A stretch of 64,000 nucleotides of DNA, from positions 1 to 64,000 of the forward strand of contig NZ_CP060245.1 of assembly GCF_014252455.1 (NCBI RefSeq), in the 5' to 3' direction. Source of the DNA: Blattabacterium cuenoti. Lineage in GTDB: Bacteria; Bacteroidota; Bacteroidia; Flavobacteriales; Blattabacteriaceae. Under the pieces are notes generated by a model. That model saw only the letters and a program-made list of their open reading frames with translations, ran no database searches and was not told the origin of the DNA. Made by a program: the position numbers and the translations under genes. This document shows positions 1 through 64,000 of the stretch, piece by piece. Each line of letters starts with the position of its first letter. Within the stretch, counting starts at the first letter, position 1.

Positions 1-1248
1 ATGGATAATGAAGCTTTAATAGATTCTTTTTCAGATTTTAAATATGAAAAAAATATAGATAGAGTAAGTTTAATGGCTATTTTAGAAGAATCTATACGAT
101 GTGTATTGAGAAAAAAATATGATTCTTCTAAAAATTATGATATTATAGTTAATCCAGATCAAGGAGATTTAGAAATATGGAGAAATCGTACAGTAGTTAA
201 AGATGGAACAGTAAAAAATATTAATAAAGAAATAGAATTATCTCATGCTAGAAAAATAGAAATAGATTTTGAAATAGGAGAAGAAGTTACTGAAAAAGTA
301 GAATTCAAATCTTTAGGAAGAAGAGCTATTTTAGCTTTAAGACAAAATTTACTTTCAAAAATTAATGAATATGATAATACTAATACTTATAAAAAATTTA
401 AAAAAAAAATTGGAGAAATTATTAATGTAGAAGTGTATCATATTTTACCAAAACAAATTATTATGAGAGATGAAGAAAAAAATGAAATGGTTTTACCTAA
501 AAAAGAACAAATTCCTAATGATTTTTTTCATAAAGGAGATCCAGTTAGAGTTTTAGTAAAAAAAGTCTCTTGGAGAGATAGTAAACCTTTTGCTATTTTA
601 ACTAGAAAAGATGAAGATTTTTTAGAAGAACTTTTTAAATTAGAAATTCCAGAAGTTTCTGAAGGAGTGATTACTGTTAAAAAAGTTGCTCGTATTCCAG
701 GTGAAAAAGCCAAAGTAGCTGTAGAATCTTATGATGATCGTATAGATCCTGTTGGTGCTTGTGTAGGAATGAAAGGATCTCGTATTCATCCTATTGTAAG
801 AGAATTAAAAAATGAAAATATAGATGTGATTAATTATACATCTAATACCCAATTATATATAACAAGAGCTTTAAATCCTGCTAAAATATCTATGATGGAA
901 GTTAATAAAGAAAAAAAATATGTTAATGTATATGTAAAATTAGAAGAGATTTCTAAAGCAATAGGAAAAAGAGGACAAAATATTAAATTAGCTAGTCAAT
1001 TGACTGGATATAAAATTCATATTTTTAGAGATTATCCTTATGAAGATGACGTAGAATTAACTGAATTTTCTGATGAAATTGAACCAAAAATTATAGAAAA
1101 ATTTCACCATTTAGGTTTAAATACTGCAAAATCTATTTTAAATTATAAAAAGAAAGATCTTAGTAAACGCACTAATCTTGAAGAAAAAATTATTACTAAA
1201 ATAGTAACTATTTTAAAAAAAGAATTTGAAGAAGAATTAAATACATAA
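1..1248 (+). CDS. nusA: transcription termination/antitermination factor NusA
   Basis: NusA binds RNA polymerase and modulates pausing, termination and antitermination. The 415-residue protein has an N-terminal polymerase-binding domain (about 1-125), an S1 domain (about 130-205) and two KH domains. KH1 carries VGACVGMKGSRI near residue 250 and KH2 carries AIGKRGQNIKLAS near residue 320. The acidic C-terminal repeats of E. coli NusA are absent, as is usual in Bacteroidota. The ATG lies at the first base of the window and the opening residues (MDNEALIDSFSDF) match flavobacterial NusA, so the gene looks complete, although its upstream region is not visible. infB follows 25 bp downstream in the classical nusA-infB order. 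Confidence 0.97.
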   Translation: MDNEALIDSFSDFKYEKNIDRVSLMAILEESIRCVLRKKYDSSKNYDIIVNPDQGDLEIWRNRTVVKDGTVKNINKEIELSHARKIEIDFEIGEEVTEKVEFKSLGRRAILALRQNLLSKINEYDNTNTYKKFKKKIGEIINVEVYHILPKQIIMRDEEKNEMVLPKKEQIPNDFFHKGDPVRVLVKKVSWRDSKPFAILTRKDEDFLEELFKLEIPEVSEGVITVKKVARIPGEKAKVAVESYDDRIDPVGACVGMKGSRIHPIVRELKNENIDVINYTSNTQLYITRALNPAKISMMEVNKEKKYVNVYVKLEEISKAIGKRGQNIKLASQLTGYKIHIFRDYPYEDDVELTEFSDEIEPKIIEKFHHLGLNTAKSILNYKKKDLSKRTNLEEKIITKIVTILKKEFEEELNT

Positions 1249-1273
1249 TTGTTTAATTTTTATTTTTGTTCTT

Positions 1274-3880
1274 ATGAATGATAAAATAAGATTAAAAAAA
1301 ATATTAACTAAATTTAATATTTCTTTAAAAAGAGTTATAAATTTTTTACAAAAAAAAGGAATTAAAATAGAAAATAATCCTAATACAAAAATAGAAAAAA
1401 AAATATATAAATTTCTTGTACAAGAATTTAAAACTTATAAAGAAATACGAGATGCTTCTGAAAGAATTTTTTTACAAAAAAGAATAGAAAAAGAAAAAAT
1501 AAAAAAAGAAGTATTAAAAATAAAAAACACATCTCAAATTATTCGTGCTAAATCAGAAAATTTAATTAGTTTTAAAAAACTAGGAAAAATTAATTTAGTA
1601 GAAAAAAAATATGAAAATCAAACAAATAAAAAAAAAGAAAAAAATATAAAAGAGATTATTCCATTTAAAAATAAACCTGAACATATTGATACAATATATC
1701 AAAAATTAGATGGAGTAATGTTAACAGGGGATCGTATTGATTTATCTCAATTTGAAAAAAAACGACCAAAAAAAGAACACAATATCAAAAAAAAACGTAA
1801 AAGAATTAAAAAGGAAATTTTTTTTGAAGAAATGAAAAGTATTCCTAAAAAAAATGATAAAGAAAAAAAAAATTATTTTAAATATAGTTCTTCTTATGAT
1901 AAAAAAAATAAAATAGAAAAACAAAAAAGTAATAAAAAATTAAAAAAATCTGGTATTACAGATGAACAAATAGAAAAACAAATTAAAGAAACTTTAGAAA
2001 AACTTTCTTCAAAAGGAATAAAATCTAAATTTTCAAAAATTAGAAAAGAAAAACGTCAATCTAAAAAAGAAAAACAATTTTTACAAAATGAAATAGAAAA
2101 TAAAAAAAAAGAAAAAATACTCAAACTTGCGGAATTTACTACTGTTAATGAATTAGCATCTATGATGAATGTTCAAGCTACAGATGTAATTATTTCTTGT
2201 ATGGCATTAGGAATTATGGTTACTATGAATCAAAGATTAGATGCAGAAATATTAACATTAGTAGCTGATGAATTTGGATATAATGTAGAATTTATTGGTT
2301 TAGACTTAGAAGAAGCTATTCAAGATGATAAAGATTTAGAAGAAAATCTTAAACATAGACCACCAATTATTACTGTAATGGGACATGTTGATCATGGAAA
2401 AACTTCTTTATTAGATTATATTAGAAATACAAATGTTATTTCTGGAGAAGAAGGAGGAATTACTCAACATATTGCTGCTTATAGTGTAAAATATTTAAAC
2501 AAAAAATTTATTACTTTTTTAGATACTCCAGGACATGAAGCTTTTACAGCCATGCGAGCAAGAGGAGCACAAATTACAGATATTGCTATTATAGTTATAG
2601 CATCTGATGATCAAGTAATGCCTCAAACTAAAGAAGCTATTAGTCATGCTCAAGCTGCTAATGTTCCTATTATATTTGTATTTAATAAAATTGATAAAAA
2701 AGAATCTAATACTGATAAAATTAGAGAACAATTAGCTCATTTAAATTTTTTAGTAGAAGAATGGGGAGGGAAATACAGATCTCAAGAAATATCAGCAAAA
2801 TTAGGTATTGGAATAGATAAATTATTAGAAAAAGTACTGTTATTAGCTGATTCATTAAATTTAAAATCCAATCCAAATAAACCAGCTATAGGGACTGTAA
2901 TTGAAGCATCTTTAGATAAAGGAAGAGGATATATAAGTACATTAATTTTACAAGGTGGAACATTAAAAGTTAGTGATTATGTTTTGGCAGGAAGTTATCA
3001 TGGAAAAGTAAAAAATATTTTAGATGAACGTGGAAAATCTATTTTATCAGCAGGGCCCTCTCAACCAATTACTATTTTAGGATTAAATGGAGCTCCTACA
3101 GCTGGTGATAAATTTAAAGTTTTTAAAGATGAAAAAGAAGCTAAACAATTAGCTTCTAAAAGAGAACAATTACAAAGAGAACAAAATATAAGATCTCAAA
3201 AACATTTAACTTTAGATGAAATAGGAAGACGTATAGCTTTAGGTGATTTTAAAGAATTAAAAATAATTTTAAAAGGAGATGTAGATGGATCAGTAGAAGC
3301 ACTTTCTGATGCTCTACAAAAATTATCTACCAATACTATTGTGATTAATATTATATATAAGGGAGTAGGCTCCATTACAGAATCAGATATATTGTTAGCA
3401 AGCGCTTCAAATGCTATTATCATAGGATTTAATGTTCGTCCTAATCATGCAGCTAAAAATATAGCAAAAAAAGAAAATATTGAAATACGTACATATTCTA
3501 TAATATATAATGTCATTAATGATATTCAAGAAGCTATGGACGGAATGTTATCTTCTGAAAAAAAAGAAAATATATTAGGAAGTGCAGAAATAAGAGAAAT
3601 TTTTAAAATTTCAAAAAATAAAACTATCGCTGGATGTATGGTAATAGAAGGAAAATTAATACGGCAATATAAAGTGAGATTAATTAGAGATGGTATTGTT
3701 ATTCATAATGGAGAATTGACTTCTTTAAAACGTTTCAAAGAAGATGTCAAAGAAGTATCAAAAGGATATGAATGTGGTTTCATAATAAAAGATTATCGTA
3801 ATTTACGATGTAAAGATATTATAGAAGTTTATGAAGAATTATATCCTACTAAAATAAGGAATAAGAATAAAAAAAAATAA
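1274..3880 (+). CDS. infB: translation initiation factor IF-2
   Basis: IF-2 is the GTPase that delivers initiator tRNA to the 30S subunit and promotes subunit joining. The 868-residue protein has a long, lysine-rich, low-complexity N-terminal region (about 1-285), an IF2_N segment (TTVNELASMMNVQ, near 290) and a G domain. The G domain shows GHVDHGKT (near 371), DTPGHEAF (near 417) and NKID (near 471), followed by the C-terminal domains that bind fMet-tRNA. The length is slightly below that of free-living relatives. It starts at ATG 25 bp after nusA, and aspS begins 3 bp after its stop, so the three genes are probably cotranscribed. Confidence 0.97.
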   Translation: MNDKIRLKKILTKFNISLKRVINFLQKKGIKIENNPNTKIEKKIYKFLVQEFKTYKEIRDASERIFLQKRIEKEKIKKEVLKIKNTSQIIRAKSENLISFKKLGKINLVEKKYENQTNKKKEKNIKEIIPFKNKPEHIDTIYQKLDGVMLTGDRIDLSQFEKKRPKKEHNIKKKRKRIKKEIFFEEMKSIPKKNDKEKKNYFKYSSSYDKKNKIEKQKSNKKLKKSGITDEQIEKQIKETLEKLSSKGIKSKFSKIRKEKRQSKKEKQFLQNEIENKKKEKILKLAEFTTVNELASMMNVQATDVIISCMALGIMVTMNQRLDAEILTLVADEFGYNVEFIGLDLEEAIQDDKDLEENLKHRPPIITVMGHVDHGKTSLLDYIRNTNVISGEEGGITQHIAAYSVKYLNKKFITFLDTPGHEAFTAMRARGAQITDIAIIVIASDDQVMPQTKEAISHAQAANVPIIFVFNKIDKKESNTDKIREQLAHLNFLVEEWGGKYRSQEISAKLGIGIDKLLEKVLLLADSLNLKSNPNKPAIGTVIEASLDKGRGYISTLILQGGTLKVSDYVLAGSYHGKVKNILDERGKSILSAGPSQPITILGLNGAPTAGDKFKVFKDEKEAKQLASKREQLQREQNIRSQKHLTLDEIGRRIALGDFKELKIILKGDVDGSVEALSDALQKLSTNTIVINIIYKGVGSITESDILLASASNAIIIGFNVRPNHAAKNIAKKENIEIRTYSIIYNVINDIQEAMDGMLSSEKKENILGSAEIREIFKISKNKTIAGCMVIEGKLIRQYKVRLIRDGIVIHNGELTSLKRFKEDVKEVSKGYECGFIIKDYRNLRCKDIIEVYEELYPTKIRNKNKKK

Positions 3881-3883
3881 TAT

Positions 3884-5611
3884 ATGTTTTATAGAACACA
3901 TCATTGTGGAGAATTATGTAAAAAAGATATTGGTAAGACAGTTATTTTATCCGGATGGATTCAAAAAATAAGAAATTTAGGATCTTTAATTTTTATAGAT
4001 TTACGGGATTATTTTGGAATCATACAACTTTTTTTTTCTAAAAAATTAATAAATAAATTTCCTAAATTAGGAAGAGAATTTTTAATTAAAATTAATGGAA
4101 AAGTTGTAGAAAGAAAATCTAAAAATTATCATATTCCTACAGGAGAAATAGAAATTTTAGTGTTTCATTTATACATATTAAATCCTTCTTTATTACCTCC
4201 ATTTACAATAGAAGATGAAACTGATGGAAATGAAGTAATTAGAATGAAATATAAATATTTAGATATCCGTAGATCTTATATTAAAAAAAATTTAATATTA
4301 CGGCATAATGTTTCTTTAAACATACGAAATTTTCTTTCTAAAAATGGTTTTCTAGAAATAGAAACACCTCTTTTAATTAATCATAGTCCTGAAGGAGCTA
4401 GAAGTTTTTTTGTTCCATCTAGAATACATAAAGAAAAATTTTATGCTTTATCTCAATCTCCTCAATTATTTAAACAATTATTAATGATAGGAGGAATTAA
4501 TAAATATTTTCAAATTGTTAAATGTTTTAGAGATGAAGATGCTCGATCTGATCGTCAAATTGAATTTACACAAATAGATTGTGAAATGTCTTTTGTAAAA
4601 AAAAAAGATATATTAGTTTTTTTTGAAAATTTTATTAAATATTTATTTAAAAAAATAAAAAATATTCAATTAGAATCATTTACATGTATGACATATGATG
4701 ATGCTATTAAAATGTATGGATCAGATACTCCTGATTTAAGAATTGGTATGAAATTTATAGAAATGAATAATTTTTTTAAAGAAAATAAAATTAATTTTTT
4801 TAAAGAAAATAAAATTACAACAATAGGAATCAATATTCCAAATTGTAGTCATTATACTAATGATAAAATTAAATCAATTATTAAAAATATTTCTTATAAT
4901 ATAAATAATTTTTTTTGGATAAAATATTTCCCAGATAAAACATTTTTTTCTTCAAAAAAAGAATTATTTTCTAATGAAAATTATTTGACTATTATTAAAT
5001 ATTTTAAAGCAACCCCTGGAGATTTATTATTTTTTATTTTTGGGGGGAAAAAAAATATAAGAAATATTCTTTATCAAATACGTATAGAAATGTCCAATAG
5101 ATTAAATTTAAAAAATTCTAAAATTTTTAAACCTTTATGGATTATCGATTTACCTCTTTTAGAATGGAATGAAGAAGAAAAAAGATATAAATCATTACAT
5201 CATCCTTTTACTAGTCCAAAAAAAGAGGATATTCATTTATTTAAAAAAAATAAATTAGAAAATATTCGTTCTCAATCATATGAGTTAATTATTAATGGAG
5301 TTGAAATTGGAAGTGGATCTATACGTATTCACAATAAAAAAATTCAAAATTTAATTTTTAAATATTTAGGTTTATCTGTAAAAGAAATACAATCTAAATT
5401 TGGTTTTTTTATGAAATCTTTAGATTATGGAACGCCACCTCATGGTGGGATTGCTTTTGGTTTAGATCGCTTAATTGCTATTTTAAAAGGATCAAATAAT
5501 ATCAAAGATTTTATTGCTTTTCCAAAAAACAATTTTGGAAAAGATATCATGATGAATTCTCCTTCTTTTTTAGAAGATAAAATTTTAAAAGAATTATATT
5601 TATACAAATAA
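3884..5611 (+). CDS. aspS: aspartate--tRNA ligase
   Basis: This class II synthetase charges tRNA-Asp in the cytoplasm. The 575 residues comprise an N-terminal OB-fold anticodon-binding domain (about 1-105), the catalytic core with motif 2 (FRDEDARSDR, near 215) and motif 3 (GIAFGLDR, near 522), and a bacterial GAD insertion between them. The GAD region carries a perfect tandem duplication (NFFKENKI twice, residues about 296-311). It starts at ATG 3 bp after the infB stop. It converges on ppa, with only 5 bp between the two stops. Confidence 0.96.
   Translation: MFYRTHHCGELCKKDIGKTVILSGWIQKIRNLGSLIFIDLRDYFGIIQLFFSKKLINKFPKLGREFLIKINGKVVERKSKNYHIPTGEIEILVFHLYILNPSLLPPFTIEDETDGNEVIRMKYKYLDIRRSYIKKNLILRHNVSLNIRNFLSKNGFLEIETPLLINHSPEGARSFFVPSRIHKEKFYALSQSPQLFKQLLMIGGINKYFQIVKCFRDEDARSDRQIEFTQIDCEMSFVKKKDILVFFENFIKYLFKKIKNIQLESFTCMTYDDAIKMYGSDTPDLRIGMKFIEMNNFFKENKINFFKENKITTIGINIPNCSHYTNDKIKSIIKNISYNINNFFWIKYFPDKTFFSSKKELFSNENYLTIIKYFKATPGDLLFFIFGGKKNIRNILYQIRIEMSNRLNLKNSKIFKPLWIIDLPLLEWNEEEKRYKSLHHPFTSPKKEDIHLFKKNKLENIRSQSYELIINGVEIGSGSIRIHNKKIQNLIFKYLGLSVKEIQSKFGFFMKSLDYGTPPHGGIAFGLDRLIAILKGSNNIKDFIAFPKNNFGKDIMMNSPSFLEDKILKELYLYK
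4769..4816 (+). repeat. 24-bp perfect tandem duplication inside aspS
   Basis: Two identical 24-bp units (4769-4792 and 4793-4816) encode NFFKENKI twice in the GAD insertion domain of AspRS. The reading frame is kept. Confidence 0.9.
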
Positions 5612-5616
5612 TATTG

Positions 5617-6102
5617 TTATTGATTTTTATATCTTAAATAAGATTCTTGATAAACTAAAATAGCCTCATTTTTATTTTTCCAATTTCCTATTTTTACTTT
5701 TTTATTTTCTAAATCTTTATATACTAAAAAAAAATGTTCAATTTCTTTTTTAGAATGAAGAGAAATTTCATTAATATTTTCAATTGTATTATAATTTGGA
5801 TCAGAAATAGGGACACATATAATTTTTTCATCTTCTTCATTTTCATCCGTCATAAAAAAAATTCCAATAGGTTTCACTGTAATTAAACAACCTGGAAAAG
5901 TAGGTTCTGTTAAAAAAACTAACACATCTAATGGATCTCCATCTTTTGAAAGAGTTTTTGGGATAAAACCATAATCTGTTGGATAACTCATGGGAGAATA
6001 TAAAACTCTATCTAATCGAATTAGATTCTTTTTTTTATCAAATTCATATTTATTTCTACATCCTTTAGGTATTTCTATTAAAACATCAAAATTAATTTTC
6101 AT
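5617..6102 (-). CDS. ppa: inorganic pyrophosphatase (family I)
   Basis: Hydrolyses the pyrophosphate released by biosynthetic reactions. Family I signatures are present: EIPKGCRNKYEFD near the N-terminus, YPTDYGFIP, and the metal-binding DGDPLDVLV. A longer reading from 6120 is possible, but the ATG at 6102 gives the family start (MKINFDVLIEIPKG, 161 residues). It also overlaps the stop of the upstream E2 gene as ATGA (6099-6102), a typical coupled junction, so 6102 is preferred. Confidence 0.94.
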   Translation of the reverse strand: MKINFDVLIEIPKGCRNKYEFDKKKNLIRLDRVLYSPMSYPTDYGFIPKTLSKDGDPLDVLVFLTEPTFPGCLITVKPIGIFFMTDENEEDEKIICVPISDPNYNTIENINEISLHSKKEIEHFFLVYKDLENKKVKIGNWKNKNEAILVYQESYLRYKNQ

Positions 6103-7280
6103 ATTATTTTTGTATAACAATTAAATTTTTCTAAATATAAAGCTACTTTTTTTGCAAAACCTCCACCTAATGTTCCATCTATTACACGATGATCATAAGA
6201 ATGAGATAAATAAATTTTATGTCGTATGCCAATTAAATCTCCTTTTGGAGTTTCTATTATTGATAATTTTTTTTGGATTAATCCTATAGCCATAATAGCA
6301 ACTTGAGGTTGATGTATAATAGGAGTTCCAAATAAATTACCAAAACTTCCTATATTACTAATAGTATAAGTTCCGCCTTGAGTTTCTTCTGGTTTTAACT
6401 GATTAGATTTTGCTCTTTTTATTAAATCATTAATAATTTTTATTAATCCTCCTAAATTATAAGAATCTGCATGTTTAATAACTGGGACGATTAAATTACC
6501 ATTAGGTAATGCGGTCGCTAATCCTATATGAATATTTTTTTTTTTTATAATATTAGTTCCATTTACTGATATATTAATCATTGGAAGATCTTTAATTGCT
6601 TTTACTACACATTCTACAAAAACAGACATTAAAGTTAATTTTTCTCCTGTATTTTTTTGAAAAGTATCCTTGATTTTATTTCTCCATTTTACAATGTTTG
6701 TAACATCGGCTTCTACAAAAGAAGTAACATGTGCAGATATATTTTTACTTTCTTTCATATGAAATGCAGTAATTTTTCGCATTCTATTCATTGTTATAAT
6801 TTCCTCATTATCCTCATTAGGATAAAAAATTTTATTATTTTTATAATGAATATATTTTAAAATATCTTTTTTAGTCACACGTCCTTTTTCTCCAGTTCCT
6901 TTTATAGATTTTAATTCATAAAAATGAATTCCTTCTCGATGAGCAATAGTACGAACAAGAGGTGAATAAAAATTCTTTTTTACTATTATTTCTTCAGAAG
7001 TTTTTTTTTCATTTTCTAATGAAAATATCTTTAATTTTTCTTCTATTTCCAAAATAGCTATACAACATCCCACTTTAACTACTTCATTGGTAGAAAATAA
7101 TTTTTTTTTCAATATTCCATTAACTGGAGAAGTAATTTCAGAGTCTACTTTATCCGTAGCAATTTCTACTAATAAATCTTCTTTATTTATAAAATCTCCT
7201 TCTTTTTTTAACCAACGAATGATAGTAGCTTCAGCTATACTTTCACCCATTGCTGGAATGGTCAAATTATACTCTGCCAT
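6099..7280 (-). CDS. 2-oxo-acid dehydrogenase E2 (pyruvate/branched-chain type dihydrolipoyl acyltransferase)
   Basis: E2 core of a 2-oxo-acid dehydrogenase complex, transferring acyl groups from lipoyl-lysine to CoA. The 393 residues show a lipoyl domain with the lysine in EIATDKVDSEI (near 44), a linker, a peripheral-subunit-binding domain ending GTGEKGRVTKKD (near 130-140), and a catalytic domain ending in YDHRVIDG (near 365). It differs from the second E2 at 51794, which follows sucA and is therefore the 2-oxoglutarate enzyme. This one most likely serves pyruvate or branched-chain oxo-acids. Its E1 and E3 partners are not in the window, so the substrate is an inference. The stop overlaps the ppa start by 4 bp. 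Confidence 0.88.
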   Translation of the reverse strand: MAEYNLTIPAMGESIAEATIIRWLKKEGDFINKEDLLVEIATDKVDSEITSPVNGILKKKLFSTNEVVKVGCCIAILEIEEKLKIFSLENEKKTSEEIIVKKNFYSPLVRTIAHREGIHFYELKSIKGTGEKGRVTKKDILKYIHYKNNKIFYPNEDNEEIITMNRMRKITAFHMKESKNISAHVTSFVEADVTNIVKWRNKIKDTFQKNTGEKLTLMSVFVECVVKAIKDLPMINISVNGTNIIKKKNIHIGLATALPNGNLIVPVIKHADSYNLGGLIKIINDLIKRAKSNQLKPEETQGGTYTISNIGSFGNLFGTPIIHQPQVAIMAIGLIQKKLSIIETPKGDLIGIRHKIYLSHSYDHRVIDGTLGGGFAKKVALYLEKFNCYTKII

Positions 7281-7365
7281 TTAAATTAGATCTTTTTATC
7301 TTATTTTTGCTGATATTAATATTTAAAAAACAATAAAATCAAAAATAATAAATTCATTTTAAAAA
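7281..7365. promoter_or_regulatory. divergent promoter region, E2 gene / nnr
   Basis: This 85-bp gap separates two genes that start outward, so it must hold both promoters. TAnnTTTG-type -7 matches occur at 7302-7309 (+ strand, TATTTTTG) and 7340-7347 (- strand, TATTTTTG). In such AT-rich DNA a match of this kind alone is weak evidence. Confidence 0.35.
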
Positions 7366-8898
7366 ATGAAAATTCTTTCAAAAAATCAAATTAAAAAAAT
7401 AGATAAATTTTATCTTGAAAAAGAAGATATTTCTTCTATAGAATTAATGGAAAGAGCAGCTAAAAGTTGTTATTATTGGATTTTACATCATTTTCCTTCT
7501 ATTAAAAAAGTAATTTTTTTAGTAGGAAAAGGAAAAAATGGAGGAGATGGTCTTGCATTAGCAAAAATGTTATTTCAAAAAGGAATTATAATCAATATAT
7601 ATATTATTAATATTTCTAATAATTTTTCTAATGAATTTATTATTAATAAAAAAAAAATATTAAGATATGGAATAAAAATAAAAAATATTTATGAAGGAGA
7701 TATATTTCCACTTTTTTTTCAAAAAAAAAAATATATACTTATTGATGCAATTTTTGGAATTGGATTGAATCGTATTATAAATAATATATATTGGAAAAAT
7801 TTTTTTAAATTTATTAATAAAAATAAATTTTTATCTGTAATATCGATAGATATTCCATCTGGTCTTTTTATAGAAAAACATCAAAAAGAATTTATTATTA
7901 TAAAAGCGACTCATACATTAACATTTCAATTTCCAAAGATTCCTTTTTTTTTACCAGATTATGCGGATTATATTGGGAGTTGGAATTTATTAGATATTGG
8001 ATATAAAAAAAATATTACAGATAATATATCTGTTAAAAATTTTTATATTGATAAAAATTATATACAATATATATATAAAAAAAGAAAAAAATTTTCTCAT
8101 AAAGGAGATTATGGACATGGATTACTTATTGGAGGACATTATGGAATGATAGGGGCTATGATTCTTTCTGCTAAAGCTAGTTTTAAAATTGGGATTGGAA
8201 AATTAAGTATTTATACTCCAAAATGTGGATATAATATTTTACAAAATTCTATTCCAGAAGCTATTATAAAAACTGACATTAATAATTATTTTATTAGTAA
8301 TATTCCTAATAATTTACCTAAATATTTAAAAATTAAATCTATAGGAATAGGAATGGGAATTGGAAAAAATCCTAAAACTATATACGCATTAGAAACTTTT
8401 TTATTAAAAAATAAAAAATTACCTCCTATAGTAATAGATGCAGATGCTATTAATATTATATCTACTAAATTAAAAATATTAGATTATCTTCCGAAAAATA
8501 ATACTATTATTACTCCACATGTGAAAGAATTTTATAGATTATGTGGTGCATGGAAAAATGATTATCAAAAATTAGATAAATTAAAAAAAATATCTAATAA
8601 ATATAAAATTTTTATTGTATTAAAAGGACCACATACTGTTATTTCTACACCTAATGGAAATCTTTATTTTAATAGTACTGGAAATCCAGGAATGGCTACA
8701 GCAGGGAGTGGAGATGTTTTGAGCGGAATAATTACAGGTTTATTATCTCAAGGATATTCTCCAAAAAATTCTTGTATTCTAGGAGTTTATTTACATGGAT
8801 TATCTGGAGATATTGCTTCTAAAGAGTTAAATGAAGAATCTATTATGGCAAATGATATTATTAATTATATTGGAAAATCTTATAAAAAAATAAAATAA
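7366..8898 (+). CDS. nnr: bifunctional NAD(P)H-hydrate epimerase / ADP-dependent NAD(P)H-hydrate dehydratase
   Basis: Repairs hydrated NADH and NADPH: the epimerase equilibrates the R and S hydrates, and the dehydratase restores the cofactor using ADP. The 510 residues contain an N-terminal YjeF_N domain (about 1-215, with GKGKNGGDGLALAK near 54) and a C-terminal carbohydrate-kinase-like domain (about 240-505). The latter carries GNPGMATAGSGDVLSGI near 440, including the catalytic Asp of the GSGD motif. It starts at ATG 7366 and converges on lnt, with 3 bp between the stops. Confidence 0.95.
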   Translation: MKILSKNQIKKIDKFYLEKEDISSIELMERAAKSCYYWILHHFPSIKKVIFLVGKGKNGGDGLALAKMLFQKGIIINIYIINISNNFSNEFIINKKKILRYGIKIKNIYEGDIFPLFFQKKKYILIDAIFGIGLNRIINNIYWKNFFKFINKNKFLSVISIDIPSGLFIEKHQKEFIIIKATHTLTFQFPKIPFFLPDYADYIGSWNLLDIGYKKNITDNISVKNFYIDKNYIQYIYKKRKKFSHKGDYGHGLLIGGHYGMIGAMILSAKASFKIGIGKLSIYTPKCGYNILQNSIPEAIIKTDINNYFISNIPNNLPKYLKIKSIGIGMGIGKNPKTIYALETFLLKNKKLPPIVIDADAINIISTKLKILDYLPKNNTIITPHVKEFYRLCGAWKNDYQKLDKLKKISNKYKIFIVLKGPHTVISTPNGNLYFNSTGNPGMATAGSGDVLSGIITGLLSQGYSPKNSCILGVYLHGLSGDIASKELNEESIMANDIINYIGKSYKKIK

Positions 8899-8901
8899 TA
8901 A

Positions 8902-10556
8902 TTATTTTTTTATATATAATCGATAGATTATAGTATAAATGGAAATTATTATAATAATAAAAAAATTAATCTTAAAAAGATAGTCTCCATTTTTAATATA
9001 AAAAGTTTTTTTTCTATTAATACTTATTTTTTTAAATAAAACTCCATCTCTTCCATAAGGAAGAGATGAAATTATTTCTCCTTTTTCATTTATAAAACAA
9101 GATACACCTGTATTAGCTGATCTAGCTATAGATTTCCTATTTTCTATAGCTCTAATTCTAGCATAAGATAAATGTTGTTTATATCCTTGTGTTTCCCCCC
9201 ACCATCCATCATTTGTAATAATTATCATAAATTCTGCATTAGTATTTTTAAAAAATTTAGAAACATATTCTCCAAAAACTGATTCATAACAAATAATAGG
9301 TGCCACTTGAATACCTAAATCAGGATGTTTAAATATAGAAGGAAAATCTTCTTTTCTATGTTCCATTATCGTACCTCCAAAATTTAAAATAACATCTCCT
9401 AATATAGGAAAAAGAATTTTTTTATATGGAAAAGTTTCTACAGCTGGAACTAATTTTGATTTATGATGTATTTCAATTTTTTTATATGATGAACTTATTT
9501 GAATAATAGAATTAAATATATCTAACCATAATATTTTTTTATTTTTTTTAAAAAAATTGGAGTTGAAGTTTGACTTTTCTTTTGAGATAAAGAATATAAT
9601 TCTATTCCTGTAATAAATACAGTTTTTGGATGTTTTTTTAAAAAATTTCTAAAAATTAAAATTAATTTATTTTGATTAATATTAAATATTGGAATTTTAT
9701 GACCATATCCTGGAAATAACGTTTCAGGAGCTATAATAAAAGTTTTTTCTATAAAAAATTTTTTTTTATTTATTAATTTTTTTAATTTTAAGATTAATTT
9801 TTTTGTAGATATTTTATATTTTTGATGATATGGATCAATATTTGGTTGTAAAATTAAAACATTTACAGTATCTTTTTTATTTTCTTCATATTTTATATAT
9901 ATATAATTAGAAATAAAAATTAAAAAAAATATTTTTCCTATATTAATAATAATATTTTTATATAAAAAAAATTTATTATTATTTTTTTTATATTCTAGGA
10001 TTCCATTCATTAAACTAATATTAACACTCCATATCCATATAGTTCCTCCTAAAGTACCCGTATATTCATACCATTGAATCCATTTTGGATAATTAGAAAA
10101 TCCATTCCCTAAATTTAACCAAGGCCAAGATAATTCCCAGTTTAAATGTAATTTTTCAAATGTAACCCATAACCCTATTAAAAATAGGTATCCTATTTTT
10201 TTATTTTCTACATATTTTTTTATATATGAATAACATAAAAAAACAATAGACATCAAAAAAGAATTTATTAATACAGGAAATAAATAGGATTCTATAGAAT
10301 AACTTCCATTAGGTCTTTGAGTATAAGATAACCACCATGTAGAACTCCCATTCCATATAAAAAAAGTCAAAAAAGATAATAAAAAAACATAAAAAAAAGA
10401 ATAATTAATATAATTTTCTATATATAATAATGGAATAAAAGCTATAAATAAATAAATAGGATTTCCATAAGTAGGCCATCCTAATATTAATAAAATTCCT
10501 GAAAGAATACTATAAAAAAAATATGATAAGGTTGATGTAGATATAAACTTTAATTT
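8902..10556 (-). pseudogene. lnt: apolipoprotein N-acyltransferase, frameshifted and without a standard start codon
   Basis: Lnt adds the third acyl chain to lipoproteins in the inner membrane. Two frames must be joined. The N-terminal part (about 10556-9522) has the membrane segments, GWPTYGNP, and the triad Glu in APETLFPGYG. The C-terminal part (about 9531-8902) has the triad Lys in HKSKLVP and Cys in IICYES. The frames meet at a T7 run on the + strand (9534-9540); one missing A in the coding strand explains the shift. Lnt similarity reaches upstream to about 10540, but no ATG, GTG or TTG lies in that frame before TTG 10370, which is inside the conserved region. If both defects are real, only transcript slippage and an unusual start could yield a working enzyme. 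Confidence 0.85.
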
Positions 10557-10566
10557 TTAAAAAAAA

Positions 10567-10959
10567 TGGAGCTGGCGGGATTTGAACCCGCGTCCAAACA
10601 AGTATAATAAAGGGTTCTACATATTTATCTAAAGTTTATTTTTTCAATATATCTAAAGCTTTAGATCTAAAAATATATCTTAGATTCTTAATAAAATAAA
10701 AAAACTTTAGAATCATCCATTTTTTTATCCTTATATTATTAGTACCTCTATATCAGAAATTATAAGGAAAAACCACTGAGAGGTATTTTGCTTCTGAAAT
10801 TTACAGATAAAGCTTTAATGATTCTTCATTAAGCAGCAAAAGCGTATTTTGTTTCGCCATTTATGATATTTGTAACGATTGATTTACGTGAAATACCTTA
10901 CGTAACACGATATGCTGACCTTTATAAATAATCTTGCTGTCAAATCCAAAATCAGCCCC
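10567..10959 (-). ncRNA. ssrA: tmRNA (SsrA)
   Basis: Transfer-messenger RNA that rescues stalled ribosomes. The 5' end GGGGCTGATTTTGGATTTGA (from 10959) pairs with the 3' acceptor and T-arm (GGGTTCAAATCCCGCCAGCTCC). The 3' CCA is encoded at 10569-10567. The tag frame starts at GGC (10858) and ends at TAA (10829), encoding GETKYAFAA, which matches the Bacteroidota tag style ending in AA. The length is about 393 nt. A TAAATTTG promoter element lies 10 bp upstream. Confidence 0.95.
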
Positions 10960-10969
10960 TTAAAAAATA

Positions 10970-10977
10970 CAAATTTA
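10970..10977 (-). promoter_or_regulatory. candidate -7 element of the tmRNA promoter
   Basis: TAAATTTG on the minus strand matches the Bacteroidota -7 consensus TAnnTTTG and lies 10 bp upstream of the tmRNA 5' end. No clear -33 TTTG is visible upstream. Confidence 0.5.
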
Positions 10978-11002
10978 TTAAAAAAAATTTAAAATTAATA
11001 AT

Positions 11003-12226
11003 TTATATTAAATTAGTTTGATTAGAAATATCTAATCTAATAAAAATAAATACTAAAATAGTAAAAGACCAAAAAGATGATCCTCCATAACTAAAAAAAG
11101 GTAAAACAATTCCGATTGTTGGAAATAAACCCATAACCATACCTAAATTAATCAAAAAATGAATTAAAAGAATATTTCCTACTGAATATCCAAAAATTCT
11201 TACAAAAATATCTCTTTGTCTTTCAGATAAAAAATAGATTCTACTAATAAATAATAAATAAAATATAATTAAACCTATACTTCCTATAAAACCCCATTCT
11301 TCTCCTACAGTACAAAAAATATAATCCGTATGTTGTTCAGGAACAAATTTCCCTTTTGTTATAGTCCCTTTTTTATATCCTTTTCCAAAAAATTTACCAG
11401 ATCCAAGTGCAGTTTTAGAATAAAGTAGATTATAACCTACATTTTCTCTATATTTTCTATCAAATTCATTCTTAAAAAGAATATTAATTCGATCTTTATG
11501 ATGTTTTTTTAAACATTTTTGATAAAAAAATGGAGAAATAAAAACAAAAAAAGAAAAAAAAATAAAGTAAAAAATATAATAAAATAAATTATTTTTTTTG
11601 ATTAGAAATAATAATAAAAAAATAAAGAATAAAGCTAATATAATTATCCAAAATGAAAAATTTAAAGATAGTATAAATAAAAAAATAAAAATCAATATAT
11701 AAAATAAAAAAAATATTGATAAACCTTCTCTATACAAAGTCAAAATAAAAGAAAAAAAAACAATAGAAGACCCTGGATCTGGTTGAAAAAATATTAAAAT
11801 AAAAGGAGTAAATAATATAATAAATATATAAAATAATATTTTTTTATTTTTTTTAAAATTTTCTTGACTCATTATATGAGCTAGAATCAAAGATGTAGAT
11901 ATTTTAGATAATTCTGAAGGTTGAAAACTAATAGGACCAAAAATATACCAAGATTTTGATCCATTAATATTTTTCCCAAAAAAAAACACTCCAATTAAAA
12001 GGAATAATGTAAATAAAAAAAAGAATGGAGAAAAATATTTATAATGTATTGGTTGAAATAAAAAAACTAAAATTATACAAATAAAACTAAATATAATCCA
12101 TATTAATTGTTTTTCTGCTTTTTCTGATGAAACAGAATATAAATTCATATATCCAAAAAAAATTATAAAAATATATATTAATACAATATACCAATCAATA
12201 TTCCTTAATAAGGTTTTATTTCTCAA
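11003..12226 (-). CDS. rodA: rod shape-determining protein RodA (SEDS peptidoglycan glycosyltransferase)
   Basis: Polytopic inner-membrane glycosyltransferase of the elongasome, working with PBP2. The 407 residues are strongly hydrophobic, with about ten membrane segments. SEDS features include GSKSWYIFGPISFQPSELSK near residue 90, a long polar loop with EQHTDYIFCTVGEEWGF near 305, and the C-terminal FPTIGIVLPFFSYGGSS. It starts at ATG 12226, 9 bp after the mrdA stop, and is the last protein gene of the mreB-mreC-mreD-mrdA-rodA cluster. RodA is preferred over FtsW because of this context. Confidence 0.95.
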   Translation of the reverse strand: MRNKTLLRNIDWYIVLIYIFIIFFGYMNLYSVSSEKAEKQLIWIIFSFICIILVFLFQPIHYKYFSPFFFLFTLFLLIGVFFFGKNINGSKSWYIFGPISFQPSELSKISTSLILAHIMSQENFKKNKKILFYIFIILFTPFILIFFQPDPGSSIVFFSFILTLYREGLSIFFLFYILIFIFLFILSLNFSFWIIILALFFIFLLLFLIKKNNLFYYIFYFIFFSFFVFISPFFYQKCLKKHHKDRINILFKNEFDRKYRENVGYNLLYSKTALGSGKFFGKGYKKGTITKGKFVPEQHTDYIFCTVGEEWGFIGSIGLIIFYLLFISRIYFLSERQRDIFVRIFGYSVGNILLIHFLINLGMVMGLFPTIGIVLPFFSYGGSSFWSFTILVFIFIRLDISNQTNLI

Positions 12227-12235
12227 AAGAATTAT

Positions 12236-14104
12236 TTATTTATATCCTTTCATTATTGCTATAGAATCATAAACTTTTTGTAATCCAGAAGTTAAAATTC
12301 TATTTTCTAAATTTGTTCTTAGTACATTATTTTTGATATATTTTTCCGCAATTAAACTAGCTATAGGACCTGCCCAACGAGATCCAAATCCTCCATTTTC
12401 TATAATAACAGAAATAGCTATTTTAGGATCCTCTACTGGTGCAAATAAAATAAATATAGAATGATCTGGAAGAGAAATTACTCTATTTTTAATTTTAATA
12501 AAATTTTGAGCAGTTCCTGTTTTTCCTGCCATTCTAATATCAGATGATTTAAAACTTTTTCCTGTTCCAATTATAAAAACTTTTTCCATTCCATTAATAA
12601 TAAAATTAAAATATTTACTTTTAACTTTAGTATATTTAGCTAAAGTATAATTAGAATTATAAATTGGTTTATGATTAATACATTTTACAATATGAGGAGT
12701 ATAAAAATAACCTTTATTTGCTATAGCACAAACCATATTAGCTAATTGAATAGGAGTTACATTAATTTCTCCTTGTCCAATACTATTGGAAATAATAGTT
12801 AACGCATTCCATTTAGTATCTCCATATTTTTTATTATAATAATCTCCAGAAGGAATAACTCCTTTTTCTCCAGTAGCTAAATCATTATATAAATAATTTC
12901 CAAATCCAAAACTTTTAATAATTTCGCTCCATTCATTAACTCCTTTAGTTAAATTTTTTGGATATTTTTCTATTACACGTTTATAAACTTGTGCAAAATA
13001 ATTATTGCAAGATACAGCTACTGCTGTTTCTATTCCTATAGGAAATCCATGAAATCCTGAATGACATTGAATTCTTTTTTTTCCTTGTTTAAATCCCTTA
13101 TAACAAATAAAAGTCGTTTTTGTGTCTACTACACCCATTTGAAGACCAGCTAATTCTGTTAATAATTTAAAAGGAGAAGCTGGAGGATAACGTGCCTGTG
13201 TCGTTCTATCAAATAATGGATAATCTATCGTATTTTTAATTAATTTTTTAATTTTTTTATAACGATTTATTCCTACAAAATAATTAGGATTATTTATAGG
13301 ACTAGAGACTAAAGATAAAATTTCTCCATTTTTAGGATTGATAGCAACAATACCTCCTTTCTTTTGATACATTAATTGTTCAGCATAATTTTGTAAATTC
13401 CAATCAATAGTTAAAGAAATATCATTTCCAATAATAGCTTTTATATTATTTTTTTTATTATTATAACTCCCAATAATACACCCATTTCTATCTTTGACCC
13501 AATATTTAATTCCTTTTTTTCCTCTTAATATTTTTTCATAAGATTTTTCTACTCCAGCCCAACCGATAAAATCTCCTCTTTGATAATAAGAAGATTCTTT
13601 TTTAATGTCTTTCATACTGACTTCTCCAAGATAACCTAAAATATTAGCGGAACTTTCTACTTTATAATCCCTTAAAGAACGTTTTGTCCAATCAAATCCT
13701 TTATATTTATACAGTTTTTCTTGAATAGAAGCAAATTTTTCTTTAGAAATAAAAGGAAGAAAAATAGAAGGTAAATATTTTGAATAAGATTTTGCTTTTT
13801 CTAAATTTTTATAAAAAATATTTTTTTCAATTCCTAATAAATTACAAAATTCTATAATATTCATATTATCATCAAGAAGAATAGGAATAACACTTAATTC
13901 ATAAATAAATTTATTAAAAACTAATAAATTATTTTTTCTATCAAAAATAGACCCTCTCTCAGGAATAATAATTTCTTGTTTTATAGAAGTATTAAAAGCA
14001 TTTAAAATATATTTTTCTGTATATATTTGAATATAATATAATCTAATAATAAAAATTACACCTATAAAACTTAATAAAATATAAAATATGTATAATTTTT
14101 TCAA
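12236..14104 (-). CDS. mrdA: penicillin-binding protein 2 (peptidoglycan transpeptidase)
   Basis: Cross-links peptidoglycan during cell elongation as the partner of RodA. The 622 residues have one N-terminal membrane segment (about 4-22), a dimerisation domain beginning with IIPERGSIFDR, and a transpeptidase domain. The three active-site motifs are SPFK (near 310), SCN (near 366) and KTGT (near 526). The start is TTG at 14104-14102, overlapping the mreD stop as TTGA; no ATG fits better. The family's normal length is kept. Confidence 0.95.
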   Translation of the reverse strand: MKKLYIFYILLSFIGVIFIIRLYYIQIYTEKYILNAFNTSIKQEIIIPERGSIFDRKNNLLVFNKFIYELSVIPILLDDNMNIIEFCNLLGIEKNIFYKNLEKAKSYSKYLPSIFLPFISKEKFASIQEKLYKYKGFDWTKRSLRDYKVESSANILGYLGEVSMKDIKKESSYYQRGDFIGWAGVEKSYEKILRGKKGIKYWVKDRNGCIIGSYNNKKNNIKAIIGNDISLTIDWNLQNYAEQLMYQKKGGIVAINPKNGEILSLVSSPINNPNYFVGINRYKKIKKLIKNTIDYPLFDRTTQARYPPASPFKLLTELAGLQMGVVDTKTTFICYKGFKQGKKRIQCHSGFHGFPIGIETAVAVSCNNYFAQVYKRVIEKYPKNLTKGVNEWSEIIKSFGFGNYLYNDLATGEKGVIPSGDYYNKKYGDTKWNALTIISNSIGQGEINVTPIQLANMVCAIANKGYFYTPHIVKCINHKPIYNSNYTLAKYTKVKSKYFNFIINGMEKVFIIGTGKSFKSSDIRMAGKTGTAQNFIKIKNRVISLPDHSIFILFAPVEDPKIAISVIIENGGFGSRWAGPIASLIAEKYIKNNVLRTNLENRILTSGLQKVYDSIAIMKGYK

Positions 14105-14612
14105 CGTTTAATTTTTCTAAAAAAAAAATAAATATTACATAAAATAGTTGTAAAAATACTGCACAATATAGTTCTTAATAAAAAAATTTTTTGAAATTGA
14201 TGAACTTGTAATGTTTCTAAAATAAATAAAAAAAAATGATGAATAAAAACTAAAGAAAATATATAAAAAATTTTTCTAATAAAAGGTAATTGATAAATAG
14301 AAAAATCACTTTGAATTTTAAAATTATTTCCATCAAAAAATTTTAAAAAATTTAATCTTAAGTAAGCTGAAAAAGTAATAGAAAAAGCATGTATTCCTCC
14401 TGTATTCATACAATTATCAATAATCAAACCTAAAAAAAATGATAACACTAAAAATATAAATTTATTGCCACGATATGGATAAATTAAAATAAAAAGTATA
14501 TATATATATATATATACCATCCTAAAAAAATAGGATAAAAAATAGGATTTAATGCTGATATTTGAATGATAAAAATAAAAAAAATAAAAAAAAAATTTCT
14601 AAAAAAATTCAT
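14101..14612 (-). CDS. mreD: rod shape-determining protein MreD, frameshifted at a (TA)10 repeat
   Basis: Small membrane protein of the elongasome. The true start is probably ATG 14612-14610, which overlaps the mreC stop as TAATG. From there one frame encodes MNFFRNFFFIFFIF...NPIFYPIFLGWYIYI, a first membrane segment that fits flavobacterial MreD, but it runs into a stop just after a (TA)10 tract (14516-14497). The adjacent frame continues the protein (ILFILIYPYRGN, then GLIIDNCMNTGGIHAFS) to the stop at 14101. Removing one TA unit, or adding one base in an upstream T run, joins them into about 170 residues, the family's size. Starting at ATG 14520 would lose the first segment. The last bases overlap the mrdA TTG. 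Confidence 0.8.
14497..14516. repeat. (TA)10 dinucleotide repeat within mreD
   Basis: Ten uninterrupted TA units in coding DNA at the point where the two mreD frames meet. Nine units would keep the gene in frame. Confidence 0.9.
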
Positions 14613-15445
14613 TATTGACGTTCAACTTTATAAAGTTGAATATGATCCCACTCTTTTTTAAATAAATTTTTCACAACATAAGCATTTTCTATAGTAGAAA
14701 AATTTGTAAATAATTTCACCTTTATTATATAATTTGCATGTTCTTCATCCCATTTATAAGAAAAAACTTTTCCAATTAATATCCCTTCAGGAAAAGTTGC
14801 CGATTTTCCATCTGTTTCTACTAAATCTCCTTTATAAAAAATAGAATGTCTAGATATATCATATAAAATTACATATTCAGGGTCTAACCCATCCCAACTA
14901 ACTGTTCCAAAATATTTATTTTTTTTTAATCTAGCATTTACTTTAATTTTTGGATTTAAAAGAGAAATAGCTATACTAAAATGTGGAGATGTTTTTGTAA
15001 TAATACCAGCAATTCCATCAGATAATATCAAACCCATATCAGTTTTAATTCCATCTAAACTTCCTTTATTTATAGTTATATAATTTTCTCTTTGATGTAT
15101 ACTATTATTAATAATTTTAACAGGAGTAAAAATATATTGTTGTAAATAATTTATATTTTCTTCTTGAAAATCTTTAGTAGATTTGATTAATTTAGAATGT
15201 CTATTTTCAGAAAGTAATTTTTTATTTTCATAAATTAACTTTTTATTTTCAATATCTAATAAAAAATAATGACGAAATTGATAAATATTTTGATATATAT
15301 TTCCAATTAACCAATTAGATGATCCAGTATAAATATATTTTTGAAGATTATTATTAGAAAAAGAAAGAAAAATAGCAAAAGATTCTAATAAAAAAAATAA
15401 AATAAAAAAACGCCATTTGAAAAAAAAATAAAAAAAATTACGCAT
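14612..15445 (-). CDS. mreC: rod shape-determining protein MreC
   Basis: Periplasmic elongasome scaffold linking MreB to PBP2 and RodA. The 277 residues have an N-terminal membrane anchor (about 8-27), a coiled-coil stretch (about 55-90, rich in Lys, Glu, Asn and Leu), and the beta-barrel core with NKGSLDGIKTDMGLI and GTVSWDGLDPEYV. It starts at ATG 15445, 20 bp after mreB, and its TAA shares a base with the mreD ATG. A perfect 20-bp palindrome lies in the last codons. Confidence 0.94.
   Translation of the reverse strand: MRNFFYFFFKWRFFILFFLLESFAIFLSFSNNNLQKYIYTGSSNWLIGNIYQNIYQFRHYFLLDIENKKLIYENKKLLSENRHSKLIKSTKDFQEENINYLQQYIFTPVKIINNSIHQRENYITINKGSLDGIKTDMGLILSDGIAGIITKTSPHFSIAISLLNPKIKVNARLKKNKYFGTVSWDGLDPEYVILYDISRHSIFYKGDLVETDGKSATFPEGILIGKVFSYKWDEEHANYIIKVKLFTNFSTIENAYVVKNLFKKEWDHIQLYKVERQ
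14621..14640. repeat. perfect 20-bp palindrome at the mreC 3' end
   Basis: TTCAACTTTATAAAGTTGAA is its own reverse complement. It encodes QLYKVE near the MreC C-terminus, just upstream of the mreC/mreD junction. It could form a hairpin in the transcript or be chance in AT-rich DNA. Confidence 0.8.
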
Positions 15446-15465
15446 ATTAAAATTAATTATATCCC

Positions 15466-16503
15466 CTATTTCATTAAAAATGTAAATTTATCAATATTCT
15501 GCAATGCTACTCCTGTTCCTTTTACTACTGCCCTTAAAGGATCTTCTACTAAAGTAACAGATAAACCAGTTTTTTTAGAAATACGTTTATCTAATCCTCT
15601 TAAAAGAGACCCTCCACCAGCCATATAAATACCAGTTTTGTAGATATCTGCAGCTAATTCTGGTGGTGTTCTAGATAGTGTTTCCATTACGGCATCTTCA
15701 ATACGTAAAATTGATTTATCTAAAGCAGGAATTGTTTCTTTATAAGAAATATTCATTTCTTTAGGTTTCCCAGTTGGTAGATCTCGCCCTTGTATATGAA
15801 TATCAACTGGTGGGTTTTCAATAAATTCCATCGCTGCACCAATATCTATTTTAATTTTTTCTGCAGTTCTTTCTCCTATATATAAATTATATTTAGACCT
15901 TAAAAAATAAGAAATATCATTAGTAAAAACATCTCCGGCTATTTTAATAGATTTTTGACAAACAATACCGCCTAAAGCTATTACTCCGCATTCTGTTGTC
16001 CCTCCCCCAATATCAATAATCATATTCCCTTCTGCTTTAGTAACGGAGATCCCAGATCCTATAGCTGCAGCCATTGGTTCTTCAATTAAATAAACTTCTT
16101 TTGCATTTAAATGTTGTGCAGAATCTTTAACTGCTCTTTTTTCTACTTCTGTAATTCCAGATGGAATACATATTACCATAGTTAAAGATGGAGTAAAAAA
16201 TTTTTTATTTATTCCTGGAATTTTTTTAATAAATTCTCTGATCATGAGTTCAGCTACTTGATAATCTGCAATTACTCCATCTTTTAATGGTTTATATATT
16301 TTAATATTCTCATGTGTTTTTCCTTGCATTTGTTTAGCTTCTTCTCCTACAGCTAATACTTTTTTAGTTCTTATATCTATGGCAATTATTGAAGGTAAAT
16401 CTACAATAACTTTATTTTTATACATAATAAGAGTATTAGCTGTTCCTAAATCTATAGCTATTTCTTGAGTAAAAAGATTCTTCATAAATTCAACGAATCC
16501 CAT
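15466..16503 (-). CDS. mreB: rod shape-determining protein MreB (actin homologue)
   Basis: Filament-forming ATPase that positions the elongation machinery beneath the inner membrane. The 345 residues carry the actin-fold signatures: phosphate-1 IDLGTANTLI (near 17), phosphate-2 MIIDIGGGTTECGVI (near 163), and the adenosine motif MAGGGSLLRGLD (near 295). It starts at ATG 16503 and is first in the mreBCD-mrdA-rodA cluster. Retention of the full cluster implies rod-type wall growth in this symbiont. Confidence 0.97.
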   Translation of the reverse strand: MGFVEFMKNLFTQEIAIDLGTANTLIMYKNKVIVDLPSIIAIDIRTKKVLAVGEEAKQMQGKTHENIKIYKPLKDGVIADYQVAELMIREFIKKIPGINKKFFTPSLTMVICIPSGITEVEKRAVKDSAQHLNAKEVYLIEEPMAAAIGSGISVTKAEGNMIIDIGGGTTECGVIALGGIVCQKSIKIAGDVFTNDISYFLRSKYNLYIGERTAEKIKIDIGAAMEFIENPPVDIHIQGRDLPTGKPKEMNISYKETIPALDKSILRIEDAVMETLSRTPPELAADIYKTGIYMAGGGSLLRGLDKRISKKTGLSVTLVEDPLRAVVKGTGVALQNIDKFTFLMK

Positions 16504-16585
16504 GAATATTTTTTTTATTCAATTTAAAAATATTTTTCTAAACCTTAAAAATATTCTATATTTTTAAAAAAAAAATTTTACTTAT

Positions 16586-17095
16586 TTGAAACAACATAAT
16601 GTTTTTTTATTATTAGGAAGTAATAAAACAAATAGAAAAAAATATTTAAATAAATCTTTAATTTTAATTTCTAAAATAATAGGTAAAATAATTAAAAAAT
16701 CTTCAGTTTTTAAAACTTCTCCATGGAATATGAAAAAAAATACGCCTTATTTTTATAATATAGTATTGCATATAGAAACTTTTTATTCTCCTATGGAAGT
16801 TTTAAAAAAAATTTTTAAAATAGAATTTATAATAAGTAAAAAAATATCCAATAAAAATTTTAAAAAAAATAAAGAATATAAAAATAGAAAAATTGATATA
16901 GATATTTTATTTTATGATCATATTATTATTTATAGTTCTATTTTAATTATTCCTCATCCTTTTTTACATTTTAGAAGATTTGTTTTAGAACCAATGTGTG
17001 AAATTATGCCTAATAAATATCATCCTGTATTTCATATAACTATATTAGAACTATTAGGAGTTTGTATAGATAAATTAAAAGTAAAAAAAATATAA
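16586..17095 (+). CDS. folK: 2-amino-4-hydroxy-6-hydroxymethyldihydropteridine diphosphokinase (HPPK)
   Basis: Transfers pyrophosphate from ATP to hydroxymethyldihydropterin in folate synthesis. The 169 residues start with FLLLGSNKTNRKKYL and contain FKTSPW, PYFYNIVLHIET, the catalytic RKIDIDILFYD, and HPFLHFRRFVLEP. The start is TTG at 16586; the nearby ATG is out of frame. It is divergent from mreB across an 82-bp gap. No other folate gene lies in the window. Confidence 0.92.
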   Translation: MKQHNVFLLLGSNKTNRKKYLNKSLILISKIIGKIIKKSSVFKTSPWNMKKNTPYFYNIVLHIETFYSPMEVLKKIFKIEFIISKKISNKNFKKNKEYKNRKIDIDILFYDHIIIYSSILIIPHPFLHFRRFVLEPMCEIMPNKYHPVFHITILELLGVCIDKLKVKKI

Positions 17096-17131
17096 TAATA
17101 AATTTATATTTATTTAAAATTTTTAAAAAAT

Positions 17132-19315
17132 TTGTTAAATTTTATTAAAATTTTATTTTTTTTATATTCTGTGTTTATTTATTCTATAGAAATAGAAAAA
17201 AATAAAAATATAATTCCTTTTCAAAAATTTAATTTTGAACAAAATTGGAATCAAAATAATAGTATTAAGTATCGTTCTAATACACAAGAACATGATATAG
17301 AAAAAGGTAAATCTTATTTAAATGGAAATGTTTTAATAGAATATTTTGATACAAAAATAGAAGCAGATCGTGTAGAATTTAATTGGAAAACTGGAGATAT
17401 ATATGCTATAGAAAAAAAAGGGAATTTAATTATTAAAAAAAATGGAAATATATATTCTACTTCTAGTAAATTTCATATCAATTTATATAATAAAAAATTG
17501 AATATTAAAAATGTTTTTATAAAAGAAAAAGATCATGTAATTATAGCTAATAAAATAAAAAAAGAAGCTGATTATAGTTTCATGAAAAAAATAATCTATA
17601 CATCTGATCCACTTTTTATAAAAAAAAAAGATATATATCCTGATTTTTATTTAAAAATAAAATATTTAAAATTTTTTAATAAAAAAAAATTTATTATTAC
17701 TGGCCCTGTATCATTTTTTTTATATAAAGTTCCAATGCCTATTATTTTTCCATTTATCTATATTCCTATAAAAAATCATAAAAATAATATTTTTTCTTAT
17801 GGAGTAACTTACCCAAAAATAGGTTTTGAAAATAAAAAAATATATGTAAAAAATATAGGTTTTTTTTCTTCTATTTATAATTATTTTAATTTTTTTATAT
17901 CTAATGATATAGATAATAAAAAATGTAAATTAAAAACAGAAATAGAATATCAATTAAAAAATACCAATCATGGAGGATCCATTCATCTTAATCATCAATA
18001 TTTTTTTAATCAAAAAATTAATGATGAATTAAAATGGATTCATAACTATAATAATAATTTTTTATCTTATCAAATTGAATTTCATTCGGATATGAATTCT
18101 TTTAAAAAAATTAATATTTTTAATTTTAATATAAAAAATCAATTATATGATTTTTTTTTATTAGATATGAATACTTTTTTTTTAAAAAAAAATAAAGAAA
18201 TTCAATTAAAAATTCCTAAATTTTATTGTTCTATACAAAAAAAACCTTTTTTAAATTCTAAAAATATTTTTTTTCATCCATTAATTTTAAATTATCAATT
18301 TTTTTTCTATAATCCTAATGATGAATTTTTTTATGAAGTGAAAAAAAATTGTAAAAATAAAATTAATAATTATTTTTCAATGGAAACTTCTTTTCCATTT
18401 TTTACTTATTTAAAAATTGTACCTAAAATTAATTATAAAGGTATTTATCCATTGGATGAATCATTTCATTATTATCAAACAATAGATCAATCTACTAATT
18501 TTATATTTTCTTCTATAATTGGATATTTAAATAAAATTAATTTTTTTTCATTAAAACATCAAATAGATCCTATATTTTCTTTAAATTTTAAAAAAGATTT
18601 TTCTTTTAATAGAAATTTACTTGAAAAAAAAATTAATTTTATAATTAATAATTATTTATCTGTTAAAAAAAATAATAAAAAAATAAAAATATTAAATTTT
18701 TTTCAAATAAATACTTCTTTTTTTATTAAAAAAAATTATTTAAAATGGGAAAAAATATATTTTATAGGAAATACAGATTTTACTAAAAATTTTGGCATTA
18801 ATTATGAAGGATATTTTTCTAAATTTTATTTAGAAAAAATAATTAATCCAATTAATTATAATTTTAATTTTTCACTTTTTTATAATTTAAAAAATGAAAT
18901 AAATTTTTTTAATAAAAAGAATCAATATAAAAAAAAAGGAGAAAATCGTTATGAATATTTTTTATTTGATAAAAATAATTATGCACAATATTCTATTCCA
19001 ATTCATTCAAAATTTGAAATATATTCAAATTATGAGAAATTTTTTAACAAAAAACAATCATTAAATACCTTTTTTAGTTTAAATACTTCAATAAATTTAA
19101 CAAAATATTGGAATATAGAAGTATATACTGATTATGATTTAATAAAACATAAAATAATTTATACTAATTTTCATTTTTATAGAGATTTAAGAAGTTTTCA
19201 AATGAATTTTTATTGGACTCCTATAGGAAAAAATCGTTTTTTTTCTTTTTTTATTGGAATTAAAGATCCAAATTTGAATCAAATTTTTCATTTTTCAAAA
19301 ATGAATCATTATTAA
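17132..19315 (+). CDS. lptD: LPS-assembly protein LptD (outer-membrane OstA family)
   Basis: Outer-membrane barrel that inserts LPS into the outer leaflet. The 727 residues have an N-terminal hydrophobic segment consistent with a signal peptide, and an OstA/LptA-like beta-jellyroll region (about 55-140, GNVLIEYFDTKIEADRVEF). A long Asn/Lys/Phe-rich C-terminal part with many short alternating strands follows, as expected for a barrel. PFIYIPIKNHKNNIFSYG resembles LptD of Flavobacteria. It starts at TTG 17132 and is shorter than free-living homologues of roughly 850-900 residues. ridA follows 8 bp downstream. The family is clear, but fine alignment is not possible by eye. Confidence 0.82.
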   Translation: MLNFIKILFFLYSVFIYSIEIEKNKNIIPFQKFNFEQNWNQNNSIKYRSNTQEHDIEKGKSYLNGNVLIEYFDTKIEADRVEFNWKTGDIYAIEKKGNLIIKKNGNIYSTSSKFHINLYNKKLNIKNVFIKEKDHVIIANKIKKEADYSFMKKIIYTSDPLFIKKKDIYPDFYLKIKYLKFFNKKKFIITGPVSFFLYKVPMPIIFPFIYIPIKNHKNNIFSYGVTYPKIGFENKKIYVKNIGFFSSIYNYFNFFISNDIDNKKCKLKTEIEYQLKNTNHGGSIHLNHQYFFNQKINDELKWIHNYNNNFLSYQIEFHSDMNSFKKINIFNFNIKNQLYDFFLLDMNTFFLKKNKEIQLKIPKFYCSIQKKPFLNSKNIFFHPLILNYQFFFYNPNDEFFYEVKKNCKNKINNYFSMETSFPFFTYLKIVPKINYKGIYPLDESFHYYQTIDQSTNFIFSSIIGYLNKINFFSLKHQIDPIFSLNFKKDFSFNRNLLEKKINFIINNYLSVKKNNKKIKILNFFQINTSFFIKKNYLKWEKIYFIGNTDFTKNFGINYEGYFSKFYLEKIINPINYNFNFSLFYNLKNEINFFNKKNQYKKKGENRYEYFLFDKNNYAQYSIPIHSKFEIYSNYEKFFNKKQSLNTFFSLNTSINLTKYWNIEVYTDYDLIKHKIIYTNFHFYRDLRSFQMNFYWTPIGKNRFFSFFIGIKDPNLNQIFHFSKMNHY

Positions 19316-19323
19316 TTATAAAT

Positions 19324-19713
19324 ATGAATAATATTAAAAAATTATCAATAAAAAAACTTTCTTCTTTTGGTTCATATAGTACATGTGTATGGATAAAAAA
19401 TTTTTTATTCATTTCTGGACAAATTGCTATAGATCCAATAAATGGAAAATTAATTTCTGAAAATATCAAAATAGAAACAGAAAGAGTTATGAAAAATATA
19501 TATATTATTCTTTTAGAAATGGGAATTAATTTTAAAAATGTAATAAAAACTTCTTTATTTATAAAAAATATGGAAGATTATCCTATCATTAATTCTGTTT
19601 ATTCAAAATTTTTTTATAAAAATCATTATCCAGCTAGAGAAACCATACAAGTTAATGGATTACCAAAAAATGCAAATATAGAAATTTCCTTAATTGCATA
19701 TAAAGAAAATTAA
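19324..19713 (+). CDS. ridA: RidA family reactive imine/enamine deaminase
   Basis: RidA proteins hydrolyse reactive enamines and imines released by PLP enzymes. The 129 residues show the family core FISGQIAIDPINGKLI and the substrate-pocket Arg region NHYPARETIQVNGLPKNANIEISLIAY near the C-terminus. It starts at ATG 19324, just after lptD, and an OstA-like gene follows 15 bp later. The placement in an LPS gene string appears to be co-location only. Confidence 0.92.
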   Translation: MNNIKKLSIKKLSSFGSYSTCVWIKNFLFISGQIAIDPINGKLISENIKIETERVMKNIYIILLEMGINFKNVIKTSLFIKNMEDYPIINSVYSKFFYKNHYPARETIQVNGLPKNANIEISLIAYKEN

Positions 19714-19728
19714 TTTTTTTTCAAAAAA

Positions 19729-21408
19729 ATGAATTTAAAATATTATTTTTTATTATTATTTACTTTTTTTTTCTTTCATATAGGATATTCTAATAATAAA
19801 AAAATTATAAAACTTATTCATGCAGATATTATACAAAAAAAAGAACAAGGTAATAATAATTTATTATTTTTAATAGGTAATGTTCATTTAATATATAATA
19901 ATGGATATCATCTTTTTTGTGATAAAGTTATTTATGATAAAATAAATAATCAATTTTATGGATATGGAAATGTTTTATTTACAATAAATCAAAATAAAAT
20001 TTTTTCTCAAAAAATAGAGTATAATCCAAATATAGAAAGTATACAATTTTCAGAAAAAGTTACATTATTTAATAATAATTTAAAATTAAAAGCTCATATT
20101 ATTAATTTTAATTTAAAAAAACAATTATTTCAAGCAATAAAAAATGTAGTAATTTTTTTTAAAAAAATGAAATTATCATTATATACTTCTATTTTAGAAT
20201 ACGATTTTAAATTAAAAAAATTTTTTTTTAAAAAAAAAAACTTAATACAATATAAAAACTTAACGATATATAGTCAAGAAGGATCTTTTTTTCCTAAAAA
20301 AAAAAAAGTTATCTTAAAATATAAGATTAAATTAATCAATAATAATTATATAGTATATACTAACCATATAGAATATTTATTATCTTTAGAAAAGATTAAT
20401 TTTTATAGTCCTACTGTTATAATAAATAATCAACAATTAAATAATTTTTTTTATTTTAAAATAGGTTCATTTTTTCTAAAAAAAAATATTTTTATATCTA
20501 CCAAAAATTGTAGTATTCATTATGATGGAATCGTATTAAAAGGAGAATCTTTCTTTTTTAATAATAAAAAAAAACTTTTTATTTTAAAAAAAATATTTTT
20601 AGAATATTTACCAAATGGATATTTAATAGGAGATTATGGTATTTTAGATTTACATAATGGTTTAATTAATTTGAAAAAAAACATTATGATTAAAAATAAA
20701 AAAAATTCCTTTTTTATTCATTCTGATAATTTACAAATATATTTTAAAAATTATGATCCATTTTTAATAAAAATTTTTCCTATTAAAAGTTTTTTTTTTC
20801 AAAAAAATGTTCAAATTAAAAGTGATTTTTTAATATATAATAAATATAATAATTCTATATCTTTTTTTGGAAATCCTATTTTTTGGATAAATAATCAACA
20901 ATTAACTGGAGAAAAAATTAATATTAATATTAATAAAAATTTCAATTTCAATTCATTAAAAATTATAAAAAAAGCTTTTTATATACAAAAAATAAATTCA
21001 AAAGAATTTAATCAAATACAAGGAGATAGTATGTTAGCTTGTTTTGATAAAAAAAATATTTTCTTTAAAATATTTTTTATAGGGAACGTCCAAAGTATTA
21101 TTTTTCCTTATTATAAACAAAAAAAATTAATTAATAAATCTTTTTGCGAAAAAATATCAATAGATATAAAAGAAAATTTTCAAATAAATAATGTTTTTTT
21201 AGAAAAAGTAAAATCAGAACTTTTTATTCAAAAAACAAATATTATTGATAATAATATCTTTTTTCTTCCAAATTTTTTATGGAAAGAAAAAAATAAACAT
21301 GAAAATCAAAAATATATTTTGTATCAAAAAATAAAAAAATTCAAAATAGAAAATCTTTTAGAACAAAAAGAAATTAAAAATTTAATATCAAACTCAAGTA
21401 AATACTAA
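19729..21408 (+). CDS. OstA/LptA-like periplasmic protein
   Basis: Probably part of the LPS bridge across the periplasm. The 559 residues begin with a signal peptide (about 1-21, LLLFTFFFFHIGYS). Repeated beta-rich OstA segments follow, such as IGNVHLIYNNGYHLFCDKVIYD and GNVLFTINQNKIFSQKIEYN, matching the long flavobacterial OstA-like proteins rather than the short LptA of E. coli. The C-terminal half is low-complexity and less recognisable. It starts at ATG 19729. With lptD nearby and lptB at 26003, an LPS transport path seems kept. Confidence 0.8.
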   Translation: MNLKYYFLLLFTFFFFHIGYSNNKKIIKLIHADIIQKKEQGNNNLLFLIGNVHLIYNNGYHLFCDKVIYDKINNQFYGYGNVLFTINQNKIFSQKIEYNPNIESIQFSEKVTLFNNNLKLKAHIINFNLKKQLFQAIKNVVIFFKKMKLSLYTSILEYDFKLKKFFFKKKNLIQYKNLTIYSQEGSFFPKKKKVILKYKIKLINNNYIVYTNHIEYLLSLEKINFYSPTVIINNQQLNNFFYFKIGSFFLKKNIFISTKNCSIHYDGIVLKGESFFFNNKKKLFILKKIFLEYLPNGYLIGDYGILDLHNGLINLKKNIMIKNKKNSFFIHSDNLQIYFKNYDPFLIKIFPIKSFFFQKNVQIKSDFLIYNKYNNSISFFGNPIFWINNQQLTGEKINININKNFNFNSLKIIKKAFYIQKINSKEFNQIQGDSMLACFDKKNIFFKIFFIGNVQSIIFPYYKQKKLINKSFCEKISIDIKENFQINNVFLEKVKSELFIQKTNIIDNNIFFLPNFLWKEKNKHENQKYILYQKIKKFKIENLLEQKEIKNLISNSSKY

Positions 21409-22262
21409 TACAATAAGCAAAAAATAATTATTATTATGTAATAAATAGAAAAATTTATATTTTATATTTGTATTTTATGTAAATTTATTAAAGAATATAA
21501 AAAAAAAATAAATAAGAAAAATATTTACATAATGGTTGATGGAGAATTGATAATACACAAGTGTAATTGTGTCAATATTTATATATAAAATATCAGAAGA
21601 TAATACTACATTCATTAATTTAATAAATTACTGAGAGACAAAAAATATATAAATAAAAAAAGAGTAAACATTATTTCATATTTTTTTTACTTTCTTTAAT
21701 AAAATTTAATTAACTAAAAGTTTATCTATAATAAAATTGTCTAATCATTCTTTAAAAAAACATTAATGATTTTATATAAAATAAAAAAAGAATTTGATAG
21801 AAGAATTTGCAATAATTATAGTATTATTTCTGAATAATAGAAAAAGATATGTGTAAGGAGGGAAATAATGACAATTAATGGTTTTATGATCGAATTATGA
21901 TTTTTTTTTTATAAAAAAATTCCAGGAGATTTAACTAATCCTGTTTGTATAATGTCAATAGACATTACTGTAATATTATTAATTGATTTATTCTTAATAA
22001 AAATTTATATAAAAAAAAATTATTTATACAAAATAATCAAATATATTCATGATAATAATAGCCCTTTATCATGAAGATAAAACCCAAAAAGTTTTATTTT
22101 TTTTTTCTCAAAAAAAAAGATTAATTTTTTTTAGTTTTTTATAATAAAAAATCATTATGTATTACTCCTCCATTAATTATTACAATAACAGAGATTAAAC
22201 AAAAATGTTCTATTATTTAGAATTTTAAATTAAAAAAATAATTTTTTAAAATTACAATATTA
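21409..22262. other. gene-free 854-bp region with short hairpins
   Basis: No reading frame of useful length and no recognisable protein remnant in either strand. Small hairpins are visible: ACACAA/TTGTGT at about 21553-21570, AATGTC/GACATT at 21951-21966, and TCATGATAA/TTATCATGA at 22047-22074. A T-rich tract follows the last one. At 21855-21870 a perfect AAGGAGG stands 5-6 bp before an ATG that opens only 10 codons (MTINGFMIEL). It may be an eroded gene or may hold a structured RNA. I saw no RNase P or SRP RNA signature. Confidence 0.5.
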
Positions 22263-23005
22263 TTGAGATTTTTTATTGAATTAGCTTATAATGGAAAATA
22301 TTATCATGGATGGCAAATACAAAAAGGAAATAGTTCTTCTGTAGAAGAAAAATTAGAATATTGTTTATCTAAATTATTAAAAACATCTATAAATGTAGTA
22401 GGAGCAGGAAGAACAGATACTGGTGTTCATGCTAAACAAATGTTTGCTCATTTTGATTTTGAACAACAAATTAATAAAAATTTAATACATAAATTAAATA
22501 TTTTTTTACCAAATTCCATTCATGTCTTAAATATTTTTCCCGTTAAAAAACATATTCATGCTCGATTTCATGCAATTAAACGTATTTATAAATATTATTT
22601 AACATGTGAAAAAAATCCATTTTTTCAAGATTTTTCTTGGTTTTGTTATTATCCATTAGATATTAAAAAAATGACTCAAGCTTCTAAATTTTTAACAAAA
22701 TATAAAGATTTTAGTTTTTTTTGTAAAAAAAAAAATAAAACTAATAATAATATATGTACAATATATTATGTCAATTGGTTTAAATATAATAATTATCTTT
22801 GTTTTACTATTGAAGCTAATAGATTTTTAAGATCTATGGTAAGATCTATTATAGGATCATTAATTGATGTAGGGAGAAAAAAATCAGTATCAATCAATTT
22901 ATAAAAATTTTAGAATTTAAAAATAAGGACTATGTTAGTCCAATAGCCCCTTCTTTTGGTTTATTTTTAACAAAAATTATTTATTCAGAAGACATTTTTT
23001 TATGA
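22263..23005 (+). CDS. truA: tRNA pseudouridine(38-40) synthase TruA, one-base frameshift near the 3' end
   Basis: Makes pseudouridine at positions 38-40 of the tRNA anticodon arm. The catalytic Asp lies in GAGRTDTGVHA, and RFLRSMVRSIIGSLIDVG follows. The first frame stops at 22904 with an odd tail. The next frame carries the missing TruA C-terminus: INQFIKILEFKNKDYVSP, then IAPSFGLFLTKIIY. The switch falls in an A7 run (22877-22883); one more A restores DVGRKKISINQF. The restored stop (23003-23005) overlaps the next gene's ATG as ATGA, which strongly supports this reading. The start is TTG 22263, since no ATG is available. Confidence 0.9.
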
Positions 23006-24720
23006 AAAAAAAAAAATCTTCCTTAAAAAAACTTTTAAAAATTAGTTTTCATTATAAATTAATTTTATTTTCTACAATAAGTATTTCTCTATTAATTTCT
23101 TTTATATCAGCTTACCGTCCTAAATTAATACAAAAAGCAATAGATGTTCATATTATTTATAAAGATTTTTTTGGATTAAAAAATATTTTAATATGGATTT
23201 TTTTTCTTCTTTTTTTGGAAAGTATATTTCATTTTTTTTTATTATATTTTTCCAATATTTTAGCTCAAAATGTTATTGAAAAAATAAGAATTTTATTATT
23301 TAATAAATTATTATATTTTAAAACTTCTTTTTTTCATAAAATTCCAATAGGAAAATTAGTCTCTTATTCAGTATCTGATATTGAAACTGTTACTGTTATA
23401 TTTAATGATGGCATATTACTAATATCTGGTGATATTTTAAGAATCATGATGATTATTATTATGATGTATACTGTCCATAAAAAACTCTCTATAATTGTTT
23501 TTTTTACTATTCCTTTTATGTTTTTTATTACTCGTTTTTTTCAAAAAATATTAAAAAAAACTTTTCATGAAGAACGTATACAAACGTCTTTTTTAAATAG
23601 TTTTTTACAAGAAAAAATTATAGGAATGCTTATTATTCAATTATTTCATAAAGAAAAAGAAGAATATTTAAAATTTAAATCTATTAATCAAAAATTGATG
23701 AATGCACATTTTCAAACTATTTTTTATTTTTCTATTTTTTTTCCTATAATTGAATTAATTTCTGCCGCAACCATAAGTATTGTTATATTATATGGTGGAA
23801 TTCATGCTATTGAAAAAGAAAATGTAAAACCAGGGCAAATTATTGCTTTTATTTTTTTTATTTATCTTCTTTTTCGTCCTATTCGTCAGATAGCAGATAG
23901 ATTTAATATTATACAAAAAGGATTAGCTGGAATAGAACGTATTTTTTCTATATTAGATTCGAAAGAAATTATTTTAGATAAAGGAAAAATTAAAATAAAA
24001 AAATTTAAAGGACATCTTATTTTTAATAAAGTTTATTTCTCCTATTTTAATAAAAAAATGGTTTTAAATGGAATTTCATTTGAAATTAATCCTGGGGAAA
24101 AAATAGCTATAGTAGGATCTACAGGCTCTGGTAAATCAACTATTACACATTTAATTTCTAGATTATATGAAATAAAAAAAGGAAATATTTTTATTGATGG
24201 GTATAAAATTCAAGATATTAAATTAAAAAATTTAAGATCTCATATAAGAGTAATAACACAAGATCCTTTTTTATTTAATGATTCTATTATTAACAATATA
24301 ACTTTAGGAGATCCTTCAATTAGTATAGAAAAAATACAAAAGATGGCAAAAAAAATAGGTATTCATAATTTAATTAATTCTTTTCCTCATGGATATCAAT
24401 ATGTAGTAAAAGAAAGAGGTGAAATTTTATCCCTTGGAGAAAAACAATTAATAGCTTTTTTAAGAGTACAAATGCATCCTTATTCTATGTTAATTTTAGA
24501 TGAAGCTACTACTTCTTTAAATAAAAAGTTAGAAAAATTAATTTATCATGCTACAGAGATTTTAACAAAAAATAAAACTTCTATTATTATTACTCATCGT
24601 TTATCTACATTACAAAATGCGGATAAAATATTTGTTATTAAAAATGGAAATATTGTAGAAAAAGGGTTACATCAAGAACTTATTCAATTAAATGGATATT
24701 ATGCAGGTTTATATAAATAA
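23002..24720 (+). CDS. MsbA-like ABC transporter, fused membrane and ATPase domains
   Basis: Half-size ABC exporter that should act as a homodimer in the inner membrane; lipid A or other lipids are likely cargo by family. The 572 residues contain six membrane segments (about 1-310) and an ATPase domain. The ATPase shows Walker A GSTGSGKST (near 373), the Q-loop TQDPFLF, the signature LSLGEKQ instead of LSGGQ, Walker B MLILDEATTSLN, and an H-loop ITHR. It starts at ATG 23002, overlapping the restored truA stop by 4 bp. The truA-exporter order is typical of Flavobacteriia. The substrate is an inference. Confidence 0.9.
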   Translation: MKKKKSSLKKLLKISFHYKLILFSTISISLLISFISAYRPKLIQKAIDVHIIYKDFFGLKNILIWIFFLLFLESIFHFFLLYFSNILAQNVIEKIRILLFNKLLYFKTSFFHKIPIGKLVSYSVSDIETVTVIFNDGILLISGDILRIMMIIIMMYTVHKKLSIIVFFTIPFMFFITRFFQKILKKTFHEERIQTSFLNSFLQEKIIGMLIIQLFHKEKEEYLKFKSINQKLMNAHFQTIFYFSIFFPIIELISAATISIVILYGGIHAIEKENVKPGQIIAFIFFIYLLFRPIRQIADRFNIIQKGLAGIERIFSILDSKEIILDKGKIKIKKFKGHLIFNKVYFSYFNKKMVLNGISFEINPGEKIAIVGSTGSGKSTITHLISRLYEIKKGNIFIDGYKIQDIKLKNLRSHIRVITQDPFLFNDSIINNITLGDPSISIEKIQKMAKKIGIHNLINSFPHGYQYVVKERGEILSLGEKQLIAFLRVQMHPYSMLILDEATTSLNKKLEKLIYHATEILTKNKTSIIITHRLSTLQNADKIFVIKNGNIVEKGLHQELIQLNGYYAGLYK

Positions 24721-24732
24721 AAATCATTAAAA

Positions 24733-25974
24733 TCATTTATCTATTATCGAATTATCTATTTTAAAAAAAGTTTTTTTTAATTGAATTTTTACCCAATTTT
24801 TTATTATTTCTTGTTGTTTCATTTTATTTGCATATTCTTTTAAAATTGAATAATCTTTTTCAAATGAAAAAGGATGACCAGGAATACATTTTAATAATTT
24901 TACAATAAAAAAAACGTTTTTACCATCAATTATTTCTTGATAAGGAATAGATATTTCTCCATTTTTTAAATTATTTAATGCTTTTTTCATTTTTTTTGAT
25001 ATATTTTTTTCATTGAATAAAATATTATTAAAAATAAAAACATCTACTATTTTTGAAGTATAATTTTTCTTTTGTAAAGAAAAATTATTTTTTAATAATT
25101 TTTTTTTTAGATAATATGCAAAATTTTTTATTTTAATTAACTCTTCTTCTGTATATTTATTTTTAATTAAAATATGTTTAATATCTCTTTTATTTTCATT
25201 TATTTTTTCTAAAAAAACTAAATGAAAACCTAAATTTGTTTCAAAAGGATCAGATATTTGTTTTTCTTTTAAAGAAAAAACTATATTTTCAAATTTTTTA
25301 TCTAAAGAATTTTTTTTAATTCCTTTAATAATCCCACCTTTTAATGCAGTATTTAAATCTTCAGAAAATAAAATAGCTTTTGTAGAAAAATCACTACTAG
25401 TATGTATTTCTTTTTTTATTTTTTTTAAAAAATTTAAAATATTTTTTTTATTTTTCAAATTTATTTTTGGATATAATTTTATATAAGAAATATAAATTTG
25501 TTTAGGACTAATAGGTCGTTCTTCCTTTTTTTTATGATTTATAAAATATTTTACCTCTTCAGGAGAAAGATCAATAGTTTCCATTATTTTTTTATAAAAT
25601 TTTTCTATATAATAATTATTTTTAATATCCTCAGTTAATTTTTCTAAAAATTCTTTAAAATATAAATTATTTTTTTTATTTGTATTATTAAATTGATCTT
25701 TAATATTAAAAATTATATTTTCTATTTTTAATTCTAATTCTTTTTTATCTATGTTAGGATCTTTTTTTTCATATAATAATATTAATTTATTAGTTAATAA
25801 ATTTTTTATTGCTTGTTGAAAAGACATATTTTGATGATTATATAAATAAGATTTAACTTCTGAATCTAAAATAATTTCATTATCTATAATTGCAGAAATT
25901 CCTCCTATTCTTTCTAAAGAAAAAGAAAAAGAAAGAAAAAATAATAATATTATTAAATAAAATTTATTAAACAT
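24733..25974 (-). CDS. SurA-like periplasmic peptidyl-prolyl isomerase / outer-membrane protein chaperone
   Basis: Likely helps fold outer-membrane proteins in the periplasm. The 413 residues have a signal peptide (about 1-19), an N-terminal chaperone segment (GGISAIIDNEIILDSEVKSYL), and one clear PpiC/parvulin-type domain (about 175-265, with GGIIKGIKKNSLDKKFENIVFSLK cut short here as GGIIKG and FSLKEKQISDPFET). A second, more diverged one follows (about 265-365). Lysine and phenylalanine content is high. It starts at ATG 25974, only 28 bp from the divergent lptB. Confidence 0.85.
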   Translation of the reverse strand: MFNKFYLIILLFFLSFSFSLERIGGISAIIDNEIILDSEVKSYLYNHQNMSFQQAIKNLLTNKLILLYEKKDPNIDKKELELKIENIIFNIKDQFNNTNKKNNLYFKEFLEKLTEDIKNNYYIEKFYKKIMETIDLSPEEVKYFINHKKKEERPISPKQIYISYIKLYPKINLKNKKNILNFLKKIKKEIHTSSDFSTKAILFSEDLNTALKGGIIKGIKKNSLDKKFENIVFSLKEKQISDPFETNLGFHLVFLEKINENKRDIKHILIKNKYTEEELIKIKNFAYYLKKKLLKNNFSLQKKNYTSKIVDVFIFNNILFNEKNISKKMKKALNNLKNGEISIPYQEIIDGKNVFFIVKLLKCIPGHPFSFEKDYSILKEYANKMKQQEIIKNWVKIQLKKTFFKIDNSIIDK

Positions 25975-26002
25975 AATATTAAATTTAATATAATAATTTT
26001 AA

Positions 26003-26746
26003 ATGACTTTAATTACTCAAAATATATATAAAAAATATAAAAAAAAATATATAATAAAGAATATCTCTATTTTTTTAAAAAAAGGTGAGATAGTAGGTTT
26101 AATTGGGCCTAATGGAGCTGGAAAAACTACATTATTTTATATTATTGTAGGAATTATACGACCAGATACAGGAAAAATTATTGTTAATGAGGAAAATATA
26201 ACAAATTATCCAATTTATAAACGTTCTCAAAAAGGAATTGGATATTTATCACAAGAGCCATCTATATTTAGAAATTTATCTGTAGAAGAAAATATCTTAT
26301 GTATATTAGAAATGAAAAAATATTCTTATAAAGAAAGAAAAAAAAAGACAGAAGAATTACTTGAAGAATTTGGATTACAACATATACGAAAATCTTTAGG
26401 ATATCTTTTATCTGGTGGAGAACGTAGACGGATAGAAATTGCTAGATGTTTATCTATCAATCCTACATTTATACTTTTAGATGAACCTTTTTCTGGAATT
26501 GATCCAATATCTATGGAAGAATTACAAAAAATTATTTTTCTTTTAAAAAAAAAAAATATTGGAATATTAATTACTGATCATAATGTTAAAGAAACATTTA
26601 TGATAACTGATCGTCTTTATTTAATATTTGAAGGAAAAATATTAAAAAATGGAACTTCTAAAGAATTACTACAAGATCCTATAGTAAGGAAAGTTTATTT
26701 AGGAAATCAATTAATGAAAAATTATAAAATAAAAACTACTGAATGA
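26003..26746 (+). CDS. lptB: LPS export ABC transporter ATP-binding protein LptB
   Basis: ATPase that powers LPS extraction from the inner membrane with LptF, LptG and LptC. The 247 residues hold Walker A GPNGAGKTT (near 36), the Q-loop, the signature LSGGERRRIEIARCL, Walker B FILLDEPFSGIDP, and the switch His in ITDHNVKE. The ERRR signature and DHNV are characteristic of LptB. It starts at ATG 26003. Its stop overlaps the thiN start as ATGA. Confidence 0.95.
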   Translation: MTLITQNIYKKYKKKYIIKNISIFLKKGEIVGLIGPNGAGKTTLFYIIVGIIRPDTGKIIVNEENITNYPIYKRSQKGIGYLSQEPSIFRNLSVEENILCILEMKKYSYKERKKKTEELLEEFGLQHIRKSLGYLLSGGERRRIEIARCLSINPTFILLDEPFSGIDPISMEELQKIIFLLKKKNIGILITDHNVKETFMITDRLYLIFEGKILKNGTSKELLQDPIVRKVYLGNQLMKNYKIKTTE

Positions 26747-27381
26747 ATCATCGTTTTAAAGGTCCAGAAATAGGTTTATTTTTAAATGGAGACCCCCCTA
26801 ATCTATATTCAGTTTATTCTAAAAAAAAATATTTTTTAAATAAAAAAATATTTGCTGTAGATGGAGCTTTTTATTATTTACAAAAAATGGGATTAAAAGT
26901 AGATTATATCAGTGGAGATTTTGATTCTTTTTTTAAAAAAAATATTCCTTTAGGTTATTATTTATTTGAAACTTTAGATCAAAAATATACAGATTTTGAT
27001 AAAGCTTTAAAAATAATATATAATAAAGGTTTTTTTAATGTAAATGTTTGGGGTGGTAGTGGAAAAGAACAAGATCATTTTTTAGGTAATTTATCTACAG
27101 CATTAAAATATAAAAAAAAATTATCTATTATTTTTCATGATCATTATCATTATTATTTTTTTTCTGATAAAAAAAACATTTTTTATCAGAAAAAAAATAA
27201 AATAATTTCTCTTTTTCCATTTACAAAAGTAGAAGGACTTTATACTCATGGATTAAAGTATCCAATACATAATGGTATATTACAAATAGGAAAATGCATA
27301 GGTATTAGAAATAAAATAATGAAAAATAAAATAAAAATTAATTATAAAAAAGGAGAATTATTAATATTTATAGAAAAATAA
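26743..27381 (+). CDS. thiN: thiamine diphosphokinase
   Basis: Pyrophosphorylates thiamine to thiamine diphosphate, the cofactor of the 2-oxoglutarate dehydrogenase (sucA) in this window. The 212 residues carry FAVDGAFYYLQKMGLKVDYISGDFDS, DQKYTDFDKAL and the substrate motif WGGSGKEQDHFLGNL. The last is close to GGxGGRxDHxLGN, with K-E-Q replacing the usual GGR. It starts at ATG 26743, overlapping the lptB stop. A perfect 19-bp inverted repeat lies inside the coding region. Confidence 0.9.
   Translation: MNHRFKGPEIGLFLNGDPPNLYSVYSKKKYFLNKKIFAVDGAFYYLQKMGLKVDYISGDFDSFFKKNIPLGYYLFETLDQKYTDFDKALKIIYNKGFFNVNVWGGSGKEQDHFLGNLSTALKYKKKLSIIFHDHYHYYFFSDKKNIFYQKKNKIISLFPFTKVEGLYTHGLKYPIHNGILQIGKCIGIRNKIMKNKIKINYKKGELLIFIEK
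27156..27197 (+). repeat. 19-bp perfect hairpin inside thiN
   Basis: The left arm 27156-27174 (T8, CTGAT, A6) pairs perfectly with the right arm 27179-27197 (T6, ATCAG, A8) across the 4-nt loop AACA. It codes for a Phe/Ser/Asp/Lys stretch of ThiN. A U-rich 3' side is missing, so it is not a classical terminator. Confidence 0.85.
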
Positions 27382-27386
27382 AAAAT

Positions 27387-27920
27387 TTATTTAATCCATT
27401 GATTTATTTTATAAATCATTTTATCTGTATATTGATTTAAATTATCATTTTTTTTTATAGAAGAAATAGAGATATGTACATATCCATGATAAATCATATG
27501 GAACAGATAAGCTGTTTGTTGTATTGGTCGTAAAAATTCATCTATAGTAAAATTATTCTTTTTTCCAGCATGAAAAGATTTTTTATCAGATCCAGTTGTA
27601 ATAGAGACCAATAAATGTTTCCCATATAAAATTTTATTATTATCATAATATAATTTAGTTAAAACTTGATCTTTCCACTCTTTTAATAAAGAAGGATAAC
27701 TATACCAATATAATGGAAATTGAAAAACAATACAATTTATCTTGAAAAGAATATTAATTTCTTCCTCTATTTTTATTTTAAAATTAGGATAAATATTATA
27801 TAATTTTCTTATAATAATATTATTATTATATTTATTTTTAATATTTTTTACAATTTTTTTATTTAAAATTGATTTTTCTATATTAGGATGAGCTACTAAA
27901 AATAAAATATTTTTTGTCAT
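27387..27920 (-). CDS. flavodoxin-fold NAD(P)H oxidoreductase (quinone reductase/KefF-like)
   Basis: Flavoprotein of the NQO1/KefF/MdaB group, expected to reduce quinones with NAD(P)H. The 177 residues contain ILFLVAHPNIEKS at the N-terminus (phosphate-binding loop), the family's FQFPLYWYSYPSLLKEWKDQV, and LLVSITTGSDKKSFHAG. It starts at ATG 27920, 17 bp downstream of mdh, so the two may share a transcript. The exact substrate cannot be told from sequence. Confidence 0.85.
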   Translation of the reverse strand: MTKNILFLVAHPNIEKSILNKKIVKNIKNKYNNNIIIRKLYNIYPNFKIKIEEEINILFKINCIVFQFPLYWYSYPSLLKEWKDQVLTKLYYDNNKILYGKHLLVSITTGSDKKSFHAGKKNNFTIDEFLRPIQQTAYLFHMIYHGYVHISISSIKKNDNLNQYTDKMIYKINQWIK

Positions 27921-27937
27921 ACTACATCATTGTTATA

Positions 27938-28870
27938 CTAAAAATTAAAATTATGTAATTTTTTTATCATATTTTTTACATAATTAGCTGATTCTTTTAA
28001 AAGATTCATCTCTTCTATATTTAATTTTAATTCTAATATTTTTTCTACTCCATTTTTTCCTAAAATAATTGGTACTCCTAAATATAAATTATACAAATTA
28101 TATTCTCCATTTAAAAAAACAGAACAAGATAAAATTTTTTTAGAATTATGCAATATAGATTCCACCATTTCTAATACTGAGGCACTAGGAGCCATCCATG
28201 CTGATATTCCCAATAAATTTACAATTTGTTCTCCTCCTTTTTTAGTTTTTTCAATAATTTTTTGATTTTTTTCTTTTGATAAAAATTCCATCAAAGGAAT
28301 TCCTGATATTGTAGTATATCTATATAAAGGAATCATCGTATCTCCATGTCCTCCTAATAATACAGTTTGTATATCTGTATGAGAACAATTTAATTCTTTA
28401 GATAAAAAAAAACGATATCTAGAAGTATCTAATATTCCTGCCATTCCAATTATACGAGATGAATCTATTTTTGCGGTTAAATAACTAACATAAGCCATTA
28501 TATCTAATGGATTTGAAACAATAATTATTTTAGCTTTTGGTGAAAAAAAAATAGATTTTTTAGTGACAAAATTTATAATTTTTGCGTTATGATTTAATAA
28601 ATCATCTCTACTCATTCCTGGTTTTCTAGGAATACCACAAGTAATAATAATAATTTCAGAATTTTTAGTTTTAGAATAATCATTATTAGATCCAATAACT
28701 TGAGTATTAGATCTAATAATCGGTAACATTTGAGATATATCTAAACTTTTTCCTTCAGATAATTTTTCTCTAATATCTAATAATACAATTTTTTTAACAA
28801 TATTTTTTTGGGCTAATAAACTAGCACATGAAGTCCCAACATTCCCTGCTCCAATAATAGTAACTTTCAT
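27938..28870 (-). CDS. mdh: malate dehydrogenase
   Basis: Interconverts malate and oxaloacetate with NAD. The 310 residues show the Rossmann motif GAGNVGTSCASLLAQ (about 7-21), ITCGIPRKPGMSRDDLL with the substrate Arg, IIVSNPLDIMAYV, and the catalytic His in LGGHGDTMIPL (near 173). The type is the lactate-dehydrogenase-like bacterial MDH. Together with sucA, sucB and sucC it shows a retained part of the TCA cycle. It is divergent from gcvP over 122 bp. Confidence 0.96.
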   Translation of the reverse strand: MKVTIIGAGNVGTSCASLLAQKNIVKKIVLLDIREKLSEGKSLDISQMLPIIRSNTQVIGSNNDYSKTKNSEIIIITCGIPRKPGMSRDDLLNHNAKIINFVTKKSIFFSPKAKIIIVSNPLDIMAYVSYLTAKIDSSRIIGMAGILDTSRYRFFLSKELNCSHTDIQTVLLGGHGDTMIPLYRYTTISGIPLMEFLSKEKNQKIIEKTKKGGEQIVNLLGISAWMAPSASVLEMVESILHNSKKILSCSVFLNGEYNLYNLYLGVPIILGKNGVEKILELKLNIEEMNLLKESANYVKNMIKKLHNFNF

Positions 28871-28946
28871 TTTTTTGGATATTATTTCAATAAATGTATG
28901 AATTTTTTTTACGAGATTCTTTAAATTACTTAAAATAATATTTATC

Positions 28947-28954
28947 TACCTTTG
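28947..28954 (+). promoter_or_regulatory. candidate -7 element upstream of gcvP
   Basis: TACCTTTG matches the Bacteroidota -7 consensus TAnnTTTG exactly and lies 38 bp before the gcvP ATG. No good TTTG is seen at the -33 position. No glycine riboswitch motif was recognised in this gap. Confidence 0.45.
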
Positions 28955-28992
28955 TAAAAAAAAAAGTAATAAAAACATAATTTTTATTTTTT

Positions 28993-31890
28993 ATGATGAA
29001 TAATAATTTTATTCTAAAAAAATTTTATTATAGACATATAGGTCCTTCTAATACAGACATTAAAAAAATGTTAAAAGTATTAAAATGTAAGTCTATAAAA
29101 AATTTAATTCATCAAACCATTCCAAAAGAAATTTTTTTGAAAAAAAAATTAAATATTCCTTATTCTATTTCTGAATATCAATATTTAAATCATATTTATA
29201 AAATTAGTAAAAAAAATAAAATTTATCGTTCTTATATAGGATTAGGATATAAAAATACAATTACTCCATCTGTTATTCAAAGAAATATTTTAGAAAATCC
29301 TAATTGGTATACCCCTTATACTCCTTATCAATCTGAAATATCTCAAGGACGTTTAGAAGCTTTAATGAATTTTCAAACTATGATTTCAGATCTTACTAAA
29401 ATGAAAATTAGTAATGCATCTATGTTAGATGAAGGAACTGCTACAGCTGATGCTATGTTTATGATTTATAAAGAAAAATTTCAAAATAAAAAAATAAAAA
29501 ATAATTCTTATTTTTTTGTTTCAAATAAAATTTTTCCACAAACTTTAGCAATTTTAAAAACTAGATGTAATGGTTTAGGGATTAATTTAATTCAAGATTT
29601 TCATGAAAACTTATGCGATAAAAAATATAAAAATAAAAAAATATTTGGTTTATTACTCCCATACCCTTCCTCTTTAGGAGAAATTTATGATTATCATGAA
29701 ATTATCCAATTTGCAAAAAAAAAAGATATATCTATAATAATATCTACTGATTTATTATCACTTACTTTATTAAAACCTCCTGGAGAATTTGGAGCAGATG
29801 TAGTAATTGGATCTACACAATCTTTTGGAATTCCTATGGGATATGGTGGCCCTCATGCTGCTTTTTTTTCTACTCATGAAAAATACAAACGTTTTATTCC
29901 AGGAAGAATTATTGGAGAAACTATCGATAAAAATCATCATAAAGCTTTTCGAATGGCTTTACAAACTAGAGAACAACATATAAAAAGAGAAAAAGCAACT
30001 TCCAATATTTGTACATCACAAGTATTACCCGCTATTATGGCTTCTATGTATGCTTTATATCATGGGCCAAAAGGGTTATCCCTTATTGCTCATAATATTC
30101 ATAAATATACTAAAAAATTAGAATATAAATTGATATCTATTATGGGTAATAATAGTATTACTCAAGTAAATATTTTTTATTTTGATACACTTTACATTAA
30201 AATAAATAAAAAAAATAATTTTTCTTTAAAAGATTTAAAAAAAGTAGCTGAATATAAAAAAACTAATTTTAGATATATTGACAATCATCATATGACTATT
30301 ACCTTAGATGAAACTACTAATGTAAAAGATATCAATCATATTGTTTCTATATTCAATAAATTCAAAAAAAAAAATCAATTTTTTAAATATAAAAAAAAGA
30401 ACACATCAAGAATTCCTAATTCTTTAAAAAGAAAATCTAATTTTTTAAAAAATTCCATATTCCATAAATATCATTCAGAAAATGAATTAATTCGTTATAT
30501 GAAAAGATTAGAAAAAAAAGATCTTTCATTAAATCATTCTATGATTCCATTAGGATCATGTACTATGAAATTAAATGCATCTACAGAATTACTTTCTTTA
30601 AGTCAATATGAATGGAGAAATATTCATCCTTTTGCCCCTATAAAACAAACTAAAGGATACCAATTAATTTTTAAAAAATTAAAAAAATATTTAAAAGAAA
30701 TTACTGGATTATATGGAGTTTCATTACAACCTAATTCTGGAGCTCAAGGAGAATATGCGGGACTGATGGTAATCAAAGCTTTTCATAATTCTTTACACGA
30801 AAAAAAAAGAAATATAGCTTTAATTCCTTCTTCTTCTCATGGAACTAATCCTGCCTCTGCTATGATGGCTGGAATGAAAGTAATTTTAATTAAAAATAAA
30901 AAAAATGGAACTATTGATAAAAATGATTTATTAGAAAAAGTAAAAGTAAATCAAGACTTTTTATCTGTACTTATGCTTACTTATCCTTCTACATATGGGA
31001 TATTTGAATCAAATATTAAAGATATTACAGATATTATTCATAAATATGGAGGACAAGTTTATATGGATGGAGCTAATATGAATGCACAAATTGGATTAAT
31101 TAAACCAGCATGTTTAGGTATCGATGTATGTCATTTAAATCTTCATAAAACTTTTTCTATCCCTCATGGAGGAGGAGGGCCAGGAATGGGCCCTATTTGT
31201 GTTGCTTCACATTTATATCCTTTTCTTCCAAATCATCCTTTTCATAAAAAAAAAGGAGAAAATTCTCAAACAACATTAACGATCTCTTCTGCCCCATATG
31301 GATCTCCTTTAATTTTAACTATTCCTTATGCTTATATTCGTCTTTTAGGTCCAGATGGATTAAAAAAATGTACAGAAATATCCATATTAAATGCAAATTA
31401 TATAAAGGAAAAAATTAAAAATTTTTATAAAATATTATATATAGGAAAAAACAATAAAGTAGCACATGAACTTATTATTGATTGTAGAATGTATAAATCT
31501 ATAGGAATAGACGTTCTAGATATAGCAAAAAGAATGATGGATTATGGATATCATGCTCCTACAATTTCTTTTCCTGTAGTAGGATGTATGATGATAGAAC
31601 CTACAGAAAGTGAATCTAAAGAAGAATTAGATCGTTTTATTGATACACTGATTAATATCAGAAAAGAAATAGATGAAATAAAAAAAGGGAAATATAATAC
31701 AACAAATAATGTTTTCAAAAATGCACCACATAGTTTAGAATTATTAACTAATAATGATTGGACTTATCCATATAATAGAGAAAAAGCGGCATATCCATTA
31801 AATTGGGTAAAAAAAAGAAAATTTTGGCCATCTGTTAATCGAATTAATGATAGTTATGGAGATAGAAATCTCATTTGTTCTTGTACTTAA
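28993..31890 (+). CDS. gcvP: glycine dehydrogenase (decarboxylating), P-protein
   Basis: PLP enzyme that decarboxylates glycine and passes aminomethyl to the H-protein of the glycine cleavage system. The 965 residues are the fused alpha2-type protein: an N-terminal half (RHIGPSNTDIKKML, then YTPYTPYQSEISQGRLEAL) and a C-terminal half with the PLP-lysine motif HLNLHKTFSIPHGGGGPG (near 715). The length is normal. ATG occurs at 28993 and 28996; either could serve. The stop overlaps the convergent tsaD stop by 4 bp. The T- and H-protein genes are not in the window. Confidence 0.97.
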   Translation: MMNNNFILKKFYYRHIGPSNTDIKKMLKVLKCKSIKNLIHQTIPKEIFLKKKLNIPYSISEYQYLNHIYKISKKNKIYRSYIGLGYKNTITPSVIQRNILENPNWYTPYTPYQSEISQGRLEALMNFQTMISDLTKMKISNASMLDEGTATADAMFMIYKEKFQNKKIKNNSYFFVSNKIFPQTLAILKTRCNGLGINLIQDFHENLCDKKYKNKKIFGLLLPYPSSLGEIYDYHEIIQFAKKKDISIIISTDLLSLTLLKPPGEFGADVVIGSTQSFGIPMGYGGPHAAFFSTHEKYKRFIPGRIIGETIDKNHHKAFRMALQTREQHIKREKATSNICTSQVLPAIMASMYALYHGPKGLSLIAHNIHKYTKKLEYKLISIMGNNSITQVNIFYFDTLYIKINKKNNFSLKDLKKVAEYKKTNFRYIDNHHMTITLDETTNVKDINHIVSIFNKFKKKNQFFKYKKKNTSRIPNSLKRKSNFLKNSIFHKYHSENELIRYMKRLEKKDLSLNHSMIPLGSCTMKLNASTELLSLSQYEWRNIHPFAPIKQTKGYQLIFKKLKKYLKEITGLYGVSLQPNSGAQGEYAGLMVIKAFHNSLHEKKRNIALIPSSSHGTNPASAMMAGMKVILIKNKKNGTIDKNDLLEKVKVNQDFLSVLMLTYPSTYGIFESNIKDITDIIHKYGGQVYMDGANMNAQIGLIKPACLGIDVCHLNLHKTFSIPHGGGGPGMGPICVASHLYPFLPNHPFHKKKGENSQTTLTISSAPYGSPLILTIPYAYIRLLGPDGLKKCTEISILNANYIKEKIKNFYKILYIGKNNKVAHELIIDCRMYKSIGIDVLDIAKRMMDYGYHAPTISFPVVGCMMIEPTESESKEELDRFIDTLINIRKEIDEIKKGKYNTTNNVFKNAPHSLELLTNNDWTYPYNREKAAYPLNWVKKRKFWPSVNRINDSYGDRNLICSCT

Positions 31891-32918
31891 AATTTTTTAA
31901 ATTTTGAATACGAAGTAACATCTATAGTAGAAAATAAATGCTGTTTATATTTTAATAAACCTGCTATTGCTATCATAGCTCCATTATCTGTTGTATATTT
32001 TTTTTTTAATAAAAAAATTTCCCATTTTTTATTCTTCTTTTTTTGAAGTAAAAAAAGTCGTCTAATTTCATTATTTGCAGAAACTCCTCCAGCTAAAACT
32101 ATTCTAAATATTTTAGTTTTTAAAGTAGCTTTTTTTATTTTTTCTAAAAGAATTTCTGCAATAATTTTTTGTACAGAAGCACATAAATCTGATAAATTTT
32201 TTTTTATAAAAAAAGAATCTTTTTTTGTTTCATTTTTTATAAACTGAATTACTTGACTTTTAAATCCACTAAAACTAAAATTTAATCCATTTACTAATGG
32301 TTTGGAAAAAATAAATTTTTGTGAATTTCCATTTTTAGAAAAAAAATCTAATATAGGACCTCCTGGATAAGAAAAACCAAATATTCTCGCTATTTTATCT
32401 AAAGTTTCTCCTACAGGATTATCTAAAGTAGATCCTAATATTTTCATTTTAAAAAAATCATCTACTAAAATAATTTGAGTATGACCTCCACTAATCATTA
32501 AACATAAAAAAGGAAATTTTGGAATTTTATTATTAATATTAGCATCATTTATAAAATGTGTAAGTATATGTGCTCGAATATGATTAACAGATATAAGAGG
32601 AATTTTTAATCCTATTGAAAATGATTTTGCAAAAGATGCTCCTATTAATAATGATCCTATTAACCCTGGTCCTAAAGTAAAAGATACAGCATCAATTTGA
32701 TATTTATTAATTTTAGATACTACAATAGCTTTATTTACAGCAAAATAAATATTTTTATCATGATATCTAGCAGCTAATTCTGGAACTACTCCTCCATATT
32801 TTTTATGAATTTTTTGATGTAAAATTATATTAGATAATACTTTTGTATTTCTAATGATAGAAACAGCTGTATCATCACAAGATGTTTCTATCCCTAGAAT
32901 AATAAGTTTTTTTTTCAA
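31887..32918 (-). CDS. tsaD: tRNA N6-adenosine threonylcarbamoyltransferase TsaD
   Basis: Transfers threonylcarbamoyl to A37 of ANN-decoding tRNAs with TsaB and TsaE. The 343 residues show GIETSCDDTAVSI at the N-terminus, the metal-binding HxxxH in NHIRAH (near 113), LMISGGHTQI, GETLDKIARIFG, and LAGGVSANNEIR. The length and motifs are normal. It starts at ATG 32918, divergent from the Lrp-like gene. Confidence 0.96.
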   Translation of the reverse strand: MKKKLIILGIETSCDDTAVSIIRNTKVLSNIILHQKIHKKYGGVVPELAARYHDKNIYFAVNKAIVVSKINKYQIDAVSFTLGPGLIGSLLIGASFAKSFSIGLKIPLISVNHIRAHILTHFINDANINNKIPKFPFLCLMISGGHTQIILVDDFFKMKILGSTLDNPVGETLDKIARIFGFSYPGGPILDFFSKNGNSQKFIFSKPLVNGLNFSFSGFKSQVIQFIKNETKKDSFFIKKNLSDLCASVQKIIAEILLEKIKKATLKTKIFRIVLAGGVSANNEIRRLFLLQKKKNKKWEIFLLKKKYTTDNGAMIAIAGLLKYKQHLFSTIDVTSYSKFKKF

Positions 32919-33024
32919 AAAAATTAATTTTATTTAATAATATTAAAAAATATTATAAATTTTTTATATAAAAAAATTTAAAATATAGATTGAAAGAGAA
33001 GTAAATATATCTTAAAAGGAAAGT

Positions 33025-33053
33025 TTTGTATCTTAATATTTTTAATACCTTTA
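33025..33053 (+). promoter_or_regulatory. candidate promoter of the Lrp/AsnC gene
   Basis: TTTG (33025-33028) and TACCTTTA (33046-33053) are separated by 17 bp and resemble the TTTG / TAnnTTTG Bacteroidota promoter, with one mismatch and a slightly short spacer. The ATG follows 31 bp downstream. Confidence 0.4.
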
Positions 33054-33084
33054 TTATATACAAAAAAAATAAAAATATATAACA

Positions 33085-33591
33085 ATGATTTTAAGATATC
33101 ATACAGATGAAATAGACAATACTATTGTAAAAAAACTGAATTTAAATGCTAGAATTCCATATACTGAAATTAGTAAACAAATCAGTAAAGAAATTAAACC
33201 ATTATCGGTTGGGACTGTTCATGTAAGAGTTAAAAAATTAGAAGAATATGGAATTATAAAAGGAAGTACCTTAATTATTGGTTATGAATCATTAGGTTTT
33301 CATTTAATTGCTTTTGTAGGAATATTATCTGATTCACGTGAATCTCAATTAGTAAAAGAAGAATTAAAAAAAATTCCAAATATTGTACAATTATATATTA
33401 CTTCCGGGAAGTATAATCTTTTTTGTAGAATTATTGCTAAAGATCCTTCAGATGCTAGAAATGTCATATCTAGAATAGGAAAAATAAAAGGAGTGTTAAG
33501 AACAGAATCTACTATTTGTTTAGAAGAAAGTATTAATGATGAAAATAGATTACTTTCTAATATTTTAAAAAAACACACATCTACTTCTTAA
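33085..33591 (+). CDS. Lrp/AsnC family transcriptional regulator
   Basis: DNA-binding regulator of the leucine-responsive/AsnC family. The 168 residues have an N-terminal winged helix-turn-helix (about 8-62, DEIDNTIVKKLNLNARIPYTEI) and a C-terminal RAM ligand-sensing domain (about 70-150) with VQLYITSGKYNLFCRIIAKD. Both domains are complete. It is the only dedicated DNA-binding regulator recognised in this window. Its targets and effector, possibly an amino acid, cannot be read from the sequence. Confidence 0.92.
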   Translation: MILRYHTDEIDNTIVKKLNLNARIPYTEISKQISKEIKPLSVGTVHVRVKKLEEYGIIKGSTLIIGYESLGFHLIAFVGILSDSRESQLVKEELKKIPNIVQLYITSGKYNLFCRIIAKDPSDARNVISRIGKIKGVLRTESTICLEESINDENRLLSNILKKHTSTS

Positions 33592-33734
33592 AGTAGAAAA
33601 AATATTATTATGAGATAATTATCTCTTTAAATTCAACTATTTTTAAATCATTTTATCCTTTCAAAAAAATTGTCTAGTTTCAATTTTTTATTGGAATGGT
33701 CAAATTTTATACATATAAAAATATGTATATATAA

Positions 33735-35197
33735 GATTTTAGTTTTAATTATTACTATCTTATTCTTAACTATTTTTTTCCTAAAAAATATATTTTTAAA
33801 TATAAATTTTATAAGGAAAAAATTTGGTTTTATATAGATCTATTTTTTCCATTTGATTTTATTTTTTTAAAAAAAAATTAATCTATTTTATTAGATAAAA
33901 TAAAATTTAAAAAAAATATGAAAATAAAATATGGAATAAAAAAAAATTATGGTTTAATTTTATGATATTTAATAATATTAAGTATTATCTTTTTTTTCTT
34001 GAATAAGATATTTAAAAATCATAAAAAAATTAATTTTTTAATAATTAATATATTATTAATTTCATTAATTACGATAATTATTTTAAATTATCATTATAAA
34101 ATATTATATTTAATTCCTTATTGTGTCCTTCCTATAAGTTAAGTATTCGTGCTTTTTTTAATTTTCATTTAAGTTTTATTATATATATTATTATTATTTT
34201 ATTGCTATCATGTATTATTCCTAATAATTTTGAATTTATTATTATTCAAATTGTTACAGGTTTTTTAGTTTTATTAATTAATAAAAATATTTATAAAATG
34301 TCTAGTTTATTATTTATTTCTTTAATTAAAATTCCTGTAATTTATACAATTACTTTTTGCTCTATTACTTTAATATTTAAAGGATCATTAGAAAATATTT
34401 CTTTATATAATTTTTATTTATTTTTTTTAAATGGGATATTAACTTTATTTATTCACCCATTAATTTTTATTTTTGAAAAATTATTTAATATTACTTCAGA
34501 TATTTCTTTATTAGAACTATCTGATCCAAATACTCCTATATTAAGATTATTATCAAAAAAAGCTCCAGGAACTTTACAACATGTTTTAACTGTATCTAAT
34601 ATGGCGGAGGAAGCAGCAATTTCTATTGGAGCAAATTCTTTATTAGTTAGAATAGGGGCTATTTATCATGATATAGGAAAAATTAAAAATTCTATTTTTT
34701 TTATAGAAAATCAACATAATTTATTTAATCCTCATGAAAATATTAGTCCTAAAGAAAGTGCTAAAATTATTTTAGAACATGTTTCTATTGGTGTTCAATT
34801 AGCAAAAAAATATGATCTTCCTAATACTATTATGGATTTTATACGTACGCATCATGGAAATAGTCTTATTTATTATTTTTACAAAAAACAAAAAAAACAA
34901 TGTCCTAATATGAGAATAGATAAAAAATTTTTTAAATATTCTGGACCAAAACCTTTTTCTAAAGAAACTGCCATTGTAATGATATGTGATTCTGTAGAAG
35001 CAGCATCAAAAAGTATAAAAAATCCATCTCATACAAATTTAAAAAAATTAGTAGAAAAAATTATTAATAATAAAAAAAATGAAAATCAATTTTCTAATGC
35101 AAATATTACTTTAAAAGAAATAGAAAAAATTAAAAAAGTTCTTCAAAAAAAATTAATTACTCTTTATCATACTCCTAGTATTCAATGTCCTAAATAA
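33735..35197 (+). pseudogene. eroded 7TM HD-domain phosphohydrolase (PgpH-like), C-terminal half still open
   Basis: PgpH-type proteins are membrane HD phosphodiesterases of about 680 residues; c-di-AMP is the known substrate in Firmicutes. The 5' part is broken. Segment 33735-33898 encodes YFFPKKYIFKYKFYKEKIW and LFFPFDF, matching the family N-terminus. Most of the extracytoplasmic domain is deleted, and membrane segments lie in shifting frames to about 34130. From 34121 (TTG) a frame of 358 residues keeps membrane helices and the HD domain (LQHVLTVSNMAEEA, YHDIGK near 183, IRTHHG). The catalytic part may survive as a short protein, but no ATG starts it. Confidence 0.82.
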
Positions 35198-35229
35198 TTT
35201 GTTTATTTAATATATCTATTTTAGATTTG
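35198..35229 (+). promoter_or_regulatory. promoter of the tRNA-Ser/Pro/Arg cluster
   Basis: TTTG (35198-35201), a 20-bp spacer, and TAGATTTG (35222-35229) form a full match to the Bacteroidota promoter consensus. tRNA-Ser begins 13 bp after the -7 element. The -33 element lies just after the preceding stop codon. Confidence 0.8.
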
Positions 35230-35241
35230 TAATCAATTTTT

Positions 35242-35327
35242 GGAGAATTGCCGGAGTGGTTAACGGAACAGTTTGCTAAACTGTCGGTATAAAATATACT
35301 GCGTGGGTTCGAATCCCACATTCTCCG
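35242..35327 (+). tRNA. tRNA-Ser (anticodon GCT)
   Basis: An 86-nt class II tRNA. Acceptor GGAGAAT pairs with ATTCTCC, the discriminator base is G, and the anticodon stem-loop CAGTTTGCTAAACTG carries GCT. A long variable arm and the T-loop GGTTCGAATCC are present. CCA is not encoded. Confidence 0.96.
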
Positions 35328-35345
35328 TTAGTTATAAAAAAAATA

Positions 35346-35420
35346 CGGGGTATAGCGTAGTTTGGTTATCGCGCCTGGTTTGGGACCAGGAGATCGTAGG
35401 TTCAAATCCTGCTACCCCGA
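35346..35420 (+). tRNA. tRNA-Pro (anticodon TGG)
   Basis: A 75-nt tRNA. Acceptor CGGGGTA pairs with TACCCCG, the anticodon arm CCTGGTTTGGGACCAGG carries TGG, and the T-loop is GTTCAAATC. It lies 18 bp after tRNA-Ser. Confidence 0.96.
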
Positions 35421-35428
35421 TTATTTTA

Positions 35429-35502
35429 GATCACGTAGCTCAAATGGATAGAGCAACTGCCTTCTAAGCAGTAGGTTACAGGTTCGAATCCTGTCGTGAT
35501 TA
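35429..35502 (+). tRNA. tRNA-Arg (anticodon TCT)
   Basis: A 74-nt tRNA. Acceptor GATCACG pairs with CGTGATT (one G-U pair), the anticodon arm CTGCCTTCTAAGCAG carries TCT, and the T-arm is ACAGGTTCGAATCCTGT. Its 3' end overlaps the stop codon of the convergent clpP by about 3 bp. Confidence 0.95.
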
Positions 35503-36183
35503 TTTTTTAATTGTTTTTGATGTTAAAACTTCATCAATCATTCCATATTTTTTAGCCTCTTCGGATGTCATCCAATAATCTCTATCAGAATCTTTTTCTA
35601 TTTTTTCAATAGGAGATCCAGAATGTATAGATAGAATTTCATATAATTCTCGTTTTAATTTTAAAATTTCACGTACAGTAATTTCTATATCTGAAGCTTG
35701 TCCATGAGTCCCTCCTATAGGTTGATGAATCATAATTCTAGAATGTTTTAATCCAGATCTTTTATTTTTAACGCCTGAACAAAGTAAAACAGCTGCCATA
35801 GAAGCGGCTATTCCTGTACAAATAGTAGCGACATCTGGTTCTATAATTTGCATAGTGTCATATATTCCTAAACCTGCATGTACATCTCCTCCTGGACAAT
35901 TAATATAAATTTGTATATCTTTGGAAGAATCTACTGATTGTAAAAATAATAATTGTGCCTGAACTATATTAGCAACTTGATCCTCTATCGGAGTTCCTAA
36001 AAAAATTACACGATCCATCATTAAACGAGAAAATACATCCATTTGAGCTACGTTTAATTTTCGCTCTTCTACAATATAAGGAGTCATTAATTTAATATAA
36101 TGATCAATCAATAAACTATTAATTTTTTGATCTTTAATAGCAAATTTTATAAATTCTTCTGAATTTTTTTTAAAATAATTCAT
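35500..36183 (-). CDS. clpP: ATP-dependent Clp protease proteolytic subunit ClpP
   Basis: Serine protease chamber that degrades substrates unfolded by ClpC or ClpX. The 227 residues contain RVIFLGTPIEDQVAN, the catalytic Ser in GIAASMAAVL (near 123), the His in HSRIMIHQP (near 148), and the Asp in the DRDYWM region (near 197). The length is normal for Flavobacteria. It starts at ATG 36183. Its stop overlaps the tRNA-Arg 3' end on the other strand. The unfoldase ClpC is encoded at 58792. Confidence 0.96.
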   Translation of the reverse strand: MNYFKKNSEEFIKFAIKDQKINSLLIDHYIKLMTPYIVEERKLNVAQMDVFSRLMMDRVIFLGTPIEDQVANIVQAQLLFLQSVDSSKDIQIYINCPGGDVHAGLGIYDTMQIIEPDVATICTGIAASMAAVLLCSGVKNKRSGLKHSRIMIHQPIGGTHGQASDIEITVREILKLKRELYEILSIHSGSPIEKIEKDSDRDYWMTSEEAKKYGMIDEVLTSKTIKK

Positions 36184-36198
36184 TTATATTTTTTTCAT

Positions 36199-36228
36199 CA
36201 AATTTAATAAATACTATCTATATAGATA
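36199..36228 (-). promoter_or_regulatory. clpP upstream region: -7-like element and a 14-bp palindrome
   Basis: TAAATTTG on the minus strand (36206-36199) matches TAnnTTTG and lies 16 bp before the clpP ATG. A perfect palindrome TATCTATATAGATA (36215-36228) sits just upstream, where an operator could act. No -33 TTTG is evident. Confidence 0.4.
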
Positions 36229-36319
36229 CTATAACATAAATTTTTTAATAAATAAAAAAATTTGATATGGATAAAAAATGTAGAAATTAGTGTAAAATAC
36301 TTCAAAAAGTATTGTATTT

Positions 36320-37762
36320 GTGTATAAAAAATTAATAATTCAAACTATTATCTATTTTATAGGATCTATTTTTCCAAAAATTATTAATTATTTTTTTTTA
36401 AAATTTTTTACAAATTTTTTAAAAATAGGTGAATTTTCTCTTTATACGGATATGTATGCTTTATCTTTTTTAGTAATAGGATTTCTTTCTTTTGGATTAG
36501 AAAATACTTATTTTAGATTTATATCTAAAAAAAAATACAATAAAGAAATAATTTTTTCAACAGCTGTTCTTCTACAATTATTCATTACTTCTTTTTTTTT
36601 AATAATATTTTTATTTTCAATAAAATATATAGTATTTATTACCGGGTATAAAAATCATACAGAATATTTTTTTATGTTTTTTTTAATTATATTTTTTGAT
36701 ACTATTTGTATTCTTCCTATGGCTTGGTTACGTGCTAATGAAATGGCTTTAAAATATACGATAATTAATATTATTAATATAATAATTCAATCTATTTTAA
36801 TCATATTTTATTTTTATTCTTATAAAAAAAATTTTATTAATGATTATTATTATAATTGGATAAACTCTTTTACAGATAAAACAGGATATATTTTTTTTTC
36901 AAATATGATTTCATCTTTTAGCAATTGTATTTTAATACTTCCTCTTTGTTTAAAAAAAGTAACTATAAAAAAATTTAATAAAAATATTGCTAAAGAAATG
37001 TTAAACTATGGAATACCAATTATGTTAGGAACTATTGCATTTTCTATTAATGAAAATTTAGATAAAATTTTAATTAAAAGATGGCTAACTGATGAAATCA
37101 ATGGAGCTTATTCTGCTTGTTATAAAATTTCTTCTTTTATGAGTTTATATATTCGTGCATTTAGATTAGGAATTGAACCTTTTTTTTTTAAAAAATCTAA
37201 AGATTCTAATGCTATTTTTTATTATGAAGAAATTACTTATTTATTTATTTTATTTGGGTTAATATTTTATGTATTAATATGTGGAAATATTTCTTTTATT
37301 ATTGATTTTTTTATTGATAAAAAATACCATACAGCTATATCTATTATTCCGATAGTAATGATGGGAAATTTATTTTTAGGAATATATACTAATTTATCAA
37401 TTTTTTATAAAATTATAGATAAACCTATAATTGGAACTTATATATCTTTAATAGGTGTTTTAATTACTATATTATTTAATATAATTTTTGTATTAATTCC
37501 TAATAATAATTTTATGATTCCTGCTTGGGGGACAATGGCTTCTTATGGTAGTATGGTAATATTTTTATATTTTTGGGGTAAAAAAAATTTTAATAATTTT
37601 TATAAAAAAATATGGAAGATTCTTTTCCACTTATTATTAGCAATTTCTTTAGTATTATATATGGAAATTTATGAAAGTAAAATAAATATTCGTTTATTTT
37701 TAGAATTACTATATTTAATTTTTATTTTTTTATTTGACATTTATAAATTTATTTATAAATAA
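36320..37762 (+). CDS. polysaccharide flippase (MOP/Wzx-like)
   Basis: Integral membrane protein of the oligosaccharidyl-lipid flippase family. The 480 residues form about 12-14 hydrophobic segments. GIPIMLGTIAFSINENLDKILIKRWLTD and YKISSFMSLYIRAFRLGIEPFFF are cut here only as short family-like stretches (LNYGIPIMLGT; LDKILIKRWL; FRLGIEPFFFKKS). The start is GTG 36320; an ATG is not available. It is followed by dut remnants and a sugar nucleotidyltransferase, the same order as in free-living Flavobacteriia. The lipid-linked substrate is unknown. Confidence 0.85.
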   Translation: MYKKLIIQTIIYFIGSIFPKIINYFFLKFFTNFLKIGEFSLYTDMYALSFLVIGFLSFGLENTYFRFISKKKYNKEIIFSTAVLLQLFITSFFLIIFLFSIKYIVFITGYKNHTEYFFMFFLIIFFDTICILPMAWLRANEMALKYTIINIINIIIQSILIIFYFYSYKKNFINDYYYNWINSFTDKTGYIFFSNMISSFSNCILILPLCLKKVTIKKFNKNIAKEMLNYGIPIMLGTIAFSINENLDKILIKRWLTDEINGAYSACYKISSFMSLYIRAFRLGIEPFFFKKSKDSNAIFYYEEITYLFILFGLIFYVLICGNISFIIDFFIDKKYHTAISIIPIVMMGNLFLGIYTNLSIFYKIIDKPIIGTYISLIGVLITILFNIIFVLIPNNNFMIPAWGTMASYGSMVIFLYFWGKKNFNNFYKKIWKILFHLLLAISLVLYMEIYESKINIRLFLELLYLIFIFLFDIYKFIYK

Positions 37763-37790
37763 AAAAATATATAAAAAACATTAATATAAA

Positions 37791-38167
37791 TTGATTTTAA
37801 AAGCTAATATTAAAAATATTATTCCTATATTTTTTTTAGGTAGAACTTTAATATCTACTGGAGTATATATTAAATTTTATAAAAATTTTAGAAAAAATTT
37901 TATTATAAAAAATAAATTTATTTCTACTAAAACAATTTGTATTCTTCATATATCTAAAAAAAAATAATAATAAAAAAAAATTTTTTTTATAAAGAAATAA
38001 AAATTATTATTATTAATATTTCTTCTTTTAAAACTATTATCATTAAACCTAATGAAAAAATCGCTATAATGAATATTTATAAAGAAACTAAAATTAAATG
38101 GGATCCTTGTTGTATTTTAAATAAAAGTATAAGAAATCATAAAGGGTTTGGAAGTACAGGATTATAA
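37791..38167 (+). pseudogene. dut: dUTP diphosphatase remnant
   Basis: Two frames carry a decayed dUTPase. The first (37791 to a stop near 37967) reads ANIKNIIPIFFLGRTLISTG, then VYIKFYKNF and FISTKTICILH, matching the segment before and around the RPRSG motif, which is itself lost. The second frame reads IKIIIINISSFKTIIIKPNE, then KIAIMNIYKETKIKW and HKGFGSTGL, matching the C-terminus with the motif-5 tail GFGSTG. The stretch with the catalytic Asp (GTIDADYRGE type) is deleted. The position between a flippase and a nucleotidyltransferase matches dut in Flavobacteriia. Confidence 0.85.
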
Positions 38168-38186
38168 AAAAAAATTTATTAAAATT

Positions 38187-39185
38187 ATGAAAATTATAAT
38201 TCCTATGGCAGGAAAAAGTTCACGTTTGAGACCTCATACTTTAAAAACTCCTAAATCATTAATTAAAATTTTAGGTAAACCAATTATTCAAAGAATAATA
38301 GAAAATTTATCTCGATCTATTTTTCCTATAAAAGAAATTATTTTTATAATAGGAAATTTAGAAAAAAAAATAGAAGAAAAATTAATAAAAATATCTAAAA
38401 ATATTGGAATACATGTTAATTTATACTATCAAAAAGAACCATTAGGGACCGCAGATGCTTTATTAAAAGCAAAAAACTCTTTAAAAGGACCAATTATTAT
38501 TACTTTTTCTGATACTTTGTTTTACCATGACGATTTTAAAATTAATCAAAATATAGAAAATATAATATGGACAAAAAAAGTAAAAAATCCTAATTTTTTT
38601 GGTGTAGTAACATGTAATTCTTCTGGATTAATTACTCGTTTTATAGAAAAACCAAAAAATTATGAATCTAATTTAGCAATGATTGGTCTTTATTATTTTA
38701 AAAATAGTTCTCTTTTAAAAAAAGAATTACAATGTATTTTAAATAAAAATAAAAAAGAATATCAATTAACTTATGCACTAGAAAATATGAGAAAAAAAGG
38801 AATACAATTTTTTAATCAAAAAATTAAAAATTGGATGGATTTTGGAAATAAAACAGGAACTATTTCTTCTAATGCAAAAATATTATCTATTGAATATAAA
38901 AAAAAAAAATTAGTTCATTCAAAAGCAATAATCAATAATAGTTTCATCATTCCACCTTGTTATATAGAAAAAAATACTATTATTGAAAATAGTATTATTG
39001 GACCTTATGTATCAATAGGAAAATTTACAAAAATAAAAAATAGTAGAATAGAAAAATCTATTATACAAAATAATACAGTTATACAATATTTAAATATTAT
39101 TAATTCTATTATTGGAAATAATACCTATTGTATAGGAAAACCTCAAAAAATTCATTTAGGAGATTATTCTATTTTTAATATTTAA
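38187..39185 (+). CDS. sugar-phosphate nucleotidyltransferase with C-terminal left-handed beta-helix
   Basis: Activates a sugar phosphate with an NTP, probably for surface polysaccharide. The 332 residues begin MKIIIPMAGKSSRLRPHTLK, the nucleotide-binding signature with Lys in TPKSL. GTADALLKA, IITFSDTLF and FIEKPKNYESNLAMIGLY follow, and then hexapeptide-like repeats from about 255. ATG 38187 is chosen because the family begins exactly there; a reading from 38148 would overlap the dut remnant. The nucleotide and sugar cannot be assigned. Confidence 0.9.
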   Translation: MKIIIPMAGKSSRLRPHTLKTPKSLIKILGKPIIQRIIENLSRSIFPIKEIIFIIGNLEKKIEEKLIKISKNIGIHVNLYYQKEPLGTADALLKAKNSLKGPIIITFSDTLFYHDDFKINQNIENIIWTKKVKNPNFFGVVTCNSSGLITRFIEKPKNYESNLAMIGLYYFKNSSLLKKELQCILNKNKKEYQLTYALENMRKKGIQFFNQKIKNWMDFGNKTGTISSNAKILSIEYKKKKLVHSKAIINNSFIIPPCYIEKNTIIENSIIGPYVSIGKFTKIKNSRIEKSIIQNNTVIQYLNIINSIIGNNTYCIGKPQKIHLGDYSIFNI

Positions 39186-39242
39186 TATTTTATTTAATTC
39201 ATAATTTTTTTTATATTTATATTTTAAAAAAAATTCCATTTA

Positions 39243-39425
39243 ATGTTTTTTGTTTTATTTATGCTACTTGGAACATTTGGAACCACAGAAATAGTGGTAA
39301 TAGTTATTCTTGCTCTTTTACTTTTTGGTGGAAAAAAAATACCAGAATTGATGAAAGGATTAGGGACAGGATTGAAAGAATTTAAAAAAGCTTCTGAAAA
39401 TAAAGATTCTATAGAAGAAGAATAA
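39243..39425 (+). CDS. tatA: Sec-independent translocase protein TatA
   Basis: Pore-forming subunit of the twin-arginine translocase. The 60 residues have a short hydrophobic segment, the family's [21 protein letters not shown], then [17 protein letters not shown], an amphipathic helix, and an acidic tail. The ATG at 39243 or an internal start could serve. TatC is not in the window. Confidence 0.93.
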
Positions 39426-39461
39426 AAAATTCTTTCATTTTTTTAAGAACTTTTTTAAATA

Positions 39462-40529
39462 ATGATAAAAATAAGAAATATTATGTTTTTTATTCTCATT
39501 TTAAAAAGTATGATGGTACAATCTGTATCAAAAACTTTTATTCAACAAAAAAGTGTAATAAATTATAAAAATATTTCTCTTCCAAACCCTATAGATAATT
39601 TATGGAAAAAATTTTTTTTTAATAAAAAAAAATATTTTAAAAAAAAAAATATTCATAAAAAAAATATTATTATTACTAATATAGATTCGGATGAATTAAA
39701 ATTAAGAATTCATAATCTAAATAAAAAATCTCAAATTAAAATATTAAAATATAATACTATAATCCATGCTTCCGTAGAAAGTTATTTACGTATGGGAAAA
39801 TACATAGGAAAAATTATTTCTTTATCAGAATTTTATTTTCCTATGTTTGAAGAAAAATTAGAAAACTATCATATTCCAAAGGAATTAAAATATATAGCTA
39901 TTATAGAATCTAATTTAAATGCTACTATAACATCTAAAACTGGAGCTCAAGGTATTTGGCAATTTATGCCTGAAACTGGAAAAATTTATAATTTAAATAA
40001 AAATTACATTTATGATGAAAGAAATGATCCCGTAAAATCTACAGAAGCTGCTTGTAAATATTTTAAATATTTATATAATAAAATAGGAAATTGGGAATTA
40101 GTTTTAGCTGCTTATAATGCGGGGCCAGGAACAATTAATAAAATATTAAAACTTTATAATAAAAAAGATTTTTGGAGTTTATGGGATTTTTTTCCAAAAG
40201 AAACAAAAAATTATATACCAAAATTTATTGCGATTAATTATATAATGAATTATTATAAAGAACATAATATCCCTACTTATTCTCATAATAATATAAAATA
40301 TAAAGATACTATATTATTACCTATAAAAAGAAAAATATCTTTAAAATTATTTTCTTCTGAATTTAATATTTCCTATAAAGATTTAATTTTTTTAAATCCA
40401 CAATATCTTGTAGATGTTATTCCCGATGGAGAAAAATATTTTTTAAGATTACCAAAAAATAAAGTATCTATAATTAAAAAAAGTTTTTTTTATAAAAAAG
40501 AAAAATTTTTATCTAAAGAATCAATTTAG
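39462..40529 (+). CDS. membrane-bound lytic transglycosylase (MltD-like, SLT domain)
   Basis: Cleaves peptidoglycan glycan strands. The 355 residues show a signal-peptide-like N-terminus (about 1-22), a linker, and an SLT domain (about 125-245). The domain has the catalytic Glu in [10 protein letters not shown], then [14 protein letters not shown] and [16 protein letters not shown] short C-terminal LysM-like segment follows ([20 protein letters not shown]). It starts at ATG 39462. It belongs with the rod-cluster genes as cell-wall machinery. Confidence 0.9.
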
Positions 40530-40582
40530 AGTTTAATAAAAATTTTTTTTTATATAAAAAATTTTTGTATTGTAATTATATT

Positions 40583-41575
40583 ATGAATGAAAAATTTGAA
40601 CAAAAAAAAAGATCCTTAAAAATAATTTTAGATAAAATGGATAAAATATATGGAAAAGGAACAGTAATGCGTATGGGCGATTTTCATATAGAAAATTTGG
40701 AAATTATTTCTTCTGGATCTTTAAGTTTAGATATTGCATTAGGAATAAAAGGATTTCCTAAAGGTCGTATTATAGAAATATTTGGTCCAGAATCTTCTGG
40801 AAAAACAACTTTAGCTTTACATGCTATTACTCAATCACAAAAAATGGGAGGTTTTGCTGGATTTATTGATGCAGAACATGCATTAGATTGTATTTACGCT
40901 AAAAAAATAGGTGTTAATATTCAAGATTTAATTATTTCGCAACCAGATAATGGTGAACAAGCACTAGAAATTGTAGATTATTTAATTAGATCTGGTGTAA
41001 TTGATATGATTGTAGTAGATTCAGTAGCAGCTTTAACACCTAAAAGTGAAATAGAAGGAGAAATGGGGGATTCTAAAATTGGATTACAAGCAAGATTAAT
41101 GTCTCAAGCTTTAAGAAAGTTAACTTCTAGCATAGGAAAATCTAAAAGTATTCTTATATTTATTAATCAATTACGGGAAAGAATTGGTGTTTATGGTAAT
41201 CCAGAAGTTACTACTGGAGGGAATGCGTTAAAATTTTATTCTTCTATAAGATTAGATATAAGAAAAGGATATCAAATTAAAAATGGAGAAAATATATTAG
41301 GAAATAGAACAAAAGTAAAAGTAGTAAAAAATAAATTATCACCTCCTTTTAAAATAGCTGAATTTGATATTATATATGGAGAAGGTATTTCGAATATAGG
41401 AGAAATTCTTGATATTGGAGTAAATTTAGGAATTATTAAAAAAAATGGATCTTGGTTTAGTTATGGAAATATAAAATTAGGTCAAGGAAGAGATTCTGTA
41501 AAAGAATTTTTAAAAGAAAAAAAAAATATAATTAATGAAATACAAAAAAATATAATAAAAAAATACCTTCAATAG
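40583..41575 (+). CDS. recA: recombinase RecA
   Basis: Homologous recombination and repair ATPase. The 330 residues contain Walker [23 protein letters not shown], Walker [16 protein letters not shown], and [16 protein letters not shown] 40583 gives the family start ([20 protein letters not shown]). An earlier in-frame TTG at 40565 adds six unlike residues and is rejected. The C-terminal acidic tail of free-living RecA is missing or replaced by Lys/Ile-rich sequence. Confidence 0.96.
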
Positions 41576-41586
41576 AAGATGAAATT

Positions 41587-42345
41587 ATGAAAATTATTTT
41601 TTTAGGGACTGGGACTTCATATGGATTACCTATTATTGGATCCAAACATCCGGTATGTTTATCTAAAAATCCAAAAGATAAAAGACTTAGGAGTTCTATT
41701 TTAATAGAAAAAAATAAAAAAGTATTTTTAATAGATTGTAGTCCAGATTTTAGATATCAAATGTTAAGATGTAATTATAAAAAATTAGACGCTATTTTTG
41801 TTACACATGAACATTATGATCATATAGGAGGGTTAGATGATATACGACCTTTTTATATAAAAAATAAAAAACCTATTTCTATTTATGGATTACGTAGAGT
41901 ATTAGAAAATATTAAACAAAGATTTTATTATTTTTTTTCAGAAAATAAAAAATCAAATATTTTAAAACTTTCTATACATGAATTAGATCAATATAAAGAT
42001 TTTTTTTTTGTAGAATATTTTAAAATATTTCCTTTATCTATTTGGCATGGAATATTACCTATTTTAGGTTTTCGTATAGAAAATTTTGCTTATATCACAG
42101 ATGCTAGTAATATTCCTATACATACTATACAAAAATTAAAAAATTTAGATATTTTAGTATTAAATATTTTAAGAAAAAAAATTCAAAAATCTTCTATTTT
42201 AAACGAATCATTAAAAATTGTAAAAAAAATTAATCCTAAAAAAACTTATTTTACACATATTAGTCATTTATTAGGTTTTCATGAAGAAATTCAAAAAAAA
42301 TTACCTAAAAATGTTGATTTAGCTTATGACGGATTAATTATTTAA
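41587..42345 (+). CDS. MBL-fold metallo-hydrolase (PhnP-like)
   Basis: Metal-dependent hydrolase of the beta-lactamase fold. The 252 residues carry FLGTGTSYGLP at the N-terminus, IDCSPDFRYQML, the metal-binding THEHYDHIGGLDD (near 77), a WHG histidine, YITDAS, and a C-terminal THISH. All metal ligands expected for this group are present. The cyclic-phosphate substrate of PhnP is only a family analogy. It starts at ATG 41587, 11 bp after recA. Confidence 0.88.
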   Translation: MKIIFLGTGTSYGLPIIGSKHPVCLSKNPKDKRLRSSILIEKNKKVFLIDCSPDFRYQMLRCNYKKLDAIFVTHEHYDHIGGLDDIRPFYIKNKKPISIYGLRRVLENIKQRFYYFFSENKKSNILKLSIHELDQYKDFFFVEYFKIFPLSIWHGILPILGFRIENFAYITDASNIPIHTIQKLKNLDILVLNILRKKIQKSSILNESLKIVKKINPKKTYFTHISHLLGFHEEIQKKLPKNVDLAYDGLII

Positions 42346-42371
42346 ATCATATTCATAAATATATAATTTTA

Positions 42372-45300
42372 ATGCGAACATTAAAAAATATTCTTTTTTC
42401 TACAAAAATTACTTCTTTTTTATTCTTAATAATAGCATTATCCATGGCTATAGCTACATTTTTAGAACAAAAATATTCTATAGATGTTGCAAAAATTTTT
42501 ATTTATGAATCTACATGGTTTGAATTAATATTATTATTTCTTATAATTAATTTAATAGGAAATATATGGAAATATAAATTATGGAATAAAAAAAAAATTC
42601 CTTTATTTATTTTTCATATATCATTTATTTTTATTTTTATTGGAGGAATAATATCTAGATATTATAGTTTTGAAGGTTTTATGTCTATCAGAGAAGGAGA
42701 AACTAATGGAAAAATTATTTCTAGAAAAAATTATATAAAGTTAAAAATTCATAAAGGCTCTTTTACTAAATTTTATTATGATCCATATATTTTATCTTCA
42801 TTTCATAAAGGATATAATGGGAAATTTTTATTTAAAAAAAATATTTTTAAAATAAAAATTATTCAATTTATCCCTTGTGCAAAAATTTTTATTGATAAAA
42901 AAATTCCATCAGAAAAAATTTTAAAAATTGTTTCAAATAATAAAAAAGGAAGAATAGATTATTTTATTAAAAATGGAGAAATAATTAGAATTAATGGTAT
43001 TCCATTTTCTCTGAATAAAAAAATTTCTTATGGAATACAAATTTTTGAAAAAAAAAATCAATTATATGTAAAATCTACATTTTTTGTAAAAAGTATTAAT
43101 ATGATTAATAAAAAAATAACTTTTTTATTAAAAAATAAAATAATTCCTTTAAAAATAAAAAATTTATATCAATTAGATATTAATCATAAAATTATACAAT
43201 GGGTTGTACCTCATCAAATTGTAAAAGGAAAATTACAATATATTCAATCTTGTGATGATCCACAACAAGAAGAAAATAAAAAAGATGCTATTACGGTAAT
43301 AATATCTTGTGAAAATAAAGCGAAAGTAGTTACTTTTTTAGGAGGAAAAAATAAAACTATAATGAGTGATCCTATATTGTTCAATAATCATAAAATATCT
43401 ATTGGATATGGATCTATTTTTAAAAAAATTCCTTTTTTTTTACAATTAAATAAATTTAAAGTAGAATATTATCCAGGTTCTAATTTTCCATCTTTTTTTA
43501 TTAGTCATGTCACATTGATTGATAAATTAAAAAAGAAAAATTTTTTGATTTATATGAATCATATTTTAAATTATAAAGGCTTTAAATTTTTTCAATCTGG
43601 ATATGATCCAGATGGAAAAGGAACACATTTTACTGTAAATAATGATTATTTAGGTACTATTTTTTCATATATAGGTTATTTTTTTATGAGTATTGGAATG
43701 TTTTTCACTTTATTTTGGAAAGGAAGCAGATTTTCTTTTCTTAAAAAAAAATTAAAAAATTTATCTAAAATTTTTATAATATTTTTTTTATTATTGAATA
43801 GTAATTTTGTTTTTTCTCATATTCATGAATTTAAAAATTTTAAAAAAAGTTCTTTAAAAGAAATTACTGATAATATTCTTATACCTAAAAAACATGGAAA
43901 AAATTTTGAACGTTTATTAGTACAAGATAATAAAGGAAGAATAAAACCGGTACATACTCTTGCATTAGAATTACTTAGAAAAATACATAAAAAAAATTAT
44001 ATAGGAAACTTAAACGCTACTCAATGGTTAATTTCTATTCATCAAGATAATTTTTTTTGGACTCAAGTTCCTTTTATTAAAGTAGATAAAAAAGGAGGTA
44101 ATCATTTTTTAATAAAAACTCATGCAAATAAAAATTATTATGTTTCTTTAATGGATTTATATGGATTAGATACAAAAACATATCAATTAAAATTTCTTTT
44201 TAAAGAAGATTATGAAAAAGCTTTTTTTAAAAATCCTATTCAAAGAACTCAATATGATAAAGCTGTTATTCAATTAAGTGAAAAAGTCGGCATAATTTAT
44301 GGAATTTTTCAAGGAAAATATCTTCGAATTTTTCCTATTCCTAATGATAATAATCAGACATGGTCTAGTTGGATAAAATCAGATTCCAATCAATTGAATC
44401 CTATTGGATTATCTATGTTTAATAATTATTTAAAATCTTTATTTCATGCAAATAATGAAAAAAATTGGAACATAGCAGATCAAGAAATAAATAAAATACA
44501 ATCATTTCAATTAAAATATGCTAAATCTATTTTACCTTCAGAAAAAAAAATATCTTTAGAAATTATTTATAATAAATTAAATATATTTTATATTTTACCT
44601 TTTCTTTATTTAATAACTGGAATAATTATTCTTATAATTTCTTTTATAAAAATATTTTTTAAAAAAAAATATATAGATTGGATCTATAAAGGTTTAATTT
44701 TAATTTTATTTAATTTATTTATTTTTGAATTTTTAGGTTTAATTTTAAGATGGTATATTTCTGAACATGCTCCATGGAGTAATGGATATGAATCTTCCAT
44801 TTTTATTAGTTGGTGTATAATTGGAATAGGTTTTTTATTTTATTATAATCAATTTATTTCAGGAATAACAGCATTGATTGCTTCTATTTTATTAATAATA
44901 GCACATGGTGATTTAATGGATCCAGAAATTACTAATTTAGTCCCAATTTTAAAATCTCATTGGTTAATTATTCATGTTGCTGTAATTATAGCAAGTTATG
45001 GTTTTTTTTTTATAGGATCTTTTTTAGGTTTTTTAGTTTTAATATTTTTTATTTTAATTCATTTTTGTAAAAAAATGATTTATAAAAAAAGAATTAAAAT
45101 TCATATTCATCAATTAACTATAATTAATGAAATGAGTTTAATTATTGGTCTATTTTTATTAACCATAGGAACTGTTTTAGGTTCTATATGGGCTAATAGT
45201 AGTTGGGGACGTTATTGGAGTTGGGATCCAAAAGAAACTTGGGCATTAATTAGTATAATGATTTATGCTTTTGTATTACATTTACGTTTAATTCCAAATA

Positions 45301-45524
45301 TAAAAAGTATATTTTTTTTCAATTTTTTTAGCTTATTAGCAATAAGTTCTATTATTATGACTTATTTCGGTGTGAATTATTATCTTTCTGGGTTACATTC
45401 TTATGCTAAAGGAGACCCTTTTTATATACCTAATTGGATTTATTATATTTTATTAATTTTAGGATTAATTACAATAATATCGTATTTTTTTCATAAAAAA
45501 AATATTAGATATATTGATTTATAA
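42372..45524 (+). CDS. cytochrome c biogenesis protein CcsBA (ResB-CcsA fusion)
   Basis: System II haem ligation to apocytochrome c at the outer face of the inner membrane. The 1050-residue protein combines an N-terminal ResB part (membrane segments at about 10-110, a large soluble domain, SGYDPDGKGTHFTV) with a C-terminal CcsA part. The CcsA haem-handling WWD-type motif reads WGRYWSWDPKETWALI (near 955), with flanking His-containing helices such as HWLIIHVAVI and HLRLIP. It starts at ATG 42372. It implies a c-type cytochrome in the respiratory chain of this symbiont. Confidence 0.93.
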   Translation: MRTLKNILFSTKITSFLFLIIALSMAIATFLEQKYSIDVAKIFIYESTWFELILLFLIINLIGNIWKYKLWNKKKIPLFIFHISFIFIFIGGIISRYYSFEGFMSIREGETNGKIISRKNYIKLKIHKGSFTKFYYDPYILSSFHKGYNGKFLFKKNIFKIKIIQFIPCAKIFIDKKIPSEKILKIVSNNKKGRIDYFIKNGEIIRINGIPFSLNKKISYGIQIFEKKNQLYVKSTFFVKSINMINKKITFLLKNKIIPLKIKNLYQLDINHKIIQWVVPHQIVKGKLQYIQSCDDPQQEENKKDAITVIISCENKAKVVTFLGGKNKTIMSDPILFNNHKISIGYGSIFKKIPFFLQLNKFKVEYYPGSNFPSFFISHVTLIDKLKKKNFLIYMNHILNYKGFKFFQSGYDPDGKGTHFTVNNDYLGTIFSYIGYFFMSIGMFFTLFWKGSRFSFLKKKLKNLSKIFIIFFLLLNSNFVFSHIHEFKNFKKSSLKEITDNILIPKKHGKNFERLLVQDNKGRIKPVHTLALELLRKIHKKNYIGNLNATQWLISIHQDNFFWTQVPFIKVDKKGGNHFLIKTHANKNYYVSLMDLYGLDTKTYQLKFLFKEDYEKAFFKNPIQRTQYDKAVIQLSEKVGIIYGIFQGKYLRIFPIPNDNNQTWSSWIKSDSNQLNPIGLSMFNNYLKSLFHANNEKNWNIADQEINKIQSFQLKYAKSILPSEKKISLEIIYNKLNIFYILPFLYLITGIIILIISFIKIFFKKKYIDWIYKGLILILFNLFIFEFLGLILRWYISEHAPWSNGYESSIFISWCIIGIGFLFYYNQFISGITALIASILLIIAHGDLMDPEITNLVPILKSHWLIIHVAVIIASYGFFFIGSFLGFLVLIFFILIHFCKKMIYKKRIKIHIHQLTIINEMSLIIGLFLLTIGTVLGSIWANSSWGRYWSWDPKETWALISIMIYAFVLHLRLIPNIKSIFFFNFFSLLAISSIIMTYFGVNYYLSGLHSYAKGDPFYIPNWIYYILLILGLITIISYFFHKKNIRYIDL

Positions 45525-45574
45525 TATTATTTTTTTATGAAAAAAAATAAAAAATCAGTAAAAAAAAAATACAT

Positions 45575-46333
45575 TTGAAAAAAAAAAGAAGTACTATATT
45601 CAGAGATGCATTTGGTCATTTACATTTTATAAAACGTTTTTTAATTTTTACATTCGGGTGTATTTCTTATCATCGTTATAATGGATTTAATAAATTACAA
45701 TTAAAAGGAACTGAATATATTAAAGATCTTCCTGATAAAAGAGTTCTTTTTGTTTCTAACCATCAAACTTATTTTGCAGATGTTTTTGCTATGTTTCACG
45801 TTTTTGGTAGTGTAAAAAATGGATTTATAAATACCATAAATAATCCTATTTATCTTTTAAATCCCAAAGTCAATTTATATTATGTCGCAGCTAAAGAAAC
45901 TATGAATGAAGGTTTTCTTACAAAATTATTTACTTATTCAGGTGCTATTATTGTAAGAAGAACATGGAGAGAAGGAAATAAAAAAGTAAATCGTTCAGTA
46001 GATATCTCGGAAATTACTCGTATGGGAACGGCATTAAATGATGGATGGTTAATTACCTTTCCCCAAGGGACTACTAAAGCCTTTGCTCCTGGACGTAGAG
46101 GAATTGTTCATGTCATTAGAAAATTTAATCCTATTGTAGTTCCTATAGTTATAGATGGATTTCAAAAAGCTTATGATAAAAAAGGAATTAAAATTAAAAA
46201 AAAAGGAGTTTTACAAAAAATGAGTTTTAAAGCCCCTATTCAATTAGATTTAAAAAATGATACTACGGATATGATTATGGAAAAAATTATGGATTCTATA
46301 GAACAATCTCCTAAATATAGAATAAAAAAATAA
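45575..46333 (+). CDS. 1-acyl-glycerol-3-phosphate acyltransferase family protein (PlsC-like)
   Basis: Phospholipid acyltransferase. The 252 residues show the catalytic NHQTYFAD (near 62), GAIIVRRTWREG, and FPQGTTKAFAPGRRG in place of the common FPEGTR block, as in flavobacterial members. It starts at TTG 45575. An ATG at 45538 begins MKKNKKSVKKKY in a frame one base away and would join if one A in the runs at 45561-45586 were extra. This makes the start uncertain. Confidence 0.9.
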   Translation: MKKKRSTIFRDAFGHLHFIKRFLIFTFGCISYHRYNGFNKLQLKGTEYIKDLPDKRVLFVSNHQTYFADVFAMFHVFGSVKNGFINTINNPIYLLNPKVNLYYVAAKETMNEGFLTKLFTYSGAIIVRRTWREGNKKVNRSVDISEITRMGTALNDGWLITFPQGTTKAFAPGRRGIVHVIRKFNPIVVPIVIDGFQKAYDKKGIKIKKKGVLQKMSFKAPIQLDLKNDTTDMIMEKIMDSIEQSPKYRIKK

Positions 46334-46340
46334 TTATGAT

Positions 46341-48999
<2,659 letters not shown>

Positions 49000-49004
<5 letters not shown>

Positions 49005-49029
49005 TAGATTCTTAAATTGTTTAAATTTG
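49000..49029 (+). promoter_or_regulatory. candidate promoter of sucA-sucB
   Basis: TTTG (49000-49003), 18 bp, then TAAATTTG (49022-49029) match the Bacteroidota TTTG / TAnnTTTG pair. The sucA ATG is 20 bp downstream, so the leader would be short. Confidence 0.6.
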
Positions 49030-49048
49030 ATAAATAAAAAAATAGTAT

Positions 49049-51772
49049 ATGAGTGATAGATATTCTTTTCTGAACGCTATTCATGTTAAGGATATAGAAT
49101 CTATATATAAAAAATTTAGAAAAAATCCTAATTCAGTAGAACCTAGTTGGTGTGCTTTTTTTTATGGATTTGATTTTAATGAAAAAATAGATAAAGAATC
49201 TTTTATTAAAGATAATCAAATTATTAATAAAGAATTTTTAGTTTATAATTTAATTCAATATTTTAGAAAAAGAGGGCATCTGTTGATTACTAATCCTATA
49301 CAAAAAAAAATAAATAATTATTCTTCTTTAGATTTAAAAAAATTTTACTTATCAGATAAAGACCTTTATTTAAAATTTGAAGTAGGAAAATTAATAGGAA
49401 TTGGAAAAACATCATTAAAAAATATCATTCATCATTTAAAAAATATTTATTGTAATTCTATTGGGATTGAATATATGTATATTTTAGATTCTAAAAAAAT
49501 AGAATGGATTGAAAAATGGTTTCAAACAGAAATATTAAAATTTTCTATAGAAAAGAAAAAATTTTTTTTAAAAAAATTGAATGAAGCCGTTGCATTTGAA
49601 AATTTTATTCATACTAAATTTATAGGTAAAAAAAGATTTTCTGTAGAAGGGAATGAATCTATATTACCAGCATTAGAAGAAATTATAGAATATCCTTATA
49701 ATAAATATGGAACAGAAGATTTTATTATAGGAATGTCTCACAGAGGACGTTTAAATCTTCTTTCCAATTTTTTTAAAAAAAAAATTTCTCATATTTTTAG
49801 TGAATTTCAAGAAAAAGAATATCAAGAAAAAATATTTTCAGGGGATGTTAAATATCATTTAGGTTTTACAAAAATTAAAAAAATTATAAATGGAAAATCT
49901 ATAAAAATAAGTTTAGTCCCAAATCCATCACATTTAGAATCTGTAGATGCTATTGTAGAAGGAATAACCCGTTCTAAAATAGATAGACATTATAATAATA
50001 ATAGTAATTCTAAAAAAATTATTCCTATTTTAATTCATGGAGATGCTGCTTTATCTTGTCAAGGAATTGTATATGAAGTTTTACAATTATCTAAATTAAA
50101 AGGATATCAAACAGGAGGAACAATTCATATTGTAATTAATAATCAAATAGGTTTTACTACAAATCCTACGGAAGCTCGTTCTAGTCTTTATTGTACTGAT
50201 ATAGCAAAAATCATATTTTCTCCTGTATTACATATTAATGCAGATGATATAGAATCTATTATACGAGCCATTCATTTTGCTATAGATTTTAGAATGTATT
50301 ATCATGAAGATATTTTTATAGATCTGATAGGATATAGAAAATATGGACATAATGAAGGCGATGAACCACGTTTTACTCAACCTGAGTTATATAAAATAAT
50401 TTCTAAACATCCTAATTCATATAATTTATATAAAGAAAAATTAAAAAATGAAGGAATTATTAATTCAGCATATATCAAAAAAATGGAAAAAAAATATGAA
50501 AAAATTCTTCATTTAGAATATGAAAAATCAAAAAATATGAAATGGAACGTTTTTCATTCTTTTTTAGAAGAAGAATGGAAAAATATTCCTATTGTATATG
50601 ATAATCATGAAATTTTTAAAAAAGTAAATACTAAATTTTCCTTAAAAAAAATTTTAAAAATTTCTAATAATATTTTTTCTCTTCCTAAGAATAAAAAATT
50701 TTTTAAAAAAACAAAATTACTTTTTCAACAAAGATTAGAGAAAATAAATAATCAACAATTAGTAGATTGGAGTATAGCAGAATTATTAGCATATGGAACT
50801 CTTTTATATGAAGGTATTAATATTCGTTTATCAGGAGAAGATGTTGCAAGGGGTACTTTTTCTCAACGTCATGCAATTATAAAAACTGAAGAAGAAGAAG
50901 ATATTATTTTATTAAATAATATTCATAAAAAACAAGGAAAAATACAAATTTATAATTCTCCACTTTCAGAATATGGTGTATTGGGATTTGATTATGGATA
51001 TGCTATGTATTCTCTAAATACTTTAACTATATGGGAAGCTCAATTTGGTGATTTTAGTAATGGATGTCAAATTATTATAGATCAATATATTGCATCTGGT
51101 GAAAATAAATGGAAAATTAGAAATGGAATTGTATTATTTCTTCCTCATGGATATGAAGGGCAAGGACCAGAACATTCTTCTGCACGAATAGAACGTTATC
51201 TCCAATTATGTGCAAATAATAATTTGTTTATAGTAAATTGTACAACTCCAGCTAATTTTTTTCATTTATTAAGACGACAAATAAAATTTCATTTTAGAAA
51301 ACCACTTATAGTTTTTACACCTAAAAGTTTACTTCGTCATCCTAAATGTATATCTTCTTTAGAAGAATTATCTAAAGGAGAATTTAAAGAAATTTTAGAT
51401 GATCCATTAATTAATAATATTGAAAAAATAACAAAATTAATTTTTTGTTCTGGAAAAATATATTATGATTTATTAAATCAAAAAAAATTAATGAAAGATA
51501 CAAAAACAGCTTTAATTCGTTTAGAACAAATATATCCTTTAAAAGATAAAAATATTTTAAATATTTTAAAAAAATATAAAAACACAAAAAAAGTTTTTTG
51601 GGTTCAAGAAGAACCAGAAAATATGGGAATATGGAGTTTTATTTTAAGAAAAATAGGAAATAAAATCCCCTTTCATTTAATTTCTCAAAATGAAAATTCT
51701 AGTCCATCTACAGGATCTTATACAGAATTTTTAAAAATTAAAAATAAAATTTTAGAAACAGCTTTTTTATAA
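49049..51772 (+). CDS. sucA: 2-oxoglutarate dehydrogenase E1 component
   Basis: Thiamine-diphosphate decarboxylase of the 2-oxoglutarate dehydrogenase complex. The 907 residues include the N-terminal E1o segment (EPSWCAFFYGFDF), GMSHRGRLNLL, the ThDP-binding GDAALSCQGIVYE with NNQIGFTTNP, and the C-terminal transketolase-like half (GEDVARGTFSQRHA, FLPHGYEGQGPEHSSAR). The length is normal. It begins at ATG 49049 and is followed 22 bp later by sucB. Confidence 0.97.
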   Translation: MSDRYSFLNAIHVKDIESIYKKFRKNPNSVEPSWCAFFYGFDFNEKIDKESFIKDNQIINKEFLVYNLIQYFRKRGHLLITNPIQKKINNYSSLDLKKFYLSDKDLYLKFEVGKLIGIGKTSLKNIIHHLKNIYCNSIGIEYMYILDSKKIEWIEKWFQTEILKFSIEKKKFFLKKLNEAVAFENFIHTKFIGKKRFSVEGNESILPALEEIIEYPYNKYGTEDFIIGMSHRGRLNLLSNFFKKKISHIFSEFQEKEYQEKIFSGDVKYHLGFTKIKKIINGKSIKISLVPNPSHLESVDAIVEGITRSKIDRHYNNNSNSKKIIPILIHGDAALSCQGIVYEVLQLSKLKGYQTGGTIHIVINNQIGFTTNPTEARSSLYCTDIAKIIFSPVLHINADDIESIIRAIHFAIDFRMYYHEDIFIDLIGYRKYGHNEGDEPRFTQPELYKIISKHPNSYNLYKEKLKNEGIINSAYIKKMEKKYEKILHLEYEKSKNMKWNVFHSFLEEEWKNIPIVYDNHEIFKKVNTKFSLKKILKISNNIFSLPKNKKFFKKTKLLFQQRLEKINNQQLVDWSIAELLAYGTLLYEGINIRLSGEDVARGTFSQRHAIIKTEEEEDIILLNNIHKKQGKIQIYNSPLSEYGVLGFDYGYAMYSLNTLTIWEAQFGDFSNGCQIIIDQYIASGENKWKIRNGIVLFLPHGYEGQGPEHSSARIERYLQLCANNNLFIVNCTTPANFFHLLRRQIKFHFRKPLIVFTPKSLLRHPKCISSLEELSKGEFKEILDDPLINNIEKITKLIFCSGKIYYDLLNQKKLMKDTKTALIRLEQIYPLKDKNILNILKKYKNTKKVFWVQEEPENMGIWSFILRKIGNKIPFHLISQNENSSPSTGSYTEFLKIKNKILETAFL

Positions 51773-51793
51773 AAAAAATATTTTAAATTTCAT

Positions 51794-53026
51794 ATGATAA
51801 TAAAAGTTAAAGTTCCTTCTCCAGGGGAATCAATTACAGAAATCGAAGTTTCCTCATGGCTTGTAAAAAATGGAGATTATGTTTATAAAAATCAAATTAT
51901 AGCTGAAATAGATTCAGATAAAGCAACTTTAGACATTACTGCAGAAGAAAATGGAGTGATTACCTTAATAGTAAAAAAAGGGGAAAAAATAAAAGTTGGA
52001 GAGATTATTTGTTTTATAGATACTTCGATTCAAAAACATGATAATAAAAAAACAAAAAAATTAAATTCGCATGAAAAAAAAATAAAAAAAAATAAGAATA
52101 TTCCTGTATTAATTGAAAAAAAAATTCCTTCCCCAGCAGCAAAAAAAATTTTAAAAGAAAAAAATATTTCTATTGATTCTATTAAAGGAACTGGAAAAGA
52201 TGGACGAATTACCAAAAAAGATTGTTTTTTATTTCAAAAAGATAATTTAGAATACTCTCCATCCTCTCCTATTATGGGAAGACCTACACCCATGTCTAGA
52301 TCAATGATAAAAACACCTCTATCATCTATAAGAAAAAAAATTTCTGAAAGATTAGTAAATGTAAAAAATCAAACGGCGATGCTAACGACTTTTAATGAAG
52401 TGGATATGCATGAAATATTTATAATAAGAAAAAAATATAAAGAAATTTTTAAAAAAAAACATGGAGTAAATTTAGGGTTTATGTCTTTTTTTACTCTTTC
52501 TTGTATTAGAGGTTTATATTTATATCCAGATATAAATGCTATGATTGTAGGAGAAGATAAAATTAATTTTGAATATTTTGATATTAGTATAGCAATATCA
52601 GGCCCTAAAGGATTAATGGTGCCTATAATTAGAAACGCTGAACATTTATCTTTTCGGGGAATAGAACAAGAAATTAAAAAATTATCTATACGTGTTCGTA
52701 ATGGAAAAATATCGATAGATGAAATGACAGGAGGAACTTTTACTATTACAAATGGAGGTGTATTTGGATCTATGCTTTCTACTCCAATAATTAATCCACC
52801 TCAAAGTGCTATTTTAGGAATGCATAAAATTATAGAAAGACCTGTTGTCATTAATGAATCTGTACATATACGTCCTATTATGTATTTAGCACTTTCTTAT
52901 GATCATAGAATTATTGATGGAAAAGAATCTGTTGGATTTTTAATATCTGTTAAAGAAGCTCTAGAAAATCCTATAAAATTTTTAATGAATGGAAGTGAAA
53001 ATATTTCTAAAAAATTAGAATTATGA
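51794..53026 (+). CDS. sucB: 2-oxoglutarate dehydrogenase E2 (dihydrolipoyl succinyltransferase)
   Basis: Transfers the succinyl group from lipoyl-lysine to CoA. The 410 residues comprise a lipoyl domain (lysine in [11 protein letters not shown], near 43), a Lys-rich linker, a subunit-binding domain ([14 protein letters not shown], then [12 protein letters not shown]) and a catalytic domain with [17 protein letters not shown]. Its position behind sucA assigns it to 2-oxoglutarate. It starts at ATG 51794. Confidence 0.96.
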
Positions 53027-53044
53027 ATTTAAAAATAAAAAAAT

Positions 53045-54240
53045 ATGAAATCAATTTTTTCAATTTTTTTTTCTTTTTTCTTTTTTCTTTTTTATGCAAA
53101 TACAATATTTGCATATAATTATCAAAAAAGAACAATAAATTTTTTTTTAAAAAAAGAAACAATATCAAAAAATTATAATTTTTTAAAAAAAAAATTATAT
53201 AAAAAAAATTTAGGATTTCAATATATAATAAAGCCAATATCAAATCCTACTACAATTAATTTAATTTTTATGTTACCATTATTAATAAATAATGAAAAAA
53301 AATCAAAATATCAACAAAAAATAGAAAAAAACGCTTTATCTTTTTATCTTGGAGCTAAATATGCTAGTGATTTATTATCTAAAAAAAAAAAATAAATATT
53401 TTAGTTTTTGATACAAAAAATAAAATAAATAGAATAAAAAAATTTATACATACATATAATTTTAATAATATACATGCGATTATAGGTCCTTTTTTTCGTT
53501 CTTCTTTAGAAGTAGTAGCTAAACAAAAACCTAAGATTCCTATTATTTCTCCATTTGTAAATTCTGAAATATTAAATAATTATCCTAATGTTATTCAATC
53601 TGAAGTAAAAGATTTTTTTCTTATACAACCTATTTTAGAAAAAATAAAATTTTTTTCTAAAAAAGAAAAAATTAATACATTATATTTAATAGGTACGAAA
53701 AAATCGAAAAAAATAGTATTTAATATAAAAAAACAATTATTACAATGGAATGAAAATTTCCAAATTTTTTTTTTAAATAAAAATTTTCAATTATCTTCAT
53801 TAAAAAATACTCCATTTTTTTATGTTTTTTTAGGAGGAGATTATTTTTTGGGTAAAAATTTTATAAATTTTATAAAATTTTTTTCTACAAAAAAAATAAA
53901 AACTTTTGGAATAGGTTATAATGAAATTTATTATCAAAATATACCTTTATTAAAAAAATATAAATTTATTTTTACAACAAAATATCATTTTAATCAAAAA
54001 AAATCAAAAATATTTTCTCTTTTTAAAAAAAAATTTGGAAAAAATTTAAATAAATATCAATTATTAGGATTTGATTTAACTTATGATATTTTAGAAAGAC
54101 TTTTTAATAATATTGATTTATTTAAAAATATAGAAAAAAGGAATTTTATCGGTTTATTAAGTAAATATCATTATAAAAAAATTTATAATGAAGGGGGGTA
54201 TTTAAATACAGGAATATGGATTATTCGTTTTAATTTTTAA
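53045..54240 (+). pseudogene. periplasmic-binding-fold protein with LysM remnant, frameshifted at A12
   Basis: Resembles the flavobacterial LysM proteins with a type-1 periplasmic binding fold. The first frame (53045-53395) has a signal peptide, a shortened LysM-like stretch (KKETISKNYNFLKKKLYKKN) and FYLGAKYASDLLSKKKK. The next frame continues ILVFDTKNK, HAIIGPFFRSSLEVVAKQ, IPIISPF and so on to 54240. They meet at an A12 run (53381-53392), and one extra A would join them into about 400 residues. The ligand and role are unknown; a peptidoglycan link is only suggested by the LysM trace. Confidence 0.75.
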
Positions 54241-54791
54241 TATTTATTTCTAAAATAAGGATTAGGTCTATTTTTATAACCAATATTTTTCATTTTATTT
54301 TTTATTATTTTAATTTGATCATGTAATAATCCATGAATATCTTTTTTTTTAGCTTCCAATAATAAAAATTCTGCTTTTTTTTTATGACCTTTTGATAAAG
54401 AAGCTATTGCTAAATTTAATTGAGCAATAGCTATATTTTGTTTAAATTTTAACCCTAAATATAAAGCTTTTTGCATATAATTCTCAGATTTAATAATATT
54501 ACTTTCTGAATATACAATTCCATATAAAAAATAATAATAAGCTATTTGATTTTTAGTTAATTGTAATTTTGGATTTTTTATTGATTTTAAACATTTTTTT
54601 AATCCTTTTATATTTTTTTTTTTTATTTTAAAAAATGCTAATAATAAAAATTCATTTCTAAAAATAAAAAAAATAGGAAATAAGCTTATTAAAAATAAAA
54701 TTATTCCACATAAATTTTTTTTATAAAAAAATGCATAAATAGATCCTATTAATATCAATATGAATAAAATTATTTTCGTAGATTTTTTCAT
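54237..54791 (-). CDS. membrane-anchored TPR-like protein, function unknown
   Basis: 184 residues with two hydrophobic segments near the N-terminus (about 7-22 and 28-55) and a helical soluble part. That part contains TPR-like repeats (YYYFLYGIVYSESNIIKSEN; LNLAIASLSKGHKKKAEFLL). Similar small membrane TPR proteins are found in Flavobacteriia. The stop overlaps the end of the convergent gene by 4 bp. It starts at ATG 54791 and lies 6 bp after the esterase gene. No function is assigned. Confidence 0.7.
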   Translation of the reverse strand: MKKSTKIILFILILIGSIYAFFYKKNLCGIILFLISLFPIFFIFRNEFLLLAFFKIKKKNIKGLKKCLKSIKNPKLQLTKNQIAYYYFLYGIVYSESNIIKSENYMQKALYLGLKFKQNIAIAQLNLAIASLSKGHKKKAEFLLLEAKKKDIHGLLHDQIKIIKNKMKNIGYKNRPNPYFRNKY

Positions 54792-54797
54792 TTTTTT

Positions 54798-55469
54798 TTA
54801 AAAAGTTTTTATATTTTTTTTTATCCAATTGATAAGATCTTGATAATTATAATTATTCAAATTATGACCTGATTCATATTCTTTATAAAAAAAATGAATA
54901 TTTTTATAATTTTTCAAAAAATTAAAGCTTTTTTTAGCTAATTGTATAGGAATAATTGTATCATATTTACCATGAGAAATAAAAATTTTTAATTTTGTAT
55001 CAACAATATTTTTCATTTCTTTTGTTGTAATTAAATTTTTTTCTAAATATCCACTTAAAACTATTATATTTTTTATTTTATCAGGTTTTTTAAATGCAAT
55101 AGCATAGCTAAGAATAGCTCCTTGACTAAATCCACAAACCCATACTTGATTTTTATTTAATTTATATTTTTTAATAGCTTCATCTATAAAAAAAGATATT
55201 TTTTGAATAGTATTTTTCGCTTGTGCAATATTTATAAATTGTTTTTTATTATCAAAATCAATATCATACCAAGAATATTTATTCATACCAATTGAATAAA
55301 AACCTTGAATACTAATTAAAAAAAAATCTTCTGGAAGATCTTTTTTTAAAGAAAACAAATCATTTTCATTACTTCCATATCCATGTATCATTAAAAAAAG
55401 TGGAGGATTTTTTTTATTTTTAGATTTTTTTATTTTATGTTTAATAGTAAGTTGATTATTTAAAAGCAT
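54798..55469 (-). CDS. alpha/beta-hydrolase, phospholipase/carboxylesterase family
   Basis: Serine esterase of the acyl-protein-thioesterase/carboxylesterase group. The 223 residues contain LMIHGYGSNENDLFSL (oxyanion region), the nucleophile elbow GFSQGAILSY (Ser near 115), an Asp in ISHGKYDTIIP (near 169), and His in SGHNLN (near 203), giving a complete triad. It starts at ATG 55469. The natural substrate is unknown. Confidence 0.87.
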   Translation of the reverse strand: MLLNNQLTIKHKIKKSKNKKNPPLFLMIHGYGSNENDLFSLKKDLPEDFFLISIQGFYSIGMNKYSWYDIDFDNKKQFINIAQAKNTIQKISFFIDEAIKKYKLNKNQVWVCGFSQGAILSYAIAFKKPDKIKNIIVLSGYLEKNLITTKEMKNIVDTKLKIFISHGKYDTIIPIQLAKKSFNFLKNYKNIHFFYKEYESGHNLNNYNYQDLINWIKKNIKTF

Positions 55470-56062
55470 TTTTCTTATTTATATTAATATTTCATTTTTT
55501 TATTTTAATCAGTCATATTCGTTAATTTTAAATGATAACAGTTATGGAATTTATTTTCGTTTTTTATATTTTTTTTCCGAAATGTTCATTTAAAAAAATA
55601 ATTTTATGATCCTTAATTGATACTCTATATACATAAATTCTTTATTTTACCATACATATATAATTATTCATATTTTTATTTATTAATATTTTATTCAATA
55701 ATTTTTTAGATATGTTTTTAACATATTATTATTATAATTTGGAAGAAAAAATTTTTTGGGGGACCTTATCAGGTATAAGTTGAGGCGAAAAAAAATAAAA
55801 CCTATTTTTTTAATTAAAGTTTTTTTTAAACTATTTTTTTCTGATACTAATCCTAATTATTATACTTTATAATAATACAATACATCATCTTATTTTAAGA
55901 TATTTACTTTTAATTTTGAAAAAATGATAATATACTAAATATTTTTAGCTTGAATCATATTTTATCTAAATTGAAAAATCTTATCATTCAAAAAATAAAA
56001 AAATGTTTGAAAAAAATAAATGATTTTTAATTTAAATTTACTATTTTTAAAAACTATTATTA
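55470..56062. other. 593-bp region without a recognisable gene
   Basis: No sizeable open frame. A faint + strand trace near 55740-55860 reads LEEKIFWGTLSGIS, then after a stop a hydrophobic stretch (LNYFFLILILIIIL in another frame), which might be a dead membrane protein. The identification is too weak to name. The sucC promoter must lie here, but no convincing TTTG/TAnnTTTG pair was found. Confidence 0.4.
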
Positions 56063-57252
56063 ATGAATTTACATGAATTTCAGGGGAGAGAAATATTAAA
56101 ATCCTTTTCTATTAAGGTTCCTGACGGAATCATAGCTACTACCCCAGAAGAAGCTGTTCAAGCTGGAAAAATTTTATTTAAAAAAACCCAAAAAAAATCC
56201 TTAATTATTAAAGCTCAAATACATGCAGGTGGTAGAGGAAAAAGTGGAGGAATAAAAATAGTTCAAACTTTAGAAGAAATATATAAAATATCAAAAAATC
56301 TTTTAGGAAGATATTTAATTACCCCACAAACTTCAAAAAAAGGAAAATTAGTTCGTAAAATTCTTATTTCTGAAGATGTTTATAATAATGATTATATAAA
56401 AAAAACAACCTTTTCTAATAAACCTAAAGAATATTATTTATCAATATTATTTAATCGTGATATTGAAAAAAATGTTATTTTATATTCTAAAGAAGGAGGT
56501 ATAGATATAGAAGAAATATCTAAAAAATATCCAAATAAAATATTTATAGAAGAAATAGATACAGGTTTAGGTTTACAATTATTTCAATCTAGAAAAATTG
56601 GATTAAATTTAGGAATAAAAAAAAATATCCATTCTTTTTTATTTTCTCTTTATCAAGCTTATTTATCTTGTGATACTTTATTATTAGAAATAAACCCATT
56701 AATTTATAATAAACTTAATGATCAATTTATAGCAGTAGATATAAAAATGATATTAGATGATAATGCTTTATTTCGTCATAAAAAATATGTTTATACTCCA
56801 TTAATAGATAAAAAAAAAATCAAGAAAAATTAAATTTTTTAAAATTAGAAGGAAATGTAGGATGCATGGTTAATGGAGCTGGATTAGCTATGGCTACAAT
56901 GGATATGATTAAATATAGTGGAGGTCATCCAGCTAATTTTTTAGATATTGGAGGAACAGCGAATAAAGAACGTGTAGAAAAAGCTTTTTATCTTATTTTT
57001 AATGATCCATCGGTAAAAACGATATTAATAAATATATTTGGAGGAATTGTTCGTTGTGATACAGTAGCAGAGGGAATTGTTAATTATTATCAGAAAATAA
57101 ATTCAATAAAAATTCCAATAATTGTTCGTTTACAAGGAACAAATGAGGATAGAGCAAAAAAAATACTTGAAAAAAGTAAATTACCAATTTATTATACTTA
57201 TACCTTAAAAGAAGCAGCGAATAAAATTAAAGAAATTTTATTAAATTCATAA
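56063..57252 (+). CDS. sucC: succinate--CoA ligase (ADP-forming) beta subunit, one-base frameshift at A10
   Basis: Couples succinyl-CoA cleavage to ATP formation together with SucD. The first frame (56063-56833) has [12 protein letters not shown], the ATP-grasp [15 protein letters not shown] and LEINPLIYN. The next frame (to 57252) has [20 protein letters not shown], then [14 protein letters not shown] and [10 protein letters not shown]. The switch lies at an A10 run (56810-56819); one more A gives [18 protein letters not shown], in line with the family. All catalytic segments are conserved in both parts, so the gene is probably expressed by slippage or the base is miscalled. The stop overlaps the dnaX ATG as TAATG. 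Confidence 0.9.
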
Positions 57253-58703
57253 TGAATAAAAACCATTTTTTTTCTATAATGTTAACTAAAAAATATCAAC
57301 CTATAAAATGGGATGACGTTGTAGGACAAAAAGATATTATAATTATTTTAAAAAAAGTTATAAAAAAAAATTATTTATCTCAAATTTCATTCTTTTTAGG
57401 TCCAAAAGGAGTAGGAAAAAATACATGTGCAAAAATTTTTGCTAAAGAATTAAATCACTTTTCTTCTTCTATAGCAGAAGAAAATGATTTTTTTAATATA
57501 TTTGAAATTAACGGTTTATTAACAACAACTAAAGAAGATCTTTTTCGTATTATCAATAAACTACGTTTATATCCAAAAAAAGGAAAATATAATATATGTA
57601 TTGTAAATGATATATATTCTTTTTCTACAGAATTTTTTAACATTATTATTAAAATAATAAAAAACCCACCTTTACATATATTATTTATTATATGTCTACA
57701 AGAAAAAAATAAAATATTAGATTCTATAATAACATGTGGTAAAATTTATGATTTTCAACCTATTTCTTTAAAAAAAATTTATTTATACTTAAAATATATT
57801 GTAAAAAAAGAAGGAATAAAAATAGACAATGAAGCTTTATTTTTTATTTCTAAATATGTAAATGGATCTATAATGGAAGCTTTATCGATTTTAGATAAAT
57901 TTACATTATATGAACAAACAATTATATCTAAAAAATTAATTATGAATAAATTAGGAGTTTTAGATAATAATTATTATTTTCAAATAGTAGATGATTTATT
58001 TAATCATAAAATTTCTAAAATATTAATATTAATAGATAAAATTTTCAAAAAAGGAATTAATTATTTAATTTTTATAAAAAGTTTAACTCAACATTTTAGA
58101 AATTTATTATTAGCTAAAGATCCTGAAACTATTTTTAGTTTAAAATTTAAAAAAAACATTATAGAATCTTATATACAACAAGCAAAAAAAATATCTATAT
58201 TTTTTTTAATTAAATCTTTAAAAATTTGTTGTTGTATGGAAAATGAATTTAAATATAATAAATTTTCTTCTAGATTAATAATAGAAATATATTTAATACA
58301 ATTATCTAATAATATTTATTTATATCATTTAAACAATTATGATAAATCAAAAAATAAAAAAATACAATTTTTAAAAGAAAATTGGAAAAATTTTATAGAT
58401 AAATTTTCTAAAAAAATTAATCCTATTTATTTAAAATTATTAATCAATGAAATACAATTTCATATTGATACAAATAAAATATTTTTTATCATTCCTTCTC
58501 AATTAGAGAATAATGAATTTTTTTTAATACAAACTTATTTTAGAAAATTTTTAAAAAAAAAATTAAACAATATAAATTTAGAATTTAAAATTATTACAAA
58601 AGGATTAGAAAACTCTCCAATTAAAAAATACAATTTATTATCTAATAAAAATAAATTTGTAGATAAATTAATAGAAAAATTACATTTAAAAATGTCATCT
58701 TAA
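57252..58703 (+). CDS. dnaX: DNA polymerase III gamma/tau subunit, ATPase motifs lost
   Basis: Clamp-loader ATPase homologue. The 483 residues align with flavobacterial DnaX from KYQPIKWDDVVGQKDI onward and through domain III (SLTQHFRNLLLAKDPETI). The nucleotide motifs are altered. Walker A reads GPKGVGKN (about 50-57, Asn for the Thr/Ser). The Walker B region reads CIVNDIY (near 118, normally IIDEVH). Sensor 1 reads CLQEKNK for ATTEKHK. The SRC arginine-finger motif is TCG, and sensor 2 GAMRDALS is GSIMEALS. The open frame is intact. It starts at ATG 57252, or possibly at Met-13 (MLTKKYQP). Confidence 0.85.
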   Translation: MNKNHFFSIMLTKKYQPIKWDDVVGQKDIIIILKKVIKKNYLSQISFFLGPKGVGKNTCAKIFAKELNHFSSSIAEENDFFNIFEINGLLTTTKEDLFRIINKLRLYPKKGKYNICIVNDIYSFSTEFFNIIIKIIKNPPLHILFIICLQEKNKILDSIITCGKIYDFQPISLKKIYLYLKYIVKKEGIKIDNEALFFISKYVNGSIMEALSILDKFTLYEQTIISKKLIMNKLGVLDNNYYFQIVDDLFNHKISKILILIDKIFKKGINYLIFIKSLTQHFRNLLLAKDPETIFSLKFKKNIIESYIQQAKKISIFFLIKSLKICCCMENEFKYNKFSSRLIIEIYLIQLSNNIYLYHLNNYDKSKNKKIQFLKENWKNFIDKFSKKINPIYLKLLINEIQFHIDTNKIFFIIPSQLENNEFFLIQTYFRKFLKKKLNNINLEFKIITKGLENSPIKKYNLLSNKNKFVDKLIEKLHLKMSS

Positions 58704-58791
58704 AAAATTATATAAATTATTTTTTTATTTATTTGTACAAATGAAAGAGATATTTTATCTTTTTTTAAATTTTTTATGATTTTTATAATAA

Positions 58792-60936
58792 ATGGTTATT
58801 ATTTTCAATAATAAAAAAAGAATTTTTTTTACTTCTACTTATTCAAATGAAGATATGGAGAATGATAGTTATACTTCTTCTTATGGTAGTAGTGGATCTA
58901 GTGGAACTGGAGGAAGAGGCAGTGGATATAGTAGTAGTTATTATGGAGGAACTTCTACAAGAAGTAAAACTCCAGTATTAGATAATTTTGGAAAAAATTT
59001 AAATTCTATGGCTATAGAAGGTAAATTAGATCCAGTAGTAGGGAGGGATAAAGAATTAGAACGTGTATCTCAAATATTGAGTAGACGAAAAAAAAATAAT
59101 CCTCTTCTTATAGGAGAACCAGGTGTAGGTAAATCTGCCATTGTGGAAGGTTTAGCTTTACGTATTGTTAAAAAAAAAGTTTCTAGAGTTTTATATAATA
59201 AAAAAGTAGTTTTTTTAGATTTAGCTAGTTTAGTAGCTGGAACTAAATATAGAGGACAATTTGAAGAAAGAATGAAAGCTATTATAAATGAATCAGAAAA
59301 AAACAAAGATTTAATTCTTTTTATAGATGAAATTCATACTATCATTGGAGCTGGAGGGACCACAGGATCTTTAGATGCTTCTAATATATTTAAACCAGCA
59401 TTAGCAAGAGGGGATATTCAATGTATTGGAGCTACTACATTAAATGAATATAGACAATATATAGAAAAAGATGGAGCCTTAGAACGTAGGTTTCAAAAAA
59501 TTATAGTACACCCTTCTTCAGAAAAAGAAACTATTGATATTTTAAAAAAAATAAAAGTAAAATATGAAAGTCATCATAATGTTATTTATACTACAGAAGC
59601 TATTAAAGCATGTGTAAATTTAACAGAAAGATATATTGTAGATCGTTTTTTACCAGATAAAGCTATTGATGCATTAGATGAATCAGGATCTCGTGTTCAT
59701 ATAAAAAATATTAAAGTTCCACAAGAAATTATTTTTATAGAAAAAGAATTAGAAAATATTCGTAAAAAAAAATCTAAAGTAGTTAAAAATCAAAAATATG
59801 AAGAAGCAGCTCGTCTTAGAGATACAGAAAAAAATATTGAAAAACAATTAATTAAAGCACAAAAAAATTGGGAAAAATATTCTAAAGAAAATAAAGAAAT
59901 AGTGTCTGTAGAAAATGTAGAAGAAGTTGTTTCTATGATGAGTGAAATTCCAGTAAATAGGATTGCTAAAGCTGAAATGAAAAAATTAAATAAAATGACG
60001 GATTTTCTAAAAAAAAAAATTATAGGACAAGATGAAGCTATAGATAAAATTGTAAAAGCTGTAAAAAGAAATAGAACAGGATTAAAAGATCCTAATTGTC
60101 CAATAGGATCTTTTCTTTTTATGGGTAGTACAGGAGTAGGAAAAACTTATTTAGCAAAAGTTTTTTCTAAAGAATTATTTAATTCTGAAGAATCATTAGT
60201 TCGTATTGATATGAGTGAATATATGGAAAAATTTTCTGTTTCTAGATTAATTGGAGCACCTCCTGGTTATGTTGGATATGAAGAAGGAGGACAACTTACA
60301 GAAGTGATCCGTCGTAAACCATATTCTGTAATTTTATTAGATGAAATAGAAAAAGCACATCCTGAAGTATTTAATATCCTATTACAAATACTTGATTATG
60401 GATGTGTTACAGATAGTATTGGAAGAAAAATAAATTTTAAGAATACTGTTATTATTTTTACATCTAATACAGAAACACAAAAATTCAAAGTATTTCGTAC
60501 AGAAATAGGTTTTTATACTAAAGCGATAAAATATAATAAATCTAAAAATTATTTAGAAAAAGTATTAAAAAAAACTTTTTCTCCAGAATTTATAAATCGA
60601 ATAGATGATATTATTCTTTTTAATTCTCTTCAAAAAAAAGATATTTATAGAATAACTCATATAGAATTAGAAAAAATAAATATTCAATTATTAAACTTAG
60701 GATATAAATTAATTTTACAATATAATGTAGAAAAATTTATTCAAAAAAAAGGTTTTGATAAAGAATATGGAGCTCGTCCATTAAAAAGAGTAATAGAAAA
60801 ATTTATCAAAAATCCTATATCTGAATGTATTATTAATGAAACTTTAAAAAAAGGAGATACAATTATATTGAAAATGAATGAAAAAAAAAATAATATTAAA
60901 ATTGTTATTAAAAATATATGTTTAAAAAAAAAATAA
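58792..60936 (+). CDS. clpC: ClpC-type AAA+ unfoldase lacking the N-terminal domain
   Basis: Hsp100 unfoldase that feeds ClpP. The 714 residues begin with a Ser/Gly/Tyr-rich linker and enter the first ATPase domain at KTPVLDNFGKNL. D1 shows GEPGVGKSA (near 107) and LFIDEIHT. A middle UVR-type coiled coil follows (KNQKYEEAARLRDTEKNIEKQ), with D2 carrying GSTGVGKTY (near 444) and ILLDEIEKAHPE. EIGF, in the position of the ClpP-docking loop, is present. Full-length ClpC has about 850 residues; the roughly 140-residue Clp_N repeats are absent, and only 88 bp separate this gene from dnaX. ATG 58792 or Met-21 may be the start. Confidence 0.92.
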   Translation: MVIIFNNKKRIFFTSTYSNEDMENDSYTSSYGSSGSSGTGGRGSGYSSSYYGGTSTRSKTPVLDNFGKNLNSMAIEGKLDPVVGRDKELERVSQILSRRKKNNPLLIGEPGVGKSAIVEGLALRIVKKKVSRVLYNKKVVFLDLASLVAGTKYRGQFEERMKAIINESEKNKDLILFIDEIHTIIGAGGTTGSLDASNIFKPALARGDIQCIGATTLNEYRQYIEKDGALERRFQKIIVHPSSEKETIDILKKIKVKYESHHNVIYTTEAIKACVNLTERYIVDRFLPDKAIDALDESGSRVHIKNIKVPQEIIFIEKELENIRKKKSKVVKNQKYEEAARLRDTEKNIEKQLIKAQKNWEKYSKENKEIVSVENVEEVVSMMSEIPVNRIAKAEMKKLNKMTDFLKKKIIGQDEAIDKIVKAVKRNRTGLKDPNCPIGSFLFMGSTGVGKTYLAKVFSKELFNSEESLVRIDMSEYMEKFSVSRLIGAPPGYVGYEEGGQLTEVIRRKPYSVILLDEIEKAHPEVFNILLQILDYGCVTDSIGRKINFKNTVIIFTSNTETQKFKVFRTEIGFYTKAIKYNKSKNYLEKVLKKTFSPEFINRIDDIILFNSLQKKDIYRITHIELEKINIQLLNLGYKLILQYNVEKFIQKKGFDKEYGARPLKRVIEKFIKNPISECIINETLKKGDTIILKMNEKKNNIKIVIKNICLKKK

Positions 60937-61547
60937 AAATTATTATAGATACCTTAAATTTAATTTATCCTAATCCCATTAGTTCATTATATTATATAAA
61001 TGAATTTACTTTACTTATAGCTATAATATTAACTTCTAATAGTCAAGAAAAAAAAGTAAATCAATTAACAAGACATTGGTTTAATTTTATTAAAAAACCT
61101 CAAGATATTATTGATTTATCTGTAAATAATATTAAAAATTATATTAAAAAAATTGGACTTTATAATAAAAAATCTATAAATATTTATTATTTATCCATTA
61201 TTTTAATAGAAAAATATGATGGAATTATTCCGAAAGATATCTCTAAATTAGAATCTTTACCTGGTGTTGGACACAAAACCGCATCTGTTTTCTTATCTTA
61301 TATAACAAATATTCCGGTATTTCCTGTAGATACACATATACATAGAATGATGTTTCGTTGGAAATTAAGTAATGGAAAAAATATCAAACAAACAGAAAAT
61401 GATGCTAAAAATATTTTTCCAAAAAAATATTGGAAAAAATTACATCTTCAAATTATTTCTTATGGAAAAGAATATTCTCCTTCCCGTAAATGGAATATTA
61501 AAAAAGATATTATTTATCAAATATTGTTCAATTATAATCTTTTATAA
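60918..61547 (+). CDS. nth: endonuclease III (DNA glycosylase/AP lyase)
   Basis: Removes oxidised pyrimidines from DNA. The 209 residues contain the helix-hairpin-helix LESLPGVGHKTASVFL with the catalytic Lys, and the catalytic Asp in FPVDTHIHRM. The C-terminal four-cysteine Fe-S motif of E. coli Nth is missing; the sequence there is YGKEYSPSRKW. The gene overlaps the clpC end by 19 bp. It starts at ATG 60918. It is one of the few repair genes seen here, together with recA. Confidence 0.93.
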   Translation: MFKKKIKIIIDTLNLIYPNPISSLYYINEFTLLIAIILTSNSQEKKVNQLTRHWFNFIKKPQDIIDLSVNNIKNYIKKIGLYNKKSINIYYLSIILIEKYDGIIPKDISKLESLPGVGHKTASVFLSYITNIPVFPVDTHIHRMMFRWKLSNGKNIKQTENDAKNIFPKKYWKKLHLQIISYGKEYSPSRKWNIKKDIIYQILFNYNLL

Positions 61548-61557
61548 GAAAAAAAAT

Positions 61558-61914
61558 CTAAAACGGTAAATCATCAAAATCTTCAGATGATAAAGATGAA
61601 GTAGATGTTTTTTTTGAATGAGAATGATCTAAAGATAGTGATTGTAATTCCTCAATTTTCCATCCTTGAATAGAATTAAAATATTTTATAATTCCTTCTG
61701 GATTAGTCCATTCTCTTCCTCTAATATTAATAAAAACTTTTATTTTATCTTCTTTTTTGATAAATTTTAATAAATCTACTTTATCTTGAATAAATTCTAT
61801 CAATATATTTTGAGGATATGGTTCTTCTGTAGTAAGTACCATTTCTCTTTTTCTAAATCCGCTATTAAATTTTTGAATATCAAATAATTTTTTAACTATT
61901 CCTATTAATTTCAT
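61558..61914 (-). CDS. DUF3127 domain-containing protein
   Basis: Small Bacteroidota-specific protein. The 118 residues show the family pattern FRKREMVLTTEEPYPQNILI, then EFIQDKVDLL and WTNPEGIIKYFNSIQGWKIE. A Ser/Asp-rich tail ending DDLPF is reminiscent of single-strand-binding proteins, and an OB-like fold is a guess. It starts at ATG 61914. Its function is not established. Confidence 0.88.
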   Translation of the reverse strand: MKLIGIVKKLFDIQKFNSGFRKREMVLTTEEPYPQNILIEFIQDKVDLLKFIKKEDKIKVFINIRGREWTNPEGIIKYFNSIQGWKIEELQSLSLDHSHSKKTSTSSLSSEDFDDLPF

Positions 61915-61931
61915 GGATTTTTTGAATTTTA

Positions 61932-62888
61932 TTATTTAATTTTTTTACTATTATTATTTTTATTACTATTGTTTTTATTTTTAATAGATTCTCCTATTTT
62001 ACTAGATATATTAAAAGTAGTAATCATATTATTTAACATTTCACTAGCAGATCCTGGAGAATTAGGTAATAAAATTAAATTAGTATTTGTATTTTCTCCC
62101 ATAGATTGAAGAGTATCATAATGTTGAGTTACAACAATCAAAGCAGAAGCTTCTTGTGAATTAATTCCAACATTATTTAAAACTTCTACAGATTCTAATA
62201 TTCCTCTAGCAATCTCTCTTCTTTGATCCGCTGTTCCTTTTCCTTGTAATTTTTTACTTTCAGCTTCTGCTTTAGCTTTTGCTACAATTTTAATTCTATC
62301 AGCCTCAGCTTGATATTCCGCTGCTACTTTTTCTCTTTCCGCAGTATTAATTCTATTCATAGCATGTTTTACCTTTTCATCAGGATCTAAATCTGTAACT
62401 AATGCTTTAATAATAGAATATCCATAATTTAACATAGCTCCTTCTATTTCTCTTTTTACAGCAATAGCTATATAATCTTTTCTTTCAAAAACATCATCTA
62501 AACGCATTTTAGGAACTTCAGCTCTAACTACATCGAATATATAAGAAGTAATTTGAGAAAGAGAATTATCTAATTTATAAAAAGCTTCATATACTTTATT
62601 TTTAATAACTTGAAATTGTACCGATATTTTTACTTTTACAAAAACATTATCTTTAGTTTTTGTATCCACAATAATATCTAATTGTTGAATTTTTAATGTT
62701 AATCTTCCAACTATATTATCTATTATGGGAATTTTAAAATGAAATCCAGCAAGACGAATACTATGAAATTTACCTAATCTTTCTATAATAGAAGCTGTTT
62801 CTTGATGAACTATGAAAATAAAATTAGAAAAAAAAGATAATATTAAAAGAATTAATAATCCATAAAATAATAAACTAAAAAGACTCAT
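61932..62888 (-). CDS. SPFH/Band 7 membrane protein (QmcA-like)
   Basis: Stomatin/prohibitin-family membrane scaffold. The 318 residues have one N-terminal membrane segment (about 7-27), the Band 7 domain beginning VHQETASIIERLGKFH, and a long helical region rich in Glu, Ala and Lys (MNRINTAEREKVAAEYQAEA). LILLPNSPGSA follows, and the tail is Asn/Lys-rich. It starts at ATG 62888, 11 bp after the DUF59 gene. Its role in this symbiont is not known. Confidence 0.9.
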   Translation of the reverse strand: MSLFSLLFYGLLILLILSFFSNFIFIVHQETASIIERLGKFHSIRLAGFHFKIPIIDNIVGRLTLKIQQLDIIVDTKTKDNVFVKVKISVQFQVIKNKVYEAFYKLDNSLSQITSYIFDVVRAEVPKMRLDDVFERKDYIAIAVKREIEGAMLNYGYSIIKALVTDLDPDEKVKHAMNRINTAEREKVAAEYQAEADRIKIVAKAKAEAESKKLQGKGTADQRREIARGILESVEVLNNVGINSQEASALIVVTQHYDTLQSMGENTNTNLILLPNSPGSASEMLNNMITTFNISSKIGESIKNKNNSNKNNNSKKIK

Positions 62889-62899
62889 ATTTAAAATTT

Positions 62900-63217
62900 T
62901 TATAACATTCCAAGTTCTAAACGAGCTTCTTCGCTCATAAATTCTTTACACCAAGGTGGATCAAATGTTAAAATTACATTAACCTTTTTAATACCTTTAA
63001 TGGATTGAATTTTTTCTTTTACTAATAGAGGAAAACTATCAGCTACTGGACAATTAGAAGTAGTTAAAGTCATAAGAATTTTTACCTCTTTTTTAAGAGA
63101 AATTTGTATATCATAAATTAATCCCAATTCATATATATCTACTGATATTTCTGGATCATATATATTTTTTAATACAGATATAATATGATCTTCTAAAGAA
63201 GAATGATCTTCATTCAT
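62900..63217 (-). CDS. DUF59/MIP18-family protein (SufT-like, Fe-S assembly)
   Basis: 105 residues of the MIP18 family linked to iron-sulphur cluster maturation. Features are NIYDPEISVDIYELGLIYDI at the N-terminal half, LTTSNCPVADSFPLLV with the conserved Cys, and LTFDPPWCKEFMSEEARLEL. It starts at ATG 63217 and follows the M16 peptidase gene by 5 bp. It could support [Fe-S] proteins of the respiratory chain; this is an inference from the family. Confidence 0.9.
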   Translation of the reverse strand: MNEDHSSLEDHIISVLKNIYDPEISVDIYELGLIYDIQISLKKEVKILMTLTTSNCPVADSFPLLVKEKIQSIKGIKKVNVILTFDPPWCKEFMSEEARLELGML

Positions 63218-63222
63218 TATAT

Positions 63223-64000
63223 TTATTTTAAAATATTTCCAAATTTATCAAAAAAATGAATAGGATAACCTAATTTTTTTAAATTCGGTAAAATTTCTTT
63301 TGATTTTCCAATAATTAAAATTCTACCTTTTTTGATAGAAAAAAATTTTTTACAAAAAAAATAAACATTAGATATTGTAACAGATTCAATATTTTTTAAA
63401 TATTTTTTATAAAAACCACTATATAAATTATTTTTTAATTCACTAATAAACAAATCACTAATTATATTAGAATCTTCTAAATCTAGAATAAATTGACCAC
63501 TTATTTCTTTTTTTTTAATCTTTAATTCTTCAATATTTACTTTATTAGTTATTATATTTTTTATTTCTTTTATTATATCTATAACAGCTTTATCTGTTAC
63601 TTTATTTCTTACTTGAGTATAAACGGAAAAATATCCTATATTTTTATCTGATTTTAAAACGGAATAAGCCCCATATGTATAAGCTTTTTTTTCTCTAAGA
63701 TTTAAAAATAAACGACTTTGAGGTCCTCCTCCTAAAATTCCATTAGATAAAATAGAAGAAAAATATGAAGAATCACTTTTTTTTAAAATTACTGGACCTC
63801 CAAAACAAATTGTAGATTGAGTTAAAGATGGAATATCCACTATATCTATTTCCATTTTTGGAGATGGAGTGATTTGTTTTATTTTTTTTTGTTTATGATA
63901 AAAAATATTCTTTTTCCATTGAGAAAAATAATCTTCACATAATTTTTTAGCTTCGTTTAAATCAATATCGCCTACAAAAGAAAGATAAGAGATATTTGGA
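63223..64000 (-). CDS. M16 family zinc peptidase, C-terminal part (cut by window edge)
   Basis: Insulinase-like (M16) protein. The open frame enters from the right edge reading ISYLSFVGDIDLNEAKKL and continues IDIVDIPSLTQSTICFGG, NGILGGGPQSRLFLNLREK and AYTYGAYS, the C-terminal M16 domain with its R/Y pair. The zinc-binding HxxEH is outside the window or in a separate subunit. No start codon is visible, so the N-terminus is missing here. Bacteroidota often have two adjacent M16 genes. Confidence 0.88.
   Translation of the reverse strand, partial: PNISYLSFVGDIDLNEAKKLCEDYFSQWKKNIFYHKQKKIKQITPSPKMEIDIVDIPSLTQSTICFGGPVILKKSDSSYFSSILSNGILGGGPQSRLFLNLREKKAYTYGAYSVLKSDKNIGYFSVYTQVRNKVTDKAVIDIIKEIKNIITNKVNIEELKIKKKEISGQFILDLEDSNIISDLFISELKNNLYSGFYKKYLKNIESVTISNVYFFCKKFFSIKKGRILIIGKSKEILPNLKKLGYPIHFFDKFGNILK

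Follow-up and report, generated by a model that had tools for sequence, protein, structure and literature searches.

The mreD gene of this genome of Blattabacterium cuenoti, a cockroach endosymbiont, is broken by one repeat unit at a (TA)10 microsatellite, and the protein encoded beyond the break is conserved. We consider it rather probable that the tenth unit is a real slippage mutation of this lineage, and not a selected switch. Positions below refer to the window, by which we mean the whole stretch of 64,000 nucleotides that was analyzed, at the start of the contig.

In the window sequence and its list of open reading frames (ORFs), mreD consists of two minus-strand ORFs in different frames. 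The first (14484..14612) starts with an ATG, encodes the first hydrophobic segment and ends after 42 aa at the stop codon 14484-14486; the highest 19-residue Kyte-Doolittle mean within its first 34 residues is 2.25. The ATG shares bases with the stop codon of mreC in the sequence TAATG (14610-14614). The second ORF (14101..14520) comprises 139 aa counted from an internal ATG at 14518-14520. The two ORFs share 37 nt in the region of the TA tract, which occupies 14497..14516 on the minus strand and was recovered by Tandem Repeats Finder as a repeat of period 2 with 10.0 copies and 100% match. The initial annotation had described this anatomy correctly, with the TAATG junction and the first hydrophobic segment in one frame, the remainder in another, and ten TA units at the break.

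The surrounding genes are arranged on the minus strand in the order mreB-mreC-mreD-pbp2-rodA, which is shared with the MreBCD-PBP2-RodA elongation system. The gene for MreB (16503-15466) was recognized by its own sequence and by a match to a plasmid MreB; the best 5 of 9 records in the plasmid search with mreB were only distant relatives. Intact genes were found for MreC (14612..15445; matches to PF04085 and NF010532) and for PBP2 (pbp2/mrdA, 12236..14104; TIGR03423, 460.5 bits against a cut-off of 455), and rodA (12226-11003) was assigned by a family match. Among named genomes, a protein search with this MreC gave one locus, in Blattabacterium cuenoti strain EUPOLsin, in agreement with placement in Blattabacterium. 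The location between mreC and pbp2/rodA is the one expected of mreD and bears out the earlier assignment of the two ORFs, with a weak family match: the 139-aa piece aligns to positions 34-150 of the 154 positions of TIGR03426 with 24.5 bits (E 2.2e-5), under the cut-off of 34.85, and has no Pfam match. The intact MreD of a relative (L062) matched no model in the Pfam-type or NCBIfam-type library at E 0.1, and none of the solved structures matched the intact MreD of a relative. Unlike the known elongation system, the mreD frame is broken here after the first segment. Structured RNA families were absent from positions 12200-16600 in an Rfam search at the gathering threshold.

The position of the break follows from the agreement of both flanks with the relatives, each in its own frame, and from the spacing between them. 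By eye, the residues before the tract, ..IIQISALNPIFYPIFLGWY, agree in the frame of the start codon with QIS.LNP.F..G.Y of the relatives, and this agreement extends to ..FLGWY. The residues after the tract, ILFILIYPYRGNK.., agree by eye with the relatives in the other frame, beginning at ILFILIYPY. With (TA)9 in place of (TA)10 the gene is in frame, and the distance from the Tyr after Gly-Trp to the motif YPY becomes 14 residues, as in 27 of the 34 relatives in which the pattern could be parsed (14 of the 48 were unparsed). The earlier statement that nine units would be in frame thus holds, and the break corresponds to one unit within the TA run. Two other sites had been put forward, namely the T runs at 14571-14610 as an alternative location of the shift and a missing T upstream that would already restore the frame. 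Both are ruled out, since the first piece fits the relatives in the start-codon frame up to the tract; no missing upstream base was found. Among the T runs, the T10 within the initial codons of mreD (14586..14595, minus strand) is the longest at that place among the 50 genomes examined. It is located 69 bp upstream of (TA)10 within the gene, and the frame used downstream stays open beyond it, as far back as a TAG that precedes it, so that the run is a possible second slippage site and not the site of the break.

In all 48 other Blattabacterium genomes (the sample contains one genome per species) mreD is a single open frame of 166-179 aa, and it is also open in G053, from another genus of the same family, with 169 aa. 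The longest TA run near the mreD start has two units in 5 of these relatives, three in 10, four in 12, five in 15 and six in 6, and ten in the genome studied here. The initial annotation had the frame of mreD controlled by the (TA)10 tract. The break is indeed at the tract, but control in the sense of a switch is not upheld by relatives that without exception combine two to six units with an open frame; neither the long tract nor variation of the frame recurs among the 48 genomes. The tract site encodes a conserved Tyr-x-Tyr-Ile-Tyr-Ile/Val sequence, and near relatives contain interrupted versions of the TA stretch. The closeness of a Tyr-x-Tyr-Ile-Tyr-Ile site to TAT-ATA repeats in an AT-rich genome, together with the interrupted versions in relatives, suggests AT drift followed by slippage. 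In a tree of MreB, MreC and PBP2 the genome stands alone on its branch, with the closest tip 0.18 substitutions per site away.

A tract of this length is exceptional. From Markov models of orders 1 to 4, with parameters taken from the window, 0.0004-0.0025 occurrences of (TA)10 are expected per 608 kb, and the mreD tract is the sole place with at least eight TA units in this single-contig genome of 608,467 bp. Across the genus, 5 of 49 genomes contain any such tract. By our reading, the long TA tracts of G001, G041 and G009 are located in noncoding DNA or ahead of a start codon. The (TA)8 of G039 (L085 1501-1516; G039:C1:123412-123427) is inside a short open frame that resembles rnpA by eye only and seems broken at a long A-run.

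A second repeat is found 8 bp from the TA tract, where Tandem Repeats Finder detected a perfect, in-frame 12-bp tandem duplication (14525..14548, minus strand). Among the 50 genomes examined, a perfect tandem 12-mer close to the mreD start is present in this one alone. Ahead of the QIS motif there are 16 residues, compared to 20 in 38 of the 48 relatives, a difference of whole codons.

Downstream of the break, 45 of 48 near-invariant columns of MreD (at least 90% agreement among the 48 relatives) are retained. In a leave-one-out comparison, 11 of the 48 relatives retained a smaller share of such columns. The distance of the downstream protein beyond the expectation from MreB, MreC and PBP2 ranks 8 of 49 (+0.028, SD 0.028), one standard deviation up. 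Judged from these comparisons, constraint on downstream MreD is not gone, and slight relaxation is possible. Because the downstream protein remains conserved, the break would be young, polymorphic, leaky or an error of the consensus.

Frame breaks are not confined to mreD. A tblastn census with the proteins of G005 as queries (at least 100 aa, with 65% coverage needed, a setting that misses short shifts near an end) found pieces in two frames for 6 of 48 tested genes of the window; the census missed mreD, which was counted separately. The genes, named from NCBIfam matches of the G005 proteins, are lnt (8905-10608), truA (22263-23002), a decayed HDIG-domain gene (33567-35191), a dUTPase-like gene (37776-38164), a 383-aa homologue that received no family name (53042-54228) and sucC (56063-57240). 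Four of the six are broken at A-runs of 7 to 12, located at A7 in truA, at A10 in sucC, at an A7-A8 pair in lnt and at A12 in the 383-aa homologue. Thus, the window has many frame breaks at simple tracts, and no special switch has to be invoked for mreD. Across the matching region of nine relatives, 14 of 398 tested genes lie in two frames, a count that includes overlaps in divergent ends and maybe not only true shifts, as does the count for the present genome; tract-associated breaks are therefore frequent within the genus, or else in the assemblies that represent it. Homologues of L099:6811-9996 lie in two frames in G014, G006 and G040, and homologues of G005:C1:59933-60610 in G018, G040 and G025; each may be a recurrent slippage site.

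Other stretches of the genome, which leave out 380-460 kb, 500-608 kb and further parts and include 460-500 kb with 0 tested genes, gave 2 of 121 tested genes in two frames. One of these is a phosphopantetheinyl-transferase-like gene broken at A10. The other is a false break in valS at 41 N (G000:C1:198149-198189, in L116), with an exact 600-bp repeat on the flanks, which looks like unmerged overlapping ends and hence a fault of the assembly. In post hoc Fisher tests, the window differs from the other stretches (6/48 vs 2/121, p 0.0071) and from the relatives (6/48 vs 14/398, p 0.014). The first comparison becomes 7/49 vs 1/121 (p 0.0007) once mreD is counted and valS left out; this version favours slippage and was set aside.

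We hypothesize that point changes in a very AT-rich lineage turned the Tyr-x-Tyr-Ile-Tyr-Ile codons into an uninterrupted TA run, and that replication slippage then added one unit to give (TA)10, which would separate the remainder of MreD from its start codon and from the first segment in the membrane. A slippage mutation is consistent with the commonest length among relatives being restored by nine units, with the 12-bp duplication 8 bp away and with the slippage-like damage around it. The higher density of shifted genes in the window than elsewhere in the genome argues against it, being unlike the outcome of a uniform mutational process. A locally poor consensus is one possible cause of this density, and would favour an artefact. 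If the true tract has nine units, mreD is intact and the tenth stems from a miscall or from a minority allele; we regard such an error of consensus or assembly as the main rival and a serious possibility, of clearly lower probability than one half. Open mreD frames in all 48 relatives, the conservation of downstream MreD, the evident fault in valS and the clustering of shifted genes in the window (6/48 vs 2/121) are all in line with it, and an assembly with at least one fault may contain another in the tenth unit. Nonetheless, one read can easily cover a 20-bp tract whose flanks are unique, and relatives also have tract-associated breaks (the 14 of 398 genes), both of which weaken the case for an error. 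The accessible text of PMC9603385 contains no passage on the sequencing method, pseudogenes or mre.

The initial annotation proposed that variation in repeat number could turn mreD on and off within a population. We consider such a switch, kept by selection among the symbionts, very improbable. The anatomy permits such phase variation, since one repeat unit changes the frame as in contingency loci. However, the long tract is present in 1 of 49 genomes, mreD is open in all 48 relatives, and other genes of the window also break, at A-runs. With two to six units and an open frame in 48 of 48 relatives, there is no sign that a switchable tract has been selected. Loss of mismatch repair, which would raise slippage and is not a strict requirement for contingency loci, is not found either: the MutS_V and mutL matches of the genome fall within open frames (874 and 582 aa), and such a loss is rejected as the cause of the break. 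Moreover, MreD belongs to the core proteins of cell elongation and is not a variable product of the cell surface. A precedent is the switching of hifA/hifB in Haemophilus influenzae by (TA)9-11, which shares the repeat unit and nearly the length with the mreD tract (PMC2651432, in the passages available). In hifA/hifB, according to the same passages, the repeat affects promoter spacing, the products are surface fimbriae and variation is observed, whereas the mreD tract is in a coding frame of a core protein and no variation has been observed. We found no record of TA-length variation at mreD, and a literature search gave no match for Blattabacterium together with mreD.

A working split MreD, in which the 42-aa and 139-aa pieces are made separately and assemble in the membrane, the second by internal initiation or by coupled re-initiation in the 37-nt overlap, appears unlikely to us. 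It would make use of the in-frame ATG just ahead of the tract and of the overlap between the ORFs, and it would fit the conservation of the second piece. However, in those relatives with a GGATGG at this place its ATG is out of frame, so any use of the ATG here would be accidental, and none of the 48 relatives has a split mreD. Explanations of other kinds have very little probability in our judgment.

If the slippage mutation is real, residual MreD could be made by several routes. RNA polymerase might drop one UA unit; one U gained at T10 might give a full-length product with a different first segment; or the internal ATG at 14518-14520 might give a 139-aa MreD without the first segment. Such leakage is plausible by analogy, because about half of the two-nucleotide transcription deletions in E. 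coli occur in dinucleotide repeats (PMC5574713) and because 12-50% of transcripts at long poly(A) runs are frame-corrected in two endosymbionts according to a review (PMC5009743), as far as the available portions of both articles go. The same portion of PMC5574713 reports that no transcription errors restoring a frame were detected in E. coli and Buchnera data, and that short deletions in E. coli did not increase with repeat number, which speaks against efficient rescue.

The mreD break resembles the poly(A)-tract frameshifts of the insect endosymbionts Buchnera and Blochmannia in that a single tract indel affects a conserved gene of an AT-rich, reduced genome, and the gene is conserved beyond the break. 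Those frameshifts include cell-wall genes (PMC3017870 and PMC5009743, passages available), homopolymer frame breaks occur in eight genes of Blochmannia vafer (PMC3017870, likewise in part), and the frameshifts are possibly corrected by transcriptional slippage. They occur at A or T runs, in contrast to the TA dinucleotide run of mreD, at which correction is putative; with its break at (TA)10, mreD departs from the pattern of one frame break in a slippery run of A or T. We also entertain, as a doubtful idea, that the TA run is the dinucleotide equivalent of those poly(A) genes that slippage corrects, in which frequent unit changes by RNA polymerase, or by replication in the symbiont population of the host, would keep a mixture of full-length and truncated MreD and the tract would set a low level of elongation.

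If the mutation is real, TA runs that AT drift creates from codons like TAT-ATA would be able to break symbiont genes as A-runs do, and mreD would offer a concrete place for asking whether dinucleotide runs are tolerated via slippage. The case also calls for caution in AT-rich symbionts, in which core genes may seem disrupted at a single tract although their protein is still conserved.
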